43,339 nt of DNA, taken from contig MFBZ01000005.1 of the NCBI GenBank assembly GCA_001776545.1, forward strand, positions 1 through 43,339, read 5' to 3'. A program made the position numbers and the translations under genes. The notes below the pieces were generated by a model. That model saw nothing but the letters and a program-made list of their open reading frames with translations, had not been told where the DNA came from and did no database searches. Position 1 is the first letter of the stretch. Each line of letters starts with the position of its first letter. The stretch comes from Candidatus Curtissbacteria bacterium RIFCSPLOWO2_12_FULL_41_16. GTDB lineage: Bacteria; Patescibacteriota; Microgenomatia; Curtissbacterales; GWA2-41-24. Shown here in pieces: positions 1 through 43,339 of the stretch.

Positions 1-3000
1 CTTTAATGAACCTGGTGGGGCTTTTCCTGGATGAATCTGACGAGCGGGACTATGTGGGGATTATTTCCTTTATGGCCCTTTCTTACATTGTGGTGCCCTT
101 TCAGGCTTATGCGGCCATTAAGGGCTTTTTGGAGCGGGCGGAAGGTCCCTGGTTCAGGACGCCAAAGACAGGGGTAATTACGGATGTTTTGACAAGATCG
201 ACGTTTGGGAAGTTGTTTGGGAATATATTTGGGCGGCCTACGGCCTTCGGTGCTGCTCAGGGCTTCGGAGCGGTAAGCCGTCCTGCGCCTGTCTATGCGG
301 ATTCCAAACCCGGTTTGGAGAGCATTTACAAACCGGGTTTGTCCTGGAGCACTTCGGTCTTTCGGCCAAGCTCAGGGTTTGGCCCTTTTAGCAACCGGTT
401 TGCTTTAGCAGGCGCCAGGGCAACGAGCGGGGTAGGCCGGCGCCTGCCGTATTTGGGCAAGGGCTTGATTGTGATTCTTTTAATTTCCGCCTTAACCATC
501 AACTACTTTGCGCTTTTGACCCCCACGGCTTTTGCCTTTGGGGCAGACAGAACATTTTCTTCCAACACCACAATTAACACCACCACGGTCGGCAATGTCG
601 AAGGAGAAAGCGGCAATGCCACCTTAACTGTTCCGGAAACAACAGAGCCCGGATTTGCCGCCAGCGACCAAGTGATGGTTATCCAAATGACAGGTACGGG
701 GGCAGGAGATTTTGAGGCAAGAACCATCTCCTCAATTAGCCAAACACCAGAAACAGGCGAGGACCCATCCGTTTACTGTGTCTCGGCCACTGACTGCAAA
801 ATTGCTTACTTTGACAGGGCTCATAGCGACTTAATGTTTGCCGACTGTAATGATGCCACTTGTGGGTCTGGTACTAATATCCGCCCTTCAATTCAAAGGG
901 TTGACACAGGCTCAATTGCTTACTGGGATGATTCGATTGATATTTACTGTATTTCTGCAACAGATTGCAAAATTTCCTATTCGGACTCTACTGGTGGTCT
1001 AGAATTTGCCGACTGTGACAACGCAGACTGCTCAGTAAAAACCCTCACAACTGCTGATTCAACATTGTCGCCTAGAGCTACCTCAATCTACTGTCTTTCC
1101 TCAACCGACTGTAAAATCGCCGTAAATGATAATTGGGGTGACATATCTTTTGTTGACTGTGATAACGCTACCTGTTCAACAAAGACCACTACATTCGTTG
1201 CTAACCTTTCCGGGGTTTCTCCAGGAGGAGATCTCTCACTCTATTGCCCGGCCACAGATGACTGCAAAATCGCATATTTTGATACTATAAGTGGTGGTGT
1301 TAAGCTACGTTTTGTAGACTGCAATACTTCAACTTGTGATACTTATTCTTCAACCATAGTTGATGGCTGTAACGGTTGCGCCAATAGTCTTCAAAGTGTC
1401 GGCAAATATAACTCAATTTATTGCCCGGCCACAGATGACTGCAAAGTCGCCTATTATGATGATTCTGATGATGACCTAATTTTCTTGGACTGTGGTGCTG
1501 CGGCTTGTAATGCAGGAAATACCATCACTACCGTTGACGGCTGCTCCGGCTGCACCAATGATAACCAAGACGTCGGCCGGTATACTTCAATTGACTGTGC
1601 CCCGGGTGCCACCGATTGCAAAGTTTCCTATTATGATGTTACGGACGGGGATTTGATCTTTCTGGACTGCGGCAATGCCACCTGTTCTGCCTCCAATACC
1701 ATCACTGTTGTTGAGACCACCAATGATGTGGGCCAGTATACGGGAAATTATTGTGTCTCGGCCACTGACTGCAAGGTCTCGCATTATGACGTGACTAATA
1801 CTGCCCTTAGATTTTACGACTGTGATGCCGCCGCTTGTTCATCCGGTACCGGCAATGAAATTGATACGGCGGCAACCGTCACCTTAACCGCCAACAAGAC
1901 TAATACTTACACAAACGATTCAACCTCCAAAGCCCAAATGGTTAAAGCCGAAATTAATAACGCGGTGACGGTTAATAGTGGTGTGACTGTCACTGTCCCT
2001 GATTTCGGTGGGGTGGCCGGAGGGATCTTATACTACATTGCCAATAGTTTTACGGTTAATTCGACTGGGATTGTGGACGTAAATGGCAAAGGACATGGGG
2101 GAGGTACAGCAGGATCACTTGGGGCCGGTGATCCTAATACAGGCGGAGCAGGATCCGACGGTACTGCCGGCGGTGCGGGATCAGGAACAGGCGGTGGAGG
2201 TGCCACGGGAGTTGGTGTTGGAGGGCCGTCGTCGGCAGAACTTGGTGACAACGGTGGTGATGGAGGTTCTGCCGGTGGAGGAGGAGCTGGCGGTTCTTAT
2301 GGTGGCAGTGGGACCAATGGCAGTACGGGCGGCTCGGGTGCAGAAGCTGGAGAGGCTAATGGTGGCGCTGCTCCCTCTGGAGGTTCAGGTGGAACAGCAG
2401 CAGCCACTAACGGTTGTGCCGACTTTTCAGATTCAACCGGTTGTTTATTGATGGGATCTGGTGGCTCAGGCGGTGCTGGCGGCGGCGGCGGCGGGGACGG
2501 GGATAGCGGAAATGGTGGCCTCGGCGGCTTGGGTGGTGCAGGGGGAGCCGGCGGCGGAATTATTTACATATCCACTAATACCTTCTCAAATAGCGGTGCT
2601 ATTCGGGCAAATGGATCAGCTGGATCCAACGGCATTACAGGACTTTTCGGCTTCGACGGCTTCAGCACCACTGGCGGCGGCGGCGGTGGTGGTGGCCGCG
2701 GCGGCGGCGGAGGGGGTGGTTCCGGTGGTTCTGTCTGGGTTTCGGCAGCTTCCAGCATGACTTTGGGTACTGCCAACGCAACCGGCGGTTCTGAGGGTAC
2801 TGCTGGTGCCGGTGGCAATGGAGGGGCATGTTCTTCATCTACAAGTGGTGATGGCGGTGGCGGGGGTGGAGGTGGCTCTGCAAATAGCAGTGGAGGTTCG
2901 ACAAATTGCGACTCTGCTGGATCTGGCGCAACCGGTTCAGGAACTGTTGGAGGGGCAGGTGGAGATGGGAGAATTAAATGTGATAATAATGCCGGAAATT

Positions 3001-3167
3001 GTACAGGGGGTTCGCCTTCGGTAGGATCAACCGAGGTGGCCACAGCTCCGGTTCCGGAGTATGCTATTTTTGGGCTGCCTTTGATCTATTTCATGCCAAA
3101 ACTGGCCAGAAAAGTGAAAAGATTAAAAATTAGAAGAAAAATTGCCAAATTATTAGGCAAATTATGA
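1..3167 (+). CDS. 5'-incomplete ORF: C-terminal end of a GT2 (cellulose-synthase-like) glycosyltransferase-like region, low-complexity linker, TM segment, seven Cys-rich repeats, Gly-rich region and C-terminal PEP-CTERM-like sorting signal
   Basis: Frame is open to the window edge (tta before the ATG at 6). 'YAAIKGFLERAEGPWFRTPKTG' resembles a GT2 C-terminus. Seven repeats of type YCxSATDCKIxYxD...LxFxDCxxATC. Tail PVPEYAIFGLPLIYFMPKLARKVKRLKIRRK = PxPE, hydrophobic stretch, basic tail. Confidence 0.75.
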   Translation, partial: LMNLVGLFLDESDERDYVGIISFMALSYIVVPFQAYAAIKGFLERAEGPWFRTPKTGVITDVLTRSTFGKLFGNIFGRPTAFGAAQGFGAVSRPAPVYADSKPGLESIYKPGLSWSTSVFRPSSGFGPFSNRFALAGARATSGVGRRLPYLGKGLIVILLISALTINYFALLTPTAFAFGADRTFSSNTTINTTTVGNVEGESGNATLTVPETTEPGFAASDQVMVIQMTGTGAGDFEARTISSISQTPETGEDPSVYCVSATDCKIAYFDRAHSDLMFADCNDATCGSGTNIRPSIQRVDTGSIAYWDDSIDIYCISATDCKISYSDSTGGLEFADCDNADCSVKTLTTADSTLSPRATSIYCLSSTDCKIAVNDNWGDISFVDCDNATCSTKTTTFVANLSGVSPGGDLSLYCPATDDCKIAYFDTISGGVKLRFVDCNTSTCDTYSSTIVDGCNGCANSLQSVGKYNSIYCPATDDCKVAYYDDSDDDLIFLDCGAAACNAGNTITTVDGCSGCTNDNQDVGRYTSIDCAPGATDCKVSYYDVTDGDLIFLDCGNATCSASNTITVVETTNDVGQYTGNYCVSATDCKVSHYDVTNTALRFYDCDAAACSSGTGNEIDTAATVTLTANKTNTYTNDSTSKAQMVKAEINNAVTVNSGVTVTVPDFGGVAGGILYYIANSFTVNSTGIVDVNGKGHGGGTAGSLGAGDPNTGGAGSDGTAGGAGSGTGGGGATGVGVGGPSSAELGDNGGDGGSAGGGGAGGSYGGSGTNGSTGGSGAEAGEANGGAAPSGGSGGTAAATNGCADFSDSTGCLLMGSGGSGGAGGGGGGDGDSGNGGLGGLGGAGGAGGGIIYISTNTFSNSGAIRANGSAGSNGITGLFGFDGFSTTGGGGGGGGRGGGGGGGSGGSVWVSAASSMTLGTANATGGSEGTAGAGGNGGACSSSTSGDGGGGGGGGSANSSGGSTNCDSAGSGATGSGTVGGAGGDGRIKCDNNAGNCTGGSPSVGSTEVATAPVPEYAIFGLPLIYFMPKLARKVKRLKIRRKIAKLLGKL

Positions 3168-3709
3168 CCAAACGAGTCTTCGTATTTTTGTTTGCCCTTT
3201 TGGCAGTCAGTTTACTGGTTTTGCCGGTAATTACCACTTTTGATCATTTTTTAACGCGCGTTCTTAATTCATTCGGCGGGATAAGGATAGTTCAGGAGGT
3301 GATTGTGCCCCATGAGGCCAAAATAATTGCGGTTATTTTGAAGCCATTTGGTTTTAGGGTGGCGCCGACTCCAACGGGTATCTATGTTAATGATGTTTTG
3401 GTAACTATCTGGTGGTCTTGTATCGGCTGGCAATCGGCACTTTTAATAATTCTTTCCTTGTTTGTGGGCTTATCGCGTGATTTTCCGTTTTCATCTAAAG
3501 TTGAGACTGTGATTTTGGCAATTTTGGGATTTTTCTTTTTAACGGTTTTTAGATTAACTTCTGTGGCTGTGGTTGGCGCAAATTTTGGCACCATGGTTGC
3601 CCTTTTATACCATGACTACTTTGCGGCAACACTTTTGACTTTTGTATTTTTATTTGGCTTCTGGTGGTTTAGTTATACGTTCGTGTTGGAGGAGAAACAT
3701 GCCGATTAA
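3164..3709 (+). CDS. Exosortase/archaeosortase-family transpeptidase
   Basis: Multi-TM protein with candidate catalytic Cys (WWSCIGWQS), Arg (FRLTSV) and His (YHDYF); overlaps the upstream ORF with a PEP-CTERM-like tail by 4 bp. Confidence 0.82.
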   Translation: MTKRVFVFLFALLAVSLLVLPVITTFDHFLTRVLNSFGGIRIVQEVIVPHEAKIIAVILKPFGFRVAPTPTGIYVNDVLVTIWWSCIGWQSALLIILSLFVGLSRDFPFSSKVETVILAILGFFFLTVFRLTSVAVVGANFGTMVALLYHDYFAATLLTFVFLFGFWWFSYTFVLEEKHAD

Positions 3710-3779
3710 GCTGATTAAAACTGATTTAGCCGATTATGCAAAGCACCGATTATACTGATTTAAACTGATTTTACCGATT
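3704..3779. repeat. Phased GATT repeat array (8 units; spacings 9-10-9-16-9-10-9)
   Basis: GATT at 3704, 3713, 3723, 3732, 3748, 3757, 3767 and 3776, starting at the stop codon of the exosortase gene. Confidence 0.8.
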
Positions 3780-3845
3780 AAAATGCCGAAGCGTTTAGTT
3801 GATAATTTTTTATACGGGGAGCTGATTTACAAGATTAGAGGGGCG

Positions 3846-3940
3846 ATGTATAAAGTACACTGGGCTTTTTCTTGGTTCTGACTGTAATTTTGGTCATTCT
3901 GCCCTTTTTAACCACATTCTCAGAACAATTAACAAGATGA
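3846..3940 (+). pseudogene. N-terminal remnant of a second exosortase copy
   Basis: atgtataaagtacac..., then after a frame shift FFLVLTVILVILPFLTTFSEQLTR-stop, which aligns with VFLFALLAVSLLVLPVITTFDHFLTR of the intact copy. Confidence 0.7.
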
Positions 3941-3995
3941 GAAAAGCAGATTAGCGAAGCTATTAAGCAGATTAATCACTGTGGTAATCTAACTA

Positions 3996-4625
3996 ATGTC
4001 ATACGAAATCTTTATTGATGAGTCAGGAACTTTAGCTGATCCAAAAGACCGGTTTGTAGTTGTAGCCGCAGTTGCTTCACAAGACCCAAGTGTTTTAATA
4101 AAGCTAATACCCAAGGCTCACAAGAGAATTCCACCTAAAAAGAAGTTGAAAAAAGAAAGATTAATTTCAGAATTTAAATTTCGTAATGTCGGTGACAAGA
4201 CGAAAGAAAGAATACTAAAAGAGATTTGCAAAGCAGAAGTTGCGCTTTTTGTTGTAATTTGCGACAAGGAAAATCGGAAAATTTCTGACGACCCTAAAAA
4301 TTATGCCATTTTAGTTTGGCCCGTTGTCAAAGAGTGTTTCAAAAAGTTGGTTGAGATTAAAAGGATTGTGATTGACCGCCATTTTAATCAACCTGCCAAA
4401 CAGAAGGAATTTAATGAGGAGATTTTTAGATTAGCGAGGAGGAAATTTTCAATAGTTCATGTAGACAGCCTCAGCGATTCAAGAGTGGATTTGGCAGATT
4501 TTGTTGCAGGTTCAGTTTTAAGGGCTGTTAGAAACCACGATGGACATTTTAAACAAATAATTATGAGGAGGATTGTAGTTGAAAAGCAGCATATTTGGAG
4601 AAAATTAAAAAGTGGCAAAACTTAA
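3996..4625 (+). CDS. DUF3800-family protein
   Basis: N-terminal IFIDESGTLADPKDRFVVVAAV and C-terminal DSRVDLADFVAGSVLRA are typical of DUF3800. Confidence 0.8.
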   Translation: MSYEIFIDESGTLADPKDRFVVVAAVASQDPSVLIKLIPKAHKRIPPKKKLKKERLISEFKFRNVGDKTKERILKEICKAEVALFVVICDKENRKISDDPKNYAILVWPVVKECFKKLVEIKRIVIDRHFNQPAKQKEFNEEIFRLARRKFSIVHVDSLSDSRVDLADFVAGSVLRAVRNHDGHFKQIIMRRIVVEKQHIWRKLKSGKT

Positions 4626-4702
4626 ACCGGACCGCGGAAACCCGCCATCCTAAGTTTAAATCTTACCACCGTAAATTATATTAACAGAAGTAAAGACTAT
4701 TG

Positions 4703-4990
4703 TCAAACTGCATTGGTTGGCAGTCACTGGTTTTATTTGGGTTGACAGTTTTTACAGGCTTTGGCGGGAAATTTACCAAAATCAGTCTTTTGCAGACTTT
4801 TATGATTGGCGTTTTGGGAACATTTTTAATGAACGTTTTAAGGATTACGGTTGTTGCCTTGATTGCCTTTTTTGCCGGGAGACTGCCGGCGGTGATATTT
4901 CATGACTACTTTTCGGTTGTGGTGACAATTGGCTGGTTGTTTTTCTTCTGGTGGTTTAGTTATGCGTTCGTGCTGGAGGAGAGGTCGTAA
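4703..4990 (+). pseudogene. C-terminal part of a second exosortase copy (lacks its N-terminal half)
   Basis: NCIGWQS...MNVLRIT...FHDYFSVVVTIGWLFFFWWFSYAFVLEERS keeps the Cys/Arg/His motifs and the C-terminal signature of the 3164-3709 protein. Confidence 0.75.
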
Positions 4991-5004
4991 TGGGTTTTGC
5001 GAAT

Positions 5005-5445
5005 TTATTTATTTTTCGCTTGCCTTTCTAAAAAATTCTCAATATACCGGGCGAATTTAGAAAGATCTACAAGGTGATTTCGAATATTGTCATAGGTGAT
5101 GTGACGGTTAACATCCAGGTAACCATGGACAAGGATGTTACGATAGCCGGTGATTTTAACCATGGTGTCCACAAAAGTTTCCGGGATGATTTTTTCCTGA
5201 GCAAGACTGACGAAAGCTTCAGCAGTCTCTTTGATAGGCCTTTCCAGACCTAAAGCTGCCACTATGTGGTTTGCGATGTCAAGGCAAGCTTGAATAGCAA
5301 TTTGCAGATTTCTTTCTGCAGCAGCGTTGGCGGTTTCATCTTGAAGGAACTGTTCTTGCGGGATGCCTTTAAAGTTTTTATCAAGAGTGGTTATCCGTTT
5401 TCTAATTTCTTTAATGCGGGCGCGAATTCTATATGTATCTAACAT
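5005..5445 (-). CDS. HEPN-domain toxin, HepT-like (DUF86)
   Basis: RNILVHGY fits the Rx4HxY motif; about 147 aa from MLDTYRIRARI; overlaps the MNT gene. The ORF track extends the start to 5541. Confidence 0.82.
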   Translation of the reverse strand: MLDTYRIRARIKEIRKRITTLDKNFKGIPQEQFLQDETANAAAERNLQIAIQACLDIANHIVAALGLERPIKETAEAFVSLAQEKIIPETFVDTMVKITGYRNILVHGYLDVNRHITYDNIRNHLVDLSKFARYIENFLERQAKNK

Positions 5446-5905
5446 GCAGTTCTCCTTTTTTAGTAATTTCGGCAAGTTCTTTAAAGTACTCGTCAAGAGA
5501 GGGCTTGAGATCGAAATAAATCCTAATGATTTTTTCTTCAAAGTTGATCCTGGCTTTTTCGTTGTTGGTAATCAGCAATTGGCCTTCGGCTAAAACTCTG
5601 CGGGCAAAATCGACCGGGCAAACGGCAAGATCCTGAACCTCTACTTTTTGTCCGGTAATTTGGTTAAGGTCGTTGGCAAACACTACCTGGGGAATGCCAA
5701 AGCCCTTGTATTTGCGTTTGTCGGTAACCAAAACCGCAAGATCAATATCAGAATCAGCCTTTGCATCACCACGAGCATAAGAGCCATATAAATATACGGC
5801 CGCAACCTCGGGCTTTGAAGAGAAATACTTAACTATTTTATTTTTGGTTTGAAAGTTAAATTTCAACATATTGAAATTATATAGCTTTTTGGACAGTAGC
5901 AGCAA
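5429..5905 (-). CDS. MNT-type nucleotidyltransferase antitoxin (MntA-like)
   Basis: YLYGSYARGDAKADSDIDLAVLV matches the minimal nucleotidyltransferase motif GSxxRG...SDxDL. Confidence 0.87.
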   Translation of the reverse strand: MLLLSKKLYNFNMLKFNFQTKNKIVKYFSSKPEVAAVYLYGSYARGDAKADSDIDLAVLVTDKRKYKGFGIPQVVFANDLNQITGQKVEVQDLAVCPVDFARRVLAEGQLLITNNEKARINFEEKIIRIYFDLKPSLDEYFKELAEITKKGELHVRYI

Positions 5906-5923
5906 TTTCCAGCCCTAATTATT

Positions 5924-6031
5924 CACGATTATGACTCATTTTTGGCTGTAATTGGCTGGCTGTTTTTCTTTTGGGGGTTCAGTTATGCGTTCGTACTGGA
6001 GGACAAAACTGCTGATGGGCGCCGATTTTAG
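5924..6031 (+). pseudogene. C-terminal remnant of a third exosortase copy
   Basis: HDYDSFLAVIGWLFFFWGFSYAFVLED matches the last ~27 residues of the other two copies. Confidence 0.72.
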
Positions 6032-6051
6032 CAGATTAGCGCTGATTTTAT
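6009..6051. repeat. GATT-type phased repeat after the third exosortase remnant
   Basis: gctgatgggcgccgattttagcagattagcgctgatttta; similar to the array at 3704-3779. Confidence 0.6.
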
Positions 6052-6059
6052 GCTAATAT

Positions 6060-7769
6060 TTGTTCATGTTCCCTTCACAAACCTCTCTTATTCCCATAAC
6101 AGTAGCGTTGGCGAAATTTACAGCAGCAAATGGGTTTGGAGGACTTTATCCATACTGGTATTTAGGCTCAACGCCGGTGAAGTATTTGACAGGTCCGGTG
6201 GTGCCGGGGGTTTTGGTAGGACTGCATCAGCTACTCCCAAATTTTTCTCTGTTTGATCTTTCTTATTTTGTGATTCTTACTTCATATTTCATAAGTGCGA
6301 TCGGTTGGGGGATTTTATCGGGAAGGTTATCAGGCAGTAGGATGGTGGGATGGTGGGTTGGCGGGTTGACATTTATCTTACCCTGGCATTGGGTTGCGGG
6401 ACTTGGTTTGGAGGAAGTTTCGGCGGTTTTGGCGAGTGCTTTAACACCGTGGGTGCTATGGGTATTCGCTCGGGGTCCTGTCAGCAGTTTCCTTCCCGCT
6501 TTTGGCGAGGCTCGCCTTCGGCGGCCCGCCAGTGCTCGCAAGACTTTTGTTGACGTTGGTATTGTTAAAATAGTTACCGTTATTAAGAAAAAGTTCTTGC
6601 TGCGCGCTGTCGGTAACCCTTCCACTGCTGCCACCCCTTGCGAAATTACTCAGCAAGTTTCGTCATATTTTTCTGTGTGGCTACCCTCGCTTGCGTTCGC
6701 ACTGTTGTTACTCTCTAATACTACCGCCTCGATTCCGGCGATTGTAGGACTTCTAATAATTTCAAATTTCAAATTGGTCTCGTTTTCTGGCGAAAAGCAA
6801 ATTTCAAATTTAAAGAAAGCAGCTATTGTGATAATGCTTGGTTGGCTGCTTTCTTTATTGTGGTATGGGCCTAATTACTGGTCGACAAGTTTTGGCGCAG
6901 CGTCGATTGGGGGCAAGAGCGCAGTGAGTGCATTTGTTAACTTGATTAACCAAACGCGCGGGTTTGTTCCGGTAATTTTGGCGCTGGTTTTGGTTGTTTG
7001 GGGGTTTAGACCAAAGACTCTATATGATAAATTTATTTTGGCTTGGTTGACTATTTTTGGCAGCCTGACGCTTTTTCGGTTTTTGGCCGACCCTGATTTT
7101 TGGATGGACTGGACAGCCTGGATAGGGGAGGTCGAGGTAGGACTCGCCATGGTTATGGGGAGAAATTTTCAATTTAAAATTGAGACTTCATTTAGAATTG
7201 CAAATTTCAAATTAAAAATTACAAGGCTTACTATTTTCTATCTACTATTTGCTATTTACTTTCTGGCCGGTTGGATGGTGGCTTTTCAAAACCGCAATTT
7301 TTGGCTGCCAAGAGCGAGTATTGAGAATACTGTTGAGTATAAGATTGCTAAGTGGTTGGAGCTAGGAACGGGTCCTGTCAGTCGTTTCCCTCCCGCTTTT
7401 GGCGAGGCTCGCCTTCGGCGGCCCGCGATTGCCACCCGTTCTGTTGGTGCACCTACGGTTTTCTTATCTGGGACGACTGCTTTCTGGTTAAATAGTTTGG
7501 TAGACGTTAGGCAGGTTAGGGGCGGGAGAGATGAGGTTTCGGTTAATGGAGATTGGAGAGATGCCGCTTGGGAGATAAGAGAAGGCGCAACAGGTGAGGG
7601 CACTGAAAGAGCGCTGAGGACACTGAATATTTCCTATGTGGTAGTTCATACAAAAGACTCTGGCGAGTTTTATCATGATTTCCTTTATCCTCAAAAGTTT
7701 GAGAATATCAGTTCACTTACCAAGATATACGAGAAAGACGGGGATGTGATTTATCAAGTCGGAGACTAA
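6060..7769 (+). CDS. Polytopic membrane protein, probably glycan-associated, with two in-frame palindromic inserts
   Basis: Many hydrophobic segments; soluble C-terminus; two near-identical PAFGEARLRRPA segments. Confidence 0.65.
   Translation: MFMFPSQTSLIPITVALAKFTAANGFGGLYPYWYLGSTPVKYLTGPVVPGVLVGLHQLLPNFSLFDLSYFVILTSYFISAIGWGILSGRLSGSRMVGWWVGGLTFILPWHWVAGLGLEEVSAVLASALTPWVLWVFARGPVSSFLPAFGEARLRRPASARKTFVDVGIVKIVTVIKKKFLLRAVGNPSTAATPCEITQQVSSYFSVWLPSLAFALLLLSNTTASIPAIVGLLIISNFKLVSFSGEKQISNLKKAAIVIMLGWLLSLLWYGPNYWSTSFGAASIGGKSAVSAFVNLINQTRGFVPVILALVLVVWGFRPKTLYDKFILAWLTIFGSLTLFRFLADPDFWMDWTAWIGEVEVGLAMVMGRNFQFKIETSFRIANFKLKITRLTIFYLLFAIYFLAGWMVAFQNRNFWLPRASIENTVEYKIAKWLELGTGPVSRFPPAFGEARLRRPAIATRSVGAPTVFLSGTTAFWLNSLVDVRQVRGGRDEVSVNGDWRDAAWEIREGATGEGTERALRTLNISYVVVHTKDSGEFYHDFLYPQKFENISSLTKIYEKDGDVIYQVGD
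6474..6529. repeat. 56-bp GC-rich palindromic insert, copy 1
   Basis: ggtcctgtcagcagtttccttcccgcttttggcgaggctcgccttcggcggcccgc; 53/56 identical to 7371-7426. Confidence 0.88.
7371..7426. repeat. 56-bp GC-rich palindromic insert, copy 2
   Basis: ggtcctgtcagtcgtttccctcccgcttttggcgaggctcgccttcggcggcccgc. Confidence 0.88.
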
Positions 7770-7823
7770 TTGTTGTATTGTTAAATTGCTACATTGCTAC
7801 ATTGTTTTAAACGATTTAACAAT
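7769..7823. repeat. 8-bp-period ATTGNNNN array with inverted right arm
   Basis: attgttgt attgttaa attgctac attgctac attgtttt; ATTGTTAAAT (7777-7786) is inverted as ATTTAACAAT (7814-7823). Confidence 0.82.
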
Positions 7824-7860
7824 GGAACAATAAGAGAGCTTATTTCTCGCAAGCTTGAAA

Positions 7861-8192
7861 TGAAACAATCTAACAATCATAATTTGTGGCATCATCTTTT
7901 GATGATTTTATACCATGAGGCAGTCAACTTAGCCTGGTTTTTAGCCGGTGCGATGCTGGCAGTCGGCGGTTTGGCGATTTTTAAATTCGTCCAAGAATCA
8001 TTTTTTAGGATTGCCGTCGGCCTGCCGCTTCTTCTGATTGGAACAGGCCTGTTTTTTCTTAAAATACACGAGATAATTTTGGTAGTTGTTAGGCCTAAAA
8101 GACTGGCGGCTATTTGTATTTTTTGTTACGAAGTATCATTAAAACAGTTAAGCGGGAATAATAAGCAAGGAAAAGGGCAAAAAACTTTGTGA
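7861..8192 (+). CDS. Small membrane protein, unknown function
   Basis: Two hydrophobic helices; start moved to the ATG MKQSNNHNLW because the upstream part of the ORF lies in the repeat. Confidence 0.5.
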
Positions 8193-9082
8193 GAAATCCA
8201 AAATGCCCGAATTGCCGTAATTCTAATACTAGCAAGAAATATTTTTCCAATAAGTTTTGGTTATATTTTTGTCACAAGTGTGGGAATGGTTTTTGCTACC
8301 CTGTGCCAAAAGATTTGGCAAAGTATTATCCCGAGAACTACTGGACTTTTTCTTCTTTTCTGGTTTGGGTAAGAGGGTTGGTATATGGTTATTTTCAAGC
8401 CAGAAGAATGAAGTGGGTAAAAGAATTATTGGCCGGAGGAACTATTCTGGATGTTGGAGCAGGGGAGGCTGAATTTGGCAGATCTTTGGCTGGTTCTTTT
8501 CAAGTTACGAGTATTGAGGCGCCTTTTGCAAAAATCTCAAACAAGGAAGTTTTGAAATTTGATTTTTTAAAATGGAATCCCCGGCAAAAATTCGATATGA
8601 TAGTTTTTTGGGAAAGCTTAGAACATACACCGGCGCCGGAGAAATACATCAGAAAGGCCTTTCGGCTACTTGCGCATCGAGGGTTTATACTTGTGGAATA
8701 TCCAAGGTTTGAGTGTCTTGAGTCAAAGATTTTTGGAAAGTTTTGGTACCATCTGGATTTACCGAGACACCTGGCCCATTTTACCGACGTCGGGCTCAGA
8801 AGGTTAATACTTGCAAATAATTTAGAGTTAACCAGTCAAAGATCTGTCTTTGCGCCTGAGTATACAATTGCCGGCCTTGCAGCCAGTATTCTCAATGTTT
8901 TTAAATGGCCCATTCTTGATTTGCCAACGAAGGCCGAAAACAGTCCAAAATACATACTGACTTTAGTAATACTGTTACCTCTTCTGGTCCTGGCGGCATT
9001 AGCTGAGGTAATTTTCTTTGGAATAGGCCAGTCACCCATTGGAGTTATTGTTGTCCAAAAATCATTTGATGAGAAAAACTAA
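8189..9082 (+). CDS. Class I SAM methyltransferase with N-terminal zinc ribbon
   Basis: CPNCRN...CHKCGNGF; motif I ILDVGAGEAEFG; WESLEHTPAPEKYIRKAFRLL. Confidence 0.85.
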   Translation: MRNPKCPNCRNSNTSKKYFSNKFWLYFCHKCGNGFCYPVPKDLAKYYPENYWTFSSFLVWVRGLVYGYFQARRMKWVKELLAGGTILDVGAGEAEFGRSLAGSFQVTSIEAPFAKISNKEVLKFDFLKWNPRQKFDMIVFWESLEHTPAPEKYIRKAFRLLAHRGFILVEYPRFECLESKIFGKFWYHLDLPRHLAHFTDVGLRRLILANNLELTSQRSVFAPEYTIAGLAASILNVFKWPILDLPTKAENSPKYILTLVILLPLLVLAALAEVIFFGIGQSPIGVIVVQKSFDEKN

Positions 9083-9803
9083 AGTTACTGCTGTTTTTAT
9101 TGCCTTAAACGCAGAAGCGACCCTTGAGAATTTTATCAATTCATTCCCGAAAAAATTGGTCGATGAAATGATTCTAGTTGATGATAAATCGAGCGACGGC
9201 ACATATGAGCTTGCCAAAAAACTTCACCTTTTGGCTTACCAAAATCCTGTTCGCTTAGGGTATGGCGGCAATTTAAAAAGAGCCTTGAGGCTGGCACTTG
9301 CAAGAGGAGCAGATATTATTGTCGATATTCATCCTGACGGTGAATATAAGCCTCTTTGTATTCCCAAGGCTTTGGCAAAAGTTAGAGAGGGGGCTGATTT
9401 AGTTTTAGGCAACAGATTTTCATCACCATTTTCTCCTCTTCAAAATGGAATGAGAATCTGGAAATTGATTCCAATTGCTTTTTTAAATAGAATGGACAGG
9501 TTTATATTTGGTCCAGCTGCTTGTGATTTCCACCAGGGGTTTAGAGTTTATACTAGGAATTTACTGACGAGAATAGACTTTCTTAAAAATTCAAACGATT
9601 ATTTGTTTAGTTTTGAAATAATAGCGCAGGCCGCCTGGCGGCGCATGAGAATTGAGCAGGTACCGGTTGAGACTTGCTACCGGGGAAGAAAAAGGGGGGC
9701 CAGCTTAGTAAGAAGTATCAAGTATGCACTGGGAACCTTTTGGGTACGCGGGTTGTATCTTCTTGCCAGAGCCGGTTTTCATTCTAAATTATTTAAAGCA
9801 TAA
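9069..9803 (+). CDS. GT2 glycosyltransferase (dolichyl-phosphate mannosyltransferase-like)
   Basis: AVFIALNAEATLENFI...EMILVDDKSSDGT; VDIHPDGEY; start at MRKTKVT. Confidence 0.87.
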   Translation: MRKTKVTAVFIALNAEATLENFINSFPKKLVDEMILVDDKSSDGTYELAKKLHLLAYQNPVRLGYGGNLKRALRLALARGADIIVDIHPDGEYKPLCIPKALAKVREGADLVLGNRFSSPFSPLQNGMRIWKLIPIAFLNRMDRFIFGPAACDFHQGFRVYTRNLLTRIDFLKNSNDYLFSFEIIAQAAWRRMRIEQVPVETCYRGRKRGASLVRSIKYALGTFWVRGLYLLARAGFHSKLFKA

Positions 9804-9812
9804 CTTTTTTAG

Positions 9813-11042
9813 ATGAAGCAGATCAAAAAGGTAAAAAGATGCCGAATTTGTAAATCTCGCGATTTATATAAATTTCTTGATTTAGGGGAAATGCCTATTC
9901 CTAACGGTTTTTTAAGGGAAGAGGATTTGCCAAAAAAAGAAAAATATTTTCCTCTTGCCTGTTTGTTTTGCCGAAATTGCAATTTGGTTCAGCTGGCGGA
10001 CGTAGTAAACCCCGATATCATGTTCAAAGATTACGTTTATATTCCTTCGGGTTCAAAGCTCCTGATGAATAATTTCTATAATTTAGCCTGTGACGCGTAT
10101 AAGAAACTTAACCTTTCAAAATCTTCCCTGGTTTTCGATATCGGATCAAATGACGGAAGCCTTTTGAGCTTCTTTAAAGGGCTTGGGACACGGGTTTTGG
10201 GGGTGGATCCGGCGCTTAATTTAGCAAAAGTTGCAAAAGAGCGAGGAATTCCTACCGAGGTTGGACTTTTCAGTAGAACTTTGGCCAAAAAGATCGTGAG
10301 CAAACATGGGCAGGCGGATTTAATCACGGCTACTAATGTTGTTGCCCACATTGATGATCTTGAAAATCTTCTAGATGGAATCAGGTTGCTTCTTAAGGAT
10401 CAAGGTTTGTTCATTTGCGAAGTTCATTATTTATTGGATTTAATAACCAAAAATGAGTTTGACACTATTTATCATGAACATTTATCTTATTTTAGCCTTA
10501 AACCCTGGAAGGTTTTGGTTGAGAAGCATGGATTTGAAATCGATGAGGTTCGCCGGATAAATATTCATGGAGGCTCTCTGCGCTTGACTCTTCGAAAGAA
10601 GTCAGGTGGAACGCATTGTAAAACAGTCAAATATTTAATTACTCTTGAGGAGCGAAGCGGGCTTTATACCGAAGACACTTATAGGCAATTTGCAGGAAGG
10701 ATTTTAGCGCTTAAAACCGAATTAAAATCTCTACTTGTCAATTTGAGAGCAAAGGGCAAAAAAATTGTCGGATTAGGAGCTCCGGCAAAAGCAAATGTTA
10801 TTACCAATTTTTTTGATATTGACCCACAAGTTCTGGATTACATTGCCGATGCCACTTTGTATAAACAAGGACGATACACGCCCGGAAAGCATATTCCTAT
10901 TTATCCTGAGGAGAGAATTTTTGCCGATTTACCGGATTATAGCGTGATTTTTACCTGGAATTTCGCTAATGAAATTATTCAGAAGTATCGAAAAACTGGA
11001 ACAAAATTTATAATACCCATACCTGAGGTTAAAATTGTTTAG
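9813..11042 (+). CDS. Sugar C-methyltransferase-like SAM methyltransferase (three-domain)
   Basis: N-terminal CRICKSRDLYKFLDLGEMPIPNGF, FDIGSNDGSLL, YHEHLSYFSL, C-terminal GLGAPAKANVITNFF. Confidence 0.87.
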   Translation: MKQIKKVKRCRICKSRDLYKFLDLGEMPIPNGFLREEDLPKKEKYFPLACLFCRNCNLVQLADVVNPDIMFKDYVYIPSGSKLLMNNFYNLACDAYKKLNLSKSSLVFDIGSNDGSLLSFFKGLGTRVLGVDPALNLAKVAKERGIPTEVGLFSRTLAKKIVSKHGQADLITATNVVAHIDDLENLLDGIRLLLKDQGLFICEVHYLLDLITKNEFDTIYHEHLSYFSLKPWKVLVEKHGFEIDEVRRINIHGGSLRLTLRKKSGGTHCKTVKYLITLEERSGLYTEDTYRQFAGRILALKTELKSLLVNLRAKGKKIVGLGAPAKANVITNFFDIDPQVLDYIADATLYKQGRYTPGKHIPIYPEERIFADLPDYSVIFTWNFANEIIQKYRKTGTKFIIPIPEVKIV

Positions 11043-11047
11043 TTACT

Positions 11048-11770
11048 ATGTGGAGAAATAAAACTGTAGCAGTCATTTTTCCGGCTTTATCTGAAATCAG
11101 TTCAATCCGGGAGGCAATTTTAGATTTCGATTCAACAGGTTTTATAGACGAAATTATAGTGGTAGACAATGATTTGCCTGAAGATACTCTTAATAAAATT
11201 GTCGGCACGCGCGCCAGAATTATTAAAGAAAAACGTCATGGTTTTGGGTTATCAATTCAAACCGGGATAAAAGCAACCGGGGCAGATTTGATCATCATCG
11301 CAGAAGCCACCGGTGCTTTTGCCGGAAAGGATGTTACTAAGCTTTTAGCCTACAGTGATGATTTTGAGACGGTTTTTGGTTCCCGGACTCATGTTCCACT
11401 CATAAAAAGCGGCTCTGGCATGAATTTTTTGCGAAGAGTTGTCGACGTATTATATGGAAAATTGGTAAGCCTATTGTTTTTATGCGGACCCTTGACTGAT
11501 CTTGGCTGTACTCTAAAAATTACAAGCAGAATGGGTTGGCGGAAAGTGGCAGGGGAGTGCCGGGCCAAATCTGCTTTGTTTACGACAGAGTGGATACTTT
11601 TGGCGGCCAAAAATAAAGTCAGATTTTGTCAGATTCCGGTAAATTTTAAATCCGGGGTCGGCGGATCCTTATGGTCGGAGAATTTTTTGAGTCAGGTCGC
11701 AAGAGCGATTGTGATATTTTTTTATATCTTTAGAGTTTGGTTTTCAAAAAGGCTGGGCAGAAGGCTTTAG
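11048..11770 (+). CDS. GT2-family protein with degenerate acceptor-acid motif
   Basis: IFPALSEISSIREAI...EIIVVDN; IIAEATGAF where EADGTF-like is usual; VFGSR. Confidence 0.75.
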   Translation: MWRNKTVAVIFPALSEISSIREAILDFDSTGFIDEIIVVDNDLPEDTLNKIVGTRARIIKEKRHGFGLSIQTGIKATGADLIIIAEATGAFAGKDVTKLLAYSDDFETVFGSRTHVPLIKSGSGMNFLRRVVDVLYGKLVSLLFLCGPLTDLGCTLKITSRMGWRKVAGECRAKSALFTTEWILLAAKNKVRFCQIPVNFKSGVGGSLWSENFLSQVARAIVIFFYIFRVWFSKRLGRRL

Positions 11771-11887
11771 CAAACGTAAGGCAGTTATTCCTAAAGTTGT
11801 TTAATCCCTCGGTTGTTTTTGGCAAATTGTCAAAGCGTGTGTCAGAGGTTATATTAGTAAGGTTAGTAAAGTCAATTCTATTTTCAG

Positions 11888-14839
11888 GTGTCAAATAGCA
11901 GATTAGTTAAAGTTCTTGTTGCGTTATCTTCCTTCGTTTTGCATAGTTTGTTTATTTTGCTGGTAATTTACTTTGTCTGGCCAATTTTGGGCCTGTACTG
12001 GAATCAGAAGCCGGCTGTTGGCATAGACCTTTTCCTTTCGGTAGATTTTCTGACCTATTTGCGAGATCATTTTGGCTGGCCTTGGGCCTGGAAATATATC
12101 TGGTATGGGGGAACGCCTTTGGTTCAGAGTTATCCTCTTTTACATTATTACTTAATGTTGCCTTTGGTTGCGTGGTTTAGTGCTGTTCAGGCTGTTCAGG
12201 TTTACGTTCTATCAACTTATGTTTTGTTTTTTGTCTTTTCCTATTTATTGTTTTACTCTTTTTCTAAAAGCCGAGGACTTGCGGCGGTTCTTTCAATAGC
12301 TACTGCTTATTCTTACAACTTGTGGAGTCCTCTTTACTGGGCGGGCAGTATTCCTTATGTCGCAACGATGTTTTTATTGCCACTCTCCTTATACCTTGTT
12401 GTTCGTATGTATGAGACGGGCAATAGAAAGTACATTTACCTGGCAGGACTTTTGTCGGGACTTTTTATTTTGGGGCATCCTCAAAGTTTTATCGCATATA
12501 CTGTTCCCATAACTGCCATTTTCATTTTGTTTTTTGGCTCCGAGAAAGTTAAGATTTTCAGATGGGAGAAGTTTGCAACCCTTTTTTTTTACGGGCTAGT
12601 TATTTTGTTTGTGGGGTTTCCTCAGGCAGGAATTGGAATAGAGGTAGTTGGGCAATTTTTCAACCTTTTGGGAAGTGCTTTTTCAAAAGGTGCTCAAGAA
12701 ATCGGCCAATCTTATATCGCTACCCAGGCTAAAGAGACCGCCGGTTCTCCCATTGCGCGAACATTCGACGTTTACCACAGGACGAACGTTTTATTCTTTT
12801 GGGCGCTTGGTTTGGCATTTGCCGTAACGATTTTATCAACTTTCCTTGCGTTTGTTACCCGAAGAAAAATCAGCCACCATGTTAAGTTGTTATTTCCGGC
12901 TGTTTTAATATTTGCCTACCTTGCATTGTTTCTCTATTCATTTGCCATTGGTATAAATCCCTTATCCGGTGGTTGGTTTAGGGTTTTTTGGCCCTCGATG
13001 GTAATTTTGGGGACGATTACTTCAGTGCTTTGGAGAATATCAACGGATAACTTAGAAGTAATAATCGGTAAGTGGAAGGACAAGCCGGGGATTTTTAGAT
13101 GGTACGGATGGATTTTTGGGACAGTTTTGAGTCTGGTAGTTTTGGTCATTGGAGTGCCCTTTTTGCAGTCAACATATACCGGGTTCCAGAAACACATGTT
13201 GGCGTACGTTTCGGAAAGTAGCGCTTTCCCTACAGCCTTAAGTTTAAATTTAAAAAAAGGAGATTGGCCGGAGAAATTGCCAAAGTTGGTGCCTGACTGG
13301 ATGGATCCTAATGATATAAATTATCGCTTATATGATATGGATGCCACCCTTAACATCTGGTGGAGTTCGGTATTTAAAATGCCGCTTGCCCGAGGTTATC
13401 TCGACGGAACCCCGAAGGGGCCTGATGCTGAAAATTATGCCGGTTGGCAATACTGGCAGAATATTACTCTTTTAAAAAATGAGGCTATTGAAAGGTGGGG
13501 ACTTACAGAAGAACAGGCAAGTAATCAGTCAAAATTTCTCTTAGATTGGCACAGTATTAGATATGTTGAAGGTTACCCATTAACTGAAAGACCCTACGCA
13601 GCTCCCCTTTCGAGCTATATAGCAGAGGATAAAAATTTATTCATAAGGGATGAAATTATTCTGGTTTTTCGTCCTGAAAAATTTTTCCAGATCGAAGGCA
13701 GGGGTTGGAACATTCCAGATCATAATCAAGAATTAAAATATTATGAAGTCAAAAAAGAAGCTGTTTCACCTATTTATAACGTAACCAACGCCCCAGCTGT
13801 GCTGGTCGTAGGTGATAGGATTGCCCAGGACGTAATGATGAGAGATTTAGCTTTTCTCAACCTTAATTCCAGAAAGGCAATTATTATCCAATGGAATAAA
13901 CCGATTGATAGCTTGCCTGTAGCCGAAATCAAGAATTTTGACCTCATTATTTTATACAGATATAAATACAATAAAAGTGTTAAGGCATTTGGAAATCTAG
14001 AAAAATACGTAAAGGGCGGCGGAAACTTGTTTATTGATACGGGAACCGAACAAAAAGAATCTACGTCATTAAAACTTCCCGAGCTCTTTCCTTTTGAGCA
14101 GTCGGAGCGAAAGCCGCTTGGAAATAATTGGGATTTTAAGATAGAAGAAGATTCGATTACTCAAGGAATTAACTTTGAGAATTTTAGCGAACCTATTTTT
14201 GATGATCAGGGATGGAGCTTTGCTTATCCTGCAAGCGGCTTGAGATATGGGGCAAAAGTTCTTGTTTCAAATCACGGGAAGCCGGTTCTTGCCTCTTACA
14301 ACTTAGGTAAAGGTAAGGTAGTTTGGAGTGGCATGAATTTTGCCGGCCACGTTCAAAGATTTAAGAATCAGGAAGAAATCAATCTTTTCAAAAATATACT
14401 TTTTTACTTCATGGATTTTTCCAAGGATAAAAATTTGGAAGCGTCATTTGAGAGGCCCACCAGTGAAAAAGCCATAATAAGGGGAGCCAATGCCAAAGGC
14501 ATTTTGTTTAAAGAGGCAAATTATCCCAGTTGGGACGCAACTGTCAAATCAAATAAAGGTTCCAAGAAAGTTAATATTTATCGGGCCGGCCCAATGGTTT
14601 ACGGGTACATGTACGCTTTTGTGCCGGAAAGTATGCGAGGAGAGAACTTTGAGGCAATTTTTGAGTACCATGGTGAGATGATTTATAAGTTGGCGTACTT
14701 TATCTCGTTTTTGTCGATAATTTTTGTTTTAGATCACCTTTTAGCCGGCGGAAAACTTTCACGCCATGTTAGCCACAAAGGCAAACATGTGCTATCAACA
14801 AGTTTAGGCAAGTGGTGGGGAAAAGAGGATGAGGTTTAA
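11888..14839 (+). CDS. Large polytopic membrane protein (YfhO/PTPS-related-like) with C-terminal glutamine-amidotransferase-like domain
   Basis: 983 aa; N-terminal multi-TM; C-terminal APAVLVVGDRIAQDVMM...YVKGGGNLFIDTGTE...GKVVWSGMNF. Confidence 0.65.
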   Translation: MSNSRLVKVLVALSSFVLHSLFILLVIYFVWPILGLYWNQKPAVGIDLFLSVDFLTYLRDHFGWPWAWKYIWYGGTPLVQSYPLLHYYLMLPLVAWFSAVQAVQVYVLSTYVLFFVFSYLLFYSFSKSRGLAAVLSIATAYSYNLWSPLYWAGSIPYVATMFLLPLSLYLVVRMYETGNRKYIYLAGLLSGLFILGHPQSFIAYTVPITAIFILFFGSEKVKIFRWEKFATLFFYGLVILFVGFPQAGIGIEVVGQFFNLLGSAFSKGAQEIGQSYIATQAKETAGSPIARTFDVYHRTNVLFFWALGLAFAVTILSTFLAFVTRRKISHHVKLLFPAVLIFAYLALFLYSFAIGINPLSGGWFRVFWPSMVILGTITSVLWRISTDNLEVIIGKWKDKPGIFRWYGWIFGTVLSLVVLVIGVPFLQSTYTGFQKHMLAYVSESSAFPTALSLNLKKGDWPEKLPKLVPDWMDPNDINYRLYDMDATLNIWWSSVFKMPLARGYLDGTPKGPDAENYAGWQYWQNITLLKNEAIERWGLTEEQASNQSKFLLDWHSIRYVEGYPLTERPYAAPLSSYIAEDKNLFIRDEIILVFRPEKFFQIEGRGWNIPDHNQELKYYEVKKEAVSPIYNVTNAPAVLVVGDRIAQDVMMRDLAFLNLNSRKAIIIQWNKPIDSLPVAEIKNFDLIILYRYKYNKSVKAFGNLEKYVKGGGNLFIDTGTEQKESTSLKLPELFPFEQSERKPLGNNWDFKIEEDSITQGINFENFSEPIFDDQGWSFAYPASGLRYGAKVLVSNHGKPVLASYNLGKGKVVWSGMNFAGHVQRFKNQEEINLFKNILFYFMDFSKDKNLEASFERPTSEKAIIRGANAKGILFKEANYPSWDATVKSNKGSKKVNIYRAGPMVYGYMYAFVPESMRGENFEAIFEYHGEMIYKLAYFISFLSIIFVLDHLLAGGKLSRHVSHKGKHVLSTSLGKWWGKEDEV

Positions 14840-15423
14840 TGTCTGGTCCTTACCAAATCAGACATAAAAAGATAGCCCATCTTGCAAAAGGCAGAATTCT
14901 GGATGTTGGCTACGCGGATCATCCTAATCGATTCTTAAAAGGTGACGTCACCGGACTTGACCTTATAAAGCCAAAAGAGCTCCCGGAAAATTATCGGAAG
15001 CTTGTCGTTGGTGATGCTTTAATTATTGGCAACTTATTTAAGGCGAATAGTTTTGATACGCTAATAGCGGCTGAAATTATCGAGCACTTAGAGAATCCGG
15101 CTCAATTTTTGAGGGGAGCCAGGCAAATATTGAAAAATAACGGAATACTTATTATTTCAACCCCAAACCCTTACCATTTGCTCACTTTAATAGCTAATGC
15201 TTTGTTTATAAGACCTGAATTTACAGCTCATAAAACGCACGATCCTTACCATATCAATTTGTTCCCATACAGGAACATGGTTACCCTTTTGGAGCATTGC
15301 GATTTTAGAGTTGAGAAAGTGATAAGTACCGGTGGATTGATTTTAAATATTGCCAGTGGTCCAATAATTCCTTTTCCTAAAGCTTTTAGCCAGGGATTCA
15401 TTTATGTGGTTAGAAAAGCTTAA
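14839..15423 (+). CDS. Class I SAM methyltransferase
   Basis: RILDVGYADHPNRF; IAAEIIEHLENPAQFL; IISTPNPYH. Confidence 0.83.
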   Translation: MSGPYQIRHKKIAHLAKGRILDVGYADHPNRFLKGDVTGLDLIKPKELPENYRKLVVGDALIIGNLFKANSFDTLIAAEIIEHLENPAQFLRGARQILKNNGILIISTPNPYHLLTLIANALFIRPEFTAHKTHDPYHINLFPYRNMVTLLEHCDFRVEKVISTGGLILNIASGPIIPFPKAFSQGFIYVVRKA

Positions 15424-15438
15424 GGAGATTCTTTTAAT

Positions 15439-16611
15439 TTAGCTTAACCTTGACAGGAATGTAGAAAGTGACGCATAGGTTTTTCTCCAATCAAGTTTCT
15501 TTACCTCTTCTTCAGCCTCTCTGGACAGTCGACTTCTTACTTCGCGATTTTCCAGAAGATAGATAATAAGTTGGGCAATTTTTTTCCTGTCACTTTTTTG
15601 GGCAAGCAGAAAACCTTTTTTAATAGTACCCTCGTTTAAAAACGGTTGCTCGTAGCAAACAGCTGGCAGGCCGCAGGCCATGGACTCGATTAAAGTAAAG
15701 TCACGGCCACCTTCAAGAGTTAAAGATACAAATATTTTACTTCTTACAAAAACGTCGAATATGGTTTTTTTGCCTGTATGGGGTAGAAAACCCAAAAGAT
15801 CAACATTTTTTTCAATATGATTTTCTTCTATAATTTTTTGTAATCTTTTCTGATTTTGGGTGGTGGCTGTACCAACTATTGCCAGTCTTGCACGAGGAAT
15901 AGCTGACACTACCCTTGCCCAGATTTCAGGCAGGTCAAAGACCCCCTTAACGTAATCGAGTCTTCCCGCAAAAACGGCATCGTAATGTCTCTTTCTGTTT
16001 TTAAGAAACTTTTGTATTTTTTTAATATCAATACTGCCGCCGGAGGTAAGAAGACGATTATTTTTGACGCCTTTGGATTTCAAAAAAATAGCGGTTTTCT
16101 GATTATCGATTAGGATTAAGCTGGCTTTTTTAATCGCCAAAAAAATGCTTAGTCTTTGTAAAAGGAACGAAACACAATTAAATAGCTTGTTAACATTTTT
16201 ATTTGACAGGCTAACAAGGTGGTAAAACCTGGCAACCCAGAAATAGTTTTTGCCTCTAATTTTTGATAAAAAAATAGGCAGGATGTCCGGCAAAAATTCC
16301 GAGGATGAGCAGACAATAGTTTTGGCGGGGAATTTTGTAAGCAAAAAGTAGGCTTGGATGGACCTCACAATGTAAGCGGCAAAAAGAAAAATCCTTTTCT
16401 CCGACTCGTCGAAAATATTGGGCTCAAGAGTTAGCAACCTTACGTTCTTTCCTCTCCAGTGGACCTTAGCAAACTGAGGGGTAATAACGCTAACTTTATA
16501 CTTTTTGGCCAGATAGTCGGCCAGTTCAATGTAGTAGAGGTCACCCCCGGCAAGTCCTTTTGAGGTGACGAAAGGACTGGCAAGTACAACTAAATTTTGT
16601 TTTTTTGTCAT
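15439..16611 (-). CDS. GT4-family glycosyltransferase
   Basis: AGRLDYVKGVFDLPEIW; SLTLEGGRDFTLIESMACGLPAVCYE. Confidence 0.9.
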   Translation of the reverse strand: MTKKQNLVVLASPFVTSKGLAGGDLYYIELADYLAKKYKVSVITPQFAKVHWRGKNVRLLTLEPNIFDESEKRIFLFAAYIVRSIQAYFLLTKFPAKTIVCSSSEFLPDILPIFLSKIRGKNYFWVARFYHLVSLSNKNVNKLFNCVSFLLQRLSIFLAIKKASLILIDNQKTAIFLKSKGVKNNRLLTSGGSIDIKKIQKFLKNRKRHYDAVFAGRLDYVKGVFDLPEIWARVVSAIPRARLAIVGTATTQNQKRLQKIIEENHIEKNVDLLGFLPHTGKKTIFDVFVRSKIFVSLTLEGGRDFTLIESMACGLPAVCYEQPFLNEGTIKKGFLLAQKSDRKKIAQLIIYLLENREVRSRLSREAEEEVKKLDWRKTYASLSTFLSRLS

Positions 16612-17369
16612 TTTTCTTTTGTTGCTACAGCAAAAAGGGCACTTGCAAGAAGATTTAACAAAGGAATCTTGTTAAACCAGGATGCTTTGGTAAAGTTTTC
16701 TCCCCAAATTTTTGTTTCAAAATCTTTCAAAATCTTCTTTAAAGTAAGTGGTGTCTGTTCGAAAACGTGGACTTCGCCATAACATTCCAGAAACTTCCCC
16801 GGATCTTTAAGTTTTAAGATTGTTTGTATTAACCTTATGATTGGGTAAGAGTATCTAACAAACCAAAGATTCGGTGAAGTGTTGACTACTAGACGACCCT
16901 TTGCTTTTAGAAGTTGGTTGCATTTTGCAATGACTATTTCGATTTCCCAGGGGTGCAGGTGTTCTATGACATCGGCCATGATTATTTGGTTAAAGTATTT
17001 TTCAGGGAAATTAAGATCTTTCGCATCCATTTTAAGAACCGTAACATTTCTTTTTAAATTGTTTGGAAGTTTTGAGATTAGTTTTTTGGTTATCTCAACA
17101 GCATCTTTGCTGTAATCAATAGCCGTAACAATACAGCCTGTTTTTGCGGCGTGAAAGGCGATTTCGCCCCTTCCGCAGCCGATTTCCAGGATCGTTTGTC
17201 CTTTTTTGAAACTGGCGACTTCCATAGTTCTTTCAAGTCTTTTTGGTAGTTGGTTTGCACCAGACTTAGCAAACTCACGGTGGCCATGACAGTATTTTAG
17301 GAGGTAATCCTTATCGTAGACTTTCGGGTCAACAGGCTTTGGTTTTATGTGGCGGGTCTGGAGGTTCAT
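16608..17369 (-). CDS. Class I SAM methyltransferase
   Basis: ILEIGCGRGEIAFHAA; ADVIEHLHPWE; overlaps its neighbours by 4 bp. Confidence 0.88.
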   Translation of the reverse strand: MNLQTRHIKPKPVDPKVYDKDYLLKYCHGHREFAKSGANQLPKRLERTMEVASFKKGQTILEIGCGRGEIAFHAAKTGCIVTAIDYSKDAVEITKKLISKLPNNLKRNVTVLKMDAKDLNFPEKYFNQIIMADVIEHLHPWEIEIVIAKCNQLLKAKGRLVVNTSPNLWFVRYSYPIIRLIQTILKLKDPGKFLECYGEVHVFEQTPLTLKKILKDFETKIWGENFTKASWFNKIPLLNLLASALFAVATKEK

Positions 17370-19720
17370 ATTAGTTTCGTGACTATTTGTTGGAACTTAA
17401 GCGAGGTTTGCTGCCAGCTTAACCGTCTTGCCTGAGAGAGGGCATCTCTTTTTAATTTCAGATAATCGTTTTGATTGTCCAGAAGATGAATGACCTTTTT
17501 TGCAAAGTGTTTGGTATCTCCGAGGGGGACGAGGTTATATCCCTGTTTATAAACATCGCCGAAAATGTCCAGATTGTAACCGACAACGGGCAGACCGGCG
17601 GCCATGGCTTCTCCGATTGCCAACCCCCAACCTGCCTCATGATCGCAAAAAACGAAGATCATGCTTGATTTGAGACTCGCGATTAATTTTTTATCTGAAA
17701 GATAGCCGGCAATCTTCAGATTATTTGAAATTCCTGCCTTTTTGATTTTTGAGATGAGTTTGGCTTTTTCTTGCGGTGCTCCTTCACCGACAATAATTGC
17801 ATGGGCCTCGGGTCTTTGACTTGCGACAATTTTCCAGATTTCGACAAGATCGTATATACCCTTTGAGGGATGAATTCGGCCGACAAAGATGGCGTCGTAT
17901 TTTTTGTTTTTGCCTACTTTAACCTTTTCAATTTTTTGATAATCAATGCCTGCCCCTAAGACTGTAATCCTGTCTTTTTGAAAACCTTGTTTTGTAAGAG
18001 TTTTTGCAAGCTGGTTGTTAAGGGCGATGGTAAGGTCACTTTGTGATTTAATCATAAGACGAGAGATAAATTGCATGCCGTACGAGACAAGGTTAACCAT
18101 GAGCCTTCCGGGGCGTTTTTGTGGGGAGGTAATTAAATGATGAACCCTGGCAACCCAAATTGTTTTAGGATGGGTCAGTTTAAAGAAAAAAGCCGGGGCG
18201 ACATCGGGCAGAACATTTGTTGAAGAGTAAAGGATGCCAACATTTTTTGCCCTTCTAAGTTTCCAGAAAGAGTACCAGATTCTGGCAAGGTAGGCAAAAA
18301 ATACCCAGGTTGGGCTGGGATTGTTATCAAAGATTGTTCTCTTGAGAATTAAAAGTTCGACGTTTTTTAATTTTGATTCTTCCCAATGTTTCGTGCCGAT
18401 GGCTGGCACAATAACTTTAATTTTTAAACTATCTTTAAAATAATAAGCCATTTTTTCAAGGAGTTTGTCTCCACCGGCCAGATATGATTCAGAGGAATGT
18501 CCTGTTTCCAAAGCGATAATTGTTTTTTGGAGGAGGAGGTGAGATTCGTTGATTATTGAGATAAGTTTTTTTGTGTGATTTTTCCAACTGTGGTTCTTGG
18601 CCTTATTATAAGCCGATTTACCCATTTGAGTGGCCTTAGTGGGGTTTGCAAGTAAGGTTTTGACTGCCGGAAGAAAGTCCGAGAGAGTTGCTTTTTTAGG
18701 GAAGATGCCGTCTTTTTGGTCCTCAAAAATTTCGGTAACCCCCGAGCCTTTCGGAATGATAATTGGACATCCATGAGCAGCCGCTTCAAGTCCTCCTACG
18801 CCGAAGGCTTCAAAGTTTGGATGAACCCACGCCAAGGCTTGTGAATAGAGCCTGGAAAGCTCTTTGTCGCTTACAGGGGAGATTATTTTGACTCTTTTTT
18901 GAAGATTTAATTTTTTAATTTGTTTTTTAAACCACAGAAGGTCTTCGTTTCTTGTCCAGGAGCCGGCAATTTTCAGAGATGTGTTGGGAGTATTTTCTAA
19001 GATTTTGAGAAGCAGGAGCGGGTTTTTCCCAATCTCCCAACGGCTGACAGACAAAAGAAAGTTTTGGCGACGTGAAGGCAGTTTTTTTAAGGGATTTGCT
19101 CCTGCCGTCAGGATAGTTGGTTCAATTTGATAAGTTTTTTTAATAAATGGGGCATGAATACGGGAGACAACCATTACTGACCGGGCATTTCCGATAATCG
19201 CTTTTTCGATGACAAAAAGAAGAGGAGAGAGAATACCGAAGAAGGCCTTTAGCAAAGTCTCTTTATATACTTGTTTGAGGATGTATTCCATTGGGTCATG
19301 GATAACAGCCACGTAGGGGATGGAGCGGGTTTTTTTTAGGGAAAGCGTAGTTAAACACGTTGTAGTGCCGTGACCAACGATAATATCCCATTCTCCCTTT
19401 TTTACAAAAAATGGCGCCAAGAACGGACTTAAAAGGTGCAGGGTAGAAAAAAATGAGAAGATGGGAAATTTGAATGAACGTCCCAAGAGTTTCGGGTAAC
19501 GGTCTGATAAAAATTCATAAGAGATATCTTTAACAATCCTTTTAAACTCAGGCTTAAACCCCTGGCGCATCAATGCAATCAGTTGTGCGTCAAAACCCAG
19601 TTTTCGAAGCATCCTGACTTCTTCGGTAGCGTCTTTTTGGACGCCTCCTAAAACAAGTTGATCAATAAAAATAGCTATTTTTGGTTTATTCATTTCTTCT
19701 AGTTTGGGCAAGAATAGCAA
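17366..19720 (-). CDS. Two-domain protein: tandem GT4 glycosyltransferases
   Basis: 784 aa with two GT-B C-terminal signatures: SVSRWEIGKNPLLLLK...HPNFEAFGVGGLEAAAHGCP and VGRIHPSKGIYDLVEIW...CDHEAGWGLAIGEAMAAGLPVVGY. Confidence 0.88.
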   Translation of the reverse strand: MLFLPKLEEMNKPKIAIFIDQLVLGGVQKDATEEVRMLRKLGFDAQLIALMRQGFKPEFKRIVKDISYEFLSDRYPKLLGRSFKFPIFSFFSTLHLLSPFLAPFFVKKGEWDIIVGHGTTTCLTTLSLKKTRSIPYVAVIHDPMEYILKQVYKETLLKAFFGILSPLLFVIEKAIIGNARSVMVVSRIHAPFIKKTYQIEPTILTAGANPLKKLPSRRQNFLLSVSRWEIGKNPLLLLKILENTPNTSLKIAGSWTRNEDLLWFKKQIKKLNLQKRVKIISPVSDKELSRLYSQALAWVHPNFEAFGVGGLEAAAHGCPIIIPKGSGVTEIFEDQKDGIFPKKATLSDFLPAVKTLLANPTKATQMGKSAYNKAKNHSWKNHTKKLISIINESHLLLQKTIIALETGHSSESYLAGGDKLLEKMAYYFKDSLKIKVIVPAIGTKHWEESKLKNVELLILKRTIFDNNPSPTWVFFAYLARIWYSFWKLRRAKNVGILYSSTNVLPDVAPAFFFKLTHPKTIWVARVHHLITSPQKRPGRLMVNLVSYGMQFISRLMIKSQSDLTIALNNQLAKTLTKQGFQKDRITVLGAGIDYQKIEKVKVGKNKKYDAIFVGRIHPSKGIYDLVEIWKIVASQRPEAHAIIVGEGAPQEKAKLISKIKKAGISNNLKIAGYLSDKKLIASLKSSMIFVFCDHEAGWGLAIGEAMAAGLPVVGYNLDIFGDVYKQGYNLVPLGDTKHFAKKVIHLLDNQNDYLKLKRDALSQARRLSWQQTSLKFQQIVTKLI

Positions 19721-20393
19721 AACTGTTTTTCAATAAAGTCAGAGGTGTCGTATTGGCAAGGAAATTTAATAACATTTTTATTTGGACTGGGGATTTTTTT
19801 ATCGGTCTTGGGAGAATCCAATCAAAATATTGAGGATTTGGCGGAGGAAATGTCATCTTGAAGTTGTAAAAATCATTCTTTTTAAGGAAACTTCTTAAGG
19901 AGAGGGGAGTATAAAATTTTATATGTGTAGAATCAAGATAACCGTGCCAGTTTTTTCTCTGGATAAATCTTAGAGGACTTGCGTAATTTGGGGTGATGAG
20001 AAATAAATAACCAGAAGGGCGAAGTACCCTCTTAACCTCTCCCAGAAACTTTTTGGCCCCTGATATATTTAGGTGTTCAATTAGCGAAATGGCGGTTACC
20101 AGTTCAAAACTGTTTGATAAAAAAGGAAGTTTTGTCGCTTCCCCCTTTGTTACCAGTCCCTTTTTTATAGAAATAGGTGAGCTATCGCAGCCAATGGCAT
20201 TTATATTTTGTGCCAGTAATGCCTTTACGAGCCAACCGGAACCTGCTCCTATATCAAGAACATTTTTTGCATTGATATCTTTTGCAATTTTGATTACTTG
20301 GGCTTTTATATGGCCTGGTCCGTCTTGTTGGTAAAAAGTGTAATCATAAACAGTTTTTTTAGGATTATTCTTTATTGACATTGACTTGCCCAT
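19686..20393 (-). CDS. Class I SAM methyltransferase
   Basis: VLDIGAGSGWLVKALL; ISLIEHLNISGAKKFLGEVKRVLRPSGYLFLITPN. Confidence 0.88.
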   Translation of the reverse strand: MGKSMSIKNNPKKTVYDYTFYQQDGPGHIKAQVIKIAKDINAKNVLDIGAGSGWLVKALLAQNINAIGCDSSPISIKKGLVTKGEATKLPFLSNSFELVTAISLIEHLNISGAKKFLGEVKRVLRPSGYLFLITPNYASPLRFIQRKNWHGYLDSTHIKFYTPLSLRSFLKKNDFYNFKMTFPPPNPQYFDWILPRPIKKSPVQIKMLLNFLANTTPLTLLKNSFAILAQTRRNE

Positions 20394-21511
20394 TTTGAGA
20401 GTATTTTTAAATAATTTTTAGCGCATCTTTCCCAGGTATGTTTACTTGCAAAGTTTTTTGCGCCTTTACCTAATTTTATTCTCAGTTGTGGCGAATTAAT
20501 CAATTTGACAAGTAGTTTTTTGAACTCATCTGAGTTTTTAGCAACAAAGCCGGTTTTGCCGTTTATGACTACTTCACCTGCCGCAGCACAGTTTAGGGCT
20601 ATGGCAGGCGTTTGGAAAGTGGCAGCTTCAAGTATTGGCTGGCCAAAGAAAAGAAATTTATCGCAAGTCACATAAATATCACACTTTTGGTAATGGTTTG
20701 CCAAAACCTCATCTGACGCATCGACGATTATGTCGACATTTTTTGGCTTTATTTTTCGTAAGTATGAGAGGTATTTTTTGTTGGGATGGGAACCGATAAT
20801 GGTCAGTTTCAAATTATTAAATCTCTCTGCAAGTTGAGTGACTATTTCGATGAGGATATGAAATCCTTTGTAAGGAATAATTCTTGAGACTGAAAGTAAC
20901 CTGATTTCTGGCTGATTGGTTTTGGGTTTTTTGAATTTAGATAAATGTGGAGGCGCATCACCCCAAAATACTACCGGTGCCGTTTTGCCATAGAGTTTTT
21001 TGAGTTCTTCTCTGCAATAGTTTGTTTGGGTAATTATCTTGTCGGCAAGAGAAACCTGGGCAAAGGCCACAGTTTTAACTGCCAAGTTCAGAATCAGATT
21101 GATGATTTTGTCCAAGAAAGAAGGGGATTTTGGAAAAATTTTGTCTAACCAAACATCAAGCTGAGTTCCGTAATAAGTTGAGACGACTTTTATACCGGAT
21201 AATCTCGATGCGATTAAAAACGGCAATGTAGTATGAGCAGAAATAATCTGGGGCTGGTCTTTTTTTAACGCTCTGGTTAGGGATAATGCACCAATAAATC
21301 TTCCGATGAACTTTATTTCGGGTGATTTAATAAGAGTCACTTTGACCCCCGCCCCTTCCAGTTCCTGTTTTGCTTGAGACGTGGAAGGCTTAAAATGGGC
21401 ATAAAAAGTTACCTTGTGACCCATTTTTGCAAACTGTTTAGCAAGTTCAACTTCAGCTCTGGAGCCGGAGTGTATTTCGACTGCTTCAGCAACAATAGCT
21501 ATCTTCATCAA
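20372..21511 (-). CDS. GT4-family glycosyltransferase
   Basis: VSRIIPYKGFHILIEI; YVTCDKFLFFGQPILEAATFQTPAIAL. Confidence 0.87.
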   Translation of the reverse strand: MMKIAIVAEAVEIHSGSRAEVELAKQFAKMGHKVTFYAHFKPSTSQAKQELEGAGVKVTLIKSPEIKFIGRFIGALSLTRALKKDQPQIISAHTTLPFLIASRLSGIKVVSTYYGTQLDVWLDKIFPKSPSFLDKIINLILNLAVKTVAFAQVSLADKIITQTNYCREELKKLYGKTAPVVFWGDAPPHLSKFKKPKTNQPEIRLLSVSRIIPYKGFHILIEIVTQLAERFNNLKLTIIGSHPNKKYLSYLRKIKPKNVDIIVDASDEVLANHYQKCDIYVTCDKFLFFGQPILEAATFQTPAIALNCAAAGEVVINGKTGFVAKNSDEFKKLLVKLINSPQLRIKLGKGAKNFASKHTWERCAKNYLKILSKWASQCQ

Positions 21512-21609
21512 ATCAAGTCTAAAGTTTACGGTTCAAGATAGCAAAGTACAATCAAGATGTAGGCGATTTCAAGTTGTTTTTTGTAGCTTTCCCAAGTAGA
21601 CTTGGTTTT

Positions 21610-22650
21610 GTGAACTCCAAAATAATTCTTATTACAGGTGCCGGAGGTTACATTGGGTCGGTTGCCACTTATCTTTTTTTACAAAAGGGTTATAGGGTAG
21701 TTGCTTTGGATAACTTTTTGACCGGCTACAGAGAACCCCTGGAGGTATTGCAAAAAAAATTTGGTAAGAATAAACTCCGCTGGTTTAAAAAAGATCTCAG
21801 AGACGATCTCACCCCAATTTTTAAAAATGAAAAGAAAATCAGCGCAGTAGTGCATTTTGCAGCCTCATGTTCGGTTGACGAATCGATGAAAAATCCCCAG
21901 CTGTATTTTTCCAATAACGTTTGCGGTACTGGGAATCTTTTGGAAACAATGTTGCGGTTTGATGTTAAAAATATGATTTTTTCATCAACTTGTGCCGTGT
22001 ACGGCGAAGCAAAATATCTTCCTGTCGATGAAAATCATCCGACTCAACCGACAAATCCATACGGCGAGTCTAAATTGATGGCCGAAAAAATGCTCGCATG
22101 GTACGGAAGACTCAAAGGGCTCAAATTTGTTATTTTAAGATACTTCAATGTGTGCGGCGCAACAGATGATGGCTTAGTGGGGGATGCCAAAAAACCGTCT
22201 TTTCTTCTGGTACAGAATGCAGTTCGTGGAGCCTTGAAAATTCATGACTTTTGCCTGACTTGTCCGGTGGTTGATACACCCGACGGTACTCCGATTCGTG
22301 ATTATGTGAATGTTATTGATGTAGGCGAGGCGCATCTTGCAGCCTTTAAATATCTTTTAGAAGGCGGGAAAAATGAAGTGCTAAATCTTGGTACCGGTGG
22401 CGGGGATTCGGTTCTTGAAATTATCGAGAAAGTAAAAGAAATCACGGGAGTCAGTTTTGATGTAAAAAAGACAAAGTCGCGCCAGGGGGAATATGCCAAA
22501 ATGGTCGCCGCAGTTAAAAAAGCCAAGAGAGTGCTTGGGTGGGAGGTTAAAAGAGCAATCTCGGACAGTGTCAGATCTTTGGTTATCTGGTACGAGAAAC
22601 ATCCAAACGGGTGGAAGAAGCAAAATTTTCACAATGCTTCAAAATCGTAA
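21610..22650 (+). CDS. galE: UDP-glucose 4-epimerase-like NAD-dependent epimerase
   Basis: ILITGAGGYIGS, STCAVYGEAKYLPVDENHPTQPTNPYGESK, RYFNVCGA; likely GTG start at 21610. Confidence 0.88.
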   Translation: MNSKIILITGAGGYIGSVATYLFLQKGYRVVALDNFLTGYREPLEVLQKKFGKNKLRWFKKDLRDDLTPIFKNEKKISAVVHFAASCSVDESMKNPQLYFSNNVCGTGNLLETMLRFDVKNMIFSSTCAVYGEAKYLPVDENHPTQPTNPYGESKLMAEKMLAWYGRLKGLKFVILRYFNVCGATDDGLVGDAKKPSFLLVQNAVRGALKIHDFCLTCPVVDTPDGTPIRDYVNVIDVGEAHLAAFKYLLEGGKNEVLNLGTGGGDSVLEIIEKVKEITGVSFDVKKTKSRQGEYAKMVAAVKKAKRVLGWEVKRAISDSVRSLVIWYEKHPNGWKKQNFHNASKS

Positions 22651-24161
22651 ATTTGAACATCCCCGAAGTTTTTTTCAAAAACATTTTTGTGAGTTCTTTC
22701 TATATTCGTTTTAAATTGGGTTACTTGATTTTTGTGAAGTGGCGAGGAAAGTACTTCGATAAGCCAGAAACTCTTATTATTGAGAGTAACAGGATCAATC
22801 GGGTTAAATTTTAGGATAGATTTTGTTATTTGTGGCGTATAAAGAGAATCGATCGCAGCCTCGTTTCTAAACTGGGGAAATTTATAGGAAAAATACAAGA
22901 ATGTTGTCATTTCCGTATGTAAGATTATTTGTTGGCTGGAAACATTTTTTGATAGAAAAAAATCAAGATTATCCATAGGTCTTCTTACGAAAAAAACCAA
23001 CGTAGCAAAAACGGTGATCAGGCAGAGAATTACGTAAACCAGTTGCAATCTTATAGTTTTTGCCAGCGCTTTGCCGATTAATAGATAAAAGGGGATGGAA
23101 AATATCAAGATTGATCTTAGCCCAAGTACCGGCAGTATCAATGTGGAGAAAACAATTACTATCGAGAGTGGCGTTACAAGCATAAAAATTAAGAACTTGT
23201 CGTTTTTTTCGAGTTTTTTAAAAAACAGGGACAATAAGATGGCGATATTGACAAAGGAAAGACCAAGCAACATTAGTTTGACCAGATTAATTTCAAGGAT
23301 TCTGCTACCAAGCATTAAAGCTAAATTTTGGGCAAATGTGTAGCTGATGGGAATAAAAAGTATTTTTTGCAGGGAAAACTCCGGCAAAACGACGCCGGGC
23401 AAGGGTTCGGCTTTCAAGAAAGCGAAAAAAAGCGGTAGTGTTGCCAACAGTGATAGTGTGAAAATTGAAATGAATTTTTTAAATTCATTACCAAGTTTCT
23501 TCCTCTTAATTAACAGGAAAAATGACAAGCTAAGCGGCAATACCGGAAAAAGGTAGTAAGTGTAATTACCCAGCGTAAACGACAAAAAAAGCAGGAGTCT
23601 TGCTTTCTTGCCCCCTGAGTTTAGGAAAATTATGAATGAGAATAAGATTAAAAGAGCAATAAAGATAGAGAGAGAATACATCCGTAAATTTGCACTGTAA
23701 TAGATTTGAGTTGGAGAAAGAGCAAAAACTGCAGCAGAGAGAAGAGCGGTTTTGGAGTTGAAAATGGTTTTTGCCAAAAAGCCAATAAGAATGATTGAGA
23801 GCAGACCCAAAATTACAGCAGAAAACCGGATAAGGACGTAGTTTTGAGATAGAACTTCTAAAAAATGAAGGATGAGCGACCAGGAGGGGGCATGGATATC
23901 AATGGTAGCTTTTAGCATTTGCAAAATAGGAGTTTTCGAAACAAATAATTGGTAAACTTCATCTGACTCCAAGGGTAGAAAGACAGCAAAAGCAGTTCTC
24001 AGAAGTCCGCCCAGGCAGGCAATTAAAAGCAATAGGTTGGCAAAATTTTTCTCATTGATTTTGCCATAAAAGAGCCAAGATGTTATTTTGATGTTTTTCA
24101 ATTCCTTGAGTAAAGTTTTCTTCTTGCCTGAAGGGTTTTCTTTAAGTTTTTTAAATTCCAA
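22629..24161 (-). CDS. GT-C fold membrane glycosyltransferase (PMT/ArnT-like)
   Basis: LPLESDEVYQLFVS near the N-terminus, IDIHAPSWSLILHF, multiple TM helices. Confidence 0.73.
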   Translation of the reverse strand: MEFKKLKENPSGKKKTLLKELKNIKITSWLFYGKINEKNFANLLLLIACLGGLLRTAFAVFLPLESDEVYQLFVSKTPILQMLKATIDIHAPSWSLILHFLEVLSQNYVLIRFSAVILGLLSIILIGFLAKTIFNSKTALLSAAVFALSPTQIYYSANLRMYSLSIFIALLILFSFIIFLNSGGKKARLLLFLSFTLGNYTYYLFPVLPLSLSFFLLIKRKKLGNEFKKFISIFTLSLLATLPLFFAFLKAEPLPGVVLPEFSLQKILFIPISYTFAQNLALMLGSRILEINLVKLMLLGLSFVNIAILLSLFFKKLEKNDKFLIFMLVTPLSIVIVFSTLILPVLGLRSILIFSIPFYLLIGKALAKTIRLQLVYVILCLITVFATLVFFVRRPMDNLDFFLSKNVSSQQIILHTEMTTFLYFSYKFPQFRNEAAIDSLYTPQITKSILKFNPIDPVTLNNKSFWLIEVLSSPLHKNQVTQFKTNIERTHKNVFEKNFGDVQIYDFEAL

Positions 24162-25000
24162 TTTAAGGCTTTTATTTCCGGTCCTAAAATAGGTTCTTTG
24201 CGGATCAGTATTCTGATCGGCATGGTTAATAGATAATGAAAAATAAAAAAATATGTGATTTCAAGAATATTCGCGTGTTTAATTATGACTCTTAGTCTAT
24301 TTTTAAAACCGAAATAATAGACATCGCTGAGGGGTAGCTTAGAAGTAGTATGGGCAAAATGATGGTAAAAAATTGCCCTGGGATGGTAGATGATTTGCCA
24401 GCCTGCCTTTTTAGCCCTTAAACAAAAATCAAGGTCTTCACCGTAGGCTGGAAAAAAAGCTTCGTCAAATAAGCCAATTTTTTCGATGGTTTCCCCTCTT
24501 ATTAACATGGCGCAGCCGTCTACCTGATCACATGAGACAGGCCGGCCGGCTTTAATGGTTACCTGGCGCCCCGTAAAGGGGTTAAAATTTCGTCCCCCGG
24601 CCAGCAAATGACCTTGAAAATCAAGTTGTGTTCCTCCTACGATTCCGGTATTTGGGTGAGATTGTGCATAGTCAATTAGAGTTTGGAGGCTATCTTTTGT
24701 AAAGATGATATCGTCATTGGTGACGAAAAAATAATCAGCAGGCGACTTTCTAATTGCCTGATTTACTGCTTTGACAAAACCTTGATTTTTCGTGTTTCTG
24801 ATGACCCCAATTTTGGGGAATTTTTGTTTAATTTTTTGATAGGTTTTATCGCTGGTGTGATTGTCGACCAGGACTATTTTAATTTTTTGGTCGGGATAGT
24901 TAAATTTTTGGATAGAATTGATACAATCAATTGGTTTTTGTCCTCCTAAAGAAGTGGGAATAATTATGGTAACTTTTGAGTTAATTTTGTTTTTTACCAT
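24098..25000 (-). CDS. GT2 glycosyltransferase (rhamnosyltransferase-like)
   Basis: VTIIIPTSLGGQ...VLVDNHTSDKTYQ; VTNDDIIF; AYGEDLDFCLRAKKAGW. Confidence 0.9.
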   Translation of the reverse strand: MVKNKINSKVTIIIPTSLGGQKPIDCINSIQKFNYPDQKIKIVLVDNHTSDKTYQKIKQKFPKIGVIRNTKNQGFVKAVNQAIRKSPADYFFVTNDDIIFTKDSLQTLIDYAQSHPNTGIVGGTQLDFQGHLLAGGRNFNPFTGRQVTIKAGRPVSCDQVDGCAMLIRGETIEKIGLFDEAFFPAYGEDLDFCLRAKKAGWQIIYHPRAIFYHHFAHTTSKLPLSDVYYFGFKNRLRVIIKHANILEITYFFIFHYLLTMPIRILIRKEPILGPEIKALNWNLKNLKKTLQARRKLYSRN

Positions 25001-25898
25001 TGTAATTTGCGGAATTTGTCCTTGCTTTAATTGTTTGAGGAAGAATCAGGATATTTTCAACTATAGCTCTGAATAGCGGATACAAAATATTTTGTCTTTC
25101 GGTTAAACTTCTAACTACTGTCGCGACAATCTGAAAGGTCAGGAAAGAAATAATCTGTACAGGTGATGCGTTCTTGAGCATGAATCTAATTTTGTTTCTA
25201 TACCACCAACAGTACATGTTGTATCTTCCCGATTTTTCTGTTGTTTTCCCCCATCCGTGCCAAAAGATCGCGTCAGGTAAATGAGCGAGTTTTAAATTAG
25301 CCTTTTTGACTCTGAGGCAAAAATCAAAATCATCAAAGTAGAGAGGATAAAAGCCCTCGTCGAATAAGCCGATTTTATCAAAGACACTTTTTGGTATCAT
25401 AATCGAGCAGCTTTGAAGCCAAAGGATTTCAGATTGACTTTTTGGTTTTTTGATATCTCCAAGATAGAAGTTGAAGCCAGATGCAGAATCAGTTAATTTT
25501 TTTGGTTTATCTTTATAAAAAACTTTTCCTCCAACTACTCCAACCTCTTTATTTTTTTCTAAATAATCAACCATCCCTAAAATACTGTTTTTTTCCAAGA
25601 CAATATCATCGTTGCCAATAAAGATATATTTACCCTGTGATTTTTTAATGCCTAAATTTAAAGAAGGCGGTAACCCGATTGCAGATTTAAGCCTGATTAG
25701 CTTAACTTTTGGGAATTTTTTGGCGATTTTATCCGGTGAGCCATCAACCGAGCCATTGTCGATGACAATTGTTTCAATCTTATTCTTTGGATAGTTAAGT
25801 TTTCCAATTGAGAAAAGACATTCCAAGGGTTCTTTCCCGCCATTTAAATTGGAAAAAATGATCGAAACTTTAGGGAGAATGATTTTAGACATTGGCAA
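24981..25898 (-). CDS. GT2 glycosyltransferase (rhamnosyltransferase-like)
   Basis: VSIIFSNLNGGKEPLECL...IVIDNGSVDGSPD; FIGNDDIVL; YFDDFDFCLRVKKANL. Confidence 0.9.
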   Translation of the reverse strand: MPMSKIILPKVSIIFSNLNGGKEPLECLFSIGKLNYPKNKIETIVIDNGSVDGSPDKIAKKFPKVKLIRLKSAIGLPPSLNLGIKKSQGKYIFIGNDDIVLEKNSILGMVDYLEKNKEVGVVGGKVFYKDKPKKLTDSASGFNFYLGDIKKPKSQSEILWLQSCSIMIPKSVFDKIGLFDEGFYPLYFDDFDFCLRVKKANLKLAHLPDAIFWHGWGKTTEKSGRYNMYCWWYRNKIRFMLKNASPVQIISFLTFQIVATVVRSLTERQNILYPLFRAIVENILILPQTIKARTNSANYNGKKQN

Positions 25899-26652
25899 AG
25901 AGGTATTTCGTAGCTTTTGTTAGATCATCCTGGGTGTTGACGTTGACATTGACTCCGTCAATTTTCCAGGCAAAAGCTTTGCCGTCTTGGGCTATGAGAT
26001 TAATTGTATCTGTAATTTCGCGTTTACCGGTACTTTTGGAAGGAAGGGTTTTTTCAATATATTTAAACACTTCAGGTTGAAAGAAGTAGATACCGCAGCC
26101 TCGGTACGTTGATTTGGGTTTTTGCGGTTTTTCGACAGCTTTGGTGATTTTTCCACTTTTGTCAAAGAAAACTTCACATGTCTGGGAAAGAATTTTCGGG
26201 TTGTTTTCTTTAATGACCGCTTCTTGGGCGATGGCTTTTTTGGAAAACCCGTCCTTAGGAAATTGAGAAATTTGCGGGCTGATTGTCAGGTCGTCGCCTA
26301 AAAATACTACAAACGGTTCTTTGATATAGCGACCGGTTATCAGGATTACATCCGCTAAACCAAAATCCGGTTTTGAATGGATAAACTTAAAAGACATTTT
26401 TTGGAATTCCGGTTCGCCAAAAAGATAGTTTTTTATGAGATTTTTTTTGTAGTTGACAAGAAGGTAGACTTTGTTTATTTTCATCGAGAGTAGGTTTCTT
26501 GTAATGTAATACAGCATGGGTTTTTGGCCAATGGGAACTAGAGATTTGGGGAGAAATTTGCCTAACCAGCCGAGTCTGGTGCCTTTTCCGCCCACCAGAA
26601 TAACACCAACTTGAACATTTTTCGTCATGTATTTATTCTTATTAACCCGCAA
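25885..26652 (-). CDS. Sugar-1-phosphate nucleotidyltransferase-like
   Basis: GVILVGGKGTRLGWLGKFLPKSLVPIGQKPMLYYI; VVFLGDDLTI. Confidence 0.88.
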   Translation of the reverse strand: MRVNKNKYMTKNVQVGVILVGGKGTRLGWLGKFLPKSLVPIGQKPMLYYITRNLLSMKINKVYLLVNYKKNLIKNYLFGEPEFQKMSFKFIHSKPDFGLADVILITGRYIKEPFVVFLGDDLTISPQISQFPKDGFSKKAIAQEAVIKENNPKILSQTCEVFFDKSGKITKAVEKPQKPKSTYRGCGIYFFQPEVFKYIEKTLPSKSTGKREITDTINLIAQDGKAFAWKIDGVNVNVNTQDDLTKATKYLFANV

Positions 26653-27616
26653 TTAAGCCGGGATGACTCCTTTTCTCGCAAGAGGCAGCTTTGATATTTT
26701 GCCATTGTAATTCAATAGAAGTCTTTTTATCAATAATGGGTGCCATCAGGTAGCTTTTGACCAGTCCCAGAAATGTGAGGACTAAAATAGACAGCATGAA
26801 GAATAAAAGAAGAGTCTTTACGACCAGGTAACTTAAGAACCCATTATTTTTGCGAAAATAATGGAGAGTTGACAGTATGGCTTCTTGTCTTAAGGTGTAA
26901 GGATCTAGTTTATCCGTAGAAGATGAACGGTGATGGACAAGATGAGAGCTGGCTACCAAAAAAATATCCAGATTGTGTTTTTTAAGCCTATATGAGAAGT
27001 CTACATCATTTAGAAATATGGGCAATTTTTCATCGAATAACCCACCAATTTTTTTGATGACAGATTTGGTAGTTAAAATACAAACACCAGCAGCCTGCTC
27101 AATCTTTGTATCATTTTCAAACTTCTGATCTAGCAGGAATAATTCTTGTGACCAGCGAAATTTTTTGAAAGAGGTGTAATTATAAATAAAACTTGCAACT
27201 TGATTCTTAAGACTTGGGAGCTTGCGGTGGTAATAATATTGGATTGATCCGTCAGGATTAAGTAATTTTGGGACGACCGCTCCCACACTTGGATGGGTTT
27301 TGTAGAATTTGACTAATTCCTCTAGGGTATTTTTTTTAATTTGAGTATCGGGGTTAAGAATAACTACAAATTCGTTTTTGGCCAGTCTTACCCCTTGATT
27401 ATTTGCCTTCGCATAACCGTAGTTCTTTTTATTTTGGACAAGCCTTATTTTTAAGAAATGTCGTTTTAGATAAAGAACAGAATCGTCTGTTGAATTATTG
27501 TCAATGGCAATAATTTCATTTTTTAAACTGCAGTTCTGATAAATGGATTTAAGGCAGCTTGCTGTATATTTTTTGGTATTCCAATTGACGATGATTAATG
27601 AGATTTTGTTGCTCAC
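26642..27616 (-). CDS. GT2 glycosyltransferase
   Basis: ISLIIVNWNTKKYTASCLKSI...AIDNNSTDDSV; VILNPDTQI; GTG start overlaps the upstream TGA (gtgA). Confidence 0.9.
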   Translation of the reverse strand: MSNKISLIIVNWNTKKYTASCLKSIYQNCSLKNEIIAIDNNSTDDSVLYLKRHFLKIRLVQNKKNYGYAKANNQGVRLAKNEFVVILNPDTQIKKNTLEELVKFYKTHPSVGAVVPKLLNPDGSIQYYYHRKLPSLKNQVASFIYNYTSFKKFRWSQELFLLDQKFENDTKIEQAAGVCILTTKSVIKKIGGLFDEKLPIFLNDVDFSYRLKKHNLDIFLVASSHLVHHRSSSTDKLDPYTLRQEAILSTLHYFRKNNGFLSYLVVKTLLLFFMLSILVLTFLGLVKSYLMAPIIDKKTSIELQWQNIKAASCEKRSHPGLIAG

Positions 27617-28377
27617 GGTTTGTTTTTTTGGCAAATAGCGATGACTGATAATCCAAACGGGAGACTGAGTCGCAAGAGAATTAAACGTTCCATGGAGGAG
27701 ATACTCAATAAAATATTGTTTAACCATTTAGGTAGAGGTCTAAAGTCAGAGGGAATATTTTCTATCTCAACTTGATTCTTATTTAATTCGTACTTTTTTT
27801 GTCTGATAAACCTGGCCAAAGTTGCGGGGGCAAGAATAGCCGCATGGAGATAAGAAGTATAGATTGGGTGAAAGTCATGATTTTTGAGAAGCCGAATTAA
27901 GCTTTTTCGTGAGTATCGTCTGTAATGGCCTAAAATTTTATCCCAATAACTCCACAGGGACTGATAGGCGGGTACGGTTGCAATCAGTAAACCGTCTGGC
28001 GCAAGAACTCTTGAAATTTCACTAAGTATTAACATTGGATTTTTGATGTGTTCGATCACATCGAGTATTAATATGACATCATAATAGTTATCTGCAAAAG
28101 GCAGGGGATCTTTATTAAAATCACAAAGGTATAAGTTTTTTAGGCCTCTTTTTCGAGCAAACCTTAGAGCTATTTTTGAATTGTCAGCCCCGAAAACCGC
28201 GCCAGAGGTTCTAAGTTTTGCAAGTATGGCTCCTGTACCACAACCCAGATCTAAAATTTTAATCTTTTTGTTGCCGAAGTGTTTTTTGACGAGAGAAATA
28301 ACAAGCCGTTGCTTGGCTATATGCCACCAGTAATAGGTTTCTTGCTCGAAGCATTCTTGATATAAATCGAGCCGCAT
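27613..28377 (-). CDS. Class I SAM methyltransferase
   Basis: ILDLGCGTGAILAKL; ILDVIEHIKNPMLILSEISRVLAPDGLLIATVPAY. Confidence 0.9.
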   Translation of the reverse strand: MRLDLYQECFEQETYYWWHIAKQRLVISLVKKHFGNKKIKILDLGCGTGAILAKLRTSGAVFGADNSKIALRFARKRGLKNLYLCDFNKDPLPFADNYYDVILILDVIEHIKNPMLILSEISRVLAPDGLLIATVPAYQSLWSYWDKILGHYRRYSRKSLIRLLKNHDFHPIYTSYLHAAILAPATLARFIRQKKYELNKNQVEIENIPSDFRPLPKWLNNILLSISSMERLILLRLSLPFGLSVIAICQKNKP

Positions 28378-28380
28378 TTA

Positions 28381-29595
28381 TCAATAATAAAGGTTAGAGA
28401 GAGTTATTGCACCCCAGATGTTTAGTGTTAAAAGCCCCAGGATCAGGAAGACAGGAACATACTTTCTTGCTGCCCCGGGGGTAAGAAGATATAAACCTAT
28501 CGAGAAAATTGCAGATATTTGTATTAAAGATGGGAACAAGTAACGGCCCAAGGGTTGATGTTGATTTATGTTAAAGATTACAAGGAGGATAGTGTTTGTA
28601 ATTAAGGCTATAAGAAGAATAATGACAGGTTTAGTTTTTAGAAATAACCTTGTTTTTTTAATGGTAAGATTTTTCAAATAGAGGAAATTGCCGAAAATAG
28701 AGCAAAGCGTTATCAAAAATAGCACTTCGTAAACAAGAGTTGGCAGGCGGATTTCGTTTGCGGGGCCATAGGCTACCCAAAAAGTGGCGAATGTACCTCT
28801 TAAAATAAGATAGATTTTATTCGCGCCAAAAGGGATTTTATTAAAGGCGGCAGTGGATGCTTCTATCGGTCCTTGGAGATTGTGATAAGTAAGGTAATTA
28901 TAGAGGAACCACCAGAATATAAATACGGCGCTGAAAAATATATAAAAGAAAGATTTTTTAAAAAACTGGATGTCGACTTTTTTCTGCATAAGGAAAATCG
29001 TGACAATTGCGGCAGGTACAAGAATCAATCCGTTAAGTTTGGCGAGGATAGTTAGTGATGTTAAGAGAGAGAAGAGGGTCAGTTGTGAGTAAGTTACCCT
29101 TTTCTGATTTAGTGTAGAGATAAGGTAGTAGATGGTAATTGCTGCAAGTGGAATGACCAGGGCGTCATTTGTGACAGTTGCTGAGTTGACGATGTATGTG
29201 GGTAAGAGGGATATGAAAGCAAGGGTGCTGACAGACTGGAAAGCGGGAGATTTAATGATAGTAAGTGTTTTATAGGTAAAGTAAAGAGCAAATAGCCACA
29301 AAATAATTGAAAGTACCCTTAGGACTTGCAGTTGAGTGATTGAGTGTTGGGAAAATGATATGACTATAGCTGCGAGGGTGTAGTAAAGAGGCGGTTGAAA
29401 GTATTCATTGCCGGCAAGCTCTTCGTTTTTATATAAATTGGCATCAGGGAGTCTTTTCTCGTCCCTGATGTGTTGGGCATATCTCAGGTGAGCCGGCTCA
29501 TCATTTCCTGTAAATGGTGGAATTAAACTGGCAAATATTAATCGGAATATGATGCCGAGCAAGAGTAGCAGAATGAGAATTTTTTTATCAATCAT
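28381..29595 (-). CDS. GT-C-like polytopic membrane protein
   Basis: SLIPPFTGNDEPAHLRYAQHI N-terminal loop, then many TM segments. Confidence 0.7.
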   Translation of the reverse strand: MIDKKILILLLLLGIIFRLIFASLIPPFTGNDEPAHLRYAQHIRDEKRLPDANLYKNEELAGNEYFQPPLYYTLAAIVISFSQHSITQLQVLRVLSIILWLFALYFTYKTLTIIKSPAFQSVSTLAFISLLPTYIVNSATVTNDALVIPLAAITIYYLISTLNQKRVTYSQLTLFSLLTSLTILAKLNGLILVPAAIVTIFLMQKKVDIQFFKKSFFYIFFSAVFIFWWFLYNYLTYHNLQGPIEASTAAFNKIPFGANKIYLILRGTFATFWVAYGPANEIRLPTLVYEVLFLITLCSIFGNFLYLKNLTIKKTRLFLKTKPVIILLIALITNTILLVIFNINQHQPLGRYLFPSLIQISAIFSIGLYLLTPGAARKYVPVFLILGLLTLNIWGAITLSNLYY

Positions 29596-30137
29596 TTTTT
29601 GGGTTTAATTACAAACCTTATTTCATCGAATCCTCCGAACCAGTAGACCCAAAAGAGTTCACAAAAGGTTATGTTTAAGTTGGCCAAAAAGGTGATGATT
29701 TTAGTGAATGTTACCCAAAACGGATTCTTATTACCTTTAATTTTGATTAATTTTACTTCTTCAACAATAAACGCGATTTTTCCAAAGTTTTCATATTCAT
29801 TTTCTGACTCAAAATAAGAGAAAGTTTGAGAGGTGAAACCGAACCGAAGATGGGAGGGATTAGTATAGGCGGCAACTGATGAAAAGTGGGGGACTATGAT
29901 GATTATTTTGCCATTTTTTTTGATTACTCTCCAGATTTCTTCCAAGATGAAGAGAAGTTTTTTAGGGTCAAGGTGCTCAAGCGTGTGGTTTGAGTAAACC
30001 AGATCAAAGTGATCACTGGGGAAAGGAATGCCCTTTTCAATGTCGAAGATTATGTCGGCATCGCTTTTTTTATTAATATCAATGCCGACGGATTTAGGAT
30101 ATTTGGTTTTACCGCAGCCGATATCGAGAATGTTCAT
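29592..30137 (-). CDS. Class I SAM methyltransferase
   Basis: MNILDIGCGKTKYPKSVGIDI; YSNHTLEHL; 4-bp overlap with the downstream GT-C gene. Confidence 0.85.
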   Translation of the reverse strand: MNILDIGCGKTKYPKSVGIDINKKSDADIIFDIEKGIPFPSDHFDLVYSNHTLEHLDPKKLLFILEEIWRVIKKNGKIIIIVPHFSSVAAYTNPSHLRFGFTSQTFSYFESENEYENFGKIAFIVEEVKLIKIKGNKNPFWVTFTKIITFLANLNITFCELFWVYWFGGFDEIRFVIKPKK

Positions 30138-31272
30138 TAAGTCTATCCAGTCTTGCCTTTAGTGTAGCGAAAGGAAGAGCCAAGTACCAAAAGGGGATTG
30201 TCCATTTGAACTCTAAAGTTTCGATTTGCTTGATAATAAAGACAAGAAATCCGTGTAAGGTTCTCGGTACTATTTTTGCCATGAGCGGCTCGGTTATATC
30301 TTTATTGAAACCAAGATTAGACATAAAGATGGATTTAGAAAGGGCTTTTTCGATTTCATCTTTGGATTTTCTCTGGGATGGCTTGTTTCTAATTATGTCG
30401 ATAAGCTGGTCGGCGCGGTTTTGATAAAGGTGATGTTCCATTATTTTTTTTTGACCTTGTCTTGCTATTTTTTCTCGTTGTTTGGGGTGGTTTAGGTAAT
30501 ACTTGATTAAATCAACAGCCTCTTGAGGACTGCGATAGGCAACAAAGTCCTGACCGTTTGTAAAGTATTTTGCGATATCAGTGCAACTGGCATTTTGGAC
30601 AAGAAGAGCGCCTGAAGCCAAAGCTTCAAAGGTGCGCATGTTAATGCCGGGAGTTACAGAAAGATTAAAGACAATTTTGCACTGGTTATAGAATTTGGCC
30701 ATGTCTTTTTCAAAAATTTTAGTTTTGACAGACATTGGAACTTGATTTGAGAGGTATTTTAAGTAATAAGCACGCTTCGGATTATAAATGGTACTTAAGT
30801 TTCCAACAAATCCGACGTCAACTGTCTTTTCTAAGCGGTGATCCCAGTAATCTGGGTCTATCGCAAAAGGCAGATAGGAAGCACCAAGACCTGTTTTTGC
30901 AAGAATGGGTACAAACGATTCACACCCAGTGAATATATAATTGAAACATTTGGCGTAGTGGCGAAGAATTGGAAGTTTAATGGTGACATCCGTCCAAAAA
31001 AAGGCAGTTTTGGCCTTAACTTTTTCAAGATTTTGGAGGTAGAGGTGAAAGGGGCTATCTAGTTGTAAGATTAAATCAGGCTTTTTGCTTTTTGGAATTT
31101 TTCCAATGACTTGTAAAATATCCACGACATTTTTGTTAGTTGCTATATCCTGGGCATTGCCGTCGGGTTTTTTAGGGCCGCAGGTGATAACGGTGTGTTT
31201 TTTAGAGAGGGCATTTTTCCAGTAGCGACCAAAAGTTCCAAGTTCATCGCCGTAAATTAAAAGAATGTTCAT
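30109..31272 (-). CDS. Glycosyltransferase, CgeB/DUF3880-like
   Basis: VDVGFVGNLSTIYNPKRAYYL; GINMRTFEALASGALLVQN. Confidence 0.83.
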   Translation of the reverse strand: MNILLIYGDELGTFGRYWKNALSKKHTVITCGPKKPDGNAQDIATNKNVVDILQVIGKIPKSKKPDLILQLDSPFHLYLQNLEKVKAKTAFFWTDVTIKLPILRHYAKCFNYIFTGCESFVPILAKTGLGASYLPFAIDPDYWDHRLEKTVDVGFVGNLSTIYNPKRAYYLKYLSNQVPMSVKTKIFEKDMAKFYNQCKIVFNLSVTPGINMRTFEALASGALLVQNASCTDIAKYFTNGQDFVAYRSPQEAVDLIKYYLNHPKQREKIARQGQKKIMEHHLYQNRADQLIDIIRNKPSQRKSKDEIEKALSKSIFMSNLGFNKDITEPLMAKIVPRTLHGFLVFIIKQIETLEFKWTIPFWYLALPFATLKARLDRLNEHSRYRLR

Positions 31273-31337
31273 TTGAGCACGTCTAATATTTTTCGGATTG
31301 ATTACCTGCCCGTTTTACTTTACTATTTGGAGGTGTC

Positions 31338-32090
31338 ATGACGCAGGATTTATCAAGGTTAGCAATTCAATGTTTTGATCGATTAGCCCCATTTTATGAC
31401 CGGAAAACCGCCAATCGCAAAAAGTATAACACAGCGATTGACAATCAAATAATAAAATATCTTTTGAAACAGGATAAACCAAAGGTATTGGATGTTGGTT
31501 GTGGCACAGGTAGTCGGGCTCAGAAGCTTAAGGGAAAAATTAAAGGGAGCCGTTTTTTTGGTGTCGATGCAAGCACCAAAATGGTTGAAATTGCCAAGAC
31601 AAAAAAACTGGATAGTGTTTTAAAAACTAATATGGTTAAGTTGCCTTTTGAGGATAGTTATTTTGATGATATTATTTGTCTTTTTAATTCGTTTGGATAC
31701 TTGTCTGATTATCAAGATAGAAAGAAAACTTTAAGTGAGTTTTACAGAGTTCTTTCAAAAGGCGGATTGCTTTTTATAGATGTGATGAATGCATGGCATC
31801 TTGGTGAAGAGAAAGAGTTTAAACGCAGTCTACTTACTGTATTCTGGGAGTGGTTGTTTGCGGTAATTAATCCAAGGCTTTCGGCAGGTGACAAAATTTT
31901 TAGTATTGACGTTGGTGCTTTTCAAATTAGCGGTTTTGTTCATGGCTTTACCGATCATGAAATGCGAGATTTGTTAAAAGGTGCGGGTTTTTCGATTCAT
32001 AAATTTTTAATAATTGGTTATAATTCCGGTGAAATTAAAAAAAAGCCCCGTCAAGGCCAGTTTTTTTATGTCGCCAAAAAAATTAACTAA
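31338..32090 (+). CDS. Class I SAM methyltransferase
   Basis: VLDVGCGTGSRAQKL; NSFGYLSDYQDRKKTLSEFYRVLSKGGLLFIDVMN. Confidence 0.88.
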   Translation: MTQDLSRLAIQCFDRLAPFYDRKTANRKKYNTAIDNQIIKYLLKQDKPKVLDVGCGTGSRAQKLKGKIKGSRFFGVDASTKMVEIAKTKKLDSVLKTNMVKLPFEDSYFDDIICLFNSFGYLSDYQDRKKTLSEFYRVLSKGGLLFIDVMNAWHLGEEKEFKRSLLTVFWEWLFAVINPRLSAGDKIFSIDVGAFQISGFVHGFTDHEMRDLLKGAGFSIHKFLIIGYNSGEIKKKPRQGQFFYVAKKIN

Positions 32091-32730
32091 AAACTTACGC
32101 CAAAAAATTCTAATTCACACCACAGCCGAGGTGAGTCCGAGGGCAAGAATTGGTTTTGGGACCAAGATTTGGCATCAAGCACAGATCAGAGGAAAGGCTA
32201 TTCTTGGAAAGAATTGTGTTATTAGTAAAGGTGTTTATATTGATCAGGGCGTGGTGATCGGAGACGATGTGCGTATTCAGAATTACAGTTGTCTTTACGA
32301 AGGTGTTTACGTTCAGAGTGGTGTTTTTATCGGAACAGGTGTGAGCTTTGCGACAGATTTAAATCCAAGGTCTTTAACAATTTCTGGAAAGACTAAGAAG
32401 CGGGGTGATTGGACGGGTAACCCGATTATTATTAAAAACGGGGCTTCCATTGGGTCTGGTTCGGTTATTTTAGGAAAAGTGAATATTGGTCAGTTTGCAA
32501 TGGTTGGAGCTGGATCGGTTGTAACCGCGGATGTATGTGATCATGGTTTAGTCAGAGGTAATCCTGCCAGACTCGTAGGATTTGTTTGTAGATGTGGCTA
32601 CAAAGCCCAGTTAGACAAAATAACCGGATTGAATGTCAGGATGGTTTGTTCTATCTGCAAAAGTAAATTTACGATCTTAAGGATCTATTGGGATAAAATC
32701 GAGCCCAATGATTTTTTGGTGAAGAGGTGA
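32068..32730 (+). CDS. Left-handed beta-helix acyl/acetyltransferase with C-terminal zinc-ribbon-like tail
   Basis: Hexapeptide repeats (IGFGTKIWHQAQIRGKAILGKNCVI...); GNPARLVGFVCRCGYK...CSICKSKF. Confidence 0.87.
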   Translation: MSPKKLTKNLRQKILIHTTAEVSPRARIGFGTKIWHQAQIRGKAILGKNCVISKGVYIDQGVVIGDDVRIQNYSCLYEGVYVQSGVFIGTGVSFATDLNPRSLTISGKTKKRGDWTGNPIIIKNGASIGSGSVILGKVNIGQFAMVGAGSVVTADVCDHGLVRGNPARLVGFVCRCGYKAQLDKITGLNVRMVCSICKSKFTILRIYWDKIEPNDFLVKR

Positions 32731-32758
32731 ATCAAAGTTTTTTTAGATCTTTCAAGAT

Positions 32759-33205
32759 TTAGGGGTCATCCTTGAGTGATGGAGTAGAGTAAGATAAAGT
32801 AAGCTGCCAGACGTCTGGATCATGAAGGTTAAACGCTTCATCTACTATCACCAAAATAATAGCTTTTCGTTTGGTGTGATTGCTGATTTTAACAGATGTA
32901 TGGGGTACTACTTCTAATAACTGCGGCGTTAAGCCAGTTAATTCGATTTGATTTTGTTTTTTATTTTTTGCATCCACGAGAGTGACCAGGACTTTTCCTT
33001 CCAGTACTAGTATCCATTCGGTTTTGTGTTTGTGATAATGATTGCCTCGGGTTTTGCCCGGTAAGATAGTCGCCATGAACATGTGTTTGAGTCGATTTTT
33101 AAGAACAGGTGAAATTTCAGCCAAAACGCCTCGATCGTCCTTTTTAACATCCAGATTCAAGAGAATAATTTTGGGTTTCAAATCCAGCCATCTCCTTTTA
33201 AACAA
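32759..33205 (-). CDS. Cupin-fold polysaccharide biosynthesis protein (CapF C-terminal-like)
   Basis: DDRGVLAEIS, LPGKTRGNHYHKHKTEWILVLEGKVLV, VVPHTSVKISNH. Confidence 0.78.
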   Translation of the reverse strand: MFKRRWLDLKPKIILLNLDVKKDDRGVLAEISPVLKNRLKHMFMATILPGKTRGNHYHKHKTEWILVLEGKVLVTLVDAKNKKQNQIELTGLTPQLLEVVPHTSVKISNHTKRKAIILVIVDEAFNLHDPDVWQLTLSYSTPSLKDDP

Positions 33206-34185
33206 GCCTTAATGTCTTTTAAGGTCATATAATTTCTTACCATATCAGAGCGATAATCAGAGAAATTACCCGGTATAGTTTTGCCTCTGATAACCCAGTG
33301 TGGATCAATAATTAAATATCCGTTTTCTTCCGAGATCCTTTTCATCTCTTCCTCACTCACCAAACTTTCGTATAGTTGCTCGCCTGGTCTTATACCGACG
33401 AACTTTATTGGATATTGCTCTACACTTTTAATTTCTTTAATCATAACTTTTGCCAGGTCAATTATTCGGCATGCAGCAGTTTTACGGATGTAGATTTGGC
33501 CATGTTGACCTTCTAGCGTGGCTTTCAGGACGAGAGTAACTGCATCCTCTGGAGTGATGAGAAATCTTGTCATGTTTTTATCAGTAACCAGTAAAGGTTT
33601 GTTATTTTCAAGCCTTTCCTTGAACAGCGGCACAACACTTCCACGGCTACCAACGACGTTGCCGAAGCGCACACAGATAAATCTTGTTTTTGAGTTAATG
33701 CGGTTTGATAAGAAAATTTTTTCTTGAAGAGCCTTGGTCATGCCCATCACATTTACCGGGCGTACTGCCTTGTCAGTGCTGATAACTACGACCCTTTCTA
33801 CTTGATTGAGCTCAGCCGCTTTGATTAGAGAAATTGCAGCTAAAGTATTGGTTTTAATTGCTTCGAGTGGAAAATCTTCGCAGATTGGAACGTGTTTAAG
33901 CGCGGCGCAATGATAAATAATATCCACGTTTTTGGTAGCTTCAACCGAAGATGCTTCATCCCTAACATCTCCAATAATAAAGTCAAGCTTAGACAGGTAA
34001 GCTTCAAATTTATTATGCATCTCAAACTGCTTCTGTTCATCACGGCTGAAAATCTTAATTTTTCTGACAGATAATTTTGTCAGCACGTCAACAATTAATT
34101 GTCCAATACTTCCGGTTCCACCAGTGACTAAGATTGTCTTGTTGTGAAAATATTTGATTAATTTTTGGCTGATCTTTACGCTCAT
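33178..34185 (-). CDS. CapE/FlaA1-type UDP-GlcNAc 4,6-dehydratase family SDR
   Basis: ILVTGGTGSIGQLIV, FSRDEQKQFEM, AALKHVPICEDFPLEAIKTN, VVISTDKAVRPVNVMGMTKALQEKI. Confidence 0.9.
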   Translation of the reverse strand: MSVKISQKLIKYFHNKTILVTGGTGSIGQLIVDVLTKLSVRKIKIFSRDEQKQFEMHNKFEAYLSKLDFIIGDVRDEASSVEATKNVDIIYHCAALKHVPICEDFPLEAIKTNTLAAISLIKAAELNQVERVVVISTDKAVRPVNVMGMTKALQEKIFLSNRINSKTRFICVRFGNVVGSRGSVVPLFKERLENNKPLLVTDKNMTRFLITPEDAVTLVLKATLEGQHGQIYIRKTAACRIIDLAKVMIKEIKSVEQYPIKFVGIRPGEQLYESLVSEEEMKRISEENGYLIIDPHWVIRGKTIPGNFSDYRSDMVRNYMTLKDIKACLKGDGWI

Positions 34186-34228
34186 GTTAATTTTATTTTT
34201 TATATAGTATCATATTACTTTACGTCTC

Positions 34229-35086
34229 CTAATGCCGACTATTATTTTTGCGTACATGAGATTTACAATTTTGGATATTTTTGTTTAATTTGCCATTTTT
34301 TAATTGCCATCTTCGCCAAACAATTCCTTTTAAAAGAATGAATCCGATTGCGTAGTGGGGACTGGTGGAAAGCTTTAACCAATTTTTCAGAAATATACCC
34401 AGGCGAATTTTTAAACTTGATTTTTTTGCAAAATCTTGCGGGTGTTTTTGTACATATAGAGAGATATTTTTCGAATAATAATACTTTTTGGCCAAAATTT
34501 CTTTGAAAGAAGTTACATGTTCGTGATGGATAATGTGACTTTTGGTAAAGGTAAGTTTGTAACTTGCATTTTGGGCCCTTAAAGACAGATCCCAGTCTTC
34601 GCCCGCAACTAAATTTTCATCAAAGCCTCCCAGTTTGGCAAACAATTCCTTTGGATAGAAACGAGCAGCTGACAAAAGTTTTTCTTTTTGATATAAATTC
34701 CTCTCCAGGGCAATAGATTTCTCCCAGAAATTAACCCCAACTGATTTTTCGGGGAAAGCGACTATGAATCGCCCCCCTTTTGCCTTTCGGATGGCTTCGG
34801 TGATTACATTATTTGTCAGTTCCATATCGGCATCGATAAACAATAGATAGTTCCCTCTGGCATTTTTGGCTCCATAATTTCTTTGAGTAGATCTTTCGTT
34901 GCCTTTGAGAAAGAGGTTGGGCGTGGCTTGTCTTGCAATATTAAGTGTGTTGTCGGTTGAATAATTATCAACAATAATAATTTCAATATTTTTATGGGTT
35001 TGATTCTGGCAACTTAGCAGGCAGAGCTTGATGTTTTTTGCCTCATTTCTGGTTGGAATGATGATGGATACCAGAGCGCTTCTCAT
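34229..35086 (-). CDS. GT2 glycosyltransferase
   Basis: VSIIIPTRNEAKNIKLCL...IIVDNYSTDNTL; FIDADMELT; 4-bp overlap with the upstream flippase. Confidence 0.9.
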   Translation of the reverse strand: MRSALVSIIIPTRNEAKNIKLCLLSCQNQTHKNIEIIIVDNYSTDNTLNIARQATPNLFLKGNERSTQRNYGAKNARGNYLLFIDADMELTNNVITEAIRKAKGGRFIVAFPEKSVGVNFWEKSIALERNLYQKEKLLSAARFYPKELFAKLGGFDENLVAGEDWDLSLRAQNASYKLTFTKSHIIHHEHVTSFKEILAKKYYYSKNISLYVQKHPQDFAKKSSLKIRLGIFLKNWLKLSTSPHYAIGFILLKGIVWRRWQLKNGKLNKNIQNCKSHVRKNNSRH

Positions 35087-36276
35087 TTTGCCAGCCCCGC
35101 AAGATAGAAAGCCAAAATTAAAAAGATTATGCTCAACGTCCAATTAAGTAAAGTGGCGGTTTTGAATTTGTGGATGGCGGTAGCATAGTTAACAATGATA
35201 GCGAAATATCCCAGAATCAGAGCGGCAATGGTCTGAATGATGACCAGTTGCGTTGCCGGTAGAAATGATGGAACCAGAAGTTTAATCAGTGGTTTGGCGG
35301 TTGGGATTATTAAAATACCAGTTATAACAGCCAAAGGTGTATAGATTAAGATCAATCTTTTAAGGGTTTGGAAAGCCTGATAGGATTTTTTTTGTGAATG
35401 CAGCTGGGCAATTTTAGGGAACATTACGTTTGAGAGGGTGATCGGTATAAGTTGGGCGGCCGTGTAGAAGGAGAATGAGAAGCTATATAATCCTACTTGT
35501 CTCTGAGTGAAAAAGAGCGATAAAAGCGGAATTATGACGATGCCGATGCTGGTGGGGATACTGGAAAAGTAGGCCGGAAGACTGTAACTTATGAAAGCAT
35601 TCTTGAAGTTAAAGCTTTTGATTTTTGGACTCTTGGAGATTTTTTTGGCGATAAATTTTATTGCCGGGATACTGCCAACAATGAAAGCAATTCCTCCTCC
35701 TAGTAGACTGCCCTTGATGCCAATTAAATAAGCAAGTGGAAGCCCGACTATTATGTGTGAGAACGGGACTAGTATCGCAGTGATTGCCAACAGTTTAAAA
35801 TGTTGGTATCCAAGAAGTATTGGGGTGGTTATGTCTAAAAAGATTATGGTAAAAAGGAACATTGTAGGCCAAACCAGGCCAGTTTGACTTTGAGAATGGA
35901 AGAAGGTTTGGGCAATTTGACGGCTGAAAAACCAGGAGACAGTAAGAATAAAAAGGGTAATGATTACCTTGAAAAGCAGCGTTCTTTTTATGAGATGGTT
36001 GATGTTTTCTGTTTCTTGTCTGGATTTAAATTCAGCGATGTAGCGGGTAATAAAATATTTTGTACCGAAGTCTAGAAAATAGGCTGTAGTTGAGGCCAGA
36101 CCGATGGCAGTTTTAAAAATTCCGAAACCTGTCGGGCCAAAAAATCTTGAGAAAACGATGTTTAAGGTTGTTGATAAAAGGGCGCTGATAATTCCGGTTA
36201 AAAAAATAAACAGACTGTTTTGTAGAATTTCTTTTTCTTTTTTGACTTGTGAGAGGAGAAATGAAAATTTAGACAT
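35083..36276 (-). CDS. Wzx-like oligosaccharide flippase
   Basis: About 12 TM segments; FSRFFGPTGFGIFKTAIGLASTTAYFLDFGTKYFITRYIAEFK. Confidence 0.85.
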   Translation of the reverse strand: MSKFSFLLSQVKKEKEILQNSLFIFLTGIISALLSTTLNIVFSRFFGPTGFGIFKTAIGLASTTAYFLDFGTKYFITRYIAEFKSRQETENINHLIKRTLLFKVIITLFILTVSWFFSRQIAQTFFHSQSQTGLVWPTMFLFTIIFLDITTPILLGYQHFKLLAITAILVPFSHIIVGLPLAYLIGIKGSLLGGGIAFIVGSIPAIKFIAKKISKSPKIKSFNFKNAFISYSLPAYFSSIPTSIGIVIIPLLSLFFTQRQVGLYSFSFSFYTAAQLIPITLSNVMFPKIAQLHSQKKSYQAFQTLKRLILIYTPLAVITGILIIPTAKPLIKLLVPSFLPATQLVIIQTIAALILGYFAIIVNYATAIHKFKTATLLNWTLSIIFLILAFYLAGLAK

Positions 36277-37303
36277 TTGTAAGTTTCGGATAAAGTTTGA
36301 CCATGAGTCTTTTTTCCAAGAGCAGTTTAATTCTTTTAAATGATTGATAACCAGTCCTGCATTTTGAACAGAAAAGCTTTGGAGTCATTATTTTGCGACA
36401 TAGCGGGCAAGCCAGAAAACTTTCGATTTGAGAGTTAACCTTATTTTGTAGCTTACCACCTTTACGAGCAAGGATTTTAATGCCACCCCCCGAAAGATTA
36501 ATTAATGATCGTGTTAATGGATTTGGTTTTAACCAGCCGGCACTCTTTTTTTTGTTAATTTTTGACTCTTGACCAAAAGGATACGGTTTTAGCCAAACCG
36601 TAGCGTTTTCAAAACAGTTAAGTGATTTTTCCCAAGTCTTGATGTTGAAAGTTTCCTCCAAAATTCTATGGTTCGTTTCTGTTTTGCCAATAGTTGAGAC
36701 AAAAGGGAGAATGAAGGTATATTTTATGGCTTTTTCCCAGGCTCTTAATTTTGTTGGTCTACGCCAGAGATTTAAATTAAGACGTTGACTGACCGGTTCT
36801 TCGTTGACAAAGAAATGACCACCCGGAGCAAGCACACGGTAAATTTCCCCAATGATTGGAGATGGGTCTGGAAAGTGATGGAGTGTTTGATAACAAAAAA
36901 CAAACTCGAAAGAATTATTAAGAAATGGCAGATGATAAGCATCGGCACAGATCCTTTGGGGGATTTTTTTTAGCTTTAGTTTTTTTGCGAAGAATGGGGC
37001 TTGGGTAAGACTTTCAAGTGAGAGATCGAGCGCAAATCCACTGGAGTTATATTTCTCTTCCAAAATGGAGGCTCGGTGGCCAAATTCCGCACCGATTTCA
37101 AGATAAGGTGTGAGGCTGACATCTTGTTTTTTGAGAAAAGTAAAATCATTTTTGGTTGATGATATTCGGTCTTTGAGGGCCGAAATGATTTCTTTAGTGT
37201 CTGGTTCACTTGGAAAGAATTTGTTTTTACCCAGATACTGTTTTGTGAGTTTTTTCCGGTATTTAACTTCCCCGATTTTGTTTTCAATTTTTTGATACTG
37301 CAT
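36269..37303 (-). CDS. SAM methyltransferase with C-terminal zinc ribbon
   Basis: LEIGAEFGHRASILEEKYNSSGFALDLS; FCYQTLHHFPDPSPIIGEIYRVLAPGGHFFVNEEP; CPLCRKIMTPKLFCSKCRTGY. Confidence 0.83.
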   Translation of the reverse strand: MQYQKIENKIGEVKYRKKLTKQYLGKNKFFPSEPDTKEIISALKDRISSTKNDFTFLKKQDVSLTPYLEIGAEFGHRASILEEKYNSSGFALDLSLESLTQAPFFAKKLKLKKIPQRICADAYHLPFLNNSFEFVFCYQTLHHFPDPSPIIGEIYRVLAPGGHFFVNEEPVSQRLNLNLWRRPTKLRAWEKAIKYTFILPFVSTIGKTETNHRILEETFNIKTWEKSLNCFENATVWLKPYPFGQESKINKKKSAGWLKPNPLTRSLINLSGGGIKILARKGGKLQNKVNSQIESFLACPLCRKIMTPKLFCSKCRTGYQSFKRIKLLLEKRLMVKLYPKLTNV

Positions 37304-38412
37304 GTTTTTGAATAAAATTTTTAAAGTCTGCGAAACAATTATCCCAGGAAAATTGATGACTTAGTTTATACCCGAAATTTGCCAGTTGGACTCTTTTAGA
37401 TTCGTTTCGGAGTAAGTAAAGGACACCTTCTGCGAGGGATTGATAGTCGGGCGGAACTAAAATTCCATTTTTATTGTTTTTTATAGAATTACTAAGTCCT
37501 GGTACGTTGTAGGCTACAGGGACACAAGATGTAGCATTGGCTTCTGTTGCGACCAGACTCCATCCTTCCCGTACCGAAGGAATGAGGACAATCTTTGATT
37601 TTTTTAGAAGATTTATTTTTTCTTTTTCTGTTACAAAATCTTTAAATTCAATAGCTTTTTGAAGATAGTGTCTTTTTGATAATTTTTTAAGTTTTTCTAC
37701 ATATTTTTCTTTTCCACGACCAGTGATAATGAGTTTTATGCCGGGAAATGACTTGTGGATTATATTGAAAGCATTTATTGCCTGATCTGGTCCTTTAGCA
37801 GGGATCAACCTTCCTAGAAATAAAATACAATCTTCTTTTTTGGTTATAAGTTGAGGTTTAAAATCCAGGCCAATCCGATAGATATTGACATTCTTAAAAC
37901 CTAGTTTTTTAAGATCAGTTTTGGTTGATTCGGACAGGGCAAGTGTTGGTCTATTCTTATATAGTTTTAACCAAAATGGTTCTAACCAATAACCGAGATG
38001 GTTAGCAGGCCAAATAGTTTGAGTAAACCAGTATTCGCGGGCGAGCTGATGGATAAGAACGATGGTTTTGTCTTTTGCATAGAAGACGCTGAAGAAAGGA
38101 ATAGTGTTGATCTCATCAATAATCAAGTCAAGATCTTGATGTCTTAAATAATAGAGGAAAGCGAATATTCTGCAGGTTAAGCGGTTACCACGACGAATAA
38201 TTTTTACCTCTCTTAAAAATTCTTGCGGCTTGGCGCCTTTGAAGCTTGAAGTAAAAATAGTTACGTTTGTACCGTTTCTGACAAAGCGGCTGGCTACCTC
38301 GATAGCTACCTTTTCTGCGCCGCCGCTATCGGGGTTTTTAACATCGCGCCAAGAAAGCCATAGGATATTTTTTGGATGCGAATGTGTGCGAATCTTCTTT
38401 CTGCTACCCATT
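37284..38412 (-). CDS. GT4-family glycosyltransferase (5' end inside palindromic element copy 1)
   Basis: DSGGAEKVAIEVASRFV; LGRLIPAKGPDQAINAF; PSVREGWSLVATEANATSCVPVAYNVPG. The start could also be 38444 or further inside (NILWLSW). Confidence 0.88.
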
Positions 38413-38518
38413 ATTCGGATAAATTCGCATATTGAGCGAAACATTAAAAATTAGTTTTAACATGCGAATGTACGCAAATGATTATATATCACCGAGGAGT
38501 ATTCGGACGAATTCGTAT
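38375..38518. repeat. Mosaic palindromic element, copy 1
   Basis: Arms GATGCGAATGTGTGCGAAT (38375-38393,+), ATTCGGATAAATTCGCAT (38413-38430,-), ATGCGAATGTACGCAAAT (38462-38479,+), ATTCGGACGAATTCGTAT (38501-38518,-). Confidence 0.78.
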
Positions 38519-38521
38519 TTT

Positions 38522-39538
38522 TTAAATGAGAACCTTTTGTGGGGTAGTTAAAGCTTCGTTTTGTTCCAGTCGGTAATGGGCCTTTCGATAGTAATCAAGC
38601 CAATTCTTGCGGTAAAATATAGCTAGAGTATCCTGCAGGATACTAAAAATTGTCTTGAGGCGGATTGTTGAGGAAAACTGATAATTTAAAATTATGGGAG
38701 CCTCGACAATTTCATTGGAACCGAGCGATTTAGCAACGACCAAGAGTTCCAAATCAAAGGCAAACTGTTTGACGACAATTCTTGGGAAACAATCTTCAAG
38801 AACTTGTCTTTTAAAAACCTTGAGACCAACCTGGGTGTCTGAGACATTGAGATTAAACAGTAGCTTGATCAGCAACTGATAAGCCTTACTCATGACTCTT
38901 CTGGTTAACGGATAGCGAACTTTCGAGAGCGGGTGTCTTTTTGAACCCAAAGCAATTTGGACATCTTCCTTTTGAAAGTATTTGATAAGAATCGGAATAT
39001 TTTCTGCGGGCAGATCAAGATCCGAATCAGCAAAGATGACAATATCCCCGATACTTTTTTTGAATCCAAAATATGAGGCAAATCCCTTACCTTGATTCAA
39101 ATCGTATGAGAAGATCTTTATATGATCTGTGTTGCCATTGAATTTTTTGCTTCTGATGGCTTCCCGAAGCGTGTGGTCACGTGAGGCATCGTCGACCACA
39201 ATAATTTCCCAGCTATAGGGGAGAATTTTAAGTTGGTTTACCAAATTGGAGACGACCTGGAAGATTTCTGAATCTTTGTTGTAGGCCGGAAGTATAAGAG
39301 AAAGCTTTTTGTGAGTACTTTCCATTGAGATTTTGCTAAGAAAACTGCGCCCCTGAAGCTTTTCCTTACCCTCTAGTTTCAGTATGAAGATATCTTTTTC
39401 TTCTGTCAAGGGATCGATGTGACTTATCAAAGCAAGGAAGTTCAAAAGCCTGGCTTGACCCAAGATCCAGAGGTAAACCAGGGGCAAAATTCTAATGAAT
39501 GAACCTGTAGATTTTTTCGGTAACTGTGAGGTTGACAC
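38522..39538 (-). CDS. GT2 glycosyltransferase (dolichyl-phosphate glucosyltransferase-like)
   Basis: LSLILPAYNKDSEIFQVVSNLV...IIVVDDASRDHT; FADSDLDLPAENIPIL; GSKRHPLS. True start may be MESTHKKLS at about 39325. Confidence 0.88.
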   Translation of the reverse strand: MSTSQLPKKSTGSFIRILPLVYLWILGQARLLNFLALISHIDPLTEEKDIFILKLEGKEKLQGRSFLSKISMESTHKKLSLILPAYNKDSEIFQVVSNLVNQLKILPYSWEIIVVDDASRDHTLREAIRSKKFNGNTDHIKIFSYDLNQGKGFASYFGFKKSIGDIVIFADSDLDLPAENIPILIKYFQKEDVQIALGSKRHPLSKVRYPLTRRVMSKAYQLLIKLLFNLNVSDTQVGLKVFKRQVLEDCFPRIVVKQFAFDLELLVVAKSLGSNEIVEAPIILNYQFSSTIRLKTIFSILQDTLAIFYRKNWLDYYRKAHYRLEQNEALTTPQKVLI

Positions 39539-39561
39539 TAATAATAGTCTTGGACTATACT
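39532..39561 (+). promoter_or_regulatory. Sigma70-type promoter for the tRNA-Ala/23S unit
   Basis: TTGACA (39532-39537), 18-nt spacer, TATACT (39556-39561). Confidence 0.7.
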
Positions 39562-39763
39562 AACGATGGTGATTTTAGTTTACTTAGCCTGCTTGGGCTT
39601 TGCGGGCAACTAGCTTTTTATGGCGAAATTATTTCATAAGCTACTTTCAATTTTCGGCTTGGCGCCCTAAAAATTAGTTTCCCCGTTTAAAATTTAAAAA
39701 CGTAGATGAACGCGAATGTTCTTCGCGGATTCAATGCAAGTGTGGTGTTAAAAAGAGAAAACT

Positions 39764-39783
39764 CAAAATGCGAAAGCATTTTG
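39764..39783 (+). other. GAAA-tetraloop hairpin in the rRNA leader
   Basis: CAAAATGC-GAAA-GCATTTTG, 8-bp perfect stem. Confidence 0.7.
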
Positions 39784-39855
39784 AAGAGGAGGAATGACAA
39801 AGCGGTAAGGTTTTTGGTGTAAGACAAAACTGATAAGCGAAGTCCATTCCGACGA

Positions 39856-39928
39856 GGGCCCGTAGTTCAGCAGGTAGAACACTGCATTTGCACTGCAGAG
39901 GTAAGCGGTTCGAGTCCGCTCGGGTCCA
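39856..39928 (+). tRNA. tRNA-Ala (anticodon TGC)
   Basis: Acceptor gggcccg/cgggtcc, anticodon arm ctgca-tttgcac-tgcag, T arm with ttcgagtc; 3' CCA not encoded. Confidence 0.95.
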
Positions 39929-39932
39929 CCGG

Positions 39933-40098
39933 CTACGAATGCATACGAATAGGCTATTTAGTCAAAAAATAATTCGCATAAATTGGCATGAAGAATCTGA
40001 TTAACATTGTTTGACTCAAATATGCGAATAGATGCGAATAAAGAGTTTAACAAGTAGACTATTTGCATAAATTTGTAGTTTCCCTGCGAAGCAGGGAA
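39933..40098. repeat. Mosaic palindromic element, copy 2, with right-end hairpin
   Basis: ctacgaatgcatacgaatag (39933-39952,+), attcgcataaatt (39972-39984,-), tatgcgaatagatgcgaata (40021-40040,+), ctatttgcataaatttgtag (40059-40078,-), hairpin TTCCCTGC-GAA-GCAGGGAA (40080-40098). Confidence 0.8.
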
Positions 40099-40139
40099 GC
40101 ACCTTAACAATTGAATAGTGTAAGTAAAGAAAACATTGT

Positions 40140-40173
40140 TCAGTTAAAAAGACTTAGTGTCTTTGAAACTGAA
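40140..40173 (+). other. Hairpin just upstream of 23S (possible processing stem)
   Basis: CAGTT-aa-AAAGAC-ttagt-GTCTTT-ga-AACTG. Confidence 0.6.
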
Positions 40174-40856
40174 TGGGATGTTGGGTAATAAATATGCGTC
40201 TAACGGATGCCTAGGTGCAACACACCGAAGAAGGACGTGGAGGGCTGCGATAAGCGCCGGGGAGCTGCCGTCAAGCTTTGATCCGGCGATTTCCGAATGG
40301 AGAAATCCGCTTGTGCTCCGCACAAGAATTTTCAAATATAAATTTTCAATTTTCATTGAAAATAATGTAAACAAGGACTAAAGTCGAGAAATTGTAAAGC
40401 GAAGTTTTGCTTCGCAAAATTGGAAATTCCTGCGCGAGGCATAAGCACTTTTGTGCGAATACATAAGCGCAAGAGAGGGTACCGTCTGAACTGAAACATC
40501 TAAGTAAGGCGAGGAAAAGAAAATAAGTAATGATTCCCCAAGTAGTGGCGAGCGAAAGGGGAAAAGCCTAAACCCTTCGATTCGATTTTGCTCCGCAAAA
40601 TCTCACTCAGGGCTATAGCCCGGTAAGATTAAAGGGGTCATTGACCCCGAGCGAGGCAAAGCCGAGTCGAGGGGGGTTGCGGGACTCAAATGTGAGACTG
40701 TTGCGAATAGCAGAATAACCTGGAATGGTTGGCCATAGAGAGTGAAAGCCTCGTATGCGAAATTCTAAATAGCTCTATGAGTATCCCAAGTATTGCGGGA
40801 CACGCGAAATCCTGTAAGAATCCGGCTCGACCATGAGCCAAGGCTAAATATGTGTT

Positions 40857-40896
<40 letters not shown>

Positions 40897-40955
40897 GAGT
40901 ACCCCGGAAGGGGAATGAAAAGTACCTGAAATTAGACGCTAACAAGCAGTGGGAG

Positions 40956-41072
40956 CCCCTCACCTTTGCTGAAGATTGTGGTTTGTGATTCGAACCAAAG
41001 GTAGATAATATGTCGGCAAATAGCCTTTGTAGTTTCGAGTATCCAAATCAATTCGGTAGCAAAGGTGAGGGG
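40956..41072 (+). other. Extended helix 25 region of 23S, IVS-like insert
   Basis: 15-bp perfect stem cccctcacctttgct (40956-40970) / agcaaaggtgagggg (41058-41072) enclosing ~87 nt, where E. coli has a short helix. Confidence 0.8.
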
Positions 41073-41452
41073 TGACCGCGTGCCTATTGAAGAATGAACC
41101 GGTGAGTTTACGTTTAAGTGCGAGTCTAAGCCCGCCCTTTTTGGACAGTAGATTGACAAGTAGAGTTTCTCGACTAAAGTATCTGAGAATTTACAGTTCA
41201 GTTTAGTGGCAAAAAGAGCGGGTGTAGGCGCAGGGAAACCAAGTCTTAAGAGGGCGTTTAGCGCTGAACGTAAGACCCGAAACCGCGTGAGCTAACCATG
41301 ACCAGGATGAAGTCCCGCTAACGCGGGATGGAGGTCCGAACCCATGTCAGTTGCAAGTGGCTGGGATGAGTTGTGGTTAGGGGTGATATGCCAATCGAAC
41401 GCGGAGATAGCTGGTTCTCCCCGAAATATATTTAGGTATAGCCTTATCGTCC

Positions 41453-41476
41453 CGCCCGCCTTTGGCGAGGCGGGGC
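41453..41476 (+). repeat. GC-rich palindromic hairpin in 23S related to the 6474/7371 inserts
   Basis: cccgcctttggcgaggcgggg; CCCGC[T/C]TTTGGCGAGGC is shared with the two protein-coding copies. Confidence 0.6.
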
Positions 41477-41811
41477 CCCCGGAGGGGTAGAGCTCTGGAT
41501 GGTTTGTGCAGAGCAATCCGTGCAAACCAATCAAACTACGAATACTCTTGGGGATGAAGGTAAGAGTCAGTCCGACCCGGATAAGCGGGCCAGGGCTAAA
41601 GGGAAACAACCCAGATCCAAAGCTAAGGTCCCTAAGTGTGTCTTAAGTGTTAAAGGTAGTGTCCGCGCTTAGACAGCAAGGAGGTTGGCTTAGAGGCAGC
41701 CATCCTTTAAAGAAAGCGTAACAGCTCACTTGTCGATTCCCGTCCATTGGACGGGAGGGTGCGGGTGCGCCGACAATGTAACGGGGCTAAAAGATACCAC
41801 CGAAGCTTGGG

Positions 41812-41998
41812 GATCGCATGCATGGCATGCGATTACGAATGGATGCGAATGCCTGACGGTGATTTAAGATTATTCGCAAAAATTCGCATAACAATGAGTA
41901 GTTACGAAAGTAATTCTCATCATGCGAATGAAAACGAATATTTTAGATCTGTTAGGACCATCTGCATAAATTAGTAGTCGCCTGCTGTGCAGGCGATC
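41812..41998 (+). repeat. Mosaic palindromic element, copy 3, inside helix 45 of 23S
   Basis: Left hairpin ATCGCATGC-ATG-GCATGCGAT (41813-41833); arms ACGAATGGATGCGAAT(+), ATTCGCAAAAATTCGCAT(-), ATGCGAATGAAAACGAAT(+), CTGCATAAATTAGTAG(-); right hairpin TCGCCTGC-TGT-GCAGGCGA (41978-41996). Confidence 0.83.
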
Positions 41999-42729
41999 GG
42001 TAGGGGAGCGTTTGCATCAGCTGTGAAGCCCTTCCGAGAGGTCAGGGTGGAGCGATGCGAAGTGAGAATGCCGGTATGAGTAGCGAAAGTCCCGTGAGAA
42101 TCGGGACCGCCGTATGTCCAAGGTTTCCTACGCAACGTTCGTCGACGTAGGGTTAGTCGGTCCTAAGGCGAGGCCAGAAGGCGTAGTCGATGGACAAGCC
42201 GTTAATATTCGGCTACTTTGGCAAAATCGTTAGGAGTAAAGGGAAGACGGAGATGGAATGCTTCTAGGTCGAAATGATACGGCCTCTAAAAAGCGAGAAA
42301 GTGAGATGTGGAAAATCCCTTTTCATGATTATTCGAGCTTTGATGGCTAGTTACCGCAAGGTGGCAAGGGAAGTAGTTTTAACTTCCAAGAAATTTTCTC
42401 GTTACCAGATTTTGTCAAAACCGTACCTAAACCGACACAGGTGGACTGGTATTAGAGTACTAAGGCGAGCGGAAGAACCTTCCTTAAGGAACTCGGCAAT
42501 ATAACTGGACGTACCTTTGGTAGATGTCCTCCCCCGATTTAATCGGGGGCGCAGTTAACGACGCCAAGCGACTGTTTAACAAAAACACAGGTCTCTGCAA
42601 AGTCGAAAGACGAAGTATAGGGGCTGACGCCTGCCCAGTGCTCGTAGGTCAACTATTTTGGGTGACCCCGCTTAGCGGGGAAGCTCGAGATATAAGCCCG
42701 AGTGAACGGCAGCAGTAACTATAACTGTT

Positions 42730-42779
<50 letters not shown>

Positions 42780-42854
42780 TGAACGACTTGGCGACTGTCT
42801 TAAAGAAGGATCCGGCGAAATTGCAATGGCTGTGAAGATGCGGCCAACTTACAC

Positions 42855-42885
<31 letters not shown>

Positions 42886-43063
42886 CAACTTGACATTGTT
42901 TCAATTATTGGGATTGTATAGGATAGGTGGGACCCCGCCCTTTCTGTGTTTAATTGACAGAAATGGTTTAAATTGAGCCCGGAAAGGGCGGGGGACAGTG
43001 TAATACCACTCTTCTTGACAGTTGGAACTTACTGTTTGTCCTAGCAAAAAAACGGGAGACAGG

Positions 43064-43103
<40 letters not shown>

Positions 43104-43265
43104 AAAAAGGTAACGGAGGCGCACTCAAGGTCGACTCAAGTCCTACAGAAACGGACTTAGCGAGTGTAAAGGCATAAGTCGGCTTGACTGCAAGTGGTAC
43201 ATCACGAGCAGGTGCGAAAGCAGGTCTTAGTGATCCTCACGTGGCTTATGGGAGCGCGTGAGCTT

Positions 43266-43298
<33 letters not shown>

Positions 43299-43339
43299 GA
43301 TCTTCCCCAAGAGTCCATATCGACGGGAAGGTTTGGCAC

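Follow-up and report, generated by a model that had tools for sequence, protein, structure and literature searches.

The Rickettsia palindromic elements (RPEs) are hairpins of about 105-150 bp that form in-frame fusions in protein genes (Ogata et al. 2000; reviews PMC2229807 and PMC10969869). We analyzed a window of 43,339 nucleotides from Candidatus Curtissbacteria bacterium RIFCSPLOWO2_12_FULL_41_16 and found that two repeats in it are pieces of a hairpin-shaped, probably mobile DNA element of about 90-165 bases. Like an RPE, this element is a dispersed hairpin of roughly 100-150 bp, fused in frame into conserved protein genes, and neither has a known mobilizer. Unlike RPEs, it resides in another bacterial group, where it is present through a class, it is used in both orientations and several frames, and it features conserved internal loops, copy-specific complementary arms and nested secondary hairpins. 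The first-pass annotation had compared a 56-bp repeat to RPEs. The dispersed copies, their in-frame location in ORFs and the clean empty sites bear this out, but the unit is a hairpin of about 90-165 nt rather than 56 bp, and its copies were found in the window's own class and sporadically in its phylum. By analogy, the element would work as RPEs do while probably constituting a separate family, set apart by its features and host group.

Palindromic repeats with coding potential are reportedly found inside ORFs of the archaeon Methanocaldococcus jannaschii as well. PMC2229807 cites Suyama et al. 2005 on these palindromic coding repeats. Bacterial MITEs (PMC10969869) are likewise short, non-autonomous, dispersed and palindromic, and the element has the terminal inverted repeats of a MITE (GGGT/ACCC plus the arms). 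Its flanks are inverted rather than direct repeats, and it differs from MITEs in its site-specific complementary arms. No direct target duplication was noticed at the copies, in comparisons made above the strain level. We found no earlier description of the element in this bacterial group in a literature search that reached few subscription papers. The kind of element is already known from RPEs, from which this one differs by having site-specific arms, nested inserts and a covarying structure and by extending through a class and sporadically a phylum. Our preferred reading, to which we assign a probability of roughly 0.8, is a dispersed, non-autonomous selfish hairpin element that is read through as a tolerated peptide.

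Within the window, the repeats at 6474-6529 and 7371-7426 have 3 mismatches in 56 positions, a spacing of 897 bp (299 codons) and a shared frame, that of one ORF (Table 1), reproducing the near-identical pair first described in its identity (53/56), spacing and shared frame. One 25-nt stretch of the repeat has two exact occurrences in the window, whereas 100 shuffles contained none with up to 3 mismatches allowed. The 56-bp extent was too small, however. In copy 1 the repeated unit runs on to 6636 and the complementary arms to 6644, and both repeats cover no more than the 5′ portion of a larger unit. The host protein has no Pfam match. Because its ORF is open and shares 54-62% identity, over the matched stretches, with orthologues in genomes G001, G006 and G007, it does not look like a pseudogene, a possibility that had been raised against the initial interpretation. 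Upstream of this gene, the 3′ end of a membrane-protein gene is repeated in three decaying copies, at 3636-3695, 4923-4982 and 5946-6005, and glycine-rich GGN repeats occupy three blocks at 2244-2734.

Table 1. Positions in the window of the two element copies, their parts and the gene that holds them.
Feature	Position	Strand	Remarks
Host ORF	6060..7769	+	569 aa hydrophobic protein, unknown family, holds both copies
Element copy 1 with arms, complete	6464..6644	+	covariance-model match, E 6.4e-16
Left flanking arm, copy 1 (ttcgctcg)	6465..6472	+	pairs with cttgcgaa save two positions
Core of copy 1, GGGT...ACCC, 164 nt	6473..6636	+	
Stem P2 left strand (CAGCAG), copy 1	6482..6487	+	covarying stem; partner CTGCTG at 6625-6630
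Nested 30-bp hairpin insert, copy 1	6500..6529	+	missing from C10:32407 and C25:18336
Stem P2 right strand (CTGCTG), copy 1	6625..6630	+	
Right flanking arm, copy 1 (cttgcgaa)	6637..6644	+	
Element copy 2 with arms	7361..7445	+	covariance-model match, E 2.2e-7
Core of copy 2, 68 nt	7370..7437	+	
Nested 30-bp hairpin insert, copy 2	7397..7426	+	

The full unit reads GGGT-CCTGT-CAGNNG-TTTCCYT-CCCG-Y-CAGTGCTCG on its 5′ side and, after a variable loop, CTGCGCGCTG-T-CGGGA-(A)CCCTTCCA-CNNCTG-CC-ACCC on its 3′ side. These two sides pair to form one long imperfect rod with stems P1-P4 and conserved internal loops. Complete copies have cores of 89-164 nt, in keeping with the palindromic hairpin of about 100-150 bp that typifies RPEs, and copy 2 of the window is without the distal part between GCCCGC and GATTGCCACCC. 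Among the first eight copies, 30 stem cells had changed on both sides, compared to 10.8 in shuffles. In 59 copies drawn from further families in the class, covariation scored 0.493, where shuffles gave 0.145 and slid controls no more than 0.13; the alignment was fitted to the model and so leans towards the structure. Mismatches in stem P2 are rare, with G.T and A.C at similar frequencies (3:3 and 15:12). Because the two are about equally rare there, the recognized form of the element is probably a DNA hairpin rather than an RNA.

In most copies of the window's genome, CCCGC is followed by TTTTGGCGAGGCTCGCCTTCGGCGGCCCGC, a segment of 30 bp (10 codons) that keeps the frame and is absent from two copies, on contigs C10 and C25 (Table 1). 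Since the 30-bp GGCGAGGCTCGCC palindrome is lacking in some copies, we regard it as a secondary insert nested within the element. The palindromes originally noted in the repeat are therefore real, but GGCGAGGCTCGCC is a separate, later arrival and not part of the unit. Another type of nesting is seen in TopA of G008 (L182), where one element interrupts stem P2 of a second: GGGTCCTGTCAGTTT[GGGTCC...CCACCC]AAACTGCCACCC. A CCCGCCTTTGGCGAGGCGGG palindrome resembling the nested hairpin is also found at 41455-41490, in apparent 23S rRNA sequence.

To count copies in this genome (995 kb in 30 contigs, searched whole), in its family and in its class, we used a covariance model, R1. It detected 11 dispersed copies in the genome (E <= 0.1), supplying the genomic count that the first-pass annotation had called for, and the whole-genome search placed further copies, several of them near-identical, on contigs C15, C19 and C10. 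Fifteen of the 19 genomes of the window's order, all belonging to one family, have 1-19 copies each under the same model. In the class, 75 of 382 sampled genomes contain copies (E <= 0.001), and in the phylum a second model, R2, found them in 18 of 381 sampled genomes (E <= 1e-5), 8 of which lie outside the class. The phages and plasmids searched contained no copies, and Rfam gave no match to the element; its gathering score was reached only by unrelated tRNAs.

The element resembles REP/RAYT systems, which are hairpin repeats in genomes with Y1 transposases, both in its hairpin form and in its genomic company, as 17 of the 19 family genomes have Y1_Tnp genes. A REP-type identity, with movement by a Y1 (RAYT) transposase, is nevertheless improbable. 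The element is longer than REPs and genic, the ten Y1 loci scanned contain 0 copies, and the hairpin family near Y1 genes is a different one. Nor do Y1 genes follow copy number: no Y1 match accompanies the 19 copies of G008, and G018 has none of the element despite eight Y1 matches. That second family (CCTCCGAGGTGGGTTCTGACTCCTCGGAGGTGG; 14 exact occurrences of CCTCGGAGGTGG in the window's genome) sits 0.2-1.3 kb from Y1_Tnp genes in a REP/RAYT-like arrangement, at C19:19322, C20:16843, C2:32514 and other sites. No parent transposase was found for the element of the window, and two DNA queries of its genome revealed no orphan half-elements.

In the window's family, 58 of the 76 N-free copies lie inside long ORFs, meaning ORFs of 150 aa or more that extend 20 aa or more to either side of the copy; 39 of these copies are in ORFs sense to the element and 19 in antisense ones. 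Stops occur in the unused frames of 43-82% of genic copies, the used frame being open by definition. Running against a selfish in-gene reading, only 18 of 58 copies from other families are in long ORFs. At the DNA level, the copies are fused in frame into conserved protein genes, as in RPEs. Searches confirmed Obg (three inserts), FolC, transketolase, SufC, CarA and TopA as hosts, and sequence motifs alone point to PriA, LeuRS, RadA, CarB, CysRS, a UvrD-like helicase and ComEC-like proteins. Relative to solved homologues, the inserts in FolC, transketolase and Obg occupy loop positions. An AlphaFold prediction for CarA was of low quality (mean pLDDT 58.6), and its insert region (<50) says little. 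Judged by sequence, the element has repeatedly inserted in frame into what would be protein loops, many of them in essential proteins. Other small in-frame inserts (LPAGRQ, YPERSRR, PPRLARSSGEA) recur in the host proteins of loci L094, L109, L067, L093 and L165, which suggests that several hairpin families may lie inside coding genes.

Tolerance in essential genes could also be explained if the element were a small intron removed after transcription, or were bypassed by the ribosome, and its conserved structure with pairing flanks and its presence in core enzymes would fit such a scheme. We consider this quite unlikely. Frame use, the two orientations and the loop positions all make removal at the RNA level doubtful: the used frame of gene copies is open and length-compatible, 19 of the 58 genic copies are antisense to the element, and the sites are turns or variable loops. 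Rfam also yielded no intron match. A function is another possible meaning of the conserved structure, and covarying stems and conserved loops would suit a regulatory or structural RNA repeated by happenstance. Such an RNA is very unlikely, however, for an element that turns up in unrelated genes on either strand, varies in copy number, is sporadic in presence, has no Rfam match and shows no clear preference for G.U over A.C in its inner stems.

The selfish hairpin reading is supported by the empty sites in orthologues. As the first-pass annotation had anticipated, aligned homologues of the window gene, CarA and TopA show clean in-frame insertion opposite empty sites. The window gene has an empty site 1 in G001 and G016; its site 2 is likewise empty in G001, whereas G007 has an apparent decayed TGPVSR remnant there. 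The CarA loop between DPF and LDGL contains the element in G006, G007, G008 and G012 and is short in eight other genomes; in the window's own genome, it holds an unrelated longer sequence. In TopA, four genomes (G005, G006, G008 and G009) have the element at one strand-turn-strand position, and G011 and G018 have a short turn at this place. On a gene tree with several weak nodes, the CarA-loop inserts are polyphyletic (present in G006 and not in its sister G005, present in G012 and not in G013), indicating that the same loops repeatedly gained, or repeatedly lost, inserts.

Outside the core, each copy has its own complementary flanks over about 8-10 positions, forming copy-specific arms that measure about 5-11 bp where a copy is well preserved. 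In the arms, G.T is somewhat more frequent than A.C (17:7 and 40:19). Genome G227 has two copies with identical 89-nt cores and different perfect 11-bp arms, showing that the arms belong to the site, whether pre-existing or made at insertion. Chance palindromes with a spacer of at most 4 and perfect arms of at least 8 bp number about 20-25 per 100 kb, and those with perfect arms of at least 11 bp about 2.5-5 per 100 kb. Palindromes of arm size are thus too frequent for chance alone to argue against pre-existing targets; in empty CarA genes, conserved target palindromes were not above background. Read from alignments, the net insertion minus the core is about -2 nt at two Obg sites, about +1 in FolC and in TopA of G006, and about +16 in CarA of G012. 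This length evidence points both ways on whether palindromes are targets or products of insertion. A rule by which the host-native arm is always at the 3′ side of the element seemed to fit TopA of G006, CarA of G012 and FolC; we dropped it because it failed for copy 1 of the window.

Under the selfish hairpin reading, a non-autonomous element would be moved by some other factor and inserted at a short palindrome, or would create one. Insertions would survive where an in-frame, stop-free segment of about 12-57 codons lands in a tolerant loop, the segment would be translated as a tolerated peptide, and small hairpins would nest inside the element later. A more tentative extension, which we hold to be possible but on the doubtful side, is that of a phylum-wide hairpin whose insertion itself makes the inverted arms, for example if a folded end primes copying of adjacent host sequence, and for which coding sequence is the ordinary habitat in streamlined genomes.

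The many copies with different arms, and the relatives in which sites are empty, put the mechanism of insertion within reach of a test. Our results suggest that essential proteins in these bacteria, among them Obg, CarA, TopA, FolC and transketolase, carry foreign peptides in their loops. They also suggest that selfish DNA inside coding genes is not a peculiarity of Rickettsia but also endures in another large group of bacteria with small genomes.
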